Source: Pirellulales bacterium (lineage in GTDB: Bacteria; Planctomycetota; Planctomycetia; Pirellulales; Lacipirellulaceae). From it: a stretch of DNA of 64,000 nucleotides. Shown piece after piece: positions 1 through 64,000 of the stretch. The notes under the pieces were generated by a model, which made no database searches, was not told the origin of the DNA, and saw nothing but the letters and a program-made list of their open reading frames with translations. Within the stretch, counting starts at the first letter, position 1, and every line of letters begins with the position of its first letter. The translations under genes and the position numbers were made by a program. The stretch spans positions 186,001 to 250,000 of the forward strand of contig JAHBXQ010000001.1 of NCBI GenBank assembly GCA_019636345.1. Reading direction: 5' to 3'.

Positions 1-1623
1 CTCGTTGGCGAAGCCGACAGCCAAGCGGAAGCTCGGAAACTGATCGACCAGTACCGATCGCCCGCCTCGGTCGAAGCGGCCTTGGCGGCCGCGCGCGACA
101 AATGGCGTGGCATTCTGTCGGCGATTGAGATCGAGACCCCGTCGCAGCCGGTGAACCTGATGGTCAACGGCTGGCTCCCTTACCAGAACCTAAGTTGCCG
201 GATTTGGGCCCGCAGCGCGTATTACCAGGCTGGCGGGGCGTACGGATTCCGCGATCAGCTGCAGGACGCGGCGGCGTACGTTTACCACTGGCCGGAGTTG
301 ACCCGCGATCAGATCGTGCGGCACGCCTCGCACCAGTTCGTCGAGGGGGACGTACTCCACTGGTGGCATCCCCCGCTGAGCCGAGGCCTCCGCACGAGGT
401 TCGCCGACGATTTGCTGTGGCTGCCGATGATCGCCGCCGAGTACTGCGCTACGACCGGCGACGAAGCGTTGTGGGATTACGAGGCCCCGTTCCTTCGCGG
501 CCCGCAGCTCGATCCCGGAGAGGACGAGCGATTCATCCTCCCTGAGCCGGCGGGAGTCGCCGGGTCGATCTACGACCATTGTTGCCGGGCCGTCGACCGC
601 TCGCTCGCCGTCGGCGACCGCGGTTTGCCCCTCATGGGGTGCGGCGACTGGAACGACGGCATGAATCGCATCGGTCACGGCCGCGGCGAGAGCGTGTGGA
701 TGGGTTTTTTCCTCTGCTACGTGCTCGATCGGATGATCCCGGTTTGCCGGCGGCGCGGGGATGACGAGCGAGTCGCCAGCTACGAGCAGCACCGCCGCAA
801 CCTGACGGCTGCGCTCAACGACGCCGGGTGGGACGGCCAGTGGTATCGCCGGGCGTATTTCGACGATGGCACTCCGGTCGGTTCGATCGATTCGGTCGAG
901 TGTCAAATCGACGCCCTCGCGCAAGCCTGGGCCGTCCTCTCGGGGGTCGCCCCGGCGGACCGCGCCGCCGCTGCCCTCGACGCCGTCGACGAGCGGCTCG
1001 TGCGACGCGACCTGGGGATGGTCAAACTGCTCGATCCGCCGTTCGATCGCTCGCCGAACGACCCGGGGTACATTCAGGGTTACGTCCCGGGGGTCCGCGA
1101 AAACGGCGGGCAGTACACCCACGGCGTGTTGTGGTATCTGCGAGCCCTGGCCGAAGCGGGACGCGGCACGCAGGCGGTCGAACTGCTGGAGATGCTCACC
1201 CCGATCCGCCACGGCGACTCGCCCGAGCAGGTCGCGCGCTATCAGGCCGAGCCGTACGTGGCGGCGGCCGACGTGTACGGTCAACCGCCGCACGAAGGCC
1301 GGGCCGGCTGGACCTGGTACACCGGCAGCGCGGGGTGGATGTTCCGCGTCGCCGTCGAATCGATCCTGGGGCTGTCGATCAACGGCGGCAACGAGCTCGT
1401 GCTCAACCCGTCGATCGCCGCCGATTGGCCGAGGTGCCGACTCTTCTATCGGCCCGACCGCCAGGGGACCGAGTACGCGATCACGATCGAGAACCCCTTG
1501 GGTCGGGGGCGCGGCGTGACCGCGGCTTCGCTCGACGGCCAACCGGTCGCCGTGGTCGAAGGCGCGGCGCGCGTGCCGCTGGCGCGCGACGGTCGTCGCC
1601 ACGAAGCGAGGATCGTGTTGTGA
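1..1623 (+). CDS. GH94-type glycoside phosphorylase / cyclic beta-1,2-glucan synthase C-terminal region (5' partial)
   Basis: The frame is open from the first base, so the true start lies outside the window; 540 codons are visible. The protein reads like the C-terminal GH94 catalytic part of cyclic beta-1,2-glucan synthases and related phosphorylases. It has the stretch WLPYQNLSCRIWARSAYYQ, then GAYGFRDQLQD, and the GDWNDGMN motif near visible residue 215, which holds the aspartate that acts as general acid in this family. ENGGQYTHGVLW and GWTWYTGSAGWM follow, as is typical. GH94 enzymes use phosphate to cleave beta-glucosidic bonds, releasing a sugar 1-phosphate. Whether the missing N-terminal part carries a glycosyltransferase (synthase) or not (phosphorylase) cannot be told from here. 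The stop overlaps the start of the GH1 gene by 4 bases, so the two are likely translated together. Confidence 0.85.
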   Translation, partial: LVGEADSQAEARKLIDQYRSPASVEAALAAARDKWRGILSAIEIETPSQPVNLMVNGWLPYQNLSCRIWARSAYYQAGGAYGFRDQLQDAAAYVYHWPELTRDQIVRHASHQFVEGDVLHWWHPPLSRGLRTRFADDLLWLPMIAAEYCATTGDEALWDYEAPFLRGPQLDPGEDERFILPEPAGVAGSIYDHCCRAVDRSLAVGDRGLPLMGCGDWNDGMNRIGHGRGESVWMGFFLCYVLDRMIPVCRRRGDDERVASYEQHRRNLTAALNDAGWDGQWYRRAYFDDGTPVGSIDSVECQIDALAQAWAVLSGVAPADRAAAALDAVDERLVRRDLGMVKLLDPPFDRSPNDPGYIQGYVPGVRENGGQYTHGVLWYLRALAEAGRGTQAVELLEMLTPIRHGDSPEQVARYQAEPYVAAADVYGQPPHEGRAGWTWYTGSAGWMFRVAVESILGLSINGGNELVLNPSIAADWPRCRLFYRPDRQGTEYAITIENPLGRGRGVTAASLDGQPVAVVEGAARVPLARDGRRHEARIVL

Positions 1624-3026
1624 ATCGGCCGGACGCGAGCAAACTGCCGCCGCCCGTACCGAGGTTTCCCGCCGACTTCGTGTGGGGCGCGGCGACGTCG
1701 GCCTACCAGATCGAAGGCTCCCCCGACGCGGACGGCGCAGGGCTGAGCATTTGGGACGAGTTCGCTCGCTCTCCCGGCAATATCGCGGCGAACGACAACG
1801 GCGACGTGGCGTGCGACCACTACCGGCGGTGGCGCGAAGACGTCGCCTTGATGAGCGAACTGGGACTGCAGGCCTATCGGTTCAGCGTCGCCTGGAGCCG
1901 CGTCCTCCCCGCGGGGACCGGCCGAGTGAACGGTGCCGGACTTGACTTCTACGATCGGCTGGTCGACGAGTTGGTCGACCGCGGCATCGCCCCCTACGTC
2001 ACGCTCTATCACTGGGATCTGCCCGCGGCGCTCGACGCCCGCGGCGGGTGGCTCAATCCTGACTCGGCGGAGTGGTTCGCCGAGTATGCGACCGTCGTCG
2101 CCGATCGGCTGGGAGATCGAGTCGCCAGTTGGGCGACGCTCAACGAGCCGTGGGTGTCGGCCCATTGCGGCTACCTCGTCGGCGAGCACGCCCCAGGGCG
2201 GCGCAGTCGGCACGACGCCTGCCAAGCGGCCAACAATCTGATCCGCGCCCACGCGGCAGGCTTGGCCGCGTTGCGGAGTCGCGGCGTCCCCAGCGCGGGG
2301 ATCGTCGTCAATCTGACCCCCCAGCACCCGGCAAGCGATTCGCCGGCCGACGAGCACGCGGCGCGGCTGGCCCATGCGTATATCAATCGCCAATTCCTTG
2401 ATCCCATCCTCTTGGGCAGCCATCCTGAAGAGATGGCGACGCTGTACGGAGACGCTTGGCGGCCCCTCTCCGCAGCCGACTTGGCTGCGGCGAGTCGGCC
2501 GGTCGACTTCGTCGGGGTGAATTATTACCTCCGCGAGGTCGTCGAAGCCGATCCCGCGGCGACGCCGTTCGGCATGAAGATCGTGCGGCAACTCGGGCGG
2601 CCTTACTCCGAGATGGGATGGGAGATTTATCCCGACGGACTCCGGGAAATCCTCGTCTGGGTCCGCGATCGCTACGGCGACATGCCGCTGGCGATCACCG
2701 AGAACGGCGTTGCGCTGATTGATCCCCCCGTGGTCGACGGCACGGTAGCGGACGGTCCGCGCATCGACTACCTCCGCGCCCACTTGGCCGCTGCAGCCGA
2801 GGCGCTGGCCACGGGGGTCGACCTGCGCGGGTATTTCCTGTGGTCGCTGTTGGACAACTTTGAATGGGCGCACGGTTACGGCAAACGCTTCGGCATGGTC
2901 CACGTCGATCCGACGACGGGTCGCCGTACGCCCAAGACCAGCGCGTGGTGGTACCGCGGGCAGATCGAAGCCTCCGCCTCCGCCAAGGCACGCCCTGCGG
3001 CAGCCGCACTTGGGGAGACGCCATGA
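1620..3026 (+). CDS. GH1 family beta-glucosidase
   Basis: A 468-residue glycoside hydrolase family 1 enzyme, the usual length for the family. It opens with FPADFVWGAATSAYQIEGS, the classic GH1 N-terminal signature. The acid/base glutamate is in TLNEP near residue 165 and the nucleophile glutamate in ITENG near residue 361. The family splits terminal beta-linked glucose or related sugars from short oligosaccharides. There is no signal peptide, so it should act in the cytoplasm. I chose the GTG at 1620 because it overlaps the upstream stop as GTGA and places the start just before the conserved domain. The gene ends in an ATGA overlap with the next gene, giving three coupled genes. Substrate is inferred from context as beta-glucan oligosaccharides. 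Confidence 0.92.
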   Translation: MNRPDASKLPPPVPRFPADFVWGAATSAYQIEGSPDADGAGLSIWDEFARSPGNIAANDNGDVACDHYRRWREDVALMSELGLQAYRFSVAWSRVLPAGTGRVNGAGLDFYDRLVDELVDRGIAPYVTLYHWDLPAALDARGGWLNPDSAEWFAEYATVVADRLGDRVASWATLNEPWVSAHCGYLVGEHAPGRRSRHDACQAANNLIRAHAAGLAALRSRGVPSAGIVVNLTPQHPASDSPADEHAARLAHAYINRQFLDPILLGSHPEEMATLYGDAWRPLSAADLAAASRPVDFVGVNYYLREVVEADPAATPFGMKIVRQLGRPYSEMGWEIYPDGLREILVWVRDRYGDMPLAITENGVALIDPPVVDGTVADGPRIDYLRAHLAAAAEALATGVDLRGYFLWSLLDNFEWAHGYGKRFGMVHVDPTTGRRTPKTSAWWYRGQIEASASAKARPAAAALGETP

Positions 3027-5155
3027 CCGCAGGAGCGATCTTGCGACGGGTCGCCGCGATCATCGCCGTTGTCAGCGTCGCGTGCGTCGGGCGGCGCGGC
3101 AACGGCGCCGACGTCGGGCTGGTGTCGCTGTTCGACGGCGAACGGACCGGCGTCGTCGGCGCTTCGCAGTTCCTCAATTCCTGGGGGGGCGGATTTTCCC
3201 CGGGCAATATCGTCGGCGTGGCCCGCGATCCGACTGTCGCACGGAGCGGGGTTGCTTCCGTTCGCGCCGATCTCGGCACGATCGCCTCGGGGGGCTTCGG
3301 GTTCTTCCAAACCTTCGCCGGCGAAATCGCCGGCTCCGCGCTCCGCCAGACGCGCGACATGACGCGCTACGAGCGGTTCGAAGCCCATGTTCGCAACGAC
3401 ACCGGCGCCGCGCTGAATCTCGTCTACGAGATCAAAGACTATCGCGACAGCAACAGTCACCGCGCGCAACGCACATTCTCGATCCCCGCCGGGGCCGGAT
3501 GGACGAAGATCGAAGCGTCGCTCGCCGGAGGGCTTGCCGGGTGGACGATCGACGGGACCCCCGACCTGTCGCGAACCTACATCAACAGCTTCGTGGTGAG
3601 TCCCCAAACGGGCGCCGCGTCGGGATCGATCTTTCTCGACGACTTCAAGTTCCACGAAGTCGGCCCCGTCCTCGATTCGCAGACCGCCCCCGTTACGGCC
3701 TTGGCCGAGCGGCTCGCCGAGCGGCAGTTCAGCGGCCTGTGGACCGCTCGCAATCGCTCGACGGGCCTGATCTACAACACGTCCGACGACGCCGGCGCCG
3801 CGGCCATGAACACGACCGCCGGCGTGCTGTGGATGCTCCCCTCGGCGGTGCGGCGGGGGTGGGTTTCGCAGGCCGACGCCGACGTCGCGGCCGGGCAGAT
3901 CGCCGCGTCGCTGCAGACGAATCTCAACCTGACGACCTACTTGCCGAGCCGTTTCATCAACCCCGCCGCCGCCGGCCTGCCGGGAGGCGACAACGAGGAG
4001 TCGAGCATCGACGCGTCGTTCATCGCGCTGGCGCTTCACCGGTACAAGACGCTCCCCACGACGTCGCCGAGCCTCGCCGCGGCGCTCGATGCGGTGCAGA
4101 ATCGATTTCAATTCGACGCCTTCGTGCGCCCGGGAGGGTTCGATCTCGCCTATCGCCCGACCACGGGGTTCACCGGCGCCACGTACAACGGCTACACGAA
4201 CGAGGGGAAGGTGATTTCGCTGGCCGCTGCGGCGTCGGACGATCACCACGTGCCGCTGGCCGACCGCTGGAACAGCGACACGGGTCGGGTGCGAGCCTTT
4301 CTGGTGAACGTGGCCGACGCGCATCTCGTGCACAGTTCGACCATGTATCGCGCCCCCTTCGAACAGGCGCTGGTGAACCTGTTCGTCGACACCTCGGATC
4401 GGGGCGTCGACAACTTCCCCAATCGCACGCTGGCGACGAATCCGTGGGTGAACTTCGTCCGCTATCAGCGCGAGACGGCGGCCAAGCTCGAACAACTGGG
4501 TCGGGACGGACTGTTCCAGCCCGATGCCGGCCTGGGGTTCGTCGGCTCCGGGGGCTATCAGCAGTTCAGCTTGTACAACGACTTCGGCCAACCGGATTTG
4601 CTGATGCCATGGAGCGTATCGCTGGCGCTGTTAGCCGGGGCCGACGGCGCCGAGGAGGCGCTCCGCGCGTTCATGGGCAATGAACTGCTCAACGGACCCT
4701 TGGGATTGGCCGACTCAGCCCGCTGGACGACCGGCGCCGCCGGGCCGACTAACGTGCCGGCGTTTCAGGACAACTGGAACATGGTTCTCTCCACGATGGC
4801 TTTGCTGGAGTATCTCGACGGCCCTGACAGCGGCAGCCGGTTTTTTGCCAACTTGCCTGAGATCTCCGCCCAATTGGATACGGTCTTCGTCGACGGCGAC
4901 ATGGACGGCAACGGCGTCGCCGACGCCGCCGATTTGGCGATTTGGCAAACTGGCTACGGCAAACTGGTCGGGGGGCTGCCCTCGCAAGGCGATGCGAACG
5001 GCGACACGCGGATCGACGGGGCCGATTTTCTCCGTTGGCAGCGAGGCTTTTCGGGAGGGGGAGCAGTGGAAGCGGCGCCAGAGCCGGGAGGATGGTTGCT
5101 GCTGCTCGCCGGGGGGGCGGCTGCTTGTCTGATCAGCCGGTGCAGCTTCAGTTAG
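3023..5155 (+). CDS. secreted glucoamylase-fold protein with dockerin-like segment and PEP-CTERM-like tail
   Basis: A 710-residue exported protein. It starts with a hydrophobic signal segment (about residues 5-28). A jelly-roll, carbohydrate-binding-like region follows (about 30-215). The middle (about 225-605) resembles the alpha/alpha-barrel 'glycoamylase-like' family that includes beta-1,2-glucanases of GH144: it has VLWMLPSAVRRG, a run of aromatic residues, and PDLLMPWSVSLALLAGADG. Residues about 630-685 carry two Ca-binding-like loops, DGDMDGNGVADAADL and GDANGDTRIDGADF, as in type I dockerins. The end has PEPGGWLLLLAGGAA, a PEP-CTERM-like sorting tail, but with a weak basic end (RCSFS). 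It overlaps the GH1 stop by 4 bases. I infer an outer-surface glucan hydrolase feeding the GH94 and GH1 enzymes. The exact family of the catalytic barrel is not certain. Confidence 0.8.
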   Translation: MTAGAILRRVAAIIAVVSVACVGRRGNGADVGLVSLFDGERTGVVGASQFLNSWGGGFSPGNIVGVARDPTVARSGVASVRADLGTIASGGFGFFQTFAGEIAGSALRQTRDMTRYERFEAHVRNDTGAALNLVYEIKDYRDSNSHRAQRTFSIPAGAGWTKIEASLAGGLAGWTIDGTPDLSRTYINSFVVSPQTGAASGSIFLDDFKFHEVGPVLDSQTAPVTALAERLAERQFSGLWTARNRSTGLIYNTSDDAGAAAMNTTAGVLWMLPSAVRRGWVSQADADVAAGQIAASLQTNLNLTTYLPSRFINPAAAGLPGGDNEESSIDASFIALALHRYKTLPTTSPSLAAALDAVQNRFQFDAFVRPGGFDLAYRPTTGFTGATYNGYTNEGKVISLAAAASDDHHVPLADRWNSDTGRVRAFLVNVADAHLVHSSTMYRAPFEQALVNLFVDTSDRGVDNFPNRTLATNPWVNFVRYQRETAAKLEQLGRDGLFQPDAGLGFVGSGGYQQFSLYNDFGQPDLLMPWSVSLALLAGADGAEEALRAFMGNELLNGPLGLADSARWTTGAAGPTNVPAFQDNWNMVLSTMALLEYLDGPDSGSRFFANLPEISAQLDTVFVDGDMDGNGVADAADLAIWQTGYGKLVGGLPSQGDANGDTRIDGADFLRWQRGFSGGGAVEAAPEPGGWLLLLAGGAAACLISRCSFS

Positions 5156-5227
5156 CCCCCAGATTTCCGGTCATTCGCTCGATTGGCAATTGGCGCCAGC
5201 TTCAACGGGCGATTTCTTAGGAAATGC

Positions 5228-5256
5228 TTGACTTTGCGGTTTGGGGCGGTTAACCT
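5228..5256 (+). promoter_or_regulatory. possible sigma-70-type promoter upstream of PEP-CTERM gene
   Basis: TTGACT (5228-5233) and TAACCT (5251-5256) are separated by 17 bases. The -35 is good and the -10 is weak. The operator at 5264-5278 would sit over the predicted transcription start, a classic place for repression. Confidence 0.4.
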
Positions 5257-5263
5257 CAGTTTG

Positions 5264-5278
5264 TTGCAAGCGCTTTCA
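5264..5278 (+). promoter_or_regulatory. LacI-family operator, copy 1
   Basis: The 15-mer TTGCAAGCGCTTTCA fits the LacI/GalR-family pattern TGNAANCGNTTNCA, with a central CG. Its exact reverse complement occurs at 6607-6621 in front of the next PEP-CTERM gene. The cognate repressor is not in the window. Confidence 0.7.
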
Positions 5279-5286
5279 TTGTCGTT

Positions 5287-5300
5287 TTGAAACGTTTCAA
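5287..5300 (+). promoter_or_regulatory. second LacI-type palindrome
   Basis: TTGAAACGTTTCAA is a perfect 14-base palindrome with the AAACGTTT core common to LacI/PurR-type operators. Its centre is 22 bases from the centre of the neighbouring operator, about two helical turns, so two dimers could bind on the same face of the DNA. Confidence 0.6.
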
Positions 5301-5357
5301 CTGACTTTTCTTGTCCTTCGGCAAGCCGCCTGTTTTTTTGAGGAGGCGAGGCCAGCG

Positions 5358-5447
5358 ATGGCGACTTGCTCCGATTCCCCAGCGGGGAACACGTTCGACC
5401 GTGGGCGACCATGGCCGTGCCGACGTCACGAAATGCGGCACGTGTGA
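5358..5447 (+). CDS. possible 29-residue leader ORF
   Basis: An ATG at 5358 follows a purine-rich AGGAGGCGAGG stretch (5341-5351) and opens 29 codons ending in TGA at 5447. The predicted peptide begins MATCSDSPAG and ends with a basic RRHEMRHV. It sits between the operators and the PEP-CTERM gene. I do not recognise it. It may be chance; the ribosome-binding site is the only positive evidence. Confidence 0.2.
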   Translation: MATCSDSPAGNTFDRGRPWPCRRHEMRHV

Positions 5448-5559
5448 TCGACGTTCGCGACAGATCCGACCAACTGCGTAACAGAGCGGCAGGCGTTCCG
5501 GGGCACGTTGCTTTCTTGATTTGAGTTTGGTTCTAGTTTTTCGTCTGCGAGGTGTACTA

Positions 5560-6300
5560 ATGAAACGTGTCGTGACTTGGTTTTCAGCATTGATGATCTT
5601 GATCGGGGCTTCGAGCAGCGCACATGCGCTGTTGACCAACGGAACGTTCGACGCCACGGTGCTTGTGGAAGTGTCGCCGGGCTTTTCGCTCCCGCATCCG
5701 GCGAATTGGGTCAACGACGGCTCCAAGACGAACAGCGGGCCGTTTATCGATGGGCTTTCTTCGGAGCCTTGGGCCGGGCCGGCGCCTACGCCCGATACCA
5801 ATCCCGGTGACTTCGGCGTGTTCTTCAAGCCGTTTGCCGGCACTCTGTCGACGGGCGATTTGCTGACGGTTCACCTGCGGCAAGACGTGGCCGGGACGGC
5901 GGGGCTCCGCTACGTTCTCACGGGCTGGGCCGGCGCTGAGGCGAATTTCTCGGGATTCATTGCCGGCACGGCGACCAAGGCCGAGTTGGCTGTCGAATTT
6001 CTTGACGCCGGCAACTCGGTGATCGGCGGCGACGTTCGCGATCTGATCGCCGAAGGGCTTGGTTCGACCGTCGGGGCGCCGTTCGGGTACAAGCAGTTCA
6101 CGGCCGCGGCGCTTGCTCCGGCGGGAACGGTTTCCGTGCGGGCTCGCGCGTCGTTGATCGACGGCTACGGCAATCCCGCCGGCGGCGGTCAGGCGTTCGT
6201 CGTCGACGACTTCGTGTTGACCGCGGTTCCTGAACCGGCCAGCATGGTCCTCGTGGGCGCGGGGTTGCTTGGTTTGATCGCCCTGCGTCGCAGGGGCTAG
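5560..6300 (+). CDS. PEP-CTERM sorting domain protein
   Basis: A 246-residue exported protein. It starts with a signal peptide ending around SSAHA (residue 23). The body (about 25-218) is a beta-rich, jelly-roll-like domain with LTNGTFDA at its start and AFVVDDFVL at its end, a pattern found in many secreted planctomycete proteins. The tail VPEPASMVLVGAGLLG followed by ALRRRG is a clear PEP-CTERM signal: PEP motif, transmembrane stretch, arginine cluster. Such proteins are processed by an exosortase and placed on the cell surface or in extracellular matrix. The start at 5560 is fixed by a GAGGTG site six bases upstream and by the signal peptide. It is related in layout to each half of the next gene, and both follow the same operator sequence. 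The function is unknown; sugar-matrix binding is a guess. Confidence 0.85.
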   Translation: MKRVVTWFSALMILIGASSSAHALLTNGTFDATVLVEVSPGFSLPHPANWVNDGSKTNSGPFIDGLSSEPWAGPAPTPDTNPGDFGVFFKPFAGTLSTGDLLTVHLRQDVAGTAGLRYVLTGWAGAEANFSGFIAGTATKAELAVEFLDAGNSVIGGDVRDLIAEGLGSTVGAPFGYKQFTAAALAPAGTVSVRARASLIDGYGNPAGGGQAFVVDDFVLTAVPEPASMVLVGAGLLGLIALRRRG

Positions 6301-6361
6301 TCGACTCGACGATGCGGGGGCAGCGTCGATCGATGTGTCGGCAACGGGTTCCACGACCGCG

Positions 6362-6395
6362 AAGGGGCGCCTGCAATCAGCAGGCGCCCCTTTTT
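6362..6395 (+). terminator. rho-independent terminator after first PEP-CTERM gene
   Basis: An 11-bp perfect stem GGGGCGCCTGC / GCAGGCGCCCC with a five-base loop is followed by TTTTT. It lies 62 bases after the stop codon. Confidence 0.85.
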
Positions 6396-6606
6396 CGTCT
6401 TCGCAAAAACCAGCGGCGGTGCGGCGTGCCAGTGCAAAGTCATGCCGAGGTTCCAACTTTCACGCTCGCTCGAGCACCGCATACCCGCCATGTTGTCATG
6501 GTCCGACAAGTGAGACGCCGGAGCATGGCCACCGCGAAGACGGCGTGTCCGAGGGACGTCGAAACCGTATTCGGCCCAAAGTCAGAAAGTCCGGAAAAAA
6601 ATGAAA

Positions 6607-6621
6607 TGAAAGCGCTTGCAA
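6607..6621 (-). promoter_or_regulatory. LacI-family operator, copy 2
   Basis: TGAAAGCGCTTGCAA is the exact reverse complement of the operator at 5264-5278. It overlaps the -35 hexamer of the promoter at 6616-6643, so a bound repressor would block RNA polymerase. Confidence 0.7.
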
Positions 6622-6643
6622 AGGTGGCACGGGCGGCTACAAT
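6616..6643 (+). promoter_or_regulatory. sigma-70-type promoter for second PEP-CTERM gene
   Basis: TTGCAA (6616-6621) and TACAAT (6638-6643) are 16 bases apart. The -35 lies inside the LacI-type operator. The start codon of the next gene is about 510 bases downstream. Confidence 0.55.
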
Positions 6644-7156
6644 TCGAGGTATGAAGTCATGCGGTCGCTTCGGCGACGTATCGTCGCCCCGCGATGGCCG
6701 CTCCGCAGCGCCCGCTCGGCTCTGCACTCCTTTCCGGTTGGTTCCTTTTCACTTGATCTGACGTCGGCGCGGAGGCGACAACCTCGGCGAAAGTTCAGCG
6801 GAGAACTTTGACGCCGCGGCGTCGGGGTTCGCATGGATTTTGTCCAGTTCTCTATCGAAATCATTGCATTGGCCCGCGGGGCCGCGCGTCGCCTTTTGCG
6901 GCGAACATCCACGGCAATCATTCAGGCAGGGTGAGGAGGTCCAGCAGCAGCGAGCCCGGCATGCCGTTTCTGCGGCAGCCAAGCATTGGCCTGCGATCAA
7001 GTTCATTGCTTTCGATCGGACTTTGCAGCGGGGCAGCCGAAGTCCGATCGCGAGCGCACATGGCGACGTCCTTGCCCGGTGGACGTTTGCTCGACGACGG
7101 CGGAGATCGGGCAGCTTGTCAGCGACCTCGTATCGAGATCTCAGAGGGAGTTTCCA

Positions 7157-8668
7157 ATGAAGAAAACGGCGTTCTCCATCGTGGCGGCGGCATGCCTCGC
7201 GTTCCAGTCTGCTCAAGCGGTCGAGCTACTGATCAGCGGAGATTTTGAAACGCCCCAGGGCGTAGGCGATATTCCCGGCTGGAACCTGAGCGAGTTCATC
7301 ACGGATTCTGACGCTCCGATCAACTCCGCCGATCTCACCGGCGGAACAGATATCCAGTTGTTCTTGCGAGCATTCGAGGGAGGGCGGGGGCCGACTGTCG
7401 AGCAAGGCAACTACGACTCTACGGGAGGCGTCGACGGGCGCGATTTCCTCGTCTGGCAGCGCGGCGGTTCGCCGAATTCCGGAGGTCCGGCCGATCTCGC
7501 GACCTGGCAGACAAACTACGGGATGGCTGGTGCGAGAATGACCAACGCGGTCCTCACGCAAACAGTGCCTGGCATCGGAGGCGAAACCTACACGTTCCAA
7601 GGCACTTCGACGTTTGAGGACAATTACTCGGGTTTCGTCACGACGCTCGACGCCGAGGGGCCGTTCGGGGCGATTCCCTCGCCGACGACGACCCACTTCA
7701 AGATGGAGTTCCTCGGCGCCGGCGGGTCGCCGCTCGGTTCGCCAGTGTTGTTGGACCTGCGTACCGAACAAGGTTTCCCCGGGTTTCCCGTCGTCCACAC
7801 GCCGCTGGTCGGCGTGGCTCCGGCAGGCACGACCAACGTGCGCGTGACGGCCGAAGCGCTCAACATGGTGTGGAACGGCAATTCGACGACGATGGGCGCC
7901 CTACAGTCCGCGTTTTTCAACGACTTCTCGCTTGAGTCGGCCTCGAACCCCGGGAACGATCTGCTGACTAACGGCAATCTCAACCAGGGTCCGCCGGATG
8001 CGCTTGACTTCTGGAATCAGGTCGAAACTCCCGCGACACGTACTGAAATTTTGAGAACACCTATTGCGGCTTTTTCAAATCACACTCCGGGCGGATCGCG
8101 TGGCGTTTGGTTGAGTGCATTCTTCGGGAATCATCCCATCTTCGAGCCGACCCCGGTCACGGGAAGCATTTCCCAAACCGTTCAGGCGGTCGCGGGCGCC
8201 GAGTACACTTTTTCCGGCTGGACGAAGTTTGAGGCGAACTACTCCGGCGGCGTCGACACGATCAGCCTCAGTAGTCCGGGGACAATTCCTGGTCAGTCCT
8301 CGCCGACCAGCACGGAGATTCGTCTGGAGTTTCTCGACATCAACAGCAACGTCATCGCCTCGTCGGTCATCGACGTGAAAGCGGCTAGGCGTCTGATCAG
8401 CCCCACGGGCAATGCGAACGACAACATTTGGTATCAGCATACCTTGCAGGCAGTTTCCCCGGCCGGCACCGTGTTTGCGCGGCTGAGCGCGTCGATGATC
8501 AACGGGGTGTTCAACGTCGATCCCGGTCAATCGGCGTTCTTCGACGACTTCTCACTACAAGGACCGGCGGTGTCGCTCATCGCCAATACGGCCGTGCCCG
8601 AGCCTTCGTCGCTGATTTGCTTGGCGTTGGGGACGTTGCTGCTCGGAGCGCGGAAGCTTCGCAAGTAG
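7157..8668 (+). CDS. two-domain PEP-CTERM protein with internal dockerin-like insert
   Basis: A 503-residue exported protein. The signal peptide ends at QSAQA (about residue 21). Two related jelly-roll-like domains follow (about 23-270 and 275-475). Both contain a YSG segment after a Phe-Glu stretch and end in SAFFNDFSL or SAFFDDFSL. Inside the first domain, at about 83-120, sits a dockerin-like piece ([17 protein letters not shown] and [11 protein letters not shown]), which normally lies near the C-terminus of such proteins. The tail [19 protein letters not shown] with a basic end is a PEP-CTERM signal. The start at 7157 follows GAGGGAG with good spacing. It is likely a surface or matrix protein. 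The domain duplication and the placement of the dockerin-like insert are unusual. The ligand is not known. Confidence 0.85.
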
Positions 8669-8801
8669 TTTGCCACGGTGCGCCGGCGAGTTCGGACGCT
8701 CGCCCGACCCGTTTCACTTGACATGTCCGGCGCTCTCGCGACCGTGGCGTCGGTTCCGGGTGCGCCCTGATGACGCCCCGCACGATAAGGATGCAGTAGC
8801 T

Positions 8802-9962
8802 ATGAGGCCCCCATCGTCCTCGCAACGCGTCTCCCCTGGGAACCGCGCGTTCACTTTGGTCGAACTGCTGGTCGTGATCGCGATCATCGGAATCCTGGTC
8901 GCGCTGCTGTTGCCGGCGATTCAGGCCGCCCGCGAAGCGGCTCGTCGCACGCAGTGCATGAACCAACTGCGGCAGATGGGGCTTGCGTTGCAGAATCACG
9001 TGTCGGCTTACAACGTGTTTCCGACCGGCGGAAACGTCCCCAACCCGGCGATCCAGGACTACGTGAGCGGGTCGACCACGAATCCCGGCGTCCCCAACGG
9101 GCCGAACAAGCAGGGGCTGGGCGCGTTCTATCAGATGCTCCCTTATCTCGAACAGAACGCCGTGAAGGGACTCGTCGAACAGACGCGTCTGCAGTCGACC
9201 ATTATCCCGCTCTACAACTGTCCGTCGCGGCGCCCGGCGGTGCAGGCGGGCAACAGTTCGGTGGGAGGACAGCTCACCGACTACGCGACCGCGCAACCGG
9301 GGACCGACTATTGCGGGACTACTCCGTACGTCCCTCTCGACGCTTGGCCGTTTTCGGGCTCCACGCCCGGGTTTGCGATCCGTTCGTATTGGTGTGGTTC
9401 AGGCGGCCCTGGATCGTGGGGCGGGGACGACACCGCACGAAGCGCCAATTACGGCGGCGTCATCGTGCGCACGCCGTATCGGATCGTCACCCCGGCCTCG
9501 GCGTCCGCCCCCGCCCGGGGGGAACAGGTTCCCGGCTTTCCGACAGCGATTCGCCCGGGGCAGATTCCCGATGGCTTGAGCAACACGCTCGTGATCAGCG
9601 AGAAGGTGGTCCGCTACGATCTGTACGACGGCGGGCTGGTCGCCACCGGCGGCGGCGGCGTTTCGGACGACAAGGGCTGGGCCGACGGGTGGGACCCCGA
9701 CTCGGTCCGCTATGCCGGCGTCCCCCCGATCAGCGACAACGACCAGGGGGTTTGCTGGAACTCCAACCCGGCGATCCAACGAACCTGCATCGGGTTCGAA
9801 GGCTCGATCCCCGTGTTGTTTTTCGGCTCGGCCCACCCGGCGGGGATTAATGCCACGTTCGCCGACGCCTCGACCCGCACGATCAACTTTGACATCGACC
9901 ACCGGGTGTTCAACGCGCTGGCCACCCGGGACGGGGGCGAACCGACCGGCGACGCTTATTAG
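8802..9962 (+). CDS. DUF1559 family type II pseudopilin-like protein
   Basis: A 386-residue protein of the very large planctomycete DUF1559 family. It has a prepilin N-terminus, [19 protein letters not shown], starting around residue 17, cleaved by prepilin peptidase after a short basic leader. [21 protein letters not shown] follows, typical of the family. Near the C-terminus [18 protein letters not shown] matches the family's H-x9-DG region, but with DA in place of DG. Family members are thought to be exported fibre- or scaffold-like proteins; their role is not established. The ATG at 8802 was chosen because it follows AAGGA and gives a normal short leader. It stands alone after the PEP-CTERM gene with a 133-base gap and no terminator that I can see. 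Confidence 0.9.
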
Positions 9963-10444
9963 GCGGCGCCGTTTACGGAACTTCTGAGCTGCCCCGGACG
10001 GCACGGCACGACGCGTTTCTGGTCGATCCCCGTTGCGGCCTCATCCGCAGTTCTCGTCGGGCGAGCTCCCTTGGCGCTCCGTACGACAGGGACGTTTGTG
10101 GTCGGTCAGCCCCATGTCAAGGGTGCTGAGAACTTGCACGGCGGCAAAGAAAAGGACATGCCACGATGGCAGGACGGGCACGACGACCTGCAGCTTTGGC
10201 TTGATCCGTCGTTTTCATCGTGTCTTCGCGGCTCGGGCTTCATGGCCTGAAGAGTTCTCGGCAGTTTTCTCTCGGTTTGCCGAGCGTGCGTACGGATGCG
10301 GCACGGCTCCTGCCGACGCCAAGCGGCGGCTCGCCATCACTGTCCCTGCGGGTTAGGATGGTGCGAACCCGCCCGACGCGGCGTCGGTCCCTCTGGCTGC
10401 GTCCCACGCCGTCAAATCCCCCTTCGCCTTCGACTTCACGCGTC
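9963..10444. other. 482-base intergenic region before hisH
   Basis: Open frames run through the region but none has a recognisable protein. I see no tRNA, terminator or convincing promoter pair in it. Confidence 0.5.
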
Positions 10445-11050
10445 ATGCTCGCCATCATCGACTACCAAATGGGGAACTTGCGCAGCGTGCAGAAGGGGTT
10501 CGAGCGGGCCGGACACGCGGCCGCGATTTCCTCCGACGTCGAGACGCTGGCCGCGGCCGACAAGCTGGTGTTGCCGGGCGTGGGGGCGTTCGCCGACGCG
10601 ATCGCCGAGCTGCGACGCCGCGATCTTGTGCCGGTGATCAAAGACGCGATCGCCGCGGGAAAGCCGGTGCTGGGAATTTGCCTGGGGTTGCAGATGTTGT
10701 TCGACGTCGGCTACGAGGATGGCGAGCACGAGGGGCTGGGGGTGCTGCCGGGCGAGGTGCGGCGATTCGACGTGCCGAGCGAGTTCAAAGTCCCTCACAT
10801 GGGTTGGAACCGCGTGCGATATACGCGTCAGCCGCCGATCTTCGCGGGAATTCCCGACCAGTCGCACTTCTACTTCGTCCACTCGTACTATGTCGTCCCG
10901 CGGGACGAAGAAGTCATGGCGGGGACCGCCGACTATCCTGATCCGTTCTGCGCAATGATTTGGCGCGACAACCTCTTCGCCACGCAATTCCACCCTGAGA
11001 AGAGCCAAGCCGCGGGGCTGGCGGTGCTGAAGAACTTTGCGGAGTTGTGA
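10445..11050 (+). CDS. hisH: imidazole glycerol phosphate synthase, glutaminase subunit
   Basis: A 201-residue class I glutamine amidotransferase, full length for HisH. It releases ammonia from glutamine and passes it to HisF, which makes imidazole glycerol phosphate and AICAR in histidine synthesis. The nucleophile cysteine lies in GICLGLQMLF near residue 80, the catalytic His and Glu in QFHPEKS near residue 184, and the start IIDYQMGNLRSV is typical. I used the ATG at 10445 because everything upstream in frame is unlike HisH. No strong ribosome-binding site is visible. hisA lies about 850 bases downstream on the same strand, with one unrelated membrane protein between. hisF is not in the window. 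Confidence 0.95.
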   Translation: MLAIIDYQMGNLRSVQKGFERAGHAAAISSDVETLAAADKLVLPGVGAFADAIAELRRRDLVPVIKDAIAAGKPVLGICLGLQMLFDVGYEDGEHEGLGVLPGEVRRFDVPSEFKVPHMGWNRVRYTRQPPIFAGIPDQSHFYFVHSYYVVPRDEEVMAGTADYPDPFCAMIWRDNLFATQFHPEKSQAAGLAVLKNFAEL

Positions 11051-11230
11051 GCGGCGTCGGAGCGCCTGTTCAGCGGGGCGTGTCCCATTGCCGTCGTCGT
11101 TCGTCGGGGTCGAGAGTTTTTACACCCCTGGGAGGTCGGACGAGGCTGGCACGCCGCGGCAAGCTTCCGCGCGCCGATGATCGAGATCCTGCTAACCCCG
11201 TCGACGCCATGATCGGAGTTCCGTAGCCCC

Positions 11231-11680
11231 ATGGCAATCTGGATCGTTATTGGAATCATCGCCGCCATGACCGCCCTGATGGCGATCCTGGCTCCGGCGG
11301 TCATGGCGTTCATCGCGCGGCTCAGCGGGTGGCGCACCCTGGCTGAGCGTTATCCCCCCGCCGATGCGGCGCTCGTCGAACGGTTCGCTTTTCAGTCGGT
11401 GAAGATCGGTTGGGCGAGTTACAACAACTGCGTCACCGTCGACGTAACGACCGCGGGTCTGCGGTTCGAGCCGTTTTGGTTGTTTCGGTTTCAGCATCCG
11501 GCGTTCGAGTTGCCATGGGATCGGCTGAAAGCGACGGCAACTCGACAGATGCTCGTCATCCCGGCGATCGAACTGTCGGTCGACGGCGGCGTGCCGCTGC
11601 TGATCTCGGCGACGCTGGCGGCGCGGATCGAAGCGGTCGCCGGCGAGTATTGGCGCGCGGCGCTCGATCGCGCGGCCTGA
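11231..11680 (+). CDS. membrane-anchored protein of unknown function
   Basis: A 149-residue protein not assigned to a family. The first 30 residues form a strong transmembrane helix (WIVIGIIAAMTALMAILAP). The rest looks soluble and beta-rich, with NNCVTVDVTTAGLRFEPF and WDRLKATATRQ, somewhat like small PH-fold membrane proteins. It lies between hisH and hisA on the same strand, 180 bases after hisH and 214 before hisA, so it may be in the same transcript, but nothing links it to histidine synthesis. The start is the ATG at 11231. Confidence 0.7.
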   Translation: MAIWIVIGIIAAMTALMAILAPAVMAFIARLSGWRTLAERYPPADAALVERFAFQSVKIGWASYNNCVTVDVTTAGLRFEPFWLFRFQHPAFELPWDRLKATATRQMLVIPAIELSVDGGVPLLISATLAARIEAVAGEYWRAALDRAA

Positions 11681-11894
11681 TTGGCGCTCGACGCCGGGGC
11701 GGTTCCGAATTCGCGCACCGGGCGTGCGGAACCGAGCGCTTGAACTTCCCCGCGGGCTGTGCGATATTCACGAAAGTTGCCCGCAACGACTCCGCTGCCG
11801 CTCTTGGGCATGGGATTTGTAGCAGGCCAGTCGATGCGAGCCCCGCCGCGGGCTCGCCGTGCTTAGTGCTTCTTGGGCCCGGCGGTAGACGGTC

Positions 11895-12626
11895 ATGCAA
11901 ATCTGGCCGGCGATTGATCTGTTGGCTGGCCGCTGCGTACGGCTTCAGCAAGGGGACTACCAGCGGGACACGGTCTACTCCGACGATCCCGCGAGCGTCG
12001 CGCGACAGTTTCAAGACGCAGGGGCTGAGCATCTCCATCTTGTCGATCTCGACGGCGCCAAGGCGGGCCGGCCCGTGAATCTCGACGCCGTGCGGACGAT
12101 CCTCGCCGCGGTTGACATGGAGTGCGAACTGGGGGGAGGGGTGCGCGACGAGGCGACGATCGAGTCGCTGCTCGGCCTGGGGTTGTCGCGGCTGGTGCTG
12201 GGGACCTCGGCGCTCAAGCGGCCCGAGTGGTTCCGCGACATGTGCCGCAAGTTTCCCGAGCGGCTGGTGCTGGGGATCGACGCCAAAGACGGCTTCGTCG
12301 CCACGGACGGTTGGCTCGAGACGAGCACGACCCCTGCGCCGGAGTTGGCCGCACAATTCGCCGATGCGCAGCTGGCGGCGATCGTGTACACCGACATCGC
12401 GACCGACGGCATGTTGCAGGGCCCGAACCTGACGGCGATGGCCGAGATGCAAGCGGCGGTCGACGTGCCGGTGATCGCCTCCGGCGGAGTGACGACCGCC
12501 GAGGACGTGCGGGCGCTCGCCGCAGCGGGGATGGCCGGGGCGATCATCGGAAGGGCGTTATACGAGGGGACTGTTTCGTTGCCGGCGGCCCTGCAAGCCG
12601 CCGGCGCCGACGCCGCCCGCACCTGA
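11895..12626 (+). CDS. hisA: phosphoribosylformimino-5-aminoimidazole carboxamide ribotide isomerase
   Basis: A 243-residue TIM barrel, the normal HisA length. It opens the ribose ring of ProFAR by an Amadori rearrangement, the step before HisH/HisF in histidine synthesis. The N-terminal IWPAIDLLAGRCVRLQQGDY carries the first catalytic aspartate, and YTDIATDGMLQGPN near residue 165 carries the second phosphate-site region. ELGGGVRDE and ASGGVTT are the phosphate-binding loops. The start ATG at 11895 sits directly at the conserved N-terminus. A terminator overlaps the stop codon, so the histidine transcript likely ends here. Confidence 0.95.
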   Translation: MQIWPAIDLLAGRCVRLQQGDYQRDTVYSDDPASVARQFQDAGAEHLHLVDLDGAKAGRPVNLDAVRTILAAVDMECELGGGVRDEATIESLLGLGLSRLVLGTSALKRPEWFRDMCRKFPERLVLGIDAKDGFVATDGWLETSTTPAPELAAQFADAQLAAIVYTDIATDGMLQGPNLTAMAEMQAAVDVPVIASGGVTTAEDVRALAAAGMAGAIIGRALYEGTVSLPAALQAAGADAART

Positions 12627-12650
12627 CGGTGCGCAGGCGGCGTTTTTTTT
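12611..12650 (+). terminator. rho-independent terminator overlapping the hisA stop
   Basis: CGCCGCC-CGCACC pairs with GGTGCG-(CA)-GGCGGCG around a four-base loop that contains the hisA stop codon, followed by eight T residues (12643-12650). Confidence 0.85.
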
Positions 12651-12695
12651 GTAGGTCGACGGCTTTCGACCGCTTTTCACACAGGAACCACGGCC

Positions 12696-14786
12696 ATGTC
12701 ACATCACATTGCGGATATTCGCAACCTCGTCATTTGCGGACATGGCAGCGCGGGAAAGACCTCGCTGGTCGATGCGATTCTCGTGAAGACGGGCGCCGTG
12801 CAGGCCAATCCCAGCGTCGACGCCGGAACGAGCATTTGCGATTTCGACGAGGAAGAGAAGCATCACAAGCACTCGATCGAAGCCGCATTGGTGCATTTCG
12901 ATCATGCCGGCAAACGAATCCACCTGATCGACACCCCTGGCTATCCCGAGCTCGTGGGGCAGATGATCGGCGCCATGCGGGCGGTCGAGACGGCGCTGAT
13001 CGCGATCGACGCCCACGCGGGGATCAAGGTGAACACTCGCCGGGCGTGGGCCGAGGCGGGCAAGGCGGGCTGCGGCCGGATCATCGTCCTCACCAAGATC
13101 GACGGCGACAACAACGATCTGCCGGGGCTGGTCGACGCGATCAAGGAGACCTTCGGCCCCGGGTGTGCGCTGTTGAACGTGCCGCTCGGGACGGGGGACG
13201 CGGTGCACGGCGTCGCAAGCACCCTGACGCCTCCGGCCGCTGCGGCCGACGCGGCGATCGATCCCAACAGCATTCACGAGGCGCTCGTCGAGTCGATCAT
13301 CGAGGCGGACGAGGCGCTCATGGAGCGGTACTTCGAAGGGGAGATGCCCTCGAACGAGGAGCTCGCCCGGCTCATGTCGCAAGCGATCGCCGCAGGTACG
13401 CTGACTCCGATCGTCTGCGTGTCGACCAAGAAGGGGGTCGGGCTTGACGAACTGCTCGACGTCATCGTTTCCGCCGCCTTGCCGCCGACGGCCGTGCCGC
13501 GCACCGCGACCAAGGACGGCGACACGGTCACGCTCAAGCAATCGGCCGACGCTCCGCTGGCGGCTCAAGTGTTCAAGACGCGGATCGACCCGTTCGTCCA
13601 ACGGCTGAGCTTCATTCGCGTGTACGCCGGCACGATCAAGAAGGACGACTCGGTCCACGTCTCGGGCGCCCGCAAGAACGTGAAGATCGGGACGCTCTTG
13701 GGGGTGCAGGCCGGAGCGACTCAGGCGATCGACTCGCTGAGCGCCGGCGAACTGGCGGCGATCGCCAAGTGCGAAGATCTCCACACCGGCACGTCGCTGG
13801 GAGACGTCGAGCTGCCGCCGCTTGAGTTCCCCACGCCGATGATCGGCCTGGCAGTCGCCCCCAAGGCCCGCGGGGACGAGGCGAAGCTCTCGGGCGCCTT
13901 GACCAAACTGACCGAGGAAGACCCGACGATCCACGTCGAGCACGACCCCGAAACGAAGGAGATGGTGCTCACCGGCATGAGCGAGCTGCAGCTCCAACTC
14001 GTCCGCGAGCGGCTCAAACGCCGCGATCATGTCGAGATCGAGACCCACGAGCCGAAGATTCCCTACCGCGAGACGATCGCCGCGGACGGCGAGGGGATGT
14101 ATCGGCACAAGAAGCAGACCGGCGGGGCGGGGCAGTTCGGCGAGGTCCATTTGCGGATGTACCCGCTCCCCGGCGACGTCGACGTCGAGACCTATGCGAC
14201 CAAAGAGCGGTTTCCGTCGCTCAAGGAGAAGCACTACTACAAGGAGAGCAACTTCTTGTGGCTTGACTCGGTCGTCGGGGGCTCGATCCCGGGCAACTTT
14301 ATGCCCGCGGTCGAGAAGGGGCTGCTCGAACGGCTCCGGGCCGGGGTCGTTGCGGGCTGCCCGGTGCAGAATGTGTGCGTCGAGGTCCACTTCGGCAAGA
14401 GCCACCCGGTCGACAGCAACGAAACGGCGTTCCGCATCGCAGCCAGCAAGGCGTTCGCCGAAGTGTTCAAGAAGTGCCGGCCGTCGCTGTTGGAGCCGAT
14501 GGTCAACCTCCACATCAGCGTCCCGGCCGACAAGGTCGGGGACGTGTCGAGCGACCTGTCAGGCCGCCGCGGCCAGATGGCGGGGATGGACAACGCCCCG
14601 GGAGGCTTTACGACCGTCGAGGCCCGGGCGCCCCTGTCGGAAGTGACGACCTATGCCCGCACCCTGTCGAGCATGACGGGAGGGCAGGGAAGCTTCACGA
14701 TGGAGTTTTCACATTACGAGATCGTGCCGAGCAACGTCCAGCAGGAGATCGTCAGCAAGGCGAAGGTGAGGGAGGAGGAAGATTGA
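12696..14786 (+). CDS. EF-G-like translational GTPase (EF-G-2 type)
   Basis: A 696-residue protein with the five-domain layout of elongation factor G. The GTPase motifs are variant: the P-loop is GHGSAGKTSL rather than AHIDAGKTT, switch II is DTPGYPELVGQ rather than DTPGH, and the base-recognition motif is LTKID. Switch I lacks the usual EF-G sequence. These features fit the EF-G-2 group (as in Thermus), which are paralogues of the main EF-G. Domain IV is present (KQTGGAGQFGEVHLRM), as is the C-terminal domain ending in SMTGGQGSFTMEFSHYE. A role in translocation or ribosome rescue is inferred from the family; the canonical EF-G is probably elsewhere in the genome. The ATG at 12696 follows CAGGAA by about ten bases. 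Confidence 0.88.
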   Translation: MSHHIADIRNLVICGHGSAGKTSLVDAILVKTGAVQANPSVDAGTSICDFDEEEKHHKHSIEAALVHFDHAGKRIHLIDTPGYPELVGQMIGAMRAVETALIAIDAHAGIKVNTRRAWAEAGKAGCGRIIVLTKIDGDNNDLPGLVDAIKETFGPGCALLNVPLGTGDAVHGVASTLTPPAAAADAAIDPNSIHEALVESIIEADEALMERYFEGEMPSNEELARLMSQAIAAGTLTPIVCVSTKKGVGLDELLDVIVSAALPPTAVPRTATKDGDTVTLKQSADAPLAAQVFKTRIDPFVQRLSFIRVYAGTIKKDDSVHVSGARKNVKIGTLLGVQAGATQAIDSLSAGELAAIAKCEDLHTGTSLGDVELPPLEFPTPMIGLAVAPKARGDEAKLSGALTKLTEEDPTIHVEHDPETKEMVLTGMSELQLQLVRERLKRRDHVEIETHEPKIPYRETIAADGEGMYRHKKQTGGAGQFGEVHLRMYPLPGDVDVETYATKERFPSLKEKHYYKESNFLWLDSVVGGSIPGNFMPAVEKGLLERLRAGVVAGCPVQNVCVEVHFGKSHPVDSNETAFRIAASKAFAEVFKKCRPSLLEPMVNLHISVPADKVGDVSSDLSGRRGQMAGMDNAPGGFTTVEARAPLSEVTTYARTLSSMTGGQGSFTMEFSHYEIVPSNVQQEIVSKAKVREEED

Positions 14787-14864
14787 CAACGAACGGGGCG
14801 ATTGGCGAGAGCGGGGAGTCCGATTCGACGGCTTGCTCCTTGCCGCTTCTGACGATTGCCCCGC

Positions 14865-15224
14865 TCAGTTCGTCAACCATGCCAGCCCCGTGTAGATGAT
14901 CCCGCACAGCGCGCCTTGCACGACCAGGATCGTCAGCGCCGTGAAGGGGCCGGTGGGGAGGCTCACCGCGATGACCAGGGCCGCGCTCAGCGCCCCGGCG
15001 GCGGTCTCAGTGGCAAATCCTTGCGCCACGCCCATCAAGGGGAGGAAGTAACGCAGGGCGATGTTCGCCGAGCCTCCGACGAACACGATCATCACCGCGT
15101 GCCAGAACTTCGGCGGATCGACCGTGCAGAACCCGCAGGCGATCTGCAGGGCCCACGCGGCCACGGCCAGCGTGATCGGCAACCCGACCACGAGGACCCA
15201 GAAAGGATCAAGTTCGCGCAGCAT
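14865..15224 (-). CDS. small multi-pass membrane protein of unknown function
   Basis: A protein of about 119 residues with three to four predicted transmembrane helices: PFWVLVVGLPITLAVAAWAL, FWHAVMIVFVGGSANIAL, and two in the last third ending near GIIYTGLAWL. I do not recognise the family. The start is uncertain: the ATG at 15224 follows GGAG closely, a GTG at 15233 follows GAGGG, and the frame stays open to 15353 but the added residues look non-coding. It converges with the EF-G-like gene, 78 bases apart. Confidence 0.6.
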   Translation of the reverse strand: MLRELDPFWVLVVGLPITLAVAAWALQIACGFCTVDPPKFWHAVMIVFVGGSANIALRYFLPLMGVAQGFATETAAGALSAALVIAVSLPTGPFTALTILVVQGALCGIIYTGLAWLTN

Positions 15225-15795
15225 GAGCTCCACGATCGCCCTCGCAGGTGTGCGGACGGTCGATGCTCCAACGCGGGCGCCCCAGGGCAACTCTATCTTG
15301 CATCGCGTGGCGATGAAGCGACGGGGGAGAAGATCGCGGTGGAGTTTGGGCAACTCGGGGCGGGGGATTCGGGATTTTGCATTCTGAGTTCCGGATTCAG
15401 ATCGCGGGGGCCGTCTCTTGAACAGGGGGCCCCTTGTTCAGGAGACGGCTCGCAGGCCGAACCTGCCGGGACGTTCGGCCGTCTTGAATTGCGGCGCCGG
15501 CGCCGCTGGCTTGTTTCCTGAGGGCCGCAGAGGCCGTAGAATGCCTAAACTCGGCAGGACCGGTCTGCCGAGTAAATGAGGGCGGGCCATGAGCGCCCGT
15601 CCCGTCCCGCCTGCCGCGAGGATTCGGCCCATGCCGACCCCCACCGCTCGCTGCCTCTGTACCTGCCCGGCCTGATCGGCCGGACCTGTGCGCCCTTGTG
15701 CGTCGCCGCATCCGAGTCGCGGCGGCGATTCTCGGCCCGTACGACCTACCGCTCGCCGGCCCTGCCGCGCGGAGCGTGCGAGAGGAACCCCGACG
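15225..15795. other. 571-base divergent intergenic region before cysE
   Basis: It holds a 40-base inverted repeat (15410-15449), a small hairpin ACTCGGCAG / CTGCCGAGT (15549-15573) and a possible -10 TAGAAT at 15537-15542 that would drive cysE with a leader of about 250 bases. No convincing -35 was found. Confidence 0.5.
15410..15449. repeat. 40-base inverted repeat with no loop
   Basis: The left arm GCCGTCTCTTGAACAGGGGG and the right arm CCCCTTGTTCAGGAGACGGC pair over about 20 positions with two G-T wobbles in the RNA form. There is no T-run, so it is not an ordinary terminator. It could be a REP-like extragenic palindrome or part of a leader RNA. Confidence 0.65.
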
Positions 15796-16755
15796 ATGGC
15801 GACTGATTTTCGCCTGAAGGATCAACTGCCGGACATCACCGAACGGATCGTCCGCACCTACCGCGAGGTGGGCAGGATCAACCACCTCGATCACTGCCCC
15901 CTGCCGCGTTACGACGAGGTGATCGCGGCGACGCTCGACCTGATCGAGTTGATGTACCCCGGCTATCGGCGGCGCGAGGGGCTCCATCATGGCAACGTCG
16001 GGTACTTCGTCGGCGAGCTCGTCGACCGGCTCCACGACGTGCTCACGCGGCAGATCGGGCGGGCCCTGCGGCACGAGGCGGGCGCCACGAGCGACTGCGA
16101 CGACGATCACGACTACGAAGCGCTCGGCCAGGCCAAGACGATGCTGTTCTTGGACAAGTTGCCGGAGCTGCGCTCGGTGCTGTCGACCGACGTCCAGGCG
16201 GCGTTTGACGGAGACCCGGCGTGCAAGACCCCCGACGAAGTGATCTTCTGCTATCCCGGTCTGCAGGCGATTACCGTCTACCGGCTGGCCCACTTGCTGT
16301 GGGAACTCGATATCCCGTTCATCCCGCGGATGATGACCGAGTGGGCCCACGGCCGTACGGGGATCGACATCCACCCGGGGGCCACGATCGGCAAGTACTT
16401 TTTCATCGACCACGGCACGGGCGTCGTGATCGGCGAGACGTGCGAGATCGGGGAGCGGGTGAAGCTCTACCAAGGCGTCACGCTGGGGGCCCTCAGCTTT
16501 GCCACCGACGGCGAGGGGAACCTCGTCCGTGGGCAGAAGCGGCATCCGACAATCGAGGACGGCGTGGTCGTGTACGCCAACGCGACGATCCTGGGGGGCC
16601 GGACGGTCATCGGCCGCCACTCGGTGATCGGTTCCAGCGTTTGGCTCACCCAAAGCGTCGGACCGCGGACGACGGTCGTCCTGGAAAAACCCCAATTAAA
16701 AATGCGAAGCGAAGTCCCGGACGAGCTGCAACCCGAGACGAACTACGGCATCTGA
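15796..16755 (+). CDS. cysE: serine O-acetyltransferase
   Basis: A 319-residue enzyme that makes O-acetylserine from serine and acetyl-CoA, the committed step to cysteine. The N-terminal half (about 1-185) is the helical SAT domain. The C-terminal half is a left-handed beta helix of hexapeptide repeats, with [20 protein letters not shown] (catalytic His/Asp region near residue 200) and [13 protein letters not shown]. It resembles the longer EpsC/CysE forms that start well before the E. coli-type domain. The last residues are QPETNYGI, and I cannot tell whether a C-terminal Ile acts in binding to cysteine synthase. The ATG at 15796 follows GAGAGGAA, which decides the start against longer frames. 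No partner cysK is nearby. Confidence 0.93.
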
Positions 16756-17024
16756 CGCTGAATCGGTCGGGAACGCCGGCTTCAGCGCATGGGGACGAGC
16801 GCGGATTGACGATCGCAGTCATGCCGCGTCCCCCGGCGGGGCGTTCCCATGCTCCCTTGTGCTCTCGTCGCATCCTGCGGCAATCGCCCTCAAGCCGCGG
16901 CTAAGTCGGTCGTGAGCCGCGGGCGGAAACTTCTGGCGTCGGACGACGGAGCGCGGTACGATTCGCCCGCCGGGTCGGTGTGATTCGGCGGGCTTGTTCC
17001 CGTTTTGCCGCCGCCCGCTCGCCT

Positions 17025-18809
17025 ATGCTCGCCGGACCGATCTTTCGCTGGGAGATGACCGCCGCGGGCCGGCGGAGCAGGTACTTTCTCGTTCGCATTG
17101 CGTACGCCGTGGTGCTGCTGCTGGTGCTGTGGAGCGTCTATGAATCGACGCTCCGGTATGTGCGCGGCGGTCGCCAGGGCTCGATCCAGCAAGCGGCCGA
17201 AGCGGCTTGGCAGTTCTTCTACGCTTATAGCTGGGTGCAACTGCTCGCCGTCGTGGCGATCGTCCCTGCCTTGGCGGTCGGGTCGATCTCGACCGAGCGC
17301 GAGCGACGCACCATCGAGTACTTGTTCGCCACCGATCTGTCGAACGCCGAAATCGTCCTCGGCAAGATCGGCGCAAGGCTTCTGCTGACCGGCAAGTTTT
17401 TGCTGACCGGGTTGCCGATCCTGCTGTTGTTTCGGCTCTTGGGCGGAATCCCCATGGAGCTGGTCGTCGCCGGGGCGATCCTCTCGGCAAGTACGGCGAT
17501 CCTGTTGACGGCGTTGGCTACCTGCGTCTCGGTTTGGTCGAAGCGGTCGCGCGACGCAACCATCCGCGTCTATCTGATCTTGGCCGTACTGACGACGCTC
17601 GTCCCGATGCTGTCGGTCTGGTGGAACATGGTCTTGGGCAGGCAACTTCGGGCGCATTACTTGAGCGTTGCGCTGGCGTGGTTGACGGAACTCAACCCGC
17701 TGCAGGTGCTGGGACAGGCGCTCAATCTTGGCGGCGTCGGCCTCGACGCGCAGGTCGTTTACGCGACCGCCGGCTGGCATCTGGCGATCGCCGCCGGGCT
17801 GACGGGTTTGGCCACGGCCGCGGTGCGGCGGGTCCACCTGCGCGAGATCGCCGCGGGCGCCGCAGCCGCAGCGCGACGCCGGCTGCTCCCTCGATTGCCG
17901 CGGTGGCGACCTGCCGTCGGCGATCGCCCGATGATCTGGAAGGAAGCCTTCGCCGGCTCGGCGAAGACCCGGTTGGGCGTGGTCGGCAATGTCGCGGCCG
18001 GTGTCGTCGGGTTCTCAGTCGTCGGTTTCACGGTGTACGCGTTGATCGAGTCAATGGGCCGGAGCAATTGGTCCTCCGGCCGACCCGCATGGCGGCCGTT
18101 CGTCGAGTACTTGGCCGTGCTGACGGGGTGGCTCGGCACAGGGCTGGTGCTGCTGGCCGGGGCGCGGGGCGCGGGGCTGGTCACGTACGAGAAGGAGCGG
18201 GACTGCTGGATCTCGCTGTTGTCGACCCCGATGTCGGGGCCCGAGATCGTCTGGGGCAAGGTCGTCGGCAATCTGTACAGTTTGCGCGGAGGCGTTTATC
18301 TGCTCGGCGCCGCGTGGGCCCTGGGGGTGTTTCTGACGCCGAGCTTCCTGTTTCCGGCGCTGCTGTCGGCGGGGACGCTCACGTTGGCGGCCCTGTTCGC
18401 CTCGCTCTTGGGAATCGCGTACTCGCTCCGTTCGCCGACGACGCTCCGCGCCACGGGGTACGCGCTGGCCACGCTGCTGTTCGTCGGCGGCGGATACATG
18501 TTTTGTTGCTGCATGCTGACGATGGGAGGAGGGGGAAGCGGCGCTGAGATCATCCTCGCGGCGTGCATCCCGTTTCTCATCGTGTTTCCCATGATCGCGT
18601 ACGCCTCGGCCGGCAGCATGATGTTCGACTTCACCGACGGCGCCATGCCCGCGGCGTTCATCTTGGGGGTCGTCGGGTACGCGATCGCCGTCGGCATGCT
18701 GCACGTGACGACGGCGGGCGAGTTCGAGCGACTCGCCGGACGCAATACGGGGATGCCGGACGAAGTGCGCCAGTCGCCGCTGCAACGCCCCGCAACCCCG
18801 CAGGGATGA
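17025..18809 (+). CDS. ABC-2-type transporter permease-like membrane protein
   Basis: A 594-residue protein with about twelve transmembrane helices in two related halves. The start MLAGPIFRWEMTAAGRRSRY is a conserved beginning for planctomycete ABC-2 permeases, and STERERRTIEYLFATDLS (about residue 87) and YEKERDCWISLLSTPMSG (about 390) repeat the same cytoplasmic signature in each half. Such proteins form the membrane channel of exporters with a separate ATPase. No ATPase gene is adjacent; the one at 47566-48591 is far away. The first in-frame ATG is at 16980, but 17025 matches the family start. Substrate unknown. Confidence 0.82.
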   Translation: MLAGPIFRWEMTAAGRRSRYFLVRIAYAVVLLLVLWSVYESTLRYVRGGRQGSIQQAAEAAWQFFYAYSWVQLLAVVAIVPALAVGSISTERERRTIEYLFATDLSNAEIVLGKIGARLLLTGKFLLTGLPILLLFRLLGGIPMELVVAGAILSASTAILLTALATCVSVWSKRSRDATIRVYLILAVLTTLVPMLSVWWNMVLGRQLRAHYLSVALAWLTELNPLQVLGQALNLGGVGLDAQVVYATAGWHLAIAAGLTGLATAAVRRVHLREIAAGAAAAARRRLLPRLPRWRPAVGDRPMIWKEAFAGSAKTRLGVVGNVAAGVVGFSVVGFTVYALIESMGRSNWSSGRPAWRPFVEYLAVLTGWLGTGLVLLAGARGAGLVTYEKERDCWISLLSTPMSGPEIVWGKVVGNLYSLRGGVYLLGAAWALGVFLTPSFLFPALLSAGTLTLAALFASLLGIAYSLRSPTTLRATGYALATLLFVGGGYMFCCCMLTMGGGGSGAEIILAACIPFLIVFPMIAYASAGSMMFDFTDGAMPAAFILGVVGYAIAVGMLHVTTAGEFERLAGRNTGMPDEVRQSPLQRPATPQG

Positions 18810-18878
18810 AGGTTGCGTGCATGCTCGGCGATTATTGCAGCGCGTTGCGAGCGCCGCCCGCCAGTGCGATCGCCGCCG

Positions 18879-19961
18879 CTAAACGGTTGATGCGGCGGGG
18901 GCGGGGGCCTTGGCCAGGCTGCGGCCCGGCATGTATTTGCAGAGCAAAATCCCGCCGAAATACAGCACGCACAGCGGGGTAGCCATGACGAGCATGCTCC
19001 CCGGGTCCGCAGGGGTAAGGAACATTGACAGCGTACAAATCACCAGCACCGCGATCCGCCAGTTCTTGAGATACGCCTCGATCGACACGATTCCCAGCCG
19101 CTCAAGCGCCAGCATCACCAGCGGCAACTGGAAGCTCACTCCAAATCCCAGCGGCAACATCAGCACCAACGTCATCCAGTAGCTCAGCCGCGGATCGGGG
19201 TCGGTGCCGGTCTGCTCGAAGAACCAGAACAGAAATTCGAGCACGTAGTCGAACGCCACGTAATACGCCAGCGCCCCGCCAGCGAAAAACAAACCCGTGC
19301 TGAGCGGCAGGTAGGTGTACACGTAGCTCTGCTCGTGCCGATAGAGCCCCGCGGCGACGAACTGCCACAGGAAGTAAAACACGAAGGGGCTGGCCAGTAC
19401 GGCGCCGACCACGAGCGACGCCTTGACGTAGACCATGAACGGCTCTTCGACCCCCAGGCCGACGATCCTCATCCGCGGGTCCTCGGCCAGCGGCTGATAG
19501 ACCTGCAGCTTGATCATCTGCTCACGGACCGGCGAAGCGTTGGGATCGCGCACCGGGCCTGCCGGTTGCGGCAAGGCTGCTGCGGCGTCCGGGAAGTTCG
19601 GCTTCAACGCTGCCGCCAGCGCCTGCGGGTCGAGATACATGTCGTGGGGGACGAGGCCCTGCTTGGCGAACTCCTCGGCCGCCTTGTCGAGGTTCGCCGG
19701 GACCGTCTCCCCCGCGGCCTTCAGCGCGGCCAGCCGTTCGCGTTCTTGCAGCATGATCTGCCGCGTGTAGTGCCCCTCGAGCGCTTCGAGCAGCGGTCCC
19801 TGGATGTACTGGACCACGTCTCGACCGACGAGCAGTCCGACGCAAGAACCCGCGACCAGGGCCAGCAGCGACCTGACGACCGCCTTGCGCAGCTCTTCCA
19901 GGTGCTCGCCGAACGACATTTTCGACTGTTCGAGGCGAGCTTCGTCGTCGGTGCTGGGCAT
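18879..19961 (-). CDS. tatC: Sec-independent protein translocase TatC with enlarged first periplasmic loop
   Basis: A 360-residue TatC, about 100 residues longer than E. coli TatC. TatC is the twin-arginine signal receptor in the inner membrane. The N-terminus has SFGEHLEELRKAVVRS, the conserved cytoplasmic segment, and later EEPFMVYVKASLVVGAVLASP and YRHEQSYVY match the family. Between helix 1 and helix 2 (about residues 55-165) there is an insertion rich in charged and alanine residues, including LQERERLAALKAAGE. This explains the extra length. The gene is alone; no tatA or tatB is next to it. A promoter is visible at 20015-20043. Confidence 0.93.
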   Translation of the reverse strand: MPSTDDEARLEQSKMSFGEHLEELRKAVVRSLLALVAGSCVGLLVGRDVVQYIQGPLLEALEGHYTRQIMLQERERLAALKAAGETVPANLDKAAEEFAKQGLVPHDMYLDPQALAAALKPNFPDAAAALPQPAGPVRDPNASPVREQMIKLQVYQPLAEDPRMRIVGLGVEEPFMVYVKASLVVGAVLASPFVFYFLWQFVAAGLYRHEQSYVYTYLPLSTGLFFAGGALAYYVAFDYVLEFLFWFFEQTGTDPDPRLSYWMTLVLMLPLGFGVSFQLPLVMLALERLGIVSIEAYLKNWRIAVLVICTLSMFLTPADPGSMLVMATPLCVLYFGGILLCKYMPGRSLAKAPAPAASTV

Positions 19962-20014
19962 GGGCGAGCAAGGCGGCGCGGCGAGCAGGGTGGGAGGGGG
20001 CGAGCGTGACTGTT

Positions 20015-20043
20015 ATTCTAACTGGCCAAGGGCGGCTCTTGAA
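20015..20043 (-). promoter_or_regulatory. probable tatC promoter
   Basis: On the minus strand TTCAAG and TAGAAT are 17 bases apart. The predicted start of transcription is about 47 bases before the tatC ATG. Confidence 0.4.
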
Positions 20044-20083
20044 TCGCCCCCTGTGCACGACTGTTTCCCGAGCCGCGGTTGCC

Positions 20084-21064
20084 ATGCCTGTCGCCTGCGA
20101 CTATCCCCTGCGTTTTGAGCCGTTGTTTCGCCGCTATCTCTGGGGAGGGCGGCGGCTGGGGACCATGCTCGGCAAGCCGATCGGCCCCGGCGACGACTAT
20201 GCCGAAAGTTGGGAGATCGTCGACCATGGCGCCGACCAAAGCGTCGTGGCCCACGGGCCGCTCGCGGGCCGGACGCTTGGCGAATTGGTTCGCGAGCAGG
20301 GCGCCGACCTCTTGGGCCGGCACGCGCCGGCGAAGCAGTTTCCGCTGCTGTTGAAACTGCTCGACTGCAATCGCACGCTCAGCGTGCAGGTTCACCCGAA
20401 CGACGCGCAAGGGGCGCAGCTCGATCCCCCCGACCTTGGCAAGACCGAGGCGTGGGTCGTAGTGGCCGCCGAGCCGGGCAGCAAGATCTACGCGGGGCTC
20501 AAGCCGGGGGTCGATCGGCAGCAACTCGCCGCGGCCTTGGAGGCGGGCGCGTGCGATCGGTGTCTCCACGAGTTCGAGCCGCAGGTCGGCGATTGCGTGT
20601 TCATCCCCGCCGGCACGGTGCACGCCTTGGGAGCGGGGCTGGTCATCGCCGAGATCCAGCAGGCGAGCGACACGACCTTCCGGCTGTTCGATTGGAATCG
20701 CGTCGACGCCGACGGTCGCCCCCGTCCGCTTCACATCGAGCAGTCGTTGGCGGTGACCGACTACCAGCGCGGCCCGGTCGTTCCGCAGACGCCGCAGGCG
20801 CTTGATCTCCCGGGGAGCGAGCTGTTGGCGGCATGCGACAAGTTCGAGCTGCAGCGACGGCGGCTCGCCGAACCGACGACGCTGGGAGGCGACCGGCGGA
20901 TGTGGATCGCGATGGTCGTCGAGGGCGCCCTGGTGGTCGAGGGAGATCCTGCGAGCGAGCCGCTGACCCTGGGCCGCTCGCTCCTGCTGCCTGCCGCGGC
21001 CGGGGCGCGTCGGCTGACCCCGTTGGGCTCGGCGACGGTGCTGGCAATCAGTTTGCCTGCCTAA
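20084..21064 (+). CDS. manA: class I mannose-6-phosphate isomerase
   Basis: A 326-residue zinc enzyme that interconverts mannose 6-phosphate and fructose 6-phosphate, linking glycolysis to mannose sugars of the envelope. The start YPLRFEPLFRRYLWGGRRLG is the typical N-terminus. Zinc ligands are in SVQVHPNDAQG (Gln, His), GKTEAWVV (Glu) and IPAGTVHALG (His). The ATG at 20084 is chosen over an in-frame ATG at 20006 because the extra residues do not fit the family. It is divergent from tatC. The length matches short bacterial ManA proteins. Confidence 0.93.
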   Translation: MPVACDYPLRFEPLFRRYLWGGRRLGTMLGKPIGPGDDYAESWEIVDHGADQSVVAHGPLAGRTLGELVREQGADLLGRHAPAKQFPLLLKLLDCNRTLSVQVHPNDAQGAQLDPPDLGKTEAWVVVAAEPGSKIYAGLKPGVDRQQLAAALEAGACDRCLHEFEPQVGDCVFIPAGTVHALGAGLVIAEIQQASDTTFRLFDWNRVDADGRPRPLHIEQSLAVTDYQRGPVVPQTPQALDLPGSELLAACDKFELQRRRLAEPTTLGGDRRMWIAMVVEGALVVEGDPASEPLTLGRSLLLPAAAGARRLTPLGSATVLAISLPA

Positions 21065-21200
21065 CCAGCGATCAGTGGCATGCTGGCGCCTCGGGGGTCG
21101 ACGTTGCGGCCGATGCGGAGATTCCTTACGCTTCGCCCCGCGCGCAGCCAATGCGAGGCAGAGGCATGCGCGCAATCGGATCTTGCCGCGGAGCAATAGC

Positions 21201-21539
21201 ATGAGAGCGCCCCTGGTCGTCGTGTCGATCGGCCTCGCCGTGGGCGCGGGGTGTTCGCCCACGTATTTTCGCATGCCGCGGCTCCTTTCCCCCGGCAGCG
21301 CACCACGTCAACGGGCGGCTGCCGAGGTGTCCGACCCGTATCCGCTGCCCGACGTGGGCCCTCCGATCGTGGGGGGACGACCCTTGGAGTACGCCGTGCC
21401 AGTCGACCCGACGCGGCGCGCGACTGACTACAACGATTCGCGGCTGGCGCCGTCGGTTCCAATCCCAATCGGCCCGCCGTTGGGTTCGCCGTTCGGCGGC
21501 TATCCCGGCGCCGCAGCTCCGATGACCCAGCGCTACTGA
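21201..21539 (+). CDS. small putative lipoprotein
   Basis: A 112-residue protein with a short hydrophobic N-terminus (APLVVVSIGLAVGAGCSP) and a cysteine at residue 18 in a position like a lipobox, although the residues before it (GAG) are not the classic pattern. The rest is rich in proline and glycine with no known domain. GGAG lies eight bases before the ATG. It is 140 bases after manA and 64 before the YHS-repeat gene. Confidence 0.6.
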   Translation: MRAPLVVVSIGLAVGAGCSPTYFRMPRLLSPGSAPRQRAAAEVSDPYPLPDVGPPIVGGRPLEYAVPVDPTRRATDYNDSRLAPSVPIPIGPPLGSPFGGYPGAAAPMTQRY

Positions 21540-21603
21540 CGCGGCGCGTGCGTCGCTCAAGCACACGTCGTCGGCGTTGCGATGGCCGGCGAGAGGCCCG
21601 CTC

Positions 21604-22989
21604 ATGCTGCACAAGACTTGCCAGCGCCGTCGCGAATCTGCGTCGCCGCCCGACCGCGGCGATGCGTCAAGGCTGCGATGCGGCTCGCTCTGGCTCTGCT
21701 TGATTGCGGCGACGACGGTCGCACCGTGGCGAGCCGAAGCGCAAGGAGGCTCCCCGTTCCAATTGACGGCCAAAACGACTGCGTCTGGCGACCTGCCCCC
21801 CATGACGATGGGGGGCTATTGCCCGGTGGCGCTCCGGCTGCGCGGGACGTGGGAGCCGGGCGATCCGCGGCTCGCCGCCGAGTTCGACGGTCGGCAGTAC
21901 CTGCTCAGCGGGCCGCGTGAGTTGACGATCTTCGCCGCCTCGCCGCAGCGATTCGTGCCGACGCTGGGGGGCGATTGCATCGTGACATTCGCCGAAAGCG
22001 GCCGCCGCGTCCCGGGGCGACTCGACGAGGGAATCGTTTTTCGCGATCGGATCTTCCTGTTCTCGACGGCAGACGCGCACGCGAGGTTCGAGGCGGAGCC
22101 CGGGGCGTTTGCCGACGCCGATCTGTTCGCCGGCGGAGTCTGCCCGGTGACGCTGACGACCAGCGGCGCGGCGATGCCGGGGGACCCGAAGACGGGGATC
22201 ACCTTTGCTAACGGGCTGCGGTTCCGGTTCGTCGACGCCGCGGCCCGACGAGCGTTCTTGCAGCAACCTGCGGCGTATGTGCCGGCGGAGTTGCAGGCCG
22301 CTGCACGCGGCAAGCACGCGGCTTCCCCCGCCGACGCCCAGCGCAGCGGTCGACGAGTTGCCGGCGCCGCGGACCACGCCGACCTTCCGCGCGAGCCGGC
22401 CGGAGCCGCCAACCCCGGCGCCGAGGGGCAAGCTGCCGGCGCCGACCGTCGCGTCGGCGGGACGCTCAGCGCCGCCGAGCCGCTGCTCAACGGGTACTGT
22501 CCCGTGACGATCTGGACGCGGCCCGACAACATGTGGATCCGCGGACAATACGCCCAGCGTTGCGAGATCGACGGCATGGTGTTTCTGCCGGCGGGACTCG
22601 GCGAGCGTCAACAGTTCGAGGCCGACCCCGCGCTGTTCATTCCCGCCTTAGGAGGCGACTGCGTCGTCACCTACGTCGACACCGGACGGCGCGTCAAAGG
22701 AAGCGTCTATCACACGGTCGTCGACAAGGGGGCGCACCGGCTTTACCTGTGCGCCGACGCCGCGGCCAAGCAGAAGCTGAGCGAGGACCCGACGCGCTAC
22801 GCCGACGCGGACGTCGCCGCGGGGGGGATGTGCGTCGTCACCCGCCGCGACGCGGGGGTCAGCCAGCCGGGGTCGCCGCTGACGTCCGTCTGGTTCGAGG
22901 GGGAACGCTACTACTTCGTCGGCAAGGAGCAACGCGCGAAATTCCTCGCGGCTCCGGAGACGTACTCAGCCCCGATCGCGGACGAGTGA
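21604..22989 (+). CDS. exported protein with six YHS-like repeats
   Basis: A 461-residue exported protein. The signal peptide ends near WRAEAQ (about residue 45). Six repeats of about 50 residues follow in two triplets. Each is marked by a G-x-C-x-V motif: GYCPV (about 70), GDCIV (120), GVCPV (176), GYCPV (295), GDCVV (350), GMCVV (405). Each motif is followed by a stretch ending in an aromatic strand, then F-x-x-x-P-x-x-Y/F. This resembles the YHS domain, which binds metals through its cysteine in related proteins. An Ala- and Pro-rich linker (about 225-285) separates the triplets. I used the ATG at 21604 because GAGAGG lies six bases upstream. A periplasmic metal-binding or redox role is inferred only from the repeated Cys. 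Confidence 0.75.
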   Translation: MLHKTCQRRRESASPPDRGDASRLRCGSLWLCLIAATTVAPWRAEAQGGSPFQLTAKTTASGDLPPMTMGGYCPVALRLRGTWEPGDPRLAAEFDGRQYLLSGPRELTIFAASPQRFVPTLGGDCIVTFAESGRRVPGRLDEGIVFRDRIFLFSTADAHARFEAEPGAFADADLFAGGVCPVTLTTSGAAMPGDPKTGITFANGLRFRFVDAAARRAFLQQPAAYVPAELQAAARGKHAASPADAQRSGRRVAGAADHADLPREPAGAANPGAEGQAAGADRRVGGTLSAAEPLLNGYCPVTIWTRPDNMWIRGQYAQRCEIDGMVFLPAGLGERQQFEADPALFIPALGGDCVVTYVDTGRRVKGSVYHTVVDKGAHRLYLCADAAAKQKLSEDPTRYADADVAAGGMCVVTRRDAGVSQPGSPLTSVWFEGERYYFVGKEQRAKFLAAPETYSAPIADE

Positions 22990-23010
22990 GCAGATCGCCG
23001 CGGCACGTTG

Positions 23011-23466
23011 CTACGCGCTGGGGAGAGACGCCGGTTGGTACGAGGCCGGGCTGGCGGTGAGGTCCCGGGGCGGCGTGCACGATTTGGGCGGACCGCACTT
23101 GCTGACCGGGCAGTCGGGGTATTTCTTCTGGAACTGCTTCCGACAGCCGCCGCACTTCTTGAAGTGCTGCTTCATGCCCTCGACCTTGCGGACGTCGGTC
23201 ATCGAGCGGACTTTGGTCTGGTGGTCGTGGAACTCGGTGAACCGCTGGTGGCATTCGGGGCACCGCATGCGGACAGTGCCGCTCCCCGAAGCGAGCCCCG
23301 CGCCGACGACCAAGCCGGTCGCAACCATGACCGAAGCCGCCGCACCGAGCGAGGTCCGCCGCAACGCCGACCGGCGGTCCTCGGTCTGTTGCAGGCGCGC
23401 GATCCGAGCGAGCGCCCCGGGAGGGCAGGCTTGCCACTGGTCGTCGTGGAAAATGGGCTCGGACAT
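23011..23466 (-). CDS. single-pass membrane protein with Cys-rich C-terminal domain
   Basis: A 151-residue protein. Residues 1-35 are soluble with QTEDRRSALRR. A transmembrane helix follows (about 38-60, SLGAAASVMVATGLVVGAG). The C-terminal part has MRCPECHQRF, KKCGGCRKQF and CPVSKCGPPKSC, three Cys pairs that could bind zinc or another metal. The layout (N-terminal soluble, one helix, outer domain) is like membrane anti-sigma or sensor proteins, but no sigma factor gene is next to it. Upstream on the same strand lies the Crp/Fnr regulator. The function is unknown. Confidence 0.65.
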   Translation of the reverse strand: MSEPIFHDDQWQACPPGALARIARLQQTEDRRSALRRTSLGAAASVMVATGLVVGAGLASGSGTVRMRCPECHQRFTEFHDHQTKVRSMTDVRKVEGMKQHFKKCGGCRKQFQKKYPDCPVSKCGPPKSCTPPRDLTASPASYQPASLPSA

Positions 23467-23622
23467 GGTCTTCGCGACAGATGGGGCGATGACGCCAAGG
23501 CGACAGCGGATGGCTTCAGCGTCGTAGGATATTCTCGACTAACACGCGGAAAAAAACTGTGAATCCCCTTACGGTGCTCTCAGAGAAGCCGCGCTTTGCG
23601 GGAATTTGGGAGGTTCGCAGGG

Positions 23623-24333
23623 CTAAAACGGGGACAATTGCGGGGCGGTCGACTCGACGCAGCCGGCCAGCTTCTCCAGGTCGAGGATCGTCAGCCGACG
23701 ACGGCCGAGCTGGATCAGCCCCTCGTTCTGCAACTCGCCCAAGAGGACCGTCACCGTCTCACGGGTGCTGCCGATGACGCTCGCCAGGTCCTGATGCGAG
23801 AGCTTGATCTTCAGCTCCACCCCGGCGTCGGTCTGGCGGCCGTAGCGTTCGGCCAGTTCGAGTACGAGGTGGATCAGCCGGTCGCGGTTCGAGCGGAACA
23901 GCAGGTACTTGAGCCGCCGTTCGATGCGCAACCGTCGCATTCCGAACAACTTGGCCACCCCCAGCGACAGGGCGGGGTTCTCCTCGACAAGTTGCACCAT
24001 CAAATCGCGGGGGATGGCGACGATCAGCGACTTCTCGATCGCCTCGGCGAACTCCTCCCGCTGCTCGCCCCCCATCAGGGCCAATTCACCGAAGACCTCG
24101 CCGGGGTCGATGAAGGCGAGGATCGTCTGCTTCCCCTCGGCCGAGTAGCTGCCGATCTTGGCCCGACCCTCGGCCAGCAGCAGCACCCCGTCGGCCAAAT
24201 CCTGCGGCAGGTAGATCGTCGAGCCGCGGGCGAAAGCGCGGGTTCGCGACCGCGCCTCGAGTGCCGCGAGTTGTGCCGTCGAGAGCCGCCGGAACAGCTC
24301 GCAGCTTTTGATGTACCAGAGCCGCTCGGTCAT
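23623..24333 (-). CDS. Crp/Fnr family transcription regulator
   Basis: A 236-residue regulator. The cyclic-nucleotide-binding fold spans about residues 15-130 (LADGVLLLAEGRAKIGSYS, GEVFGELALMGG). The dimer helix follows, then a winged helix at about 160-225 with SHQDLASVIGSTRETVTVLL as the DNA-reading helix. It has no N-terminal cluster of cysteines, so it is not an oxygen-sensing FNR of the Fe-S kind. The signal is not known. The start at 24333 gives a normal length; the frame is open further to 24399 but that part is low quality. No clear Fnr- or Crp-type palindrome was noted in front of it. Confidence 0.9.
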   Translation of the reverse strand: MTERLWYIKSCELFRRLSTAQLAALEARSRTRAFARGSTIYLPQDLADGVLLLAEGRAKIGSYSAEGKQTILAFIDPGEVFGELALMGGEQREEFAEAIEKSLIVAIPRDLMVQLVEENPALSLGVAKLFGMRRLRIERRLKYLLFRSNRDRLIHLVLELAERYGRQTDAGVELKIKLSHQDLASVIGSTRETVTVLLGELQNEGLIQLGRRRLTILDLEKLAGCVESTAPQLSPF

Positions 24334-24808
24334 GGGCGGAGCGCGGTCGGGGAGGGCGGGGGGCAGGCGGATGCGGTCGGCAGGCGGCAAACGCCGCAAG
24401 AGCAGTCATGGCGGCGGCGAGACAGCCCCCCATTCTAGCCGGAAGGCCGAGGGGGGCCAACTCGCCGTCAGGGCCGCTCAGTTTTCCCCCGTGTGGCATG
24501 CCCTCGTCCGCGTGGGCGTGGAGACGTGTCGGGAAACTATGGCCACGACGGCGGACCGTCGAGGCCATGCCGTATGTCCGTTGGAACAACGGATCGGCCC
24601 TGAACTCGCCGGCCGGAGGCTCGCACGCGGTGCGGCGTTTGCCGTTCGACCGAGCAGTTTCTGCATTTTCTTGACAGCCCGCGGCGAACGGCGATATTGG
24701 CCGATGTGAGCGAAACGGTCTCCTGGGGGGGCGGCCGGCGGCTTGCGGAGCATCGTGCTGCGCACCGCGGGCGTTCGGCCCTCTGCACCCGTACACGGAG
24801 GCGCCGCG
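24334..24808. other. 475-base divergent intergenic region
   Basis: It separates the Crp/Fnr gene from a small forward gene. The only signal I see is the promoter at 24671-24700 for the forward gene. Confidence 0.5.
24671..24700 (+). promoter_or_regulatory. sigma-70-type promoter
   Basis: TTGACA (a perfect -35) and TATTGG are 18 bases apart. GATATT at 16 bases is an alternative -10. Transcription would start about 100 bases before the small gene at 24809. Confidence 0.55.
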
Positions 24809-25012
24809 ATGTCCAAATCGGTCCTGCAAGCAATTCGCGACGGGGAGTGGGAGTTCGAGCCGTCGCCGGTGGAACCTCGCCGCTATTCCCCCACGCGCGC
24901 CATGCCCGGCACCGACGAGAAGCTGGCCGTCATGGCCGAGCGGATCGCCGCCGGCTTGCCGTTGTGGCACCGCGAGGATCGCACGGACTACGACGACGGG
25001 AACGGGCAGTAG
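24809..25012 (+). CDS. small conserved planctomycete-type protein
   Basis: A 67-residue acidic protein with MSKSVLQAIRDGEWEFEP at the start and MPGTDEKLAVMAERIAAG in the middle, ending in REDRTDYDD. From memory, short proteins of this pattern are common in planctomycete genomes, with no assigned function. The ATG at 24809 follows CGGAGG by eight bases, a strong site that fixes the start. No membrane segment is seen. Confidence 0.75.
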   Translation: MSKSVLQAIRDGEWEFEPSPVEPRRYSPTRAMPGTDEKLAVMAERIAAGLPLWHREDRTDYDDGNGQ

Positions 25013-25097
25013 TCGGCCCGGGAATTCCGGACCGCGTGGCGTCCGACGGGAGGGCGTGCGCTGTGCGGGCGGCCTGCTCTTGGAGCAGGCGACTTCC

Positions 25098-25103
25098 TAT
25101 AAT
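25098..25103 (+). promoter_or_regulatory. perfect TATAAT -10 element
   Basis: TATAAT stands 64 bases before the GTG of the PHA-granule-type gene. No good -35 lies at 16-18 bases. Confidence 0.4.
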
Positions 25104-25166
25104 CGTTCGTGACTTCCCGCGGAGCGTGCGGGACGTTTCCGCATGTCTTTGTGAAAGGTCTCCCGC

Positions 25167-25469
25167 GTGCCGAAGTTCAATGTCGAGATCCCGCATCAGT
25201 TGACCGCCGACGAAGCCCGCAGCCGGCTCGAACGGTTTGCCGAGGCGATGCAGGCTAGGTTCGACGACAAGGTGAGCGACCTGTCGCAATCGTGGAACGG
25301 CGACTCGTTGTCGTTCGGCTTCAAGACCTTCGGCATCAAGATCTCCGGCGACATCGCCTGCCAGGAAGAAAAGTTGGTCGTCAACGGCGACCTGCCGCTC
25401 ACCGCGATGATGTTCAAGGGAAAGATCGAGTCGGAGATGCGCGAATTGTTGGGGCGGTTTATGCGGTGA
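25167..25469 (+). CDS. polyhydroxyalkanoic-acid-system family protein
   Basis: A 100-residue protein that matches the small family often annotated as polyhydroxyalkanoic acid system or PHA-granule-associated (PF09650-like). FNVEIPHQLTADEARSRLE at the start and FKTFGIKISGDI in the middle are typical. The family is widespread beyond PHA producers and its biochemical role is unclear. The start is GTG at 25167. It is followed 20 bases later by the end of the convergent NhaC-type gene. Confidence 0.75.
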   Translation: MPKFNVEIPHQLTADEARSRLERFAEAMQARFDDKVSDLSQSWNGDSLSFGFKTFGIKISGDIACQEEKLVVNGDLPLTAMMFKGKIESEMRELLGRFMR

Positions 25470-25489
25470 CGCCCGCTTGCCGGCGGCGT

Positions 25490-27199
25490 TCAGGCGGCCT
25501 CGACGGGTTGCTCGACTTTTTGGCCGAAGACCGCCGTCACGATCACCAGCGCCGCCAACTGCGCGATCAACAGCAGCCACACTGGGGCCCCGAAGCCCGC
25601 GGGTATGGTCCCCAGCCCGATCGCCACGGCCGCCCCGGTCAGGGCGTACGGCATCTGCGTCAGGACGTGGGCGATGTGGTCGCAGCCGCTCGATTGCGAC
25701 GACAGGATCGTCGTGTCGGAAATCGGCGAGCAGTGGTCCCCGAACACGGCCCCGGCCAGCACGCTGCCGACGGTCGCCAACAGCAGCGGGCTGGCGCCGT
25801 CGACAGTCGCCCCCGTAGCGGCCAACAGCGTGTAGCTGAGCGTGACGACCATGGGGGTCAGCATCCCCATCGTGCCGAAGCTGGTTCCCGTGCAGAACGA
25901 CACGACCGCGGCCAGCAGGAACACCGCGGTCGGCAGCAGCTTGGCGGCGAGCGAAAGCTCGCTGGCCCCGTCGGGGTCGTCGGACTCGGCCTTGGCAAGC
26001 AGCCCGGCGAGATAGTCCCCCGTGTACAAGCGGTGGTCCTGGAACTCGTACGTCTCGACGCCGGCGATCTTCGAGGGGACTCCCGCGACCGACTTCACGC
26101 CGGTCATTTTCGACAGCGTCGCTGCGCACCACAGGATGGCGATCGCGGAGAGCACGGCACGGGCGCCCTTGCCGGCGTTTGCGACGATCGCATCGAGCGA
26201 GAGCAGCCGCTGGGTCCAGCAGAGCGTCGCGGCGAGCAAGAGTCCCGCCAGCGCCCCGTACTGCAGCGCAAAGGTCGAATCCGCGGCGCCGAAGACGTCG
26301 CGGAGCGTCGGCTCCGCGGCGCCCGGGTCGGCCTTCGCGGCCAGTCGTTCGCGACCCGTATGGACGAGCAGTGCGAGCACGACCCCCAGCGTCACGACGA
26401 TCGGCAGCACCGCGTTGACGGCCCGCGGCGGCAGTTTCTCGGCGGCAGCGGCGGCCTCGCGATCGTCGTGACCGACGGGCGCCGGGCCGCTGAACTCGCC
26501 CCGCAACGCTTTCCGCTCGGCGGCCAGCATCGGGCCGAACTCGCGGCCGCTGATGGCGATGATCGGGATCAGCGCAAGCGCCGCCAGCACGTAGAATCGG
26601 TAGGGGATGCTCGCCACGAACAGGTCGAACGCCTTCAGGTCGACTCCCCCGAGCGTGTCGATTCCTTCCTGCAGGTACGACAGCTCGATCGCCACCCAGG
26701 TGCTGAGGATCGAGATCCCCGCGACCGGCGCCGCGGTCGAGTCGACTAGGTACGCCAGCTTTTCGCGCGAAATCCGCAGCCGGTCGGTGACCGGGCGCAT
26801 CGTGCTGCCGATGAGCAGGGTGTTGGCGTAGTCGTCGAAGAAGATCGAGAGCCCCAGCCCCCACGACGTGAGCTGCCCGCCGAGTCGGGTCCGCGCCAAC
26901 GGGGTCAGCAGCCGGACGAACCCCCGCATGCCGCCGCTGGCGGTGATCACCCCGATCATGGCGCCCATCAGCACCGTGAAGCTGAACACCCGCAGCCGAT
27001 CGGGCTCGACGAAGGTCGGCCACAGGTGAACCTCGAACAGATCGTAGCCGGCCGCCAGGGGATGCCAGCCCGTGGTGATCAGCGCTCCGACGAAGATCCC
27101 CGCCAACAACGACGGCACGGCCCGGCGAGTGACGATCGCCAACACGATGGCGACGATCGGCGGGGCAAGACTCAGCGCACCGTAGGGATGGGGAGCCAT
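25490..27199 (-). CDS. Na+/H+ antiporter, NhaC-like family
   Basis: A 569-residue inner membrane protein with about 12-13 transmembrane helices. Family signatures are SIFFDDYANTLLIGSTMRPV (about 110), SFGTMGMLTPMVV and FGDHCSPISDTTILSSQ near residue 485. These belong to the NhaC group, which exchanges sodium for protons or carries related solutes. It is one of the longer members, with a soluble loop around 235-260 (EFSGPAPVGHDDREAAAAAE). The ATG at 27199 was preferred to 27214. It lies downstream of gltX on the same strand with a 186-base gap. Confidence 0.88.
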   Translation of the reverse strand: MAPHPYGALSLAPPIVAIVLAIVTRRAVPSLLAGIFVGALITTGWHPLAAGYDLFEVHLWPTFVEPDRLRVFSFTVLMGAMIGVITASGGMRGFVRLLTPLARTRLGGQLTSWGLGLSIFFDDYANTLLIGSTMRPVTDRLRISREKLAYLVDSTAAPVAGISILSTWVAIELSYLQEGIDTLGGVDLKAFDLFVASIPYRFYVLAALALIPIIAISGREFGPMLAAERKALRGEFSGPAPVGHDDREAAAAAEKLPPRAVNAVLPIVVTLGVVLALLVHTGRERLAAKADPGAAEPTLRDVFGAADSTFALQYGALAGLLLAATLCWTQRLLSLDAIVANAGKGARAVLSAIAILWCAATLSKMTGVKSVAGVPSKIAGVETYEFQDHRLYTGDYLAGLLAKAESDDPDGASELSLAAKLLPTAVFLLAAVVSFCTGTSFGTMGMLTPMVVTLSYTLLAATGATVDGASPLLLATVGSVLAGAVFGDHCSPISDTTILSSQSSGCDHIAHVLTQMPYALTGAAVAIGLGTIPAGFGAPVWLLLIAQLAALVIVTAVFGQKVEQPVEAA

Positions 27200-27385
27200 G
27201 GCGTCACTCGGCAAGCAGTGAGGGGGGGCGCCGCACGCGCGAAATGGGACGCGGAGGAACGCGGATCGTTACGGAGCAGGGCAGGGGGGCGGCTCGGGGC
27301 AGTCGGCTTCCGGCTGTCGGCAAGGTGCGTTGAGGGCTATCCAGATCGCGCAGAATTCGATCAGTGCAATTCCGCCGCGTCGACG

Positions 27386-28957
27386 TCAAGTCGTCGCCTC
27401 GCGTTTCGCGGCGCGGCGGATACGGTTGACGGAGCTCTCGCGACCGAGGATCTCGAGCGTCTCGAACATGCCAAAGCCGACCGCTTTGCCCGTCACGGCG
27501 ACGCGCAGAGCGTGGATCAGATCGCCGATCTTCAGCCCCTCGCGCTCCAGGAATTCGCGGAGAAGCGCTTCGAGCGCCGAGGCATCGAACGTCGGCGTCG
27601 CGGCCAGTTCATCGGCGAATTTGGTCAACAGTTCCCGCGCCCCAGGCGCCTCGGCGATTCGTTTCTTGAACGCTTTCTCGTCGAATTCGATTGCGTCGTC
27701 GGCACGGAAGAAGTCGTCGTAATCGAGAACGTCGCCGGCCATTTTCACGCGGTCGCCCGCGGCGGCGAGGATCGCCGACAGCCGCGGCCCGGTCGCACAA
27801 TCCGGGGGAGACGCGACGAGCCCGGCTTTCTGCAAGAACGGCAAGCAGAGCTTCGCTTTCTGCTTGAGCGGAACTTGCTGCATCGCCCGGTCTTGAAACG
27901 CCAGCAGCTTCTGCGGGTCGAAGCTGGCCGGGGCGCGGTTCACGCGCTCCAACGAGAACAGCTCGATCATCTCCGCGCGGCTGAACTCCTCCCGCTCGCC
28001 GTCAAGCGACCAGCCCAACAGCAGCAGGTAGTTGAGCAGCGCGTCGGGCAGAAAGCCGATCTGCTCGTAGAAGTCGACGATCACCGGGTTGAACACGTCC
28101 GCGTCGGGCTTGTGCCCGAGGCGCGAGGCGATTCCTTCGCCGCGAGCCACCAGCGCCGCGAAGTCGCGGTTCTTCAGGTACTTGTCGAGCTTGCGTTTGC
28201 TGAGCTTGTTCTTGCTCCCCGGCTCGGCGACGTAGGGAAGGTGCGCGAACTGCGGCAACGGATAGCCCAGGGCCTGGTAGATGAACGCCTGTCGCGGCGT
28301 GTTGGGAAGGTGCTCCTCGGCCCGGATGACGTGCGAGATCTCCATCGCATGGTCGTCGACGACCGTCGCGAGGTGGTACAGACACGAACCGTCGGCACGC
28401 TGGACGACGTGGTCTTGCTCGGCGGCCCAAGCGAAGCGGACCTCGCCGCGGATCAGGTCGGCCAGCACGAGCTCCCCCTCGCGCGGCATCTTGAGTCGCA
28501 CGACGCCGGCGCGTCCCTCGGCGGCGAATCGCTCGGCGTCGGCCGGCGTCTCTGCGGCCCAGCGGCGACTGTAGACGAACGCGGTCCCTGCGGCTTGGGC
28601 GGCGTCGCGCTCGGCCTGCAGTTCCTCGGGCGTCGCGAAGTCGCGGTACGCGGCGCCGCGGGCAAGGAGCTCGTCGACCGCCGCTTGGTAGAGTTCCCCA
28701 CGCTGCGATTGGTAGTAGGGCCCCGACGGACCGCCGACCTCGGGCCCCTCGTCCCAGTCGAGCCCCAACCAACGGAAGCCGTGCAGGATCGGAGCGAGCG
28801 CCGCGTCGACGTTGCGCTGGGCGTCGGTATCGTCGACCCGCAGCAGGAACTGGCCCCCATGTTTCCGAGCGAAGAGCCAGTTGAACAGCGCCGTGCGAAC
28901 TCCGCCGATGTGGAGGTACCCGGTGGGGCTGGGAGCGAAACGGGTGCGGACGACCAT
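27386..28957 (-). CDS. gltX: glutamyl-tRNA synthetase
   Basis: A 523-residue class I aminoacyl-tRNA synthetase that charges tRNA-Glu. The HIGH-type motif is [20 protein letters not shown] at residues 6-25, and the KMSKS-type loop is KLSKRK near residue 250. The anticodon-binding C-terminal domain is present (about 340-520). Length is normal for discriminating or non-discriminating bacterial GluRS; which type it is cannot be told here. A longer in-frame reading to 29845 exists but is GC-driven, and [13 protein letters not shown] at 28957 is the family start. Confidence 0.95.
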
Positions 28958-29058
28958 CGGCGGGGGGACTCGAACGCGGGGCGGCGGGCCGGAAACAGGG
29001 CGTAGCCTAACACGCGCCACGCCCGGGGGCCAAGTGCCGACCGGACGGCCCGCGGACG

Positions 29059-30171
29059 CTACGCCGCCCTGCGCTGGTCGCGTTGCTGTTGCCGCAGCTT
29101 TTTCTTCTCGGCCTTCGAGAGCTTGCGGCGGGGCATGCCGTCGTCCTCGTCGTCGGAGTCGAGTTCCTCGTCGTCCGCGGGTTCCCAGGCGGCGGAGGCC
29201 GGTTCCTCGCGGCGCGGGGCGGAGGAAATGGCCACGGTCGCGGGCGCGGCGTCCGAGGCGCTTGCGGCCCGCGTTGGTTCGGCCGGCGCGGAACGCTCGG
29301 CGCCAGCCGGCTTCTTGCCCTGCGCGCGACGCTGCGGGCGGCGCTCCACGAATCCTTGCACGTCGAGCAGCACGTATCGGGCGAACGCGAGCATCGCGGC
29401 CAGCAGCAGGGCATGCGCTGCCAGCGGGGCGATCCGGGCGACGGTCTCGGTCCAGACGCCCCAAGCGGCCGGCAGCAGCTCGGCGGCGGCGATGCCCGCG
29501 GTCGTATAGCCGGCGCTTGCCAGGAGCAACAGGGCGGAGCCGCCACGGCACTCGCCCAACTCGGCGAGCATCCGCACGGTCATCCATCCGCCGATCGCCG
29601 CCGCACCGGCCAGCCACCATCCGCAACCGTCGGCCAGCGGCGTCGCTCCGAGCGAGCTGGACAGCACGGCGGCCGCCAAGCGATGGGCGCCGGTCGCCGC
29701 GATCAGGCTCACGGCGAGCGCGGCGTAGGAGGCGCGCTGCCAAATGCGATACCGACCGCGCTTGTCGTCGACGCGGTGTCGCCGCAACGAGAACACGAAC
29801 CGAGCGGCCAGAGCGACGGCCAGCAGGCAGAGGGCGCTCGTCCAACCGAGCAATCCGTCGGCTGCGGCGTGGGTTGCCGCGGCAGCAGCGCCGGGAATCG
29901 CCTGGGCGATCGCCTCGGCTTGTCGGTGGAGCAGTTCGCCGATCGTCGCAACGAGCCCGACGCCGACAACGGCGAGGACGACGACTCGTTTGCGGCGGGG
30001 GATGAAGTCGGACGCCAACGGGTGGTTCTCGACCCGAGCGGCTTCGCCGTATCGGGGCGCCTCGCCGGGGCTGGCTTCATCGCGCACCGCGATGCCGAGG
30101 CTGGAGCCGTAGCGCATTTCGTCGCTCAGGACCCGCCGCCGCCGACTGCCGCGTGCGTTGCCAGCACTCAT
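29059..30171 (-). CDS. multi-pass membrane protein of unknown function
   Basis: A 370-residue protein. An N-terminal basic, soluble part (about 1-60) is followed by about six transmembrane helices (from [20 protein letters not shown] to [17 protein letters not shown]). A long disordered tail rich in Ala, Glu and Asp then ends in a very basic [19 protein letters not shown]. The acidic [11 protein letters not shown] stretch next to the basic end is striking. I do not recognise the family. It is upstream of gltX on the same strand with a 101-base gap. Confidence 0.65.
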
Positions 30172-30405
30172 GTCTTGTTCCGCCGCCCTGCGGTTCGCTC
30201 GATTCGATCGTCGCTACGCCGGCCGTCCGTGGCCGCGCGCTTTGGTACCGTGTCCATCGGCATTCGGGCCGTCGGAATCGGCGCCGACGTGCGGCAGAAC
30301 CGTTGGGGCAAACAGGGGCGAGTTTGCGGGCGAAGAAGCGAACACGTAGCGGCGGGGAGCTCGCTCGGCCCATCCCAGCCGCTCGACGCATGCGCCAGCA
30401 AAGCG

Positions 30406-31530
30406 CTAGGCGTCGCCGAGGCACGTCCCTAATCGTCGGGCGGTCTGCACCCAGGGATGGTCGGGGGTGACCAGCTTCTTCTTCCCGGCGACCTCGGCCA
30501 GGGGGACCGGCACGGCCGCGTCGCCGCGGGCCGCAACCATGACGCCGAATTGCTTCTCGGCCAAAAGTTCGGCGCAGCGGGCGCCGAGCCGCGAGGCGAG
30601 AACCCGGTCGGCCGCCGAGGGGGTTCCCCCGCGTTGCAGGTGCCCCAAAATGGTCAGTCGCGACTCGAGCCCGGTAAGCTGCTCCAACTGCTGCGTGAGC
30701 CGCACCGTGTGGTCGACGTGCCGCTGGTGGAAGGCGTCGAGATCGTCGCTCGCCTGTTTCTTGTCTTCCTTGGTTTCGGCGCTCTCTTTGGCGGCGACCA
30801 GCTTAGCGACCGTCGCAGCTTCTTCGACGGTCATCACCCCCTCGGCGACTGCGACGATGCTGAACCGTTTTCCCTTGCGGGCGCGGTTCTTGATCGCGTT
30901 GGCGACGGCCTCGACGCTGTAGGGCATCTCGGGAAGGAGGATGACGTCGGCCCCCCCGGCGATCCCGGCCCCTAGGGCGAGCCACCCGGCGCGGTGGCCC
31001 ATGGTCTCCAGCACGATCACCCGATCGTGGCTCGTGGCGGTGGAGTGGAGTCGATCGATCGCTTGCGTGGCGATCTCCAGGGCCGTGTCGAACCCAAACG
31101 AGACGTCGGTTCCGGCGATGTCGTTGTCGATCGTCTTGGGGAGCGTCACGACGTTGAGGCCGGCTTGCAGCATCCGCAGGGCGTTCTTCTGCGTCCCCCC
31201 GCCGCCGATGCACACCACCGCGTCGAGCCCGTGGCGGCGATACGTGTCGACCGCTGCGTCGGTCATGTCGACCAGTTTGCCGCCGATTGGCATCTTATGG
31301 GGTTTGTCGCGGCTCGTGCCGAGGATCGTGCCGCCATCGGTGAGGATGCCCGACAGGATGCTGTCGTCGACTGTGATCGAGCGATCCTGGACCAACCCGC
31401 GGAAACCGTCGCGAAAGCCGATCAGCTCCATCCCTAGCGTGTCGATCCCCGCCTTGCCGACGCCGCGAATTGCCGCGTTGAGCCCCGGACAGTCGCCCCC
31501 GCTGGTGAGGATGCCGATGTATTGGGTCAC
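30406..31530 (-). CDS. pfkA: 6-phosphofructokinase (group III-like)
   Basis: A 374-residue enzyme that phosphorylates fructose 6-phosphate in glycolysis. [17 protein letters not shown] is the start of the fold, and [13 protein letters not shown] carries the catalytic aspartates. Where ATP enzymes have GGDGS, this one has [10 protein letters not shown]: the Gly that favours ATP over pyrophosphate is kept, while the metal-binding Asp is replaced by Gly. The Lys of PKTIDND is typical of group III enzymes. I infer ATP dependence, but pyrophosphate use is not excluded. The GTG at 31530 starts right at the fold; the ATG at 31683 would add 51 residues of low-quality sequence. Confidence 0.88.
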
Positions 31531-31736
31531 GTCGTCGGTCCCGCGGGAGGCGCTCGGAGCCGCGTCGGAACGAGCGGCGACGACTCCATTGTGATCCCAC
31601 GGGGGGCGAGAAACAACCAGCGGCGAGAACGCAATCGCGCGGTGCGACTCGCGGGGCGAAGGCAATTCGCCGTGCTGAGACACGTAGCGCGAACGGATCG
31701 CTTGCGACGACGGTCCGACCGAGCGGCGAGGGGCCG

Positions 31737-32405
31737 CTATCGCATCGCCAACTCGCGATTCGCCGTCGCGTCGCCGGCTGCGGTCAGCTCGCGGAGGAGC
31801 CGCAGCGTGCGGACCGCCGCCACGCGGTCGCGGAAATCAATCGCTTCGTTCGCCGCGACGCGGTTCTCAAGCACCCCCAATTCCGTCGCCAGGGCCGAGC
31901 GGTACGCGGCGTCGAACGCATTGCCGTTGGGGTTCCAGTGCTGAACGATCGACTCGATCATCGTCATCGACGCGGCGTACTCGGGCCGGCGCAGCGCTTC
32001 GGGCCAGACGGGCATGCCGTCCCGGATGTCCCGGGCCAAGTTACGGGCCTCGGCGTACCGCTGTCGGGATTCCTCGGCCGTGCGGGCCCGACGCGCTTCG
32101 GCCCGAGCGAGCACCGCTTGGGCCCGGCTCTCGATCGTCTGCTGCCGCCACTCGGCCGCTTCGTAATACAAGGCCTCGCGAGCGCGGGCGACTTCGACCC
32201 AGGTCTTTGCCGCGTCGGCTTCGTCCTTGAGGAACTGTCCGCGGGCGTACACTAACTCAGACGCCCCCGAGTAGGCGTCCCCGAGCACCGTGCCGTGGCG
32301 GAAGCCGTAGCCGTATCGATAGCCCCACCCGTATTGGGCGGCCGCAGGGCCCGCCATAACGGCAACGAGCAAACTGCCGACAACAAATGAGGAAGTGGCG
32401 TTCAT
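31737..32405 (-). CDS. exported protein of unknown function
   Basis: A 222-residue protein with a signal peptide ending at GPAAA (about residue 23), followed by a Gly/Tyr-rich piece ([14 protein letters not shown]). The rest is mostly helical with many Ala, Arg and Glu residues (about 55-140, probable coiled coil). I recall similar proteins in planctomycetes without known function. The start at 32405 was chosen by the signal peptide. It lies upstream of pfkA on the same strand. Confidence 0.65.
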
Positions 32406-32836
32406 GGCAATGTCCCCGTCGGTCAATGACGTTGGCGACCGAGGCCGCGAGTTCAAGCAGGCTATTCCTATATTCTAGGAGCAACCCCGGCGCCAAACGG
32501 CGCGCCGCATTCTGCAACACTTGCCTAACCGCTCCCAGGGACGCGACTTGCGGCAAACCCGCGTGCTTGCATCCCGGATTAGGCATGTGACAGGGTCGCA
32601 CTGCGCCATCCGACCGATGGCGCTTCGGCTCAGCTTGAGAGTGCGGCGCGGTGCGGAGGTCGAGCCGCAGATTTGCCGTAGAGTGCGCAAAGTTCGTAGA
32701 GTCGCGGGGCAAGTCTCTCAGGCGTCGACGTCGGCGATTCGACAGATCGCATGGTTCCGGCTACGATCGGCTCACGTCGGTTAGTCAGCGGGACTGGACC
32801 GACCGATTCTTACGCCGCAAACGGAGAAGCGCCGCC
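32406..32836. other. 431-base divergent intergenic region
   Basis: The region separates the exported-protein gene from the DinB gene. An AT-rich patch at 32461-32480 holds TAGAAT on the minus strand as a possible -10 for the exported protein, without a clear -35. I see nothing else. Confidence 0.4.
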
Positions 32837-33328
32837 TTGGACGCCCACGCCGCGATCAACAATGCCGCCGCCATGAGCATGTTCGTCCTCACGAGGTACT
32901 TGGAGGATCTCTCCGACGCCGATCTGATGCGTCGCCCCGGGCCGGGATGCAATCACCTGGCATGGCAGTTGGGGCACCTGATCAGTTCCGAGGTCGGGTT
33001 GCTCGAGTCGGTCGCCCCTGGCGCCGCGATCGAGTTGCCTGCGGGGTTTGCCGCGGCCCACAGCCCGGAGACAGCGGGGAGCGACGAGGCGAGCAAGTTT
33101 CACACGAAAGGGGAGTATCTCGACCTGTTCGGCAAGGCCCGCGGCGCGACGGCCGCCGCGCTGGCCAAACTCAGTCCGACCGATCTCGATGCCCCCGGGC
33201 CCGAGCGGTTTCGGGAGTTTTTCCCAACGGTGGGCGACGTTTTTCTCTTGCTCGCCAACCACCCGCTAATGCACGCCGGCCAGTTCGTCCCCGTCCGGCG
33301 AGCGCTGGGCAAGCCGGTGACGATCTGA
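32837..33328 (+). CDS. DinB-like domain protein
   Basis: A 163-residue four-helix-bundle protein of the DinB/YfiT group, which bind metal through a His triad and include thiol-dependent transferases. NHLAWQLGHLI (about residue 36) supplies a His and HPLMHAGQFVPVRRALGKP (about 140) supplies others. The start is judged to be TTG at 32837, because GGAGA lies nine bases upstream and family proteins need the helix before the first ATG (MSMFVLTRYLEDL). Cofactor and substrate are unknown. Confidence 0.8.
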   Translation: MDAHAAINNAAAMSMFVLTRYLEDLSDADLMRRPGPGCNHLAWQLGHLISSEVGLLESVAPGAAIELPAGFAAAHSPETAGSDEASKFHTKGEYLDLFGKARGATAAALAKLSPTDLDAPGPERFREFFPTVGDVFLLLANHPLMHAGQFVPVRRALGKPVTI

Positions 33329-33431
33329 GGGAGGACGACACGACGATAGGACAAGCTGAGCCATTGTCCCGCAGTCCTGTTCGTCCCAAGGTCCGATAGT
33401 CCCATCTTCCCTCGCCGCGAGGTCGGACTAA

Positions 33432-34412
33432 TCAGCCGACCTTCTTCCCCACGAGCGCCAGCGAAATGCGGGCGGCAATCGGGTCGACGAAGCGGCGGAC
33501 AGTCGTCGGCTGCAAGAAGCTGAGATTGGCGATGATCATCGCCGTGCCGAAGGTGATCATCCCCATGAACAAGGCGATCCCGCCGTGGACGCACAACGCC
33601 ATGCCCAGCACGATCGGGCGCGTGAAGCGGTTCCAGACAAGGCAGCAGTACAGGATTTCCCAAAACACCGTCGCATGCGTCAGCAGCGCGGTCAGCTTCG
33701 GCCAGTCGGCCGTCCACAGCAAGCTGAACGAGCGGTATTCGGTGATTGCCGCGGCCCACCAAAGCGCGGTCCCCAATTGCCAAGTCTGGCCGTCGAGCTT
33801 CGGCAGACCCGAGAACAGGTAGAAGATGCAGAGGTGAACTTGCAGCAGGCGCATGGCTAGGTTGGCCCCGACGCTCTCCGCAGGTTCGCCGGAGTCGCCC
33901 CGGCGGAGTCGCCACAACCGGTCGAGCGAATACCGAGCGCCGCACGGCCCGAGAACCAAGTACATGGCGAGCATGCAGTTGACTTTGTCGAGCCCGAAGA
34001 ACGCCCCCGGCGTCACGCGATGGGCGTAGCTGATCGCCAGCGGCAGCGCGAGCAGCGCTGCGATGCGGGAGAAGAACCCTGCCGCAAGCGCCGCAAACAC
34101 GAGCAGCGCAAGCACGTGCACGGTCCACAAGAGCCACGTCGACTCGATCCAAAAGAAGACGCTCCACACCGACCACGGGGCGGGGAAGTCTCCGTCGGAC
34201 GCGTGCATCAGCCACACGGGGACGTATCCCTCGGGGCCGATGAAGCCGCTCAGGTCGAGCGACCAGATCAGGTGAGTGTAAAACAGCATCCCCCCGGCGA
34301 GCAGACGGATGAGCGACAGCGTGGCCGGGTCGGTCGGCGAGAACCAGAACGTATTCCACGCGCCCCAGGCGTCGGCAAGATAGGCGCGGAGCGCAGCGAC
34401 GAGGCTCTTCAT
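33432..34412 (-). CDS. HTTM-domain membrane protein
   Basis: A 326-residue membrane protein with about eight helices. WNTFWFSPTDPATLSLIRLL, SLDLSGFIGPEGYVP and FYLFSGLPKLDGQTWQ are typical of the HTTM (horizontally transferred transmembrane) domain, related to vitamin-K-dependent gamma-carboxylase. Bacterial members have no proven activity. The ATG at 34412 overlaps the stop of the upstream gene (ATGA), so the two are co-translated and probably work together. Confidence 0.85.
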   Translation of the reverse strand: MKSLVAALRAYLADAWGAWNTFWFSPTDPATLSLIRLLAGGMLFYTHLIWSLDLSGFIGPEGYVPVWLMHASDGDFPAPWSVWSVFFWIESTWLLWTVHVLALLVFAALAAGFFSRIAALLALPLAISYAHRVTPGAFFGLDKVNCMLAMYLVLGPCGARYSLDRLWRLRRGDSGEPAESVGANLAMRLLQVHLCIFYLFSGLPKLDGQTWQLGTALWWAAAITEYRSFSLLWTADWPKLTALLTHATVFWEILYCCLVWNRFTRPIVLGMALCVHGGIALFMGMITFGTAMIIANLSFLQPTTVRRFVDPIAARISLALVGKKVG

Positions 34413-35221
34413 CGGGTCACCCCCGGGATTGGCGTGCCGGGGGCGGGGATGGACTCGTCGCGGGTCGGCCGCCGGGGGCCGGCCCCCTTGCGATGCGTGA
34501 GCGTGCCGACCGTTTGATAGGTCGAGGGATCGTCGGTGCGCATTCCGTCGAGCACCTGCTGCGGCGTGAGCAGGCGGTGGATCCGCAGCGTCATCCGCAC
34601 CGACGAACCGCCGTGCTGCGCGAGCAGGTACTCGCCGGCGGTGTCCTCGGTCCCCTCGAGATCGTGATCGGGCGTCTGAGTCTGTTCGACCAGCATCATG
34701 TGACGGTGATAGAACAGCCGTGGCCACTGATCGCGCAGATCGGGCAGACGCCCCTTGGCGATCGTCTCGCCGCGGTCGTCAAGGACTTCGTAATCGACGA
34801 CGTGCGCCACGGTGGGATTCGGCGAGAAGAATTCGTAGCCGTTGTTGATGTAGAGCAGATTGGCGTAGTGGCGGAAGAACCAAGCCAGCGCGTCGAGCAG
34901 CGGCGGGCGCTGGACCTCGACGCCGACTTCATTCCAACGATTCGGCGGCAATTCATTCCCGCGGGCGTCGCGCGCCATCTCGCCCGGGGGGAGCGCGGGG
35001 GTCGCCTTAAAGGGGGACGCGACCCACAAGAACCACGGCGGCACGAACACCGCCGCCAGATGGAACAGGATGGCCGCGGTCAAGAGCATGCGCAATCCCG
35101 GGCCCCACGGCATGCGCGGATCGCGCGAGCCCTTTTCGCGCGGGGGCTTGCGCGGCTTCTCGCCGGCTTGGGGGCCGGGCTGCGAGCCGGCGGGGCGATC
35201 GGGCTGCGGTTGTTTCGCCAT
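34409..35221 (-). CDS. single-pass membrane protein, partner of the HTTM protein
   Basis: A 270-residue protein. The first 40 residues are rich in Pro, Gly and basic residues. A transmembrane helix follows at about 45-65 (LLTAAILFHLAAVFVPPWF), then an outer domain with NNGYEFFSPNPTVAHVVDYEV and HLRIH-like strands. I recall a similar pairing with HTTM genes in planctomycetes. The ATG at 35221 is preferred over 35347, which would add a poor sequence across the terminator region. It overlaps the HTTM start by four bases. Confidence 0.7.
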   Translation of the reverse strand: MAKQPQPDRPAGSQPGPQAGEKPRKPPREKGSRDPRMPWGPGLRMLLTAAILFHLAAVFVPPWFLWVASPFKATPALPPGEMARDARGNELPPNRWNEVGVEVQRPPLLDALAWFFRHYANLLYINNGYEFFSPNPTVAHVVDYEVLDDRGETIAKGRLPDLRDQWPRLFYHRHMMLVEQTQTPDHDLEGTEDTAGEYLLAQHGGSSVRMTLRIHRLLTPQQVLDGMRTDDPSTYQTVGTLTHRKGAGPRRPTRDESIPAPGTPIPGVTR

Positions 35222-35325
35222 CGTGGCTGCACGCGAAGAACCAAAGGGGACGCCCCCGGTCGTCGCGCAAGCCGCTCGCACGATTCCCACGCCCGGATGC
35301 CGCCGCCAGAGTCCCCTAAGCAAAC

Positions 35326-35362
35326 GAAAAACCCCCGCATCGGTCAACGCCGATACGGGGGT
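35326..35362 (-). terminator. rho-independent terminator of the TIGR03000 gene
   Basis: On the minus strand ACCCCCGTATCGG pairs with CCGATGCGGGGGT (one mismatch) around a six-base loop and is followed by a T-run. It lies 55 bases past the stop of the gene at 35417. Confidence 0.85.
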
Positions 35363-35416
35363 CAGTGGGTTTCACGAAGATTTTGACCTAGCCGTCCAGG
35401 TCGGATTCCAGGGGCC

Positions 35417-36451
35417 TTAGCGGACCGAGGCGATCCGGGTGTCGGCCTCGTCGAACGTGAAGGCCAGCTCGTAGGACTGCCCTCCCTCGATCGAGAGGGT
35501 CTCTTCCTTGACGATTTTCTGGCCGTCGCGGGTCAACTCGACGCGGACGACGTAGCCGTCCCACGTCTGACCGGCCGCCAGGCGATCGGTCGCAAAGGTC
35601 CGCGACTCGCCGGTCTGGCTGGTCTCGGCGCCGGCGAGGTAAACCTTCGCCTCGGCGGGAACCGACACCTTCAGCTCGGTCTTGGCCGGCTCGGCGGCAG
35701 CGACGCTCGACTCGGCTCCGAACGCCAGCGTGGCGGTCTGACCTGGCTGCAAGCGGACCTGCTTGTTCTCGACGACGGTCTGGCCGTCGCGCTCGAACTC
35801 GACCCGCAGCTTGTAGGAGTAGGTCATCCCTGCCGACAGGCCGCGCGACACGAAGTGGCGGTCGGCCCCTTGGCTGGTGGTCGCCGAATCGTTGACGAAC
35901 ACGCGGGCCTCGGTCGGCACGGCGACCTGGATCGCGGCTTCGCCTGCATCGGCCAGGGCGGGGCTGGTCGTCACGCTGCCGACGCAGTCGGCGCATTCGA
36001 CTTCCACCGGAGCGCTGTAGACCTCATAGGACCCGTAGCTGCCGCTGCTGGCGTAGCTGCCGGCCGAGCCGTAACTGCCGCTGCTCGCGTAGCTGCCGGA
36101 CGAGGCATAGCTTCCCGACGAGGCATAGCTGCCGCTGCTGGCGCGAGCGGCCTTGCGGGCGTGCCAGCGGGCGAACAAGCCGGCGCGACCCGAGGAGCCT
36201 GCGCTGCCCGAAGAGGCATAGCTGCCTGAGGAGGCGTAACTCCCCGCCGAGCCGTAGCTTCCCGAGGAGGCATAGCTTCCGCTGCTAGCGTAGCTGCCCG
36301 AGGAACCATACGAGCCGTAGCTTCCGCCCGAGCCATAGCTGCCGTACGACCCCCTGTGCCGAAAGGCAAACGCATCGCCGGCCGTCATGGCCACCAACGT
36401 CGCGGCAAGCGCGACCATTTGCCAATGTTTGGCAGTACCGTGGAATCGCAT
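35417..36451 (-). CDS. TIGR03000-domain protein with GSYAS repeats
   Basis: A 344-residue exported protein. The signal peptide ends near DAFA (about residue 29). Residues about 33-145 are a low-complexity run of SYGS and SYASSG units, interrupted once by a basic RAGLFARWHARKAARAS. Then come two copies of the planctomycete TIGR03000 domain: about 170-245 (VAVPTEARVFVNDSATTSQG, RHFVSRGLSAGMTYSYKL) and about 262-335 (VSVPAEAKVYLAGAETSQTG, RTFATDRLAAGQTWDGYV). The function of the domain is unknown; the pattern suggests a surface protein. It has its own terminator, and lies 184 bases after the methyltransferase gene on the same strand. Confidence 0.88.
   Translation of the reverse strand: MRFHGTAKHWQMVALAATLVAMTAGDAFAFRHRGSYGSYGSGGSYGSYGSSGSYASSGSYASSGSYGSAGSYASSGSYASSGSAGSSGRAGLFARWHARKAARASSGSYASSGSYASSGSYASSGSYGSAGSYASSGSYGSYEVYSAPVEVECADCVGSVTTSPALADAGEAAIQVAVPTEARVFVNDSATTSQGADRHFVSRGLSAGMTYSYKLRVEFERDGQTVVENKQVRLQPGQTATLAFGAESSVAAAEPAKTELKVSVPAEAKVYLAGAETSQTGESRTFATDRLAAGQTWDGYVVRVELTRDGQKIVKEETLSIEGGQSYELAFTFDEADTRIASVR
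36041..36360 (-). repeat. DNA encoding GSYAS tandem units
   Basis: A run of 12-15 base units coding for SYGS, SYAS and SSG with many synonymous changes, inside the TIGR03000 gene. The units are coding repeats, not a CRISPR or a satellite. Confidence 0.8.
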
Positions 36452-36635
36452 GTGTGGTTTTCCCCCGCTGTGATCGAAGACAAAAAACGACGCAATTGCC
36501 GGAGATCGGGCCGCTGCGGGCCTTTTCCGGGATCATGGCCAGAATAGCATCCCAGCGGGTCAATTCAAGGAATCTAGGGGATTTTGCCGGGATTTGAGGG
36601 TTGGGGGGATGGCGCAGAGCCAGGCGGCCCGAGGC

Positions 36636-37889
36636 CTAAGGGTCGGCAACCGGTTCAAGCCGTACGGCCGTCACGTCGAGCCGACCGGTCCCCCCGTGCA
36701 TCCCCAGGCGAATGTTCGCCTCGCGCGCCGCAAGCGGCACGCGGACCACGGCCGACTCGCCCCGCCAATCGAAGCTCCCCGACCAGGGCCCCAAGACGAT
36801 TGTGTCGATCACCGCCCGGCGCTGGTCGAAGAAGGTGATCATCGCCCCGGCCTGCTCGTTGGATTGCAGCCCGGGGGCGAGATTCTCGGCGCGGATGCGG
36901 AGCGAGAATTTGAGCCGGCCGACCCATCGGCCGTCGATCGCCAAACCCTGCAACGCGCGGGAAGGGAGCCCTGGCTCGTTGTTGGCGAACCGCAGAAACG
37001 TGGCGGGCTGATCGGACGGTGCGGCCAGAGCGTCGGTCGATTTGACCGCTTGCGTCGCCCGCAAGTAGTGCCATCCCGCGGGTTGGTCCGAGTCGCCGAC
37101 GAGTTCGGCGAAGTCGCCGTTGACCGCTTCGGGCCGAGTCGGGTCGGGCTGCTTCTCACGGGACTTTTCCGCGGCGCCGGTCATCGGCACGAACAGCGTC
37201 GCCTGCAGCGCCTCGCGTTCCAGCTTGCCGTTGCGTTTGACGACGCGAAAGAGATTTTGTTGATATCGCTCGCCGACCGGGATGATCATCTCCCCCCCCT
37301 CGGCCAGTTGCTTGACGAGCGGCTGCGGAATCTGCTCCGGCGAACACGTGACGATGATCCGATCAAACGGCGCGTGCTCGGGCCAACCCTGGTATCCGTC
37401 GCCGATCCGTACGTGGACGTTGTCGTACCCGAGCCGTTGCAAGGTGCGCTGCGCCCGTTTTCCCAGCGGCTCGACGATCTCAATTGTGTAGACGTCCTTC
37501 ACAAGCGGGCTGAGCACGGCCGCTTGATAGCCGCTGCCTGTGCCGATTTCCAAAACGCGGTGTTCCGGCTTGGTGCGGAGTTGTTCGGTCATGTACGCCA
37601 CGACGTAGGGAGGCGAGATCGTCTGTTCCTCGCCGATGGGGAGCGCCGCGTCGTAGTGGGCGTACTGGCGATACGCGGCGGGCATGAACTCGTGCCGCGG
37701 CGTGGCGCGCATCGCGTCGAGGACTCGCGGATCCTTCACCCCCGCGGCGGCGATTTCTTCGGCGACCATTTTCTCGCGCGCCGCGGCAAAACCGTCGGCG
37801 GCACGCGCGGGCGCCAGGAGCGTCGCCAGGGCGAGGCAGCTCGCGACGACCCGAGCAAACCCGCGTGCATGAGCCTTGGGCGCCGGCAT
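36636..37889 (-). CDS. pcm: exported protein-L-isoaspartate O-methyltransferase with C-terminal extension
   Basis: A 417-residue protein. It begins with an apparent signal peptide (ARVVASCLALATLLAPARAA, about residues 13-32). The middle (about 35-235) is a complete isoaspartyl methyltransferase: IGEEQTISPPYVVAYMTE, the SAM-binding LEIGTGSGYQAAVLSPLV, and MIIPVGERYQQNL. The last 160 residues form a beta-rich domain like those that bind sugars or other ligands (GDSDQPAGWHYLRATQ, then RLDVTAVRLEPV). PCM repairs damaged aspartate residues with SAM as methyl donor; an exported copy is odd because SAM is cytosolic. The ATG at 37889 marks the signal peptide; 38075 would add low-quality residues. Confidence 0.85.
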   Translation of the reverse strand: MPAPKAHARGFARVVASCLALATLLAPARAADGFAAAREKMVAEEIAAAGVKDPRVLDAMRATPRHEFMPAAYRQYAHYDAALPIGEEQTISPPYVVAYMTEQLRTKPEHRVLEIGTGSGYQAAVLSPLVKDVYTIEIVEPLGKRAQRTLQRLGYDNVHVRIGDGYQGWPEHAPFDRIIVTCSPEQIPQPLVKQLAEGGEMIIPVGERYQQNLFRVVKRNGKLEREALQATLFVPMTGAAEKSREKQPDPTRPEAVNGDFAELVGDSDQPAGWHYLRATQAVKSTDALAAPSDQPATFLRFANNEPGLPSRALQGLAIDGRWVGRLKFSLRIRAENLAPGLQSNEQAGAMITFFDQRRAVIDTIVLGPWSGSFDWRGESAVVRVPLAAREANIRLGMHGGTGRLDVTAVRLEPVADP

Positions 37890-38081
37890 CGGACGGCGCC
37901 GGCGAGTCTCTTCCAAGTCCAATCGGCGAGAAAATGCGGGAGTGCGCGGCTCCGCCGAGCCCGTGCTGCGCAGCCCGCGCGGAGTCTTGCATGCCCGATC
38001 TCGGATCCCAGGCGCCGATTCGGGGCGGCTAATCGACGGCGGGCGACCTAGGCTGTCTCGGTCGACGAACGGCATCTCGCT

Positions 38082-39134
38082 TCACTCCGCTTCCTGGTCC
38101 GAAGGTTCGCCGCGGTAGATCTTCTGCCGCAGCGGGTTGCGGGCGCTGGTGATCGGCCCGGACGTCGCGTCGTCGTTGATCGCGTCGATCATCATCTGCA
38201 GTTTCGCGTCGATGTCGTCGGCGTAGTGGACGAGCAGCGCCTCGAGGGTCATCGGCGGCTTGGGGGCGCCCCACTCGGGGAGCCGCTGGTGCGCGACGAT
38301 CACGTGTTCCAACCGCAGCAGTTTGTCGGGATCGATCGGGTGCTCGACCGCCGCTTCGCGCAGCATGTCGCGCCCCTGAAGGATGTGGCCGATCAGCGTC
38401 CCGGGGATCGTGTACTCGGCCCCGGCGGCGGTGGTTCGCAATTCGCGCAGTTTGCCGATGTCGTGCAGCACGCCGCCCGCCACGACAAGATCCTTGTCCA
38501 GCGGCGGTTGCAGTTCGGGGTAAAGCTCGCGGTACTTGTCGGCCAAGTAGACGCAGGTCCGGGTGACGCTGAGGACGTGCTCCAGAAACCCGCTGCGGTG
38601 GGCATGGTGATTCTGCGTCGCCGCGGGGATTTCGCAGATCAAGGGACGGTTGTCGCCGAGCATCGCCAGCACCAACTCGCGGACCGCCTCGTCGGCAACG
38701 TGCTCCTCGACCAGCCCTGTGAGGGCCGCGTACATTTCCTGCGGATCAAACCGCGAGGCCGCCACAAGCTGGGCCGGATCGAACCCCTCGAGTCGATCCT
38801 CTTCGGTCACGGGACGGATGCGGCGGATTTCCAACTGCGGGCCGTAGCTCGTTTCGCGATAAAGCGCCCGCAGTTTGTAGAATTCGCCCGGCTGCCACTC
38901 GTTGCGACACGCCGCGGCCAGCGGCGAGTCGTTCCAGATCGGAAAGCTCACCTCACGCGCGGCGTCGCAAAACGTGACGCGGTCGTAGGGCTTGCCGTCG
39001 CGCGTGGCGAGTTGCACCTTGCCGGAAAGGAGGGCGAAAAAATCCGCCTCCTGGCCATCGGTCAGCTCCGAGAGCGGCGTGATCGCCGCGGGGAGCGGCA
39101 GCGTCTTCTGCAAATTCGCGGAGCTTTTGGCCAT
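38082..39134 (-). CDS. YhaM-like 3'-5' exoribonuclease (OB fold plus HD domain)
   Basis: A 350-residue protein. The N-terminal part (about 20-115) resembles an OB nucleic-acid-binding fold (ADFFALLSGKVQLATRDGKP). The C-terminal part has an HD phosphohydrolase domain with HAHRSGFLEHVLSV and VLHDIGKLREL, whose His and Asp bind metal. This order matches YhaM and related 3'-5' exonucleases. The end DEAVRELVLAML before the HD part is typical. The ATG at 39134 is preferred over 39191. No ribosome-binding site is visible for either. Confidence 0.82.
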   Translation of the reverse strand: MAKSSANLQKTLPLPAAITPLSELTDGQEADFFALLSGKVQLATRDGKPYDRVTFCDAAREVSFPIWNDSPLAAACRNEWQPGEFYKLRALYRETSYGPQLEIRRIRPVTEEDRLEGFDPAQLVAASRFDPQEMYAALTGLVEEHVADEAVRELVLAMLGDNRPLICEIPAATQNHHAHRSGFLEHVLSVTRTCVYLADKYRELYPELQPPLDKDLVVAGGVLHDIGKLRELRTTAAGAEYTIPGTLIGHILQGRDMLREAAVEHPIDPDKLLRLEHVIVAHQRLPEWGAPKPPMTLEALLVHYADDIDAKLQMMIDAINDDATSGPITSARNPLRQKIYRGEPSDQEAE

Positions 39135-39444
39135 CGGGCGTTGAGGAGGTGCGGTGAATTGGCGAACACGAACGGCGGTTTCCTCAAGCATTGTAAGGAC
39201 TCGCTGCCAGCATTGCAGCCGACTCGATGTTTCCTGTGGCGCGGGTCGGACTTCACGGCCGCGACAATACCTCCGTGGTCTCCGTGGCGAATCCCTCGCT
39301 TGCCGGACTTGGCAGATCTTCTGGACGTCCTGGGTCGGAGCCTAGCCGAGGCCTCGATTCAACGAGACAATGACGCGGGTTGCTTCTCCGGCTGGTCTGG
39401 CAAGCGAGCGACAGCCGGAACTCTCAACGACCTGAGGAACTGTG
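39135..39444. other. 310-base divergent intergenic region
   Basis: It lies between the YhaM-like gene and the propeller gene. I see no terminator or clear promoter pair. Confidence 0.4.
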
Positions 39445-40737
39445 ATGTACTCGGAAAAGACCACCGTGCTGCGTGCGTTTGCGGCGATGATGCTTGCGGT
39501 CCTGGCGGGTTCGGCCCGAGCCGACGAGCTCGCTGCCGATTGGCCGCAATGGCGCGGGCCGCAGCGGACCGGCGTCGCCCCGGCGGAGCCTGCCTGGCCC
39601 GAGTCGCTGGGAGAGGACGCGCTCGTCGAAACGTGGCGCGTTCCGCTGGGACCCAGCTACTCGGGCCCGATCGTGGTCGGCGAGCGGGTGTTCACGACCG
39701 AGACGCGCGATCAGCAAGTCGAGCGGGTCGTCGCCCTCGATCGCCGGACGGGCGAGCCGTTGTGGGAAGCGTCGTGGGAGGGAGCGGTCACGGTTCCCGT
39801 CTTCGCCGCGGCGAACGGCAGTTGGATCCGCGCCACGCCGGCCTCCGATGGCGAGCGGCTGTACGTCGCGGGGATGCGCGACGTGCTTGTCTGTCTCGAC
39901 GCGGCCTCGGGCGATGAACTGTGGCGGGCCGACTTCGTCGAGCGCTACGGCGCCGACGTCCCGGCCTTCGGGTTCGTCTCCTCGCCGCTGGTGGACGACG
40001 GGAGCGTCTACGTTCAGGCGGCCGAATCGGTCGTCAAGCTCGACAAGCTGACGGGCGAGTCGCTGTGGCGCAGTGCGATCGAGTCGGGAGAAATGAACTC
40101 GGCGTTCTCCTCGCCGGTGATGGCCGAACTTGCCGGGCGGCGGCAGCTCGTCGTCCAGACTCGCAAGGCTCTCAAGGGACTCGACCCCGACGATGGCGCC
40201 GAGTTGTGGTCGCAGCCGATCGAGGCGTTCCACGACATGAACATCCTGACTCCCACGGTCGTCGGCCCCGACCGCGTGTTCACCAGCGCCCACACCGGCC
40301 GCAGCCAGTTGTGGCGACTGGCGGCCGCGGAGAGCGGTTACCAAGTCGCCCAGGCATGGGCCGAGAAGTCGCAAGCCTACATGTCCTCCCCCGTGGTGAT
40401 CGACGGGCACGTCTACATGCACCTCAAGAACCAGCGGTTCGGCTGCCTGGAACTGGCCACCGGCGAGGAAAAATGGCGCACACGGCCCTACGGGCGTTAT
40501 TGGTCGATGGCGGTTCAGGGGGACATGATCCTCGCGCTCGACGAGACGGGAGAGTTGCTGTTGGTCAAGGCGACCCCCGACCGGTTTGAACTGCTCGATT
40601 CCCGGCGGCTCGACGTGAGCGAGACCTGGGCTCACGTGGCCGTCTGCGGCGGGCAGGCGTTTGTCCGTTCGCTCAATGCGCTGATCGCCTTCCAGTGGAA
40701 GCCGCTCGAGGAAGCCAGGGGGGGCTCAGAGGACTGA
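39445..40737 (+). CDS. exported PQQ-type beta-propeller repeat protein
   Basis: A 430-residue exported protein. The signal peptide ends near GSARA (about residue 24). The rest is a beta-propeller of PQQ-like blades, each with a pattern such as VVALDRRTGEPLWEASWEG, VCLDAASGDELWRADFVE, VKLDKLTGESLWRS and LELATGEEKWRTRP. WPQWRGPQRTG at about 34-44 is a typical planctomycete opening. Such proteins can be quinoprotein-like, or, as in BamB, only a scaffold. No PQQ-binding residues can be confirmed. An ATG at 39445 follows GAGGAA and is preferred to the GTG three bases upstream. Confidence 0.85.
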   Translation: MYSEKTTVLRAFAAMMLAVLAGSARADELAADWPQWRGPQRTGVAPAEPAWPESLGEDALVETWRVPLGPSYSGPIVVGERVFTTETRDQQVERVVALDRRTGEPLWEASWEGAVTVPVFAAANGSWIRATPASDGERLYVAGMRDVLVCLDAASGDELWRADFVERYGADVPAFGFVSSPLVDDGSVYVQAAESVVKLDKLTGESLWRSAIESGEMNSAFSSPVMAELAGRRQLVVQTRKALKGLDPDDGAELWSQPIEAFHDMNILTPTVVGPDRVFTSAHTGRSQLWRLAAAESGYQVAQAWAEKSQAYMSSPVVIDGHVYMHLKNQRFGCLELATGEEKWRTRPYGRYWSMAVQGDMILALDETGELLLVKATPDRFELLDSRRLDVSETWAHVAVCGGQAFVRSLNALIAFQWKPLEEARGGSED

Positions 40738-41290
40738 CTTGCATGGGGGTTGGCGCTTGCCTGGGTTGAGCGGGCATCGGCTTGCCGACGATTCCCCTGT
40801 TTCCGGAGCGTTTTTCCCCAATCTGGGGGGACTCGCCGGCGCTGTTGCGGTTTACGACGGGGCTCCAGGTGCAGGCATCCGCCGACTCACTTGAATCTCA
40901 TTCAGAGGCTCGCATTCCCCTGTTTTGCCAGTTCTCCGTATTCCCCCCAGCGGTCGGGCTCGCCTTGACCCCTTTTTTCCGTCGCAATAAACTTTTTGCT
41001 GCGAGGAAGTTGCGCCGAATCTGCGCGCCCGCTGCGGGCGCGCCTCCCGGCGCCGCATCGCAGGCGACAGCAGTCGCCCGAACAATCCGTTGACGTCACC
41101 GCCCGCCGGCGTACTTGATCGCCGGCTGGCCTTTCCGTCGGAGCCCCTCCGCGGCCGCTCGGCGTCGTCGAGCGCCCTGGCCGCGTTGCGTAAATAACGA
41201 GTCGCCCAGTTTGTCGCGCGGCCCCGGTCACGGAGGCGCCGCCGCGGGCCGAGGCGCGCCACACAAGCAAGTCATTAGGCGAAGCGAACA
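40738..41290. other. 553-base intergenic region before secA
   Basis: It holds the secA promoter at 40965-40993. The 300-base leader after it has no recognisable gene or SecM-like ORF that I can support. Confidence 0.5.
40965..40993 (+). promoter_or_regulatory. sigma-70-type promoter for secA
   Basis: TTGACC (40965-40970) and TAAACT (40988-40993) are exactly 17 bases apart, in an unusually AT-rich patch. Transcription would start near 41000, about 290 bases before the secA start. Confidence 0.65.
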
Positions 41291-44200
41291 ATGGAAGTCT
41301 TGGAACGAATTTGGGAACTCGTCGCCGGCATCGGCAACGGAATTCTCGGCCGATTCGAGCGGCTGATCACCGCGCTATTCGGGTCGGCGAACGCCCGGTT
41401 TCTCAAGAAGATGCAGCCGAAGGTCGCCGCGATCAACGCGCTGGAGCCCAAGTACGAGGCGATGAGCGACGAGGAGCTCCGCGAGCAGACGGCGATCTTT
41501 CGCCGCCGGCTCGACGCGGGGGAATCGCTCGACGACCTGCTGGTCGAAGCGTTCGCGGTCGCACGCGAGTCGGGCCGACGCTTCCTGGGGATGCGCCATT
41601 ACGACGTCCAGCTTATCGGCGGCATGATTCTCCACAGCGGCGCGATCGCCGAAATGGTCACCGGCGAAGGAAAGACGCTGGTCGCCACCTTGCCGGCGTA
41701 TCTCAATGCGCTCTCCGGCAAGGGGGTCCACATCATCACGGTGAACGACTACCTCGCGCGCCGCGACATGGAGTGGATGGGCCCGCTCTACACGAACCTG
41801 GGACTCACCGTCGGCGCCATCCAGGGCGGCATGGACAGCGGCGAGCGGCAGAAGGCCTACGCCTGCGAAATCACCTACGGCACGAACAACGAGTTCGGGT
41901 TCGATTACCTGCGCGACAACATGCGGATCGCCGCCCGCGGGGACGACCGTTACCCCAAGCGGGATCAGCAGGCCCAGGGGAAGCTGAATTTCGCGATCGT
42001 CGACGAGGTGGACAACATCCTCATCGACGAGGCCCGGACCCCGCTGATCATCTCCGGCCCGGCTCGCGACGACGTCACGAAGTACCTGAAGGCCGACAAG
42101 ATCGCCCGGCAACTGATCCCCGACGTTCACTTCGAGGTCAAGGAGAAGGAGCACTCCGCCAGTCTGACCGACGAAGGGGTGCGGGCGGCCGAGAAGCTGG
42201 CCGGGGTGGAAAGCTTCTACACGGCCGGCAACATGCAGTGGCCCCACTTGATCGACAATTCGCTCAAGGCTCACCACCTGTACAAGCGCGACGTCAACTA
42301 CGTCGTCCAGCAGGGGCGGGTGGTCATCGTCGACGAGTTCACGGGCCGACTCATGGAAGGTCGGCAGTGGAGCGACGGCCTGCATCAGGCGGTCGAGGCG
42401 AAGGAAGGCGTGCCGATCAAAGAGGAAAATCAGACCCTGGCGACGATCACGCTGCAGAACTTTTTCAAGCTTTACAACAAACTCGCCGGCATGACGGGGA
42501 CCGCGCTCACCGAGGCGGGCGAGTTCTGGAAGATCTACAAACTCGACGTCATCGGCGTGCCGACGAACCGCGCGATGCAGCGGATCGAGCACCCCGACGT
42601 CATCTACCGCACCGAGAAGGAAAAGTACGTCGCCGCCGCCGACGAAATCGAGCGGCTCAACCGCTATACGACCGTCGAGCTGAAGAACGGATCGTGGTGC
42701 ATCGGCAAACTGTTGAGCGAGGACGATACTTCGGTCGTGATCGAGGATATCGACACCCGCAAGAAAGAGACGATCGGCCGAGACAAGGTCAAGCACGTCC
42801 AACCCCCGGGGCGACCGATTCTGGTCGGCACGGTGTCGATCGAGAAGAGCGAACGACTGAGCAGCCTGCTCGACCGCCGCGGCGTGAAACACGAGGTGCT
42901 CAATGCGAAGCATCACAAACGCGAGGCCGAGATCGTCGCGCAAGCAGGACGATTGGGCGCCGTGACGATCGCCACGAACATGGCGGGGCGCGGGACCGAC
43001 ATCATCCTCGGCGGCAACGCCGAGACGATGGCATGGGCCCAATTGCAGGACAAGTACCCGACCCGGCTCGAAGTGCCCCACGACGAGTGGGACCAACTGG
43101 TCCACCAAATCGAACGCCGCGAGAAGATGAAAGAGCAGGGGGCCGAGGTGAAGGTCCTCGGCGGTCTGCACATCATCGGCACCGAACGCCACGAGTCGCG
43201 ACGGATCGATCTGCAGCTTCGCGGCCGGTGCGGTCGTCAGGGAGACCCGGGGAGCAGCCGATTTTATCTGTCGTTGGAAGACGACCTAATGCGGATTTTC
43301 GCCGGCGAGTGGGTCAAGAACATCCTTACCCGCATGGGGATGAAGGAGGGAGAGGCGATCGAGAGCAAGATGGTCACCCGCCGGATTGAAGGCGCCCAGA
43401 AGAAGGTCGAGGAGCGAAACTTCGAGATTCGCAAGAATCTGCTCGAGTACGACGAGGTCATGGACGAGCAGCGGAAGCGGGTGTACGGCTACCGCCAGCG
43501 GATCCTCGACGGCGACAACTGCCGCGACCTGATGATCGAGATGATCGATCGCCAGATCGACCACGCCCTGGAGACGGTGCTCGACCCTGATTACGGCGCC
43601 GAGTCGTTCTCCGCGGCGGCGGGGGCGGCGCTGGGGGTGCAGCTCGAGCCGCGCGACTTCCGCAACACGAGCGCCGACGACGCCGTGCGATTGGCGTTTG
43701 CCGAGGCCGCACGGCAGGCCGAGTCGCAGGTGTACGACGCCATCGAGGAGAACCTCCCCTCGGACGACGAGGAGGATCAGTGGAACTGGAACGCGCTTGC
43801 GCACTGGTCGAACACTCGCTGGGGCACGAACTATCGCGACCGCGATCTCAAGAAGATCGGCCGCGCCATGCTCGACGAGCAGCTCGTACACGACGCTCGC
43901 AAGGCGCTCGACGGGGTCGATCTGGGGCCCTGCGCCCGGTATTTGGAGCCCGATCACGGCGTCAAGACCGCGTGTGCGTGGCTTCGCGACAAGTTTGCCG
44001 TGGAACTTTCTCCCGCCGACATGGGGGCGATCGAGCCGAAGGAATTCCGCCGGCTGGCCCTCGAGCGGGCCCGAGCCGCCTACGACGAACGAGAGTCGGA
44101 GTTTCCCGTCCTGGCCGGCCTGGTGCGATTCGCCCAGCGTGACGCCACGGGGCAGAAGGTGGGGCTGCATCGCGAGGAGCTCGTCGCCTGGGTCAAGCAG

Positions 44201-44983
44201 CGGTTCGGCGTCGACATGTCGCTCGACGACCTGCGCAGCAAGCAGCGCGACGAGGTCGTCAAGATGCTCGTCGAGTACAGCCGGCAGAGCAGCCGCCGGG
44301 CGAATGAACTGGCCCTAGAAGGCGCTCGTCGCGTCGACGCCCTGTTTGCCGAGGGAGGTTCGCAGACGACTCTCGGCCAAGCGACCGGTAACAACGGCAA
44401 ACTGGACGATCTGGCCGGCTGGCTCCGCGAGGCGTGCCAGTGCGAGGTCGACCAGCAGCAACTCGCCAAGCTCGACCAGGACGAGGCCCGCCGTCGCGTG
44501 ATGCAGGCGATCGAGGACCGCTACCGTCCTGAGATGCGCCGTCTGGAACGGTCGCTGTTGTTGCAAATTCTCGACCAGGGGTGGAAAGAGCACCTGCTGA
44601 CGATGGACCATCTGCGCTCGAGCGTCGGCTTGCGCGGCTATGCCCAGGTCGATCCGAAGGTCGAGTACAAGCGCGAAGGGATGCGACTGTTCGAGGAGAT
44701 GTGGCGTTCGGTGGGGAACTACGTCACCGATCTCATCTTCAAAATGGAACAACTCGACGAGGGTTTCGTCGGCAGCACCTGGAAAGAGTCGGCCGCGATT
44801 CACGAAGAGGCTCCCGCCGCGGCCCAGATGTCCGAGCAGCAGCGGGCCGCGATCGAGGGGAGCGAGGGGCAGACCAAGGTCGAGCCGATTCGCAATCGCG
44901 AGGAAAAGGTGGGCCGCAACGCCCCCTGCCCGTGCGGCAGCGGCAAGAAGTACAAGAACTGCTGCGGCGCCCGCGGCGGTTGA
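41291..44983 (+). CDS. secA: preprotein translocase ATPase SecA, enlarged form
   Basis: A 1230-residue SecA, against about 900 in E. coli. SecA drives proteins through SecYEG with ATP. Present are Walker A ([18 protein letters not shown], about 120), the [19 protein letters not shown] box (about 238), [18 protein letters not shown], and the C-terminal zinc motif [15 protein letters not shown]. Two regions are expanded. About 50 residues are added near 450-510 ([20 protein letters not shown]) in the second nucleotide-binding domain. The helical region around 834-1085 holds four similar units where E. coli has one, each with a Trp near its start (see findings). Long SecA forms may be shared with other planctomycetes. 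The ATG at 41291 has no clear ribosome-binding site. Confidence 0.95.
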
Positions 44984-45114
44984 TCAGACGGTCGTTTATC
45001 GCAGAGGCACGGAGATCGCAGAACGGGGCGTCCCGAGTCCTTCATTCTCCCCTTGTCCTATGGGGCGTCTTGCTCCTCCTCGGCTAGATCGAAAATTCTC
45101 GGGAAAGGATTCCC

Positions 45115-46515
45115 ATGTCGCGCCCCATCGGTTGGCTGCTGAACTGCTGCTACGCGGCCGTCATCATGATGGCGTCGCCGGTCATCTCTTGGCGCATGTT
45201 GCGGCAGGGCAAATACCGCACGGGGTTTGCCGCCAAGTTCTTGGGTCGCGTTCCTGTGCGCAGCGGAGAGGCGCCCTGCATCTGGCTCCATGCGGTAAGC
45301 GTCGGCGAGGTCAACCTGCTCGCCACGACGATCGCCGAGTTGCGGCGGCAGCGACCCGATTGCGACATCGTCGTCTCGACGACGACAGTCACTGGGTTCG
45401 AGCTGGCGCGGAAGAAATATGCCGCGTACACGGTGTGTTATTGCCCGCTCGATTTCTCTTGGGCGTGCGCCGCGGCGGTGAACCGCCTGAGGCCGAACTT
45501 GTTGGTGCTGGCGGAGCTTGAGTTGTGGCCCAACCTGATCGCGGCGGCAAAGCGCGGGGGGGCGAAGGTCGCAATCGTCAACGGGCGATTGAGCGACGCC
45601 AGTTTTCGCGGATACCGCCGCCTGCGGCCGCTCGTGGCCCGAGTGCTGCGACAACTCGATCTGGTCGCGGTGCAGGACGAGGAGACTCGTGCGCGGTTCG
45701 CGACGCTGGGCGCCAAGCCGCAGTCGCTCTTCGTCACCGGTTCGGTGAAATTCGACGGAGCGGAGACTAATCGAGGCAATCCACGAACTGTGGCGCTCAA
45801 GTCGCTCGCGGGGATCAGGAACGCCGATCGGGTGGTTCTTGCCGGCAGCACGCAAGCTCCCGAGGAACAGTATGCGATCGACGTGCTCCGCCGGCGAATG
45901 GCGACCGGCGTCGACGGGGCAGGGGAGGGCTCGTTGCGGCTGATCCTCGTCCCGCGACATGCCGAACGGTTCGAGGACGTCGCGCAGTTGGTTGCGGCCA
46001 GCGGATTGCCCTGGACGCGGCGGTCGCAGCTTGGGGGCCCCGTGGGCGACTCTCTCCGAGAGTCGCCGGCAACTCTCGGAGAGAGTCGCCGGCATAGCGG
46101 CCCGCCGTGGCAAATTCTGTTGGTCGACGCGATCGGCGAGCTCGGCGCGTGGTGGGGGACGGCCGACGTCGGGTTCGTGGGGGGCAGCTTCGGCAGCCGC
46201 GGCGGGCAAAATATGCTCGAACCCGCGGCCTACGGCGTGCCGACCTGTTTCGGGCCCAACACCTGGAACTTCCGCGACATCGTGCGACGGCTGCTGGCCG
46301 TTGATGGTGCGCGGGTCGTCCGCAACGCCGGCGAACTGGAGGAGTTCGTCAACCGTACGCTCGACGAGCCGCACGAGGCCGCGGCGCTTGGCGCACGGGC
46401 GCGACAACTCGTCTTGTCGCAACAGGGGGCGACGCGGCGAACAGTCGAACTGCTCGGGCCGCTCGTCGCCGAGCCCATCGCCTCGGCGGTCGACGCCCGC
46501 GAGCAAGCGGCGTAG
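45115..46515 (+). CDS. waaA: 3-deoxy-D-manno-octulosonic acid transferase
   Basis: A 466-residue GT30 enzyme that adds Kdo to lipid A at the inner membrane, so an outer membrane with lipid A-type molecules is implied. WLHAVSVGEVNLL (about residue 60) contains the catalytic glutamate, and VLAELELWPNLI, ILVPRHAERFEDV, FVGGSFGSRGGQNMLEPAAYG and FGPNTWNFRDIV are diagnostic. An anchor helix is at the N-terminus. A palindromic DNA element (46046-46091) is translated in frame as part of a segment (about 310-330) with no counterpart in the family, in a loop before ILLVDAIGELGAWW. It ends nine bases from the convergent rhomboid-like gene. Confidence 0.92.
   Translation: MSRPIGWLLNCCYAAVIMMASPVISWRMLRQGKYRTGFAAKFLGRVPVRSGEAPCIWLHAVSVGEVNLLATTIAELRRQRPDCDIVVSTTTVTGFELARKKYAAYTVCYCPLDFSWACAAAVNRLRPNLLVLAELELWPNLIAAAKRGGAKVAIVNGRLSDASFRGYRRLRPLVARVLRQLDLVAVQDEETRARFATLGAKPQSLFVTGSVKFDGAETNRGNPRTVALKSLAGIRNADRVVLAGSTQAPEEQYAIDVLRRRMATGVDGAGEGSLRLILVPRHAERFEDVAQLVAASGLPWTRRSQLGGPVGDSLRESPATLGESRRHSGPPWQILLVDAIGELGAWWGTADVGFVGGSFGSRGGQNMLEPAAYGVPTCFGPNTWNFRDIVRRLLAVDGARVVRNAGELEEFVNRTLDEPHEAAALGARARQLVLSQQGATRRTVELLGPLVAEPIASAVDAREQAA
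46046..46091. repeat. 46-base palindromic element inside waaA
   Basis: Perfect 19-base arms (GGCGACTCTCTCCGAGAGT and ACTCTCGGAGAGAGTCGCC) flank an eight-base centre CGCCGGCA. It is translated in frame in waaA. Long perfect palindromes in a coding region are unusual and recall Rickettsia palindromic elements. Confidence 0.85.
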
Positions 46516-46524
46516 GGTCGCCGC

Positions 46525-47376
46525 TCAGCGCGTCGCCTTCGCCTCCTCCGCAACGTGTTCATGGTCGCGGATATGCTCGGGACAGTAGCAGACCTGCCCT
46601 GCGCACTTCGAGCAGTACCGGAACAGCGTGCGGGGCGATTCGTCGCTGTCGAGCCCGCAGACCCGGCACTCGTGCCGCGGCGGCTTGAGTGCGGAGCGAG
46701 CCTTGGCCTCGAAGGCGATCCGGCGATGGGCGGCGCGGGCCTCGCGCACATGATCCAGCCCGAAGAACAGGAAGTAGTTCAGCACCGACGCCCCGACCAA
46801 CAGCGCAGCGAGCCAGCCACCAATGTAGACGGCGTACGCCATCATCGCCCACGCCAGCCATGCCAGCCAGCGAATTTTCACAGGCAGGACGAAGAACAAA
46901 TAAATCGTGTACTCGGGGAACAACCGGGCGAAACCCAAAAAGACCGTGCCGTACAGAAAGTAGTTGGACGCGGCGATCGGGGCCAACTCGAACTTGCCGT
47001 CCGGCCCGAATCCTCCCAAGATGGCCGCCCCCGCAAACGCGGCGAGGACGTTGGCGAGATAGCCGATTGCGAAGTACAGGTTGTACCGAAATCGTCCGAG
47101 GTGGTGTTCGACAGCCGTGCCGTACAAATTGAACAGCAAGAAGTGAAACAGCACGAACAGGGGGCCGATCGCCGGCGGCAGGAACAGAAACGTCGCCAAT
47201 CGCCAGATTTCGCCGTCGACCACTTTGGCCGGGACGAGCATGACGTTTTCGATATGGGCGCCCTGCGGCAGGCTCGTCAGCACGTACAGCAGCGCTTGGC
47301 CCGCGATCAGCGCCAGCGTCAAGTTAGGAACGGCGTAACGGCCGAAGCGGGCTTCGAGGCGTTTGAGGAGCGGCAT
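46525..47376 (-). CDS. rhomboid-fold protein without catalytic serine, with C-terminal zinc ribbon
   Basis: A 283-residue membrane protein with six helices laid out like a rhomboid protease. The second helix keeps an H-x4-N-like piece and G-x3-E (HFLLFNLYGTAVEHHLG). The GxSG catalytic motif expected in helix 4 is absent (SNYFLYGTVFLGFARL), and no catalytic His is found in helix 6, so it is probably inactive, like iRhoms and derlins. The last 55 residues hold CRVCG, YCSKC and CYCPEH, a likely zinc-binding end in the cytoplasm. A role in membrane-protein quality control is a guess. The start ATG at 47376 fits the first helix. Confidence 0.75.
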   Translation of the reverse strand: MPLLKRLEARFGRYAVPNLTLALIAGQALLYVLTSLPQGAHIENVMLVPAKVVDGEIWRLATFLFLPPAIGPLFVLFHFLLFNLYGTAVEHHLGRFRYNLYFAIGYLANVLAAFAGAAILGGFGPDGKFELAPIAASNYFLYGTVFLGFARLFPEYTIYLFFVLPVKIRWLAWLAWAMMAYAVYIGGWLAALLVGASVLNYFLFFGLDHVREARAAHRRIAFEAKARSALKPPRHECRVCGLDSDESPRTLFRYCSKCAGQVCYCPEHIRDHEHVAEEAKATR

Positions 47377-47549
47377 TGGGGAGCGGTCGTCGAGTGCGTT
47401 CGAACGGCATGATCTTCGAGCAATTATCCGGTTTTCGCGCCGACTTGACTACCGCAACCCCGTCGCGATCTCTCGCCCGCAAACAAGCGCCTCGCCGGGG
47501 CGGTCGCCGGAGCCCGCCGGGCGTCCTGTCCCCCGGCGGGCTCCGCTCG

Positions 47550-47555
47550 TATAAT
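47550..47555 (+). promoter_or_regulatory. TATAAT -10 element eleven bases before an ATG
   Basis: TATAAT ends 10 bases before the ATG of the ABC ATPase, so transcription would start about 3-5 bases before it. There is no ribosome-binding site in between. The transcript may be leaderless. Confidence 0.45.
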
Positions 47556-47565
47556 CCCCCTCGCC

Positions 47566-48591
47566 ATGAACGCCATCCAGATCCGTAACCTGCAGAAGTC
47601 CTACCGCGTCTATCAGAAAAAGGAAGGGCTGGGAGCTTCGCTGGCCGGGCTGTTCCGCCGCGAGTATCGCACCGTCGAGGCGGTCAAGGGGATCGATCTC
47701 GACGTCGCGGCAGGGGAGTTCGTCGCCTTCCTGGGCCCCAACGGCGCCGGCAAGACGACCACCCTCAAGCTCTTGTCGGGAGTGATCAGCCCCACCGGGG
47801 GCGAGGCGACCGTGCTGGGGCACGTCCCGTGGCGACGCGAAAACGACTATCGCCGCCGGTTTGCGCTGGTCATGGGGCAAAAGAACCAACTCTGGTGGGA
47901 CCTCCCCGCCCAGGAGTCGTTCAAGCTTCATCAGAAGATCTACCGCATCGACCCCGCCGCGTTCGAGCGGTCTCGCGACGAATTGTGCGACCTGCTCGAC
48001 ATTCGCCGGTTGCTGTCGCAACCGGTGCGCGAACTGTCGCTGGGCGAGCGAATGAAGATGGAGCTGACCGCGGCGCTGCTCCACTCGCCCGAAGTGCTGT
48101 TTCTCGATGAACCGACGATTGGGCTCGACGTGATCGCCCAGCACAACATCCAACAATTCCTCAAGCACTACCAACGCGAGCGGAAGATCACGATCCTGCT
48201 CACGAGCCACTACATGAAGGACGTCGCCGCGCTTTGCAAGCGGGTGGTCGTCATCGCCCGCGGCGAGATCGTGTACGACGGGTCGCTGGCGGGGATCGTC
48301 GACCGGTTCAGCGGACACAAGGTGCTGACCGTGCAGTTCGCCGACGGCGAGGTTCCCGGCGATCTCGCGCGTTACGGCGAGGTGCTGGAAACCGCGGCTC
48401 CCAAGGCCCGGTTGCGGGTCGAGCGGGCGTCGATCGCCAAGACGCTGTCGGCCGTTCTGGCAGCCCACGCGGTCGAGGACGTGAGCGTCGAGGACCCGCC
48501 GCTCGAGGAGGTCATCGCCGAGATGTTCGCTCGCAGCGAGCAGTCGCACGCGGGCGAGCGCGACGCCGCGCAGGAACCGGCGCGAACCTGA
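47566..48591 (+). CDS. ABC-2-type exporter ATPase
   Basis: A 341-residue ATP-binding protein. Walker A is [18 protein letters not shown] (about 61), the signature is [11 protein letters not shown] (about 158) and Walker B is [12 protein letters not shown] (about 178). It keeps the [15 protein letters not shown] stretch of the subgroup that in planctomycetes usually precedes two ABC-2 permeases. Here no permease follows; the next gene is unrelated and the nearest permease is at 17025-18809. The C-terminal part (about 245-315) is a regulatory domain. Substrate unknown. Confidence 0.88.
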
Positions 48592-48927
48592 TCTTTCGCT
48601 TCCGTCGCAGCGAGAGTCAAGCTCGCCCCCGCCGGCAGCCGATATCAGGAGTTGGCGGCCGACGCACGTCGCGGGTCGAACTCGATTTGACCCGCCGGTG
48701 CGTCGCAAACTAAAATTGAGCGGGCAAGGCAGGCCGCCGCAGGCCGCGTCTTTCCCGCCATATAATGCGACCCAACCGTCCGGTGGATGGGTCGCCCCGC
48801 CGCGTGCTGTGCCTTCGTCCGAAATTGTTCGGGGGAGAGCATGCGCGGAGCTCTCCGCCGGGCGTTGCCGAGTCGTCGGCAACCTGGGTCGCGGTCCCTG
48901 TCCCGCCGCCCCAGGAGCCCGCCGCCG
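48592..48927. other. 336-base intergenic region
   Basis: It contains a large hairpin (48660-48704: CGACGCAC / GTGCGTCG with an inner GCGGGTC / GACCCGC) just after the ABC ATPase, without a T-run. A perfect TATAAT lies at 48761-48766, and an 8-base inverted repeat (48864-48883) falls in the presumed leader of the next gene. Confidence 0.5.
48761..48766 (+). promoter_or_regulatory. perfect TATAAT -10 element
   Basis: TATAAT in a GC-rich setting, 162 bases before the next start codon. No clear -35 at 16-18 bases. Confidence 0.4.
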
Positions 48928-49467
48928 ATGACCGCAGCCGATTCGAGCCGCAGCGACCTTGTGCGTCGCTTCTTCGCCGGGGTCACTGAGTACGCCTTCG
49001 CCGGCCGGTTGGGCGTGGCCGATCCGCCGTTGATCGACTATCTGACCGAACTGCTCGTGCGGTTCGTCGCCTGCGACGCGGTTTACGGTTTGAGGACCCC
49101 CCGCGGCGAACGGCTCGCCCTGGTCGCCGACATGCTGGCCGAGGCCCAGGCGCGGCAGGGCCCGGCGCGGCGACGCGTTCATCGGCACATCGGCGACTTC
49201 ACCTTGTTCTGGTCGGGAGTCTACCCCGAGATTGCCGAGCGGATGCGCAAGGCGTCGTGGAAAGACAGCCTGCTCGACTACGAGGATCAAGGGCGACGGA
49301 ATTACTACCTCGCCAGCCAACTCCCCGCGGACGAGGCCTCCCCCCCGGACGACGTGCTCGCCCGCTTGAGCGACAACTTCCAGTTGTGCGTCTACGGCCT
49401 CGGCGAGGTGCGCAAAACGTGGGAAGATCGCGAAGGGGAGAGCGGCGCTCCGATTCTGTTTGGTTGA
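48928..49467 (+). CDS. conserved protein of unknown function
   Basis: A 179-residue soluble, mostly helical protein. It has FAGVTEYAFAGRLGVADPPL near the start, IGDFTLFWSGVYPEI in the middle and NFQLCVYGLGEVRKTWE near the end. I recall similar proteins in planctomycetes without a known role. The ATG at 48928 follows AGGAG by ten bases, which selects it over longer frames. It converges with the histidine kinase gene, 113 bases apart. Confidence 0.7.
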   Translation: MTAADSSRSDLVRRFFAGVTEYAFAGRLGVADPPLIDYLTELLVRFVACDAVYGLRTPRGERLALVADMLAEAQARQGPARRRVHRHIGDFTLFWSGVYPEIAERMRKASWKDSLLDYEDQGRRNYYLASQLPADEASPPDDVLARLSDNFQLCVYGLGEVRKTWEDREGESGAPILFG

Positions 49468-49580
49468 GCGCCGCGAGCGAGTCGAATTCACGAACACACG
49501 GCAAGCGGAGAGCGCGAGCCTCCGGTTGGACGGATGTGCGAACGCTTCTCGCACGGGGCTCGCGCGCCCTGCTCGCCGTC

Positions 49581-50990
49581 TTACGTCCGCTGGCCGCTGG
49601 GCAGCGAGACGGTGAAGGTCGCCCCCGCGCCTTCGCGGCTGTCGCAGCGAATCGTGCCGCCGTGGGCCTCGACGATCGTCTGGCAGATGCTCAGCCCCAA
49701 GCCCGTGCCGCGGGTCTCATTGCGCTGGCGGGCGCGATCGCCGCGAAAAAACCGCTCAAAGACGCGGGGAACGTCGTCGGCGACGATGCCCGGTCCCGTG
49801 TCGCGGACCTCCAGCACGACGGCTCGTCGCGCCGGGTCGTCGGCGAGCGACACGATCACTTCTTCCCCAATGCGACAGTACTTTACGGCGTTGTCGACCA
49901 GGTTGTTGACGACTTGCCGCAGGTGCTGCTTGTCCCCCGGCACGACGATCCCCTCGGCGATCGACGCCGCGAGCCGCACCCCCTTTTGCTCGGCGACTCC
50001 GTGAAACATCTCGACGCTCTTGGCGACGATCGAACTGAGCGGGGCTTCGCCGCGAACGTCCCGCTCCAGCGCACCGGTCGCTTCGGACAACAGCAGCACC
50101 TGATTGACCAACGTCTCCAGCGAGGCGGTCTCCTCGATCAATTCCTCGAGCAAATGGCGATAGTCGTCCTTCGAGCGATCGGCTCCCAGGGCGACCTCGA
50201 TCGAACTGCGGATCGCCGCGATCGGGGTTCGCAATTCGTGGGCGGCATTGGCCAGGAAGGACCGCTTCTCGGCGAGATACGCTGCGATCCGATCCAGCAG
50301 ACCGTTGATCGTCAGCGCGAGCCGGTCGAACTCGTCATTTGCGCCGTGGTAGGGGAGCCGCTCGTCGAGTCGGGCCGGTCTCAGCCGAGCGGCGGTGGCG
50401 GTCAGCGACTCAAGGTCTTTCGTGGCGATCCCCGCCAGCCAATACCCGCAAAACGGGGCGGCCAGCAGGATCAACGCCGCGATCCCGCCGAGGATCCGAT
50501 CGAGCCTCGACAAGTCCTGGCGGAACATATCGAGCGAGCATCCCAGTTCGACGTCCGCAATTCCCAGCGCATTCGCCGGGGCCGCCGTGCGAGTGACCCG
50601 CAGCGATTCGTGCTCGTCGGCGCCTCGCGAGGGGCGCTCCGCGTTGTTCGATTTCTCGGCTCTCTCGTCCTCGCTGCTCCAAACCGTCCGCCCCTCGACG
50701 TCGGTGAGCGAGACGAACCAGCCGTGCTTCGCGTGCCCGACCGTCTTGCGTCGCAACTCGTCGAGGAGCGACTCGAGATCACCCGCGGGCGTTTCGCGGA
50801 CGGCCAGCTCGATGATGCGGACGTCTTCCTCCAGAATCTGATCGATCTCGCGCAGCAACGTCCACTTCACGGCCTGACGCAAGCCGAGGAGCGCCAGCAG
50901 CGTGATCGCCGCCACCGCCAGCGCGTTCCAGCCGGCGATCCGAAATCGAATCGAGCGGAACAGCGAATGGAGAATGGCGGGAGTCGGCAT
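49581..50990 (-). CDS. sensor histidine kinase (HAMP, HisKA, HATPase)
   Basis: A 469-residue inner membrane kinase. Two transmembrane helices (about 17-40 and 165-190) enclose a periplasmic sensor domain. HAMP follows (about 190-240), then the phospho-acceptor H in NAAHELRTPIAAIR (about 255), the N box VVNNLVDNAVKYC (about 370), and G boxes DTGPGI and GTGLGLSI. The shape matches metal- or stress-sensing kinases that pair with OmpR-type regulators. No regulator is adjacent; a decayed IS66 transposase ends 30 bases upstream of the start. The lone OmpR-type regulator at 60058-60738 on the same strand is a possible former partner. Confidence 0.9.
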   Translation of the reverse strand: MPTPAILHSLFRSIRFRIAGWNALAVAAITLLALLGLRQAVKWTLLREIDQILEEDVRIIELAVRETPAGDLESLLDELRRKTVGHAKHGWFVSLTDVEGRTVWSSEDERAEKSNNAERPSRGADEHESLRVTRTAAPANALGIADVELGCSLDMFRQDLSRLDRILGGIAALILLAAPFCGYWLAGIATKDLESLTATAARLRPARLDERLPYHGANDEFDRLALTINGLLDRIAAYLAEKRSFLANAAHELRTPIAAIRSSIEVALGADRSKDDYRHLLEELIEETASLETLVNQVLLLSEATGALERDVRGEAPLSSIVAKSVEMFHGVAEQKGVRLAASIAEGIVVPGDKQHLRQVVNNLVDNAVKYCRIGEEVIVSLADDPARRAVVLEVRDTGPGIVADDVPRVFERFFRGDRARQRNETRGTGLGLSICQTIVEAHGGTIRCDSREGAGATFTVSLPSGQRT

Positions 50991-51706
50991 GATACGGAGT
51001 CAACCCTCGGAGCAGCCGTTCACGGATTTTGTATCAACAGCGTGTGGAACGGGCGTCTTTGGAAGAGGGCGTGAACGGATTGTTCGAGGAACCGGAAGGC
51101 GGAGCGTCCTCGTTGGTCGCAGGCGGCCGGGACGGTCCAGATGCGTTCGGACCGCCGTTGGCCGGCGTCGTCGCGGGTTCCTCGCGTCAGCTTGCGATCT
51201 TGGGCCGCAAAGCGGAACCGCCGCTCCATCGCGTTGTTCGTCGGCTCTGCACGGGGAGCGCGCGGCGACCCTCGTCGTGGGACGCCGCCAAAGCCGCGCT
51301 CGCCTTTTGCACGACCGTCGCCAATTCGCCCGTGCTGATCGGCGAGCAACGCCGCCAGGCGCGGGCCGATCAGGCCCCCGTGCACGGCCTCGCCAGGCAG
51401 CGGCGCAGCTTCGATGCGGCCGCTCGGCTCATGCCGGTACAACGGCGCACGATGCTCGACGACGTCGTACAGCTGAGCTGGTCGCGGAGCTCGACTTGCT
51501 GCACCACGCGGAACGGGTCGAGGGGATGCCAGCCCTGGACCGGCTTCGACCACTCGCCGGTCCAAGTGCGATCGATCTGTTCGGCGGAAACGGCGCCTAC
51601 TGACGCTCCTGCTCAGCCAGCAGAAGCTCCGGCCGTTCGCAATTCCGACACGCTCCCCGTCGCGATCCCATGATGCGACAAAATATCTCACCGATCCCAA
51701 TTCCTC
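50991..51706. other. 716-base region holding an IS66 remnant
   Basis: The region between the kinase and the endonuclease has no intact gene. Most of it is the transposase remnant listed separately (51020-51600). The last 100 bases show nothing recognisable, and no terminal inverted repeats were found. Confidence 0.6.
51020..51600 (-). pseudogene. IS66-family transposase remnant
   Basis: Several short pieces in different frames match one IS66-type transposase in order: GEWSKPVQGWHPLDPFRVVQ (near 51570-51510), VVEHRAPLYRHEPSGRIEAA with GGLIGPRLAALLADQHG (about 51470-51330), STGELATVVQKASAALAA (about 51330-51270), and the C-terminal EPTNNAMERRFRFAAQDRK with GRSAFRFLEQSVHALF (51246-51020). At least two frameshifts separate them. 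The central catalytic region with the DDE residues is missing between the third and fourth pieces, so the gene is dead. It is fused close to the kinase start, which suggests a deletion or rearrangement here. Confidence 0.75.
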
Positions 51707-53617
51707 CTAAGTCAGTTTCGAAAGCCGAGAACGGCTACGGAGAGGCGAACAACGGCAGGTCGGCGTACGACGGCGGCGACGGGCGGCGAAGGGGGCCAGG
51801 AAGAGGGACAGGGCCGCGAGCGAGAGCGTCGCGGGTTCGGGGACGGCCGCGGCGTGGACCAAGCTGTCCGGGGAGTCGCCGAATTGCGATTGCCATACGA
51901 CCAGATCGTCGGCCGTTACGCTGCCGTCGCCGTTTGCGTCGCCTTGGGCGCGCGTGGCGCCCGCGAGCGTCCCCGCATGGCGCTGCCAGACGAGGAAGTC
52001 GGCGCCGTCGACAAAGCCGTCGTCGGTGAAATCGGCGGAATCCGCGGCGACGACGACTGAGCCGGTCAGCATGAGTTGCATCGTGCCGAGGTTGACGGCG
52101 CCGGGAAGGTTCTCGTCGGAGAAGCTGAACGTGTAGGTCACGGCAAAGTCGCCGACTGCGGCGGGATTCAGCGCGGCGAGGAACGAGCGGTGTTCGCCCG
52201 CGGCGAGCGCAGCGGCGCCGGTGAAGGGGGCGGCGTTGATGGTCAGTGCGGCCGTATCGCCGCTGCCGAAGATCTGATCGAGTTCCAAGGCGGCCGTGTA
52301 GCCGGCGGTCGACGCGAGATTGAAGATGTCGAACGAGAACGTCGGGGCGGGCCCTCCCGCGATGATCGAGCCGAAGTCGTAACTGAGGGCGGTCGTTTGG
52401 GCGAGCCCCTGGAACGACGGCTTCGCGTGGTCGAGCACGGCCAGCGAGATCTGCACCACGTCGTTGGCGTCCTGGGCGCCGCGGCCGAGTCCGGAGCCGG
52501 TCGTGACGTCGAGATTGTCGACCACGACGGTCCCGGACTTCAGTCCGGCGGTCGCCGTGCTGGTGCTCAGCCCGACGGAGATCGAGCGGCTGCCGGCGCC
52601 TCCCGTCGCGAAGGCGTTGTAGCGTCCCGTGACCGAACTGGTCGCGGCGCCGCTGGCGACGACTTCGAAATACGTCCCGGCGGCGCCGGTCTTGTTGAGC
52701 GTGACCGTCTGGGCGGCGGGGGTCGGGGCGCCGACGAGCACCCGTCCCAAATCAACCGCCAACGTCGAACCGCCGTTGCTGCCGAGGGTCGCGCCGGCCA
52801 GCGCGAGTTGGCTGTCGTTGTTCTGGTTGGCGAAGACCGACCATGCGTACTCAGGCCGATCGACGAACGGATTGCGATTGTTCTGGTAGCCGAAGACGGT
52901 TTGGTTGCGGCGGCGTTCAAACTCGTCGGGAGGGACCAGATAGTGCCACTCCAACATGCGCGCCAAGTCGCCCATCGTGGTGCTGGAACCGGTCAGCGCG
53001 GGCGCCCCGTTGACCAGTTCCAGGTTCGTCGTGCTGCCGTCGGACCCGTCGTAGCGCACCGCCATATAAAACGACTGCCGGGCGATCATCCCCGCGTCGG
53101 CGTCGCCGGGGTACCACACTTGGTTGCCGCCGTCGATTTTCACGCCGTACGCCTGTCCGTAGGCGCCGCCGAAGTTGAGGTTGCCGCGATCGTTGTTAAG
53201 TTGCGGATTGCTCGGGCGGAGCATGTGGAGATCGCTCGAATCCGGGCCGCTGGAACCGACCCCGCGGGCCTGCGGCCACACGTGCTCGCGATTCCACGAG
53301 ACGCCGCTGTCCCACCCCGGGATGCTGCCCCCCAGATTGGAAATGTCGAGCGAGACGCGGTTGTAGACCAGGATGATGCGATTGGCGTTGGTCGGATCGC
53401 GATCGGTGACTTGAAGCAACGTGCGCGCAGCATCGTACGAGTGGACCGTGTGCCCGTCGATGATGTCGTGCAGTTGATTCTTGAGCGTAGCGCCTGTGCC
53501 GGTCGCGGTGGAGTAATAGGTCGGCGATGGATCGTACGCGTCGGCCGGCGCGGCTGCCGGCCGGAGCGCGAGCAGCGCGACGACTGCCGCGACGGCGACA
53601 CGAGACAGGAAGATCAT
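51707..53617 (-). CDS. secreted endonuclease I-like nuclease with dockerin-like segment and PEP-CTERM
   Basis: A 636-residue exported protein. The signal peptide ends near APADA (about residue 26). The N-terminal domain (about 30-260) matches the endonuclease I family, a non-specific DNase; WNREHVWPQARGVG holds the catalytic His and SSDLHMLRPSNPQLN the metal-site region. The middle (about 290-540) is beta-rich with choice-of-anchor-like repeats. Next come DFTDDGFVDGADFLVWQRHA and GDANGDGSVTADDLVVWQ, a dockerin-like pair. The VPEPATLSLAALSLFLAPF tail ends in an Arg cluster, but about 20 further residues follow, which is odd for PEP-CTERM. A surface nuclease for nutrient DNA or matrix turnover is inferred. 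The start is set by the signal peptide. Confidence 0.85.
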   Translation of the reverse strand: MIFLSRVAVAAVVALLALRPAAAPADAYDPSPTYYSTATGTGATLKNQLHDIIDGHTVHSYDAARTLLQVTDRDPTNANRIILVYNRVSLDISNLGGSIPGWDSGVSWNREHVWPQARGVGSSGPDSSDLHMLRPSNPQLNNDRGNLNFGGAYGQAYGVKIDGGNQVWYPGDADAGMIARQSFYMAVRYDGSDGSTTNLELVNGAPALTGSSTTMGDLARMLEWHYLVPPDEFERRRNQTVFGYQNNRNPFVDRPEYAWSVFANQNNDSQLALAGATLGSNGGSTLAVDLGRVLVGAPTPAAQTVTLNKTGAAGTYFEVVASGAATSSVTGRYNAFATGGAGSRSISVGLSTSTATAGLKSGTVVVDNLDVTTGSGLGRGAQDANDVVQISLAVLDHAKPSFQGLAQTTALSYDFGSIIAGGPAPTFSFDIFNLASTAGYTAALELDQIFGSGDTAALTINAAPFTGAAALAAGEHRSFLAALNPAAVGDFAVTYTFSFSDENLPGAVNLGTMQLMLTGSVVVAADSADFTDDGFVDGADFLVWQRHAGTLAGATRAQGDANGDGSVTADDLVVWQSQFGDSPDSLVHAAAVPEPATLSLAALSLFLAPFAARRRRRTPTCRCSPLRSRSRLSKLT

Positions 53618-53899
53618 GCGGCGGGGCAAGGCGGGGCGACGCGAAGGGGCGATTGGGGCGGCTTGAGACGCCCGCGCGGGGCGATGCCGAGAGGCGGTCA
53701 CGATGCACCTATCCTAAGCACCCGCGGCAAATCCCGCCACGACTGGGAACGGGGCGGAATTCCGCAATAATAGGAGCGCCTCGCCCGGAGGATGCCAATC
53801 GGCCCGCGAATGGCGCGAATCGATGCGATTTCGGTCGGCCGCGACTCGCGACATTCGCGGGCCGATCACGCCCTCGGGTTACGGAAACCGGGATCCAGC

Positions 53900-56224
<2,325 letters not shown>

Positions 56225-56351
56225 GGGTGGAGAGGTCGGAGGTCGGCGGAAACGGGGAGGGCAGGGGGGCTGAGCGTGCGTCGCAAGTCGCGGCGTCCCC
56301 GCCGGCGGCGCGGGTGCGAACAACGGTAGTGACGCCATTTGCCAAATTGAC

Positions 56352-56432
56352 GGGTGGCTGGGGTCGAACGAAGTGAGCCCCCAGCGGATTCCCTGGGGGC
56401 TTCGTTGCACTGCGACCCCAGGCGCCCATCCA
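56352..56432. repeat. REP-like imperfect palindrome, about 80 bases
   Basis: The left arm GGGTGGCTGGGGTCGAACGA pairs imperfectly with TGCGACCCCAGGCGCCCATCC on the right, and the inner AGCCCCCAG pairs with CTGGGGGCT. It has the size and composition of a REP or small MITE. Other copies would be needed to prove it. Confidence 0.6.
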
Positions 56433-56469
56433 AGGGCGCAAATGGTATCACTGCCCGAACAACCTGCAC

Positions 56470-56499
56470 TTGGACGCCCCGGCGCCGCAGCCCTAGAAT
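56470..56499 (+). promoter_or_regulatory. possible promoter of the heme-motif histidine kinase
   Basis: TTGGAC and TAGAAT are 18 bases apart. Transcription would start about 60 bases before the ATG at 56569. Confidence 0.4.
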
Positions 56500-56568
56500 A
56501 ACGGGTCGTCGCCGCAAACTCCCCCTGCCCGCAAGTTCCCGAGAAACTTGCCCCTCTGCCGTCTCGCC

Positions 56569-58422
56569 ATGAGCTACACCGGTCTCAAACGCGTGCTCGG
56601 CGAGACGAATCTCGAGCGGAAGTGCCGGCTGCTCTTCGGCACGTGCCTGTTGATCCTCATCACCAGCAGCTTCTGGTGGTACGGCGCGCGGACCGATCGG
56701 ATCGTGTTCGAGACGAACTCGTTCGTCGCGCGAATTCTCGTGAACCAGTCGCTGATGAAGGAACACATGAACGTGTTCCAGACGCGGCTGACTCCGCAAG
56801 CGAATCTGCAGGTCTCGGAGATCGACAAACACACGAACGCCGCCCTCGCACGGCTGCTGAGCACCAAAGATTTCGAATGGCAGATCCTCCATCCCGAGAA
56901 CGAGCGGAACATCGGCCGGCCGACCAGCAATTTCGAGTGGGAGTTGATGCTCCGCTGGCAGCGTCTGGGGGAAACGCTCAAGACCGACAAAGACATCGAC
57001 GAGGCCGAGCACACTGACGAAACTTGGGCGCAAGCCAATATCGTGAAGAAGATCGAGCCGGAGGACGGCGTCGCCGAGGTGAGCGACGCCGCCAAGAGCG
57101 AGCCGCGCGAGCGCAACTACTACCGTTATTACCAGCCGCTGTTCGCCCGCCAGGGATGCGTGGACTGCCACAAAGTCCAGCTGACCGACACGTACCCTGC
57201 GTGGCCGAACATGAAGGCGGGCGATTTGCTGGCGGTCATTCGCGTCGATCTGGACATGGATCGCACGCTCAAGAAGCAGGCGAAGAACCGTTCGCTGCTG
57301 CTGTTCTCGGCGATCGTCACCGTGGCGCTGGCGATGGCCGCGTTGTACGCGATCGTTCGCTACGTGATCGTCAAGCCGCTCAAGCATCTGCGCGACGTCA
57401 GCAACGCGGTCCGCCGCGGCGAGGTCGAGACGCGGGCCGTCATCCAAACGGGAGACGAATTCGAGGAGCTCGGCGCCGCGTTCAATCGCATGTTGCGACA
57501 ACTGCTGCGGCAGCAGGACGAGCTGCGCGCCGTGAACGGCGAGCTCGACGGCAAAATCGACGAACTCGCCCAGGTGAACATGCGCCTGTACGAGATGAAC
57601 CAGATTAAGAGCGACTTCCTGGCCACCGTCAGCCACGAGCTGCGCACGCCGCTCAACAGCATCATCGGGTTCAGCGATCTGCTGGCCAACATCGCCACGC
57701 TCGACGAGAAACAGCGGCGTTTCGCCGGCAACATCGAACGCTCCGGGAAGCAACTGCTCGAGATGATCAACGACATTCTCGATCTGGCCAAGATCGAGAG
57801 CGGCCGCATGGAAATCCGCGCGACCGAATTCGACATCGGGTCGGTCGTGTTGATGCAGTGCGACATGGCCCGCCCCTTGAGCGAACGCAAGCGGATCGAT
57901 CTCGATTGCGAGGTCGCCCCCGGGCTGCCGCTCATGAAGCAGGACCGCGGCAAGATCGAGCAGGTGCTCAATAATTTGCTGTCAAACGCGATCAAGTTCA
58001 CCCCCGACGGCGGGCAGATCCAAGTCTCCGCTCGCCAGGACGAATCGGGGGATTTGCGCCTGACGGTCGCCGACACGGGGGTCGGCATCAGCGAGGCGGA
58101 CCAGACCGTCATCTTCGAAAAGTTTCGGCAGGGAAGCGTTGTGCAGCCCTCCGGCAGCGCGATGACTCGCGAGTTTTCCGGGACGGGGCTCGGGCTGTCG
58201 ATCGTCCGCGAAATGTGCCGCCTGCTGGGGGGGGACGTCACCGTGACCAGCGAACTGGGCCGCGGCAGCGAGTTCGTCGTGCTGCTCCCCTGGCACGCCC
58301 CGGCGCCGATGCGGTTCGAGTCCCCGATCGCCGAGGAACTGCGCCAGCTGACCAAGCACCGCCCCGACTTGGCCGAGCTCCGCGCCATCGGCGGCAACGG
58401 GGCGACGGGGAGCAGGTTCTAG
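56569..58422 (+). CDS. sensor histidine kinase with periplasmic c-type heme motif
   Basis: A 617-residue kinase. Helix 1 is at about 20-42, a periplasmic domain at about 43-240, helix 2 at about 242-265, then HAMP (about 265-320). HisKA has SHELRTPLNSIIGFSDLL with the phospho-acceptor His at 356, and HATPase has NNLLSNAIKFTPDGG and GTGLGLSIV. The periplasmic domain resembles the DUF3365/Tll0287 type and contains QGCVDCHKVQ: CxxCH at 197-201, a covalent heme c site. The protein could sense redox, oxygen or NO. The heme iron's second ligand is not identifiable. No response regulator is adjacent. The ATG at 56569 is the start; an upstream ATG at 56548 is less likely. Confidence 0.9.
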   Translation: MSYTGLKRVLGETNLERKCRLLFGTCLLILITSSFWWYGARTDRIVFETNSFVARILVNQSLMKEHMNVFQTRLTPQANLQVSEIDKHTNAALARLLSTKDFEWQILHPENERNIGRPTSNFEWELMLRWQRLGETLKTDKDIDEAEHTDETWAQANIVKKIEPEDGVAEVSDAAKSEPRERNYYRYYQPLFARQGCVDCHKVQLTDTYPAWPNMKAGDLLAVIRVDLDMDRTLKKQAKNRSLLLFSAIVTVALAMAALYAIVRYVIVKPLKHLRDVSNAVRRGEVETRAVIQTGDEFEELGAAFNRMLRQLLRQQDELRAVNGELDGKIDELAQVNMRLYEMNQIKSDFLATVSHELRTPLNSIIGFSDLLANIATLDEKQRRFAGNIERSGKQLLEMINDILDLAKIESGRMEIRATEFDIGSVVLMQCDMARPLSERKRIDLDCEVAPGLPLMKQDRGKIEQVLNNLLSNAIKFTPDGGQIQVSARQDESGDLRLTVADTGVGISEADQTVIFEKFRQGSVVQPSGSAMTREFSGTGLGLSIVREMCRLLGGDVTVTSELGRGSEFVVLLPWHAPAPMRFESPIAEELRQLTKHRPDLAELRAIGGNGATGSRF

Positions 58423-58562
58423 AACACGGGGGAAGGCAATACGGGGATTGTCGTCGATTCCCGCGAGCAAGCCGATTGCCACGAAGCTCGCTTGGCCGTA
58501 TCCTCTCCCCCCTCCGCCACGTCCCCTCCGCCTTGTCCTGCCGGACGCGCTTCGCACCCCCC

Positions 58563-59033
58563 ATGCCCGACTCCTCCTCCGCCGCTCCCGTGGTTCACCT
58601 CTACACCGACGGCGGTTGCAGCGGCAATCCGGGGCCGGGAGGCTGGGCGTTCGTTCTCAAGCACCCGGCCTCGGGCAAGTCGATCGAACGGAGCGGCGGC
58701 GAACGCGACACGACCAACAATCAAATGGAGCTGATGGCCGTGATCGCGGGGTTGGAGACGCTCAAACGTCGCTCGCGGGTCGAGCTGTTCACCGACAGCG
58801 TCTACGTCGGCAAGGGGATCAGCGAGTGGATGCCCAAGTGGAAAGCCAACGGTTGGCGCCGCAAGGAGGGGTCGAAGCTGGTCCCCGTGAAGAACGAAGA
58901 CCTCTGGCGACGGCTGGACGCGCTGTTGGCCAAGCACCACGTGAAATACACCCGCGTCGCCGGCCACAGCGGCCACCCCGAAAACGACCGCTGCGACGAA
59001 CTGGCCGTGGCCGCGTATCAGAAATACCTGTAG
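58563..59033 (+). CDS. rnhA: ribonuclease HI
   Basis: A 156-residue enzyme that cuts RNA in RNA-DNA hybrids. The four catalytic carboxylates are visible: YTDGGCSGNPGPGGW (Asp), NNQMELMAV (Glu), TDSVYVGKGI (Asp) and HPENDRCDELA (Asp). The length equals E. coli RNase HI. The ATG at 58563 is the only sensible start. It follows the kinase gene by 140 bases on the same strand. Confidence 0.95.
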   Translation: MPDSSSAAPVVHLYTDGGCSGNPGPGGWAFVLKHPASGKSIERSGGERDTTNNQMELMAVIAGLETLKRRSRVELFTDSVYVGKGISEWMPKWKANGWRRKEGSKLVPVKNEDLWRRLDALLAKHHVKYTRVAGHSGHPENDRCDELAVAAYQKYL

Positions 59034-59088
59034 CTCAGGCCTTCCCGATGCGAGCGGCGCCCCGTCGGTCCCGACGATCGCAGCTCGC

Positions 59089-59502
59089 TCACCCCTCGTC
59101 CGCCGGTCCGACCCAAAAGTGCGGATTGTACGCCACCTCCCACAGGTGGCCGTCGAGATCCTGGAAGTAACCGCTGTAGCCGCCCCACGACGCCTGCTGC
59201 GGCGGTTTGACGATGGTCGCCCCGGCCCGCGCCGCCTCGGCGATCACGGCGTCGACCTCGGCTTTGCTGGCGACGTTGTGGGCCAGGGCGACTCCCCCAA
59301 ATCCCCGCCCTTCGGCCGGCACTGTCGCGTCCTCGGCCAGCGCCTCGCGCCCGTAGAGCGCCAGCCACGTTCCGTTGAGCGTGAAGAACGCCACCTCCGG
59401 CGGCGACTCCATTCGCGGCAGGCCGAGCCCTTCTTCGTAAAACGTCACGGCCGCGGGCAGGTCGCGCACGCCGAGCGTGATCATGCTGATGCGGGATTTC
59501 AT
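59089..59502 (-). CDS. VOC-superfamily (glyoxalase-like) protein
   Basis: A 137-residue single-domain VOC protein. ITLGVRDLPAAVTFYEEGLG is the first beta-alpha-beta unit, and YFQDLDGHLWEVAYNP near the end gives the second unit with metal-site residues. Family members act on metabolites or toxins, or bind drugs, so the function is not predictable. The ATG at 59502 begins at the fold; the frame extends to 59763 without family sequence. It converges with rnhA, 55 bases apart. Confidence 0.85.
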   Translation of the reverse strand: MKSRISMITLGVRDLPAAVTFYEEGLGLPRMESPPEVAFFTLNGTWLALYGREALAEDATVPAEGRGFGGVALAHNVASKAEVDAVIAEAARAGATIVKPPQQASWGGYSGYFQDLDGHLWEVAYNPHFWVGPADEG

Positions 59503-60057
59503 GGCGACTGGATTCCCGAGAGGTTCGAAAGCTTGGGCGTCGTCCCCGTCGGCGGCGCGCATTCTAGCGAGCGGCCCGAGCTTCTCGACCACGAGCCGCA
59601 TGTGCAACGTGCCGCGTGCAAAAGCAACTTGGTCTTTTGTGCAAAACTCCCGCCGGCGGCGGAGGCGAGACGCTCCTAAGCGATTGTCTGCCATCGACTT
59701 GCGCGACGCCGCCGGAGTGCGGTCCGGCGAATATTGCGAGCAAAATTCCCATCCGGCGAGCAATACTCGCGGCCGGCGCCTGGTTCCATCGCCTTGTTCC
59801 GGGAGCCGCCGTCACAGCGTTGGCGGCGGTTCACCGGCGGCTAGCGCCGGCCGCTCATGGTTTTGGGCGCAGGCGAGCGTTCGTTCTACTCGATGCGGCG
59901 GCCCAAATACCACCGAAAAATCTCGTCGGCGATCAACGCGATCAACGCGCCCGACCGGGACTTCGCGGCGAAGCGGTCGAACCAGAAGCGGGTCGCTCAA
60001 ACACGAACGGACCGAGCATGCGACGTTAGCCGACGTGGAAGTCAGGCGGCAGTCGCG
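59503..60057. other. 555-base intergenic region
   Basis: It lies between the VOC gene and the end of the response regulator. A 36-codon minus-strand open piece (59886-59997, ending ALIADEIFRWYLGRRIE) reads protein-like but has no start and no recognised family; it may be a gene remnant. The rest shows nothing I recognise. Confidence 0.4.
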
Positions 60058-60738
60058 TCAAGCGTTCGCCGCGGCTCGCAGCACGTAGCCCCGTCCGCGA
60101 ACGGTGTGCAGCAACTGTTCGTCGAAGCCCCGGTCGATTTTGCCGCGGAGGCGGTTCACGTGGACCTCGATCACGTTGGTGACCCCTTCCCAATCGGCGT
60201 CCCACAGATGCTCGCACAGCATCTTGCGCGTCACCACCTGGCCGGCGTGCCGCATCAGGAACTCCAGCAGGCTGAACTCAGTCGGCGTGAGCACGATCTC
60301 GACCTCGTCCCGCGTCACGCGCCGCACCGCCAGATCGAGCGACAGCGGCCCGACCTCGCTCCGTTGGGCGGTGACGTGCAGCGACCGGCGCGCGACGGCC
60401 TGCAGCCGGGCCAGCAGCTCGGCGAACGCGAATGGCTTGACGAGATAGTCGTCGGCCCCTGCTTCGAGTCCTGCGACTCGCTCTTCGACCGATCCCAGCG
60501 CGCTGACGACGATTACGGGCGTCTTGACCCCTTGGGCCCGCGCTTGGGAGAGGACTTCGAGCCCCGGCACGCCCGGCAGCATGAGGTCGAGCAGGATCGC
60601 GTCGGCCGACTGGGCCAGCGCTTCCTTAAGCCCGCGTTCGCCGCCGCGAGTCCAGGTGCAATCGTGTCCCGCTTCGAGCAGTCCTTGCTGCATCGCTTTG
60701 CCGAGGACGGGGTCGTCTTCGATGACCAGCACGTTCAT
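60058..60738 (-). CDS. OmpR-family response regulator
   Basis: A 226-residue regulator. The receiver domain (1-118) has EDDP at 7-10, the phospho-acceptor Asp in LLDLMLPGVPG (about 51) and the Lys in DDYLVKPFAF (about 101). The winged-helix domain (about 130-222) has LTPTEFSLLEFLMRHAGQVV and VIEVHVNRLRGKID. The layout matches regulators that pair with HAMP kinases. No kinase follows it: the bases after the stop hold no gene for 550 bases. The kinase at 49581-50990 is a candidate. Confidence 0.93.
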   Translation of the reverse strand: MNVLVIEDDPVLGKAMQQGLLEAGHDCTWTRGGERGLKEALAQSADAILLDLMLPGVPGLEVLSQARAQGVKTPVIVVSALGSVEERVAGLEAGADDYLVKPFAFAELLARLQAVARRSLHVTAQRSEVGPLSLDLAVRRVTRDEVEIVLTPTEFSLLEFLMRHAGQVVTRKMLCEHLWDADWEGVTNVIEVHVNRLRGKIDRGFDEQLLHTVRGRGYVLRAAANA

Positions 60739-61112
60739 GCCGCGGGTGAACTCAATGGGATCTTGGGGAGGAACGACGCGACGAAAAACGACTTGTCGGA
60801 CTGTACGCGAAATTGACGCGCTGTCGCCGCAATTGTTCAGTTTCGGATCAGTGCATCCGTCGCAGGCGGGGAAGCCGGTGAATTGTATCGGAACAGCATG
60901 GGCTGCTCCATGATTCGCTCTAGCGTTTCCGCCTTACACAGGCAGGTCTTACCGAATTGTAATCCTCGCGCCTTTGCCGCAGACCGAAAACCGACGTAGA
61001 ACCACCGCAGGCGGCGCCTTCGTGAGTCTGCTGTGCGCCTCGCCGCAGTACGACGCGCCAAGACCTGACGCGAAGCCCGCCCCGCCCCCTCGCCCGCCTG
61101 CGACCCCGCCCC
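60739..61112. other. 374-base divergent intergenic region
   Basis: It separates the response regulator and dabA, which face away from each other. An AT-richer patch lies near 60950-60965 (GAATTGTAATCC), but I cannot assign a promoter with confidence. Confidence 0.4.
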
Positions 61113-64000
61113 GTGACGCACCTCTCGCTCGAACGCCCCGCGAATGCGGCGGCGACTGAGTCGATCCCCTCGGTCGGAGAAACCGTCGCCCGGCTTGCGC
61201 ATCTGCTGCCGTCGCAGGGGCCGATCACGGTGTTCGTGCATCACAACACGCTGCACGCCTTCGAGCACCTGACGTTCGCCGAGGCGGTTGTCCAGGCGGC
61301 CGACTTGTTCGACCGCCATCCTTACCTCCCCGAGGAGGACTACCGCACGGAGCTCAATCGCGGTCGGATTCGACCGCAGGATCTGTCGCACGAGTTGATC
61401 GACGAACTCGACGAGGTGGGGGACGAGCTCATCGGGTCGTTGGGGACTCGACATGAGTTGTGGTTGAGCATGCTCGGAAGTCCGCTCCGTGAAGGACCCG
61501 ACGCGGAAATCCACTGGTTCATCGACGAGACCGAGGCCCTGTACCGATTTCGCCCCGAAGCGAGCGCCGCGGCCTGTGCAAACTCGGTCCAACAGACCCG
61601 CCGGTGGCTGGTTCGCGACTACGCCGCCGACGCCGCGACTGAAGGTCGGTTGCGTGAGCAGACGGCGCGGTTGATCAAACAGTTCGGCCCGCAGGACGTC
61701 GAGTCGTGGTCCGCCAGGACGTGGGATGCGTTCACGCTGCACCTGCTATGGCAGATCTGCCGCGACGGCGTCGCCATGAACTCAGGCAGTGCAAAGCGCC
61801 CCAAGCCGATCCCTGCGAAGGATCGTCGAGCGCAGCGGTTGGTCGATGCGGAGTTGATTCGCCTCTGCGGGGCGTTTCTCGATCAAGGGTTTGCGGTGTG
61901 GGACCTGCCCGAGCGCGAGCGGGGCCTGTTCGCATCGTACTTGGACCTTCGCGGCGACGGTCCGGCGGACGCCCCGTGGATGGTCGGCCTCGCGGAGGAA
62001 CTCGCCGAGATCCGGCGACTCGGACTGGGGCCCGAGCAGTGCCTCGAACGGGCCCTCGCGGCAGTCGCGGTCGACGACACGCAGCGCGAAACGACGCTGC
62101 GGGACGCGCTGCTGGCGCTTCCCGGGTGGGCGGGCATGCTGTGGCAGATGGAAACCAACGCCGAGTGGACCGTCCGTCCCGCGCCGCCGGGAACTCTGCT
62201 CGAGTACGCGGCCATTCGCCTGCTGTTGACGAAGTTCGCCGAGAAATTTCTGGCTCGCGCCGATGCAGCCGATTCGCCTCCGGCGGAGCCCAAGCTCGCT
62301 GGCCGCAGTCCGCTGCTGCAGGCGTTTCGGGTGTTTCAGATTGCACAGGTCCGGGGGTGGACGCCGGTTGATCTGCTGCGTCTGCGGCCGGCCGAGTGGC
62401 GCCGATTGCTGCGCGAGGTCGAGGCGTTCTCCAGCCGAGAACGACGACGCATCTATCACCAAGCGTACGAACGCCGCCTGCGCGAGGAGGTCCTCGGGGC
62501 GATTTGCGAGAACGCTCGCGCGATCGCGCGCCCGACGAGCCCTGCGGCTCTGCCGGCGTTCCAACTGGTCGCCTGCATCGACGATCGCGAGGAGTCGTTT
62601 CGCCGTCACCTCGAGGAGGTCGCTCCGGAGTGCGAGACGTTCGGCTACGCCGGGTTCTTCGGCGTGGCGATGTACTATCGGGGCGTCAGCGAGGCGCACT
62701 TTCGTCCGCTCTGCCCGGTCAACGTCAAGCCGCGGCATTACCTGCAGGAGAAACCCGCGCTGTCGGCTGAGGAGGCGAGCCGCCGGCAAGCGCGAGCCCG
62801 GCGCACCATTGGCCGCGTGATCCATGCGGCGAACCTTGGGGCTCGGACGCTGCTGGGGGGCGCCGTGGCGAGCCTGATGGGCGCTGCGGCGACGCTGCCG
62901 CTTGTGTTGCGCGTCGTGGCGCCGCGAACGGCCGGCCAGTTCCAGAAGTTGTTCGGACGGATCGTCGTCCCGGGGCGGACCCAATTGACGATCGAGCGGA
63001 CCCATCCCTTGCCGGGAAGCGGCGTCGATCAACTCGGCTATCACGTCGACGAGATGGCTGCGATTGTGGAAGGGACTTTGCGAGCAATCGGGCTCGTCGA
63101 GCGTTTCGCCCCGCTGGTGATCGTCGCGGGGCACGGCTCAAGCAGCCTCAACAATCCCCACGCCGCCGCTTATGACTGCGGCGCGTGCGGCGGCGGACGA
63201 GGGGGCCCCAACGCCCGCGCTTTCGCTCAGATGGCCAACGACCCGCGGCTCCGGGCCGCGCTTGCCGCTCGCGGGTTGAAGGTCCCCGAATCGACATGGT
63301 TTCTCGGAGCGTACCACAACACGGGGGACGACGGGATCGAGTACTACGACCTCGACGAACTGCCCGCGACTCGTCGCGCGGCGTTCCAGACGGCCCGCGA
63401 TGCAATCGAGGAGGCCCGCACCCGCAACGCTCACGAACGGTGCCGGCGATTCGAATCGGCGTCGTTGTCGCTCTCGCCGGCGGCGGCGCTGCGACACGTC
63501 GAGGGCCGGGCCGCCGATCTCTCGCAGGTGCGCATCGAATGCGGCCACGCGACCAACGCCTACTGCCTCGTCGGGCGTCGTGCGTGGAGCCGCGGACTGT
63601 TCCTCGATCGCCGCGCGTTCTTGGCCTCGTACGACCCCCGGATCGACGACGAGGACGGATCGATCCTGGCGCGGGTGCTTGCCGCTGTGATCCCGGTCTG
63701 CGGGGGGATCAATCTGGAATACTACTTCTCGCGGATCGACAACAACGGTTACGGCTGCGGAACCAAGCTGCCGCACAACATCACGTCGATGCTCGGGGTG
63801 ATGGACGGCGCGGGCAGCGATCTCCGCACCGGGTTGCCGTGGCAGATGGTCGAGATCCACGAGCCGGTTCGGATCCTGTTCGTCGTTGAGACGACTCCCG
63901 AGACGCTCGAGCGCATCATCGCCTCCAATGCGGAACTCGCGGCCCTCGTCGGGCGGGAGTGGGTGCAGTTGGCCGCGTTCGATCCGCAGTCGAGGGCGAT
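61113..64000 (+). CDS. dabA: DabA-type inorganic carbon transporter subunit (DUF2309), 3' partial
   Basis: The frame is open from GTG 61113 to the window end, 962 codons, with no stop. DabA, with its membrane partner DabB, takes up inorganic carbon in a proton-gradient-driven way; it resembles a beta-carbonic anhydrase. The zinc-site residues are present: C488 and D490 (ACIDDREESFRRHLE), H674 (VAGHGSSSLNNPHAAA) and C689 (YDCGACGGGRGG), with the same 15-residue His-to-Cys spacing that I recall from known DabA. HHNTLHAFEHLTF and INLEYYFSRIDNN are further family marks. The GTG is the only usual start codon in this open frame before the domain, although no ribosome-binding site is seen. dabB is not upstream, so it may lie downstream outside the window. 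Confidence 0.9.
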   Translation, partial: MTHLSLERPANAAATESIPSVGETVARLAHLLPSQGPITVFVHHNTLHAFEHLTFAEAVVQAADLFDRHPYLPEEDYRTELNRGRIRPQDLSHELIDELDEVGDELIGSLGTRHELWLSMLGSPLREGPDAEIHWFIDETEALYRFRPEASAAACANSVQQTRRWLVRDYAADAATEGRLREQTARLIKQFGPQDVESWSARTWDAFTLHLLWQICRDGVAMNSGSAKRPKPIPAKDRRAQRLVDAELIRLCGAFLDQGFAVWDLPERERGLFASYLDLRGDGPADAPWMVGLAEELAEIRRLGLGPEQCLERALAAVAVDDTQRETTLRDALLALPGWAGMLWQMETNAEWTVRPAPPGTLLEYAAIRLLLTKFAEKFLARADAADSPPAEPKLAGRSPLLQAFRVFQIAQVRGWTPVDLLRLRPAEWRRLLREVEAFSSRERRRIYHQAYERRLREEVLGAICENARAIARPTSPAALPAFQLVACIDDREESFRRHLEEVAPECETFGYAGFFGVAMYYRGVSEAHFRPLCPVNVKPRHYLQEKPALSAEEASRRQARARRTIGRVIHAANLGARTLLGGAVASLMGAAATLPLVLRVVAPRTAGQFQKLFGRIVVPGRTQLTIERTHPLPGSGVDQLGYHVDEMAAIVEGTLRAIGLVERFAPLVIVAGHGSSSLNNPHAAAYDCGACGGGRGGPNARAFAQMANDPRLRAALAARGLKVPESTWFLGAYHNTGDDGIEYYDLDELPATRRAAFQTARDAIEEARTRNAHERCRRFESASLSLSPAAALRHVEGRAADLSQVRIECGHATNAYCLVGRRAWSRGLFLDRRAFLASYDPRIDDEDGSILARVLAAVIPVCGGINLEYYFSRIDNNGYGCGTKLPHNITSMLGVMDGAGSDLRTGLPWQMVEIHEPVRILFVVETTPETLERIIASNAELAALVGREWVQLAAFDPQSRA

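Follow-up and report, generated by a model that had tools for sequence, protein, structure and literature searches.

A planctomycete sensor histidine kinase with a predicted periplasmic heme c Cache domain and a candidate second histidine ligand

A 617-residue planctomycete sensor histidine kinase is, on balance, likely to be an inner-membrane sensor of the sCache_heme type, in which a bis-His heme c would serve as a redox or NO switch that acts through a membrane-spanning helix on a genetically unlinked response regulator. Its gene lies in the window, by which we mean the whole stretch of 64,000 nucleotides that was analysed. Domain order, topology, invariant residues, predicted fold and maturase genes were computed.

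The domain family was defined in a preprint by Deshpande et al. (2026; PMC12889525), in which DUF3365/Tll0287 domains are described as heme c Cache domains, termed sCache_heme, and fusions to HisKA/HATPase are named in the legend of Figure 2. The sequence-only reading had called planctomycete heme sensors poorly described. This no longer holds for the domain family, described in PMC12889525. Planctomycetes go unmentioned in the main text of that preprint, and the matches listed for the open-licence literature include no further paper about a kinase of this type from planctomycetes. The newly defined sensor family is now tied to a bacterial class absent from the main text of its describing paper. 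What appears to be new is an orphan kinase kept in Planctomycetia, often between priA and rnhA, whose otherwise divergent periplasmic domains share an invariant His66, the motif residues and Tyr187, together with shifts in the spacing of the motif. Neither His66 nor the priA/rnhA setting nor the CX3CH orthologues had been named in the sequence-only reading.

Gene, domains and membrane topology

The reading frame opens at the ATG at 56569, whose alignment column holds Met in 47 of 51 aligned members. As had been read from the letters alone, it combines a CxxCH at residues 197-201 with full HAMP, HisKA and HATPase domains, on which the open reading frame and Pfam agree. The features of the gene are the following.

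56569..58422, + strand: sensor histidine kinase, whole gene (ORF and translation, Pfam)
56623..56691, + strand: membrane helix 1, about residues 19-41 (hydropathy; model helix 14-71)
56692..57288, + strand: periplasmic sCache_heme (Tll0287-like/DUF3365) domain, residues 42-240 (Pfam PF11845, models, structural matches 5B82, 3B42 and 3B47)
56764..56766, + strand: His66, proposed distal heme ligand (inferred from column conservation)
57127..57129, + strand: Tyr187 (same residue in 67 of 67 periplasmic domains)
57157..57171, + strand: putative heme attachment motif C197-V-D-C200-H201, CVDCH (sequence, alignment)
57289..57357, + strand: membrane helix 2, about residues 241-263 (hydropathy)
57364..57507, + strand: HAMP domain, residues 266-313 (Pfam, well above cut-off)
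57607..57804, + strand: HisKA domain, residues 347-412, with phospho-acceptor His356 in SHELRTP at 57634-57636 (Pfam, well above cut-off; alignment)
57943..58290, + strand: HATPase_c domain, residues 459-574 (Pfam, well above cut-off)

The HisKA phospho-acceptor His and the N, G1 and G2 boxes were found in the window kinase, and 50 of the 51 aligned members have all four catalytic kinase motifs, the exception (L007) being a 353-residue frame cut at a contig end. Hydropathy shows that residues 42-240, motif included, are bracketed by two hydrophobic stretches. Because the kinase part is cytoplasmic and the motif sits between two membrane helices, the CxxCH loop is placed outside the cytoplasm; hydropathy and domain order thus agree with the periplasmic location claimed earlier, and not with the cytoplasmic one that had been named as its refutation. 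For a protein of this composition, chance alone would give about 0.001 CxxCH motifs. No Rfam match was found within 55900-59400, and 56100-58700 contains two promoter-like matches (56471-56499 and 58476-58504), where 0.3 are expected.

Evidence for a heme c Cache domain

The Pfam model PF11845 (Tll0287-like/DUF3365) matches the window kinase weakly, at 25.6-27.5 bits against a curated cut-off of 24.1, and it matches 35 of 37 sampled members at E <= 0.01. The window kinase is the sole match reported for PF11845 in a search of the source genome, though it is absent from a 148-genome search with the same model at E 1e-3. AlphaFold2 models built from the window kinase and 66 relatives have a mean pLDDT of 85.9 for residues 1-345 and of 87.3 for residues 42-240. 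In the models, a long helix (residues 14-71) crosses the membrane and runs on to His66, and the CxxCH lies in a short helix (195-201) flanked by strands 180-192 and 220-229, which is the topology given for sCache_heme in PMC12889525, a CXXCH helix between two strands.

Structural comparison was carried out with two programs. Foldseek returned no match in the PDB at E <= 0.001 with either model, and Tll0287 (5B82) was not among the matches listed. VIA-align placed 5B82 second for the 1-345 model, with Z 8.1 (137 residues, rmsd 5.2), after an integrative WalK-YycH model, and first for the 42-240 model, with Z 7.6 (125 residues, rmsd 4.1). The Geobacter chemoreceptor domains scored lower, with Z 5.6 and 5.8 for GSU0935 (3B42) and Z 5.5 and 5.6 for GSU0582 (3B47). 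With the domain model, heme-free Cache domains tie with 5B82, the sCache domain of WalK (4YWZ) reaching Z 7.4 and PhoQ and DcuS also following below 5B82; WalK shares the Cache fold, but in PMC12889525 it is a domain without the heme insertion. Since unrelated chains reach Z 7.0 with the 1-345 model, middling Z values being common, the VIA-align values alone prove little. A profile search against PDB sequences also gave 5B82 as its best match (E 4.8e-4), with the motif aligned to the CLACH of that protein. Taken together, the VIA-align matches, the match to PF11845 and the profile hit on 5B82 support membership in sCache_heme, and the window protein fits this family in every respect that computation could check.

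The resemblance can be stated more closely. With the sCache_heme proteins, including the signalling-type WP_033902098 of PMC12889525, the window kinase shares an extracytoplasmic Cache fold, a CxxCH helix between strands, two membrane helices and a HAMP domain. With Tll0287 it shares the fold and the position of the motif, whereas Tll0287 is a stand-alone protein with His/Cys ligation. With GSU0582 and GSU0935 it shares a periplasmic domain of the heme c type between membrane helices and ahead of HAMP; those two receptors differ in their chemotaxis output, their His/water or His/Met ligation and their helix-swapped crystal dimers, as described in PMC8396549.

The source genome (5.18 Mb in 15 contigs, 95.9% complete) was also searched for cytochrome c maturation genes, as the sequence-only reading had advised, and both ResB and CcsA matches were found. 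A CcsA-type domain (PF01578, 77 bits) and a ResB-type domain (PF05140, 43 bits) occur in one open frame of 1217 residues on contig 9, which may be read from its sequence as a System II synthetase. The earlier proposal of a DUF3365-like sensor domain that carries a c-type heme and feeds a kinase thus gains support from family, predicted fold, invariance and maturation genes, and a covalent heme in the window kinase is very likely.

His66 as a candidate distal ligand

Across 67 periplasmic domains, in which mean column identity is 20% and the commonest residue has a median share of 34%, only H66, Y187, C197, C200 and H201 are invariant. The column of His66 holds His in 51 of 51, 67 of 67 and 130 of 130 members of three overlapping sets, and again in all of 20 further divergent members, taken from genomes with a weak BLAST match or none. 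The resulting 150 of 150 (130 plus 20) comes from sets gathered by similarity, whose members share history and are therefore not independent draws; the 130 were obtained from 180 loci by removing exact copies over a 150-residue stretch, and at 90% identity the 150 form 135 clusters. Fourteen of 15 stretches from other classes of planctomycetes could be matched, with His at this column in 8 of the 14 and S, N, G, S, R or E in the other six. When the unaligned N-terminal stretches of other Tll0287-like proteins of the phylum were inspected by eye, no His was apparent at the corresponding place.

The only cysteines in the periplasmic domain of the window kinase are C197 and C200, so that a distal Cys of the Tll0287 type is lacking. 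The end points of the two 5B82 alignments give offsets of 20 and 16 near the N-terminal helix, and if this helix is aligned gap-free, His66 falls on residue 46 of 5B82 or no more than about one helical turn away from it. Cys46 is what we take to be the distal heme ligand of Tll0287. Counted along the printed alignment, the motif His of 5B82 is residue 145, which agrees with the ligand pair His145/Cys46 that we take for this protein. The text of PMC12889525 states Cys/His ligation for Tll0287 and gives no residue numbers with it. For the Geobacter proteins, PMC8396549 describes Met60 as the distal ligand in one of the two hemes of the GSU0935 crystal and water as the distal ligand in GSU0582; from that description we infer that Met60 lies on an N-terminal helix. 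A distal Cys, Met or invariant His in different branches is the pattern that one would expect of a heme ligand. Thus, unlike in the solved relatives, His66 is probably the distal ligand of a bis-His heme, and it is a concrete candidate for the residue through which a heme in the periplasm could exert force on a membrane helix.

Proposed mechanism and competing explanations

From the computed features we infer the heme itself, its ligation by His66, the signal, the direction of switching and the partner. One heme c would be attached to each periplasmic Cache domain through Cys197 and Cys200, with His201 as the proximal ligand, and His66, on the helix that continues from membrane helix 1, would be the distal one, giving a six-coordinate bis-His heme at rest. 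A change in the redox state of the heme, or the displacement of His66 by a small ligand such as NO, would then loosen or restore the bond that joins the heme to the N-terminal helix, which would shift helix 1 relative to helix 2. The HAMP domain would relay this shift to the HisKA/HATPase core, and the core would phosphorylate an unlinked response regulator. The nearest precedent is the redox-linked exchange of the distal ligand that is proposed for GSU0582 and GSU0935 in PMC8396549.

The signal is far likelier to be redox or NO than O2. An oxygen sensor of the FixL/DosP type would fit the heme kinase architecture, and many planctomycetes are aerobic, but the sensor domain here is of the c type, extracytoplasmic and a Cache domain. 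The family members tested in PMC12889525, moreover, form no stable O2 complex, which leaves this explanation highly improbable. Of the redox, oxygen and NO sensing suggested earlier, redox and NO are therefore plausible by analogy with those proteins, and oxygen is less so.

An alternative within NO sensing is a distal site that is open or bound by water, His66 being kept for another role, e.g., as a pocket or hinge residue. The model for this would be the signalling-type protein of P. azotoformans (WP_033902098), which is without an axial Cys and may bind water according to PMC12889525. Of the two Pseudomonas proteins described there, the signalling-type binds NO tightly, with a koff of about 6e-4 per s and without a stable O2 complex, and the stand-alone one releases NO rapidly. 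The six of 14 relatives from other classes that have no His at this column also speak for such a site rather than for bis-His ligation. However, His66 is conserved in every one of the 150 members and in the other eight of these 14 relatives, only four other residues are invariant, and the solved relatives have a distal Cys (PMC12889525) or Met (PMC8396549), so that we regard an open-site NO sensor as unlikely. A further alternative dispenses with heme: within the same Cache domain, Cys197, Cys200, His201 and His66 would bind a metal (e.g., Zn) or act as a thiol redox switch. Four invariant Cys and His residues would suit a metal site, and a metal knuckle would more easily tolerate the x2, x3 and x4 spacings that occur among the relatives. 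The homology to heme c domains of solved structure argues against it, as do the exact CxxCH kept in 123 of the 150 members and the maturase in the genome, and this explanation appears quite improbable. The bis-His heme c switch is accordingly the reading retained here.

Variation in the spacing of the motif

At the place of the motif, all 130 relatives have two Cys and a following His (104 with x2, 25 with x3 and one with x4), and with the 20 divergent members included, the 150 comprise 123 CX2CH, 26 CX3CH and one CX4CH, the motif being missing in none. The 27 spacing variants are found in 24 of the 135 clusters; CX3CH orthologues include L031, L034, L057-L059, L062, L072 and L131 (Singulisphaera sp. 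GP187), among others, and the CX4CH one is L097. These longer spacings are less common in heme c proteins, which weighs against the heme reading. A loss of heme among relatives was considered for nine of 70 loci (from seven genomes, two of them represented twice) whose kinase frame has no CxxCH, and was rejected, all nine having CX3CH.

In the family at large, CXXCH is found in 99% of sCache_heme proteins according to PMC12889525. With 27 variants in 150, the planctomycete branch departs from this family rule, and it differs from sCache_heme at large in its invariant His66 as well. In a quick IQ-TREE run on 128 rows of the kinase core, with the motif left out, the best topology requires eight spacing changes, of which well-supported branches force three; a claim of at least eight changes was therefore dropped. 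Three of the changes on the tree may instead represent one gain and two losses.

CX3CH is counted as a heme motif in the text of one genome survey, and structural proof of a CX3CH heme was not found among the literature matches listed. Heme counts that search for CXXCH alone would miss the CX3CH and CX4CH orthologues, and the changes between CX2CH and CX3CH within one orthologous kinase amount to a natural test of how much latitude heme c attachment allows. A wider reading is tentative and somewhat less probable than not: a class-wide planctomycete redox/NO sensor, with a two-His heme c of which one His sits on the signalling helix, so that the bond from the iron to a transmembrane lever would switch, and with natural CX3CH/CX4CH attachment that has changed more than once.

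Distribution and genomic context

Residues 1-274 match 268 of 296 genomes of the order of the window organism at E <= 0.001. A second search, with profile A3, covered 33 genomes (20 listed of the 28 without a first match, 12 chosen weak ones and G558) and matched 23. Loci from 20 of these 23 (one each) all have the motif and His66, the other three matches being weak or partial; the ten genomes without an A3 match include three with a completeness of 90% or more and a contamination of 5% or less. Outside the order, 27 of 28 listed genomes of the same class match. Across the phylum, 106 of the 392 genomes searched with a profile matched at E <= 0.001; all matches with E < 1e-21 lie in the class of the window organism, and other classes gave weaker ones. 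The best 80 of 422 related genome stretches comprise 78 labelled as planctomycete and two labelled only 'bacterium', and include Lacipirellula limnantheis (L079), Bythopirellula polymerisocia (L083), Blastopirellula marina (L119) and Singulisphaera (L131). Eight loci from other planctomycete classes (L235-L240, L246 and L248) have a similar N-terminus (e.g., SLAEKCRL), the distal His and CX2CH, with CX4CH in L246; judged by sequence, they could be a sister family.

Three neighbouring genes bear on the context of the kinase.

53792..56224, + strand: priA, upstream neighbour (Pfam; conserved context)
58563..59033, + strand: rnhA (RNase HI gene), downstream neighbour (Pfam; conserved context)
60058-60738, - strand: OmpR-type response regulator (receiver profile; best NCBIfam model heavy-metal CztR/SilR/CopR, below cut-off)

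Among 40 loci (L035-L074; up to 19 kb, some cut by contig ends), the gene immediately upstream of the kinase and on its strand is priA in 32 (midpoints within 3.5 kb), and the one immediately downstream, also on its strand, is rnhA in 34 (midpoints within 2.2 kb), the kinase lying between the two in 30. The link to priA and rnhA may be one of conserved gene order only.

The statement that no response regulator is adjacent proved right in the strict sense. No receiver gene was found in the window other than the regulator at 60058-60738, which lies about 1.6 kb from the kinase, on the other strand and beyond both the RNase HI gene and a gene of the glyoxalase family; no kinase gene was seen beside this regulator. 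A search for a cognate regulator near the kinase gave a receiver ORF in two of 120 loci (L035-L154), L036 and L076, which are the same contig of one genome; these 120 loci overlap in part and include many short contigs, and the profile was seeded with a single OmpR-type receiver, that of the window's own regulator, so that more distant receivers may have escaped it. In the only genome of the same genus, represented by the 8.3-kb contig L035, no receiver was found. With a receiver gene nearby in two of the 120 loci, the kinase is therefore taken to be a conserved orphan of Planctomycetia. The source genome has 35 receiver matches (34 over the cut-off) and 17 HisKA matches (16 over the cut-off). 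Upstream of priA, the window also contains, on the - strand, a second histidine kinase at 49584-50999, with HAMP, HisKA and HATPase and without an adjoining receiver gene, and a frame at 51707-53701 that resembles, by eye, a secreted endonuclease I-like protein carrying dockerin-like repeats and ending in a PEP-CTERM-like segment.
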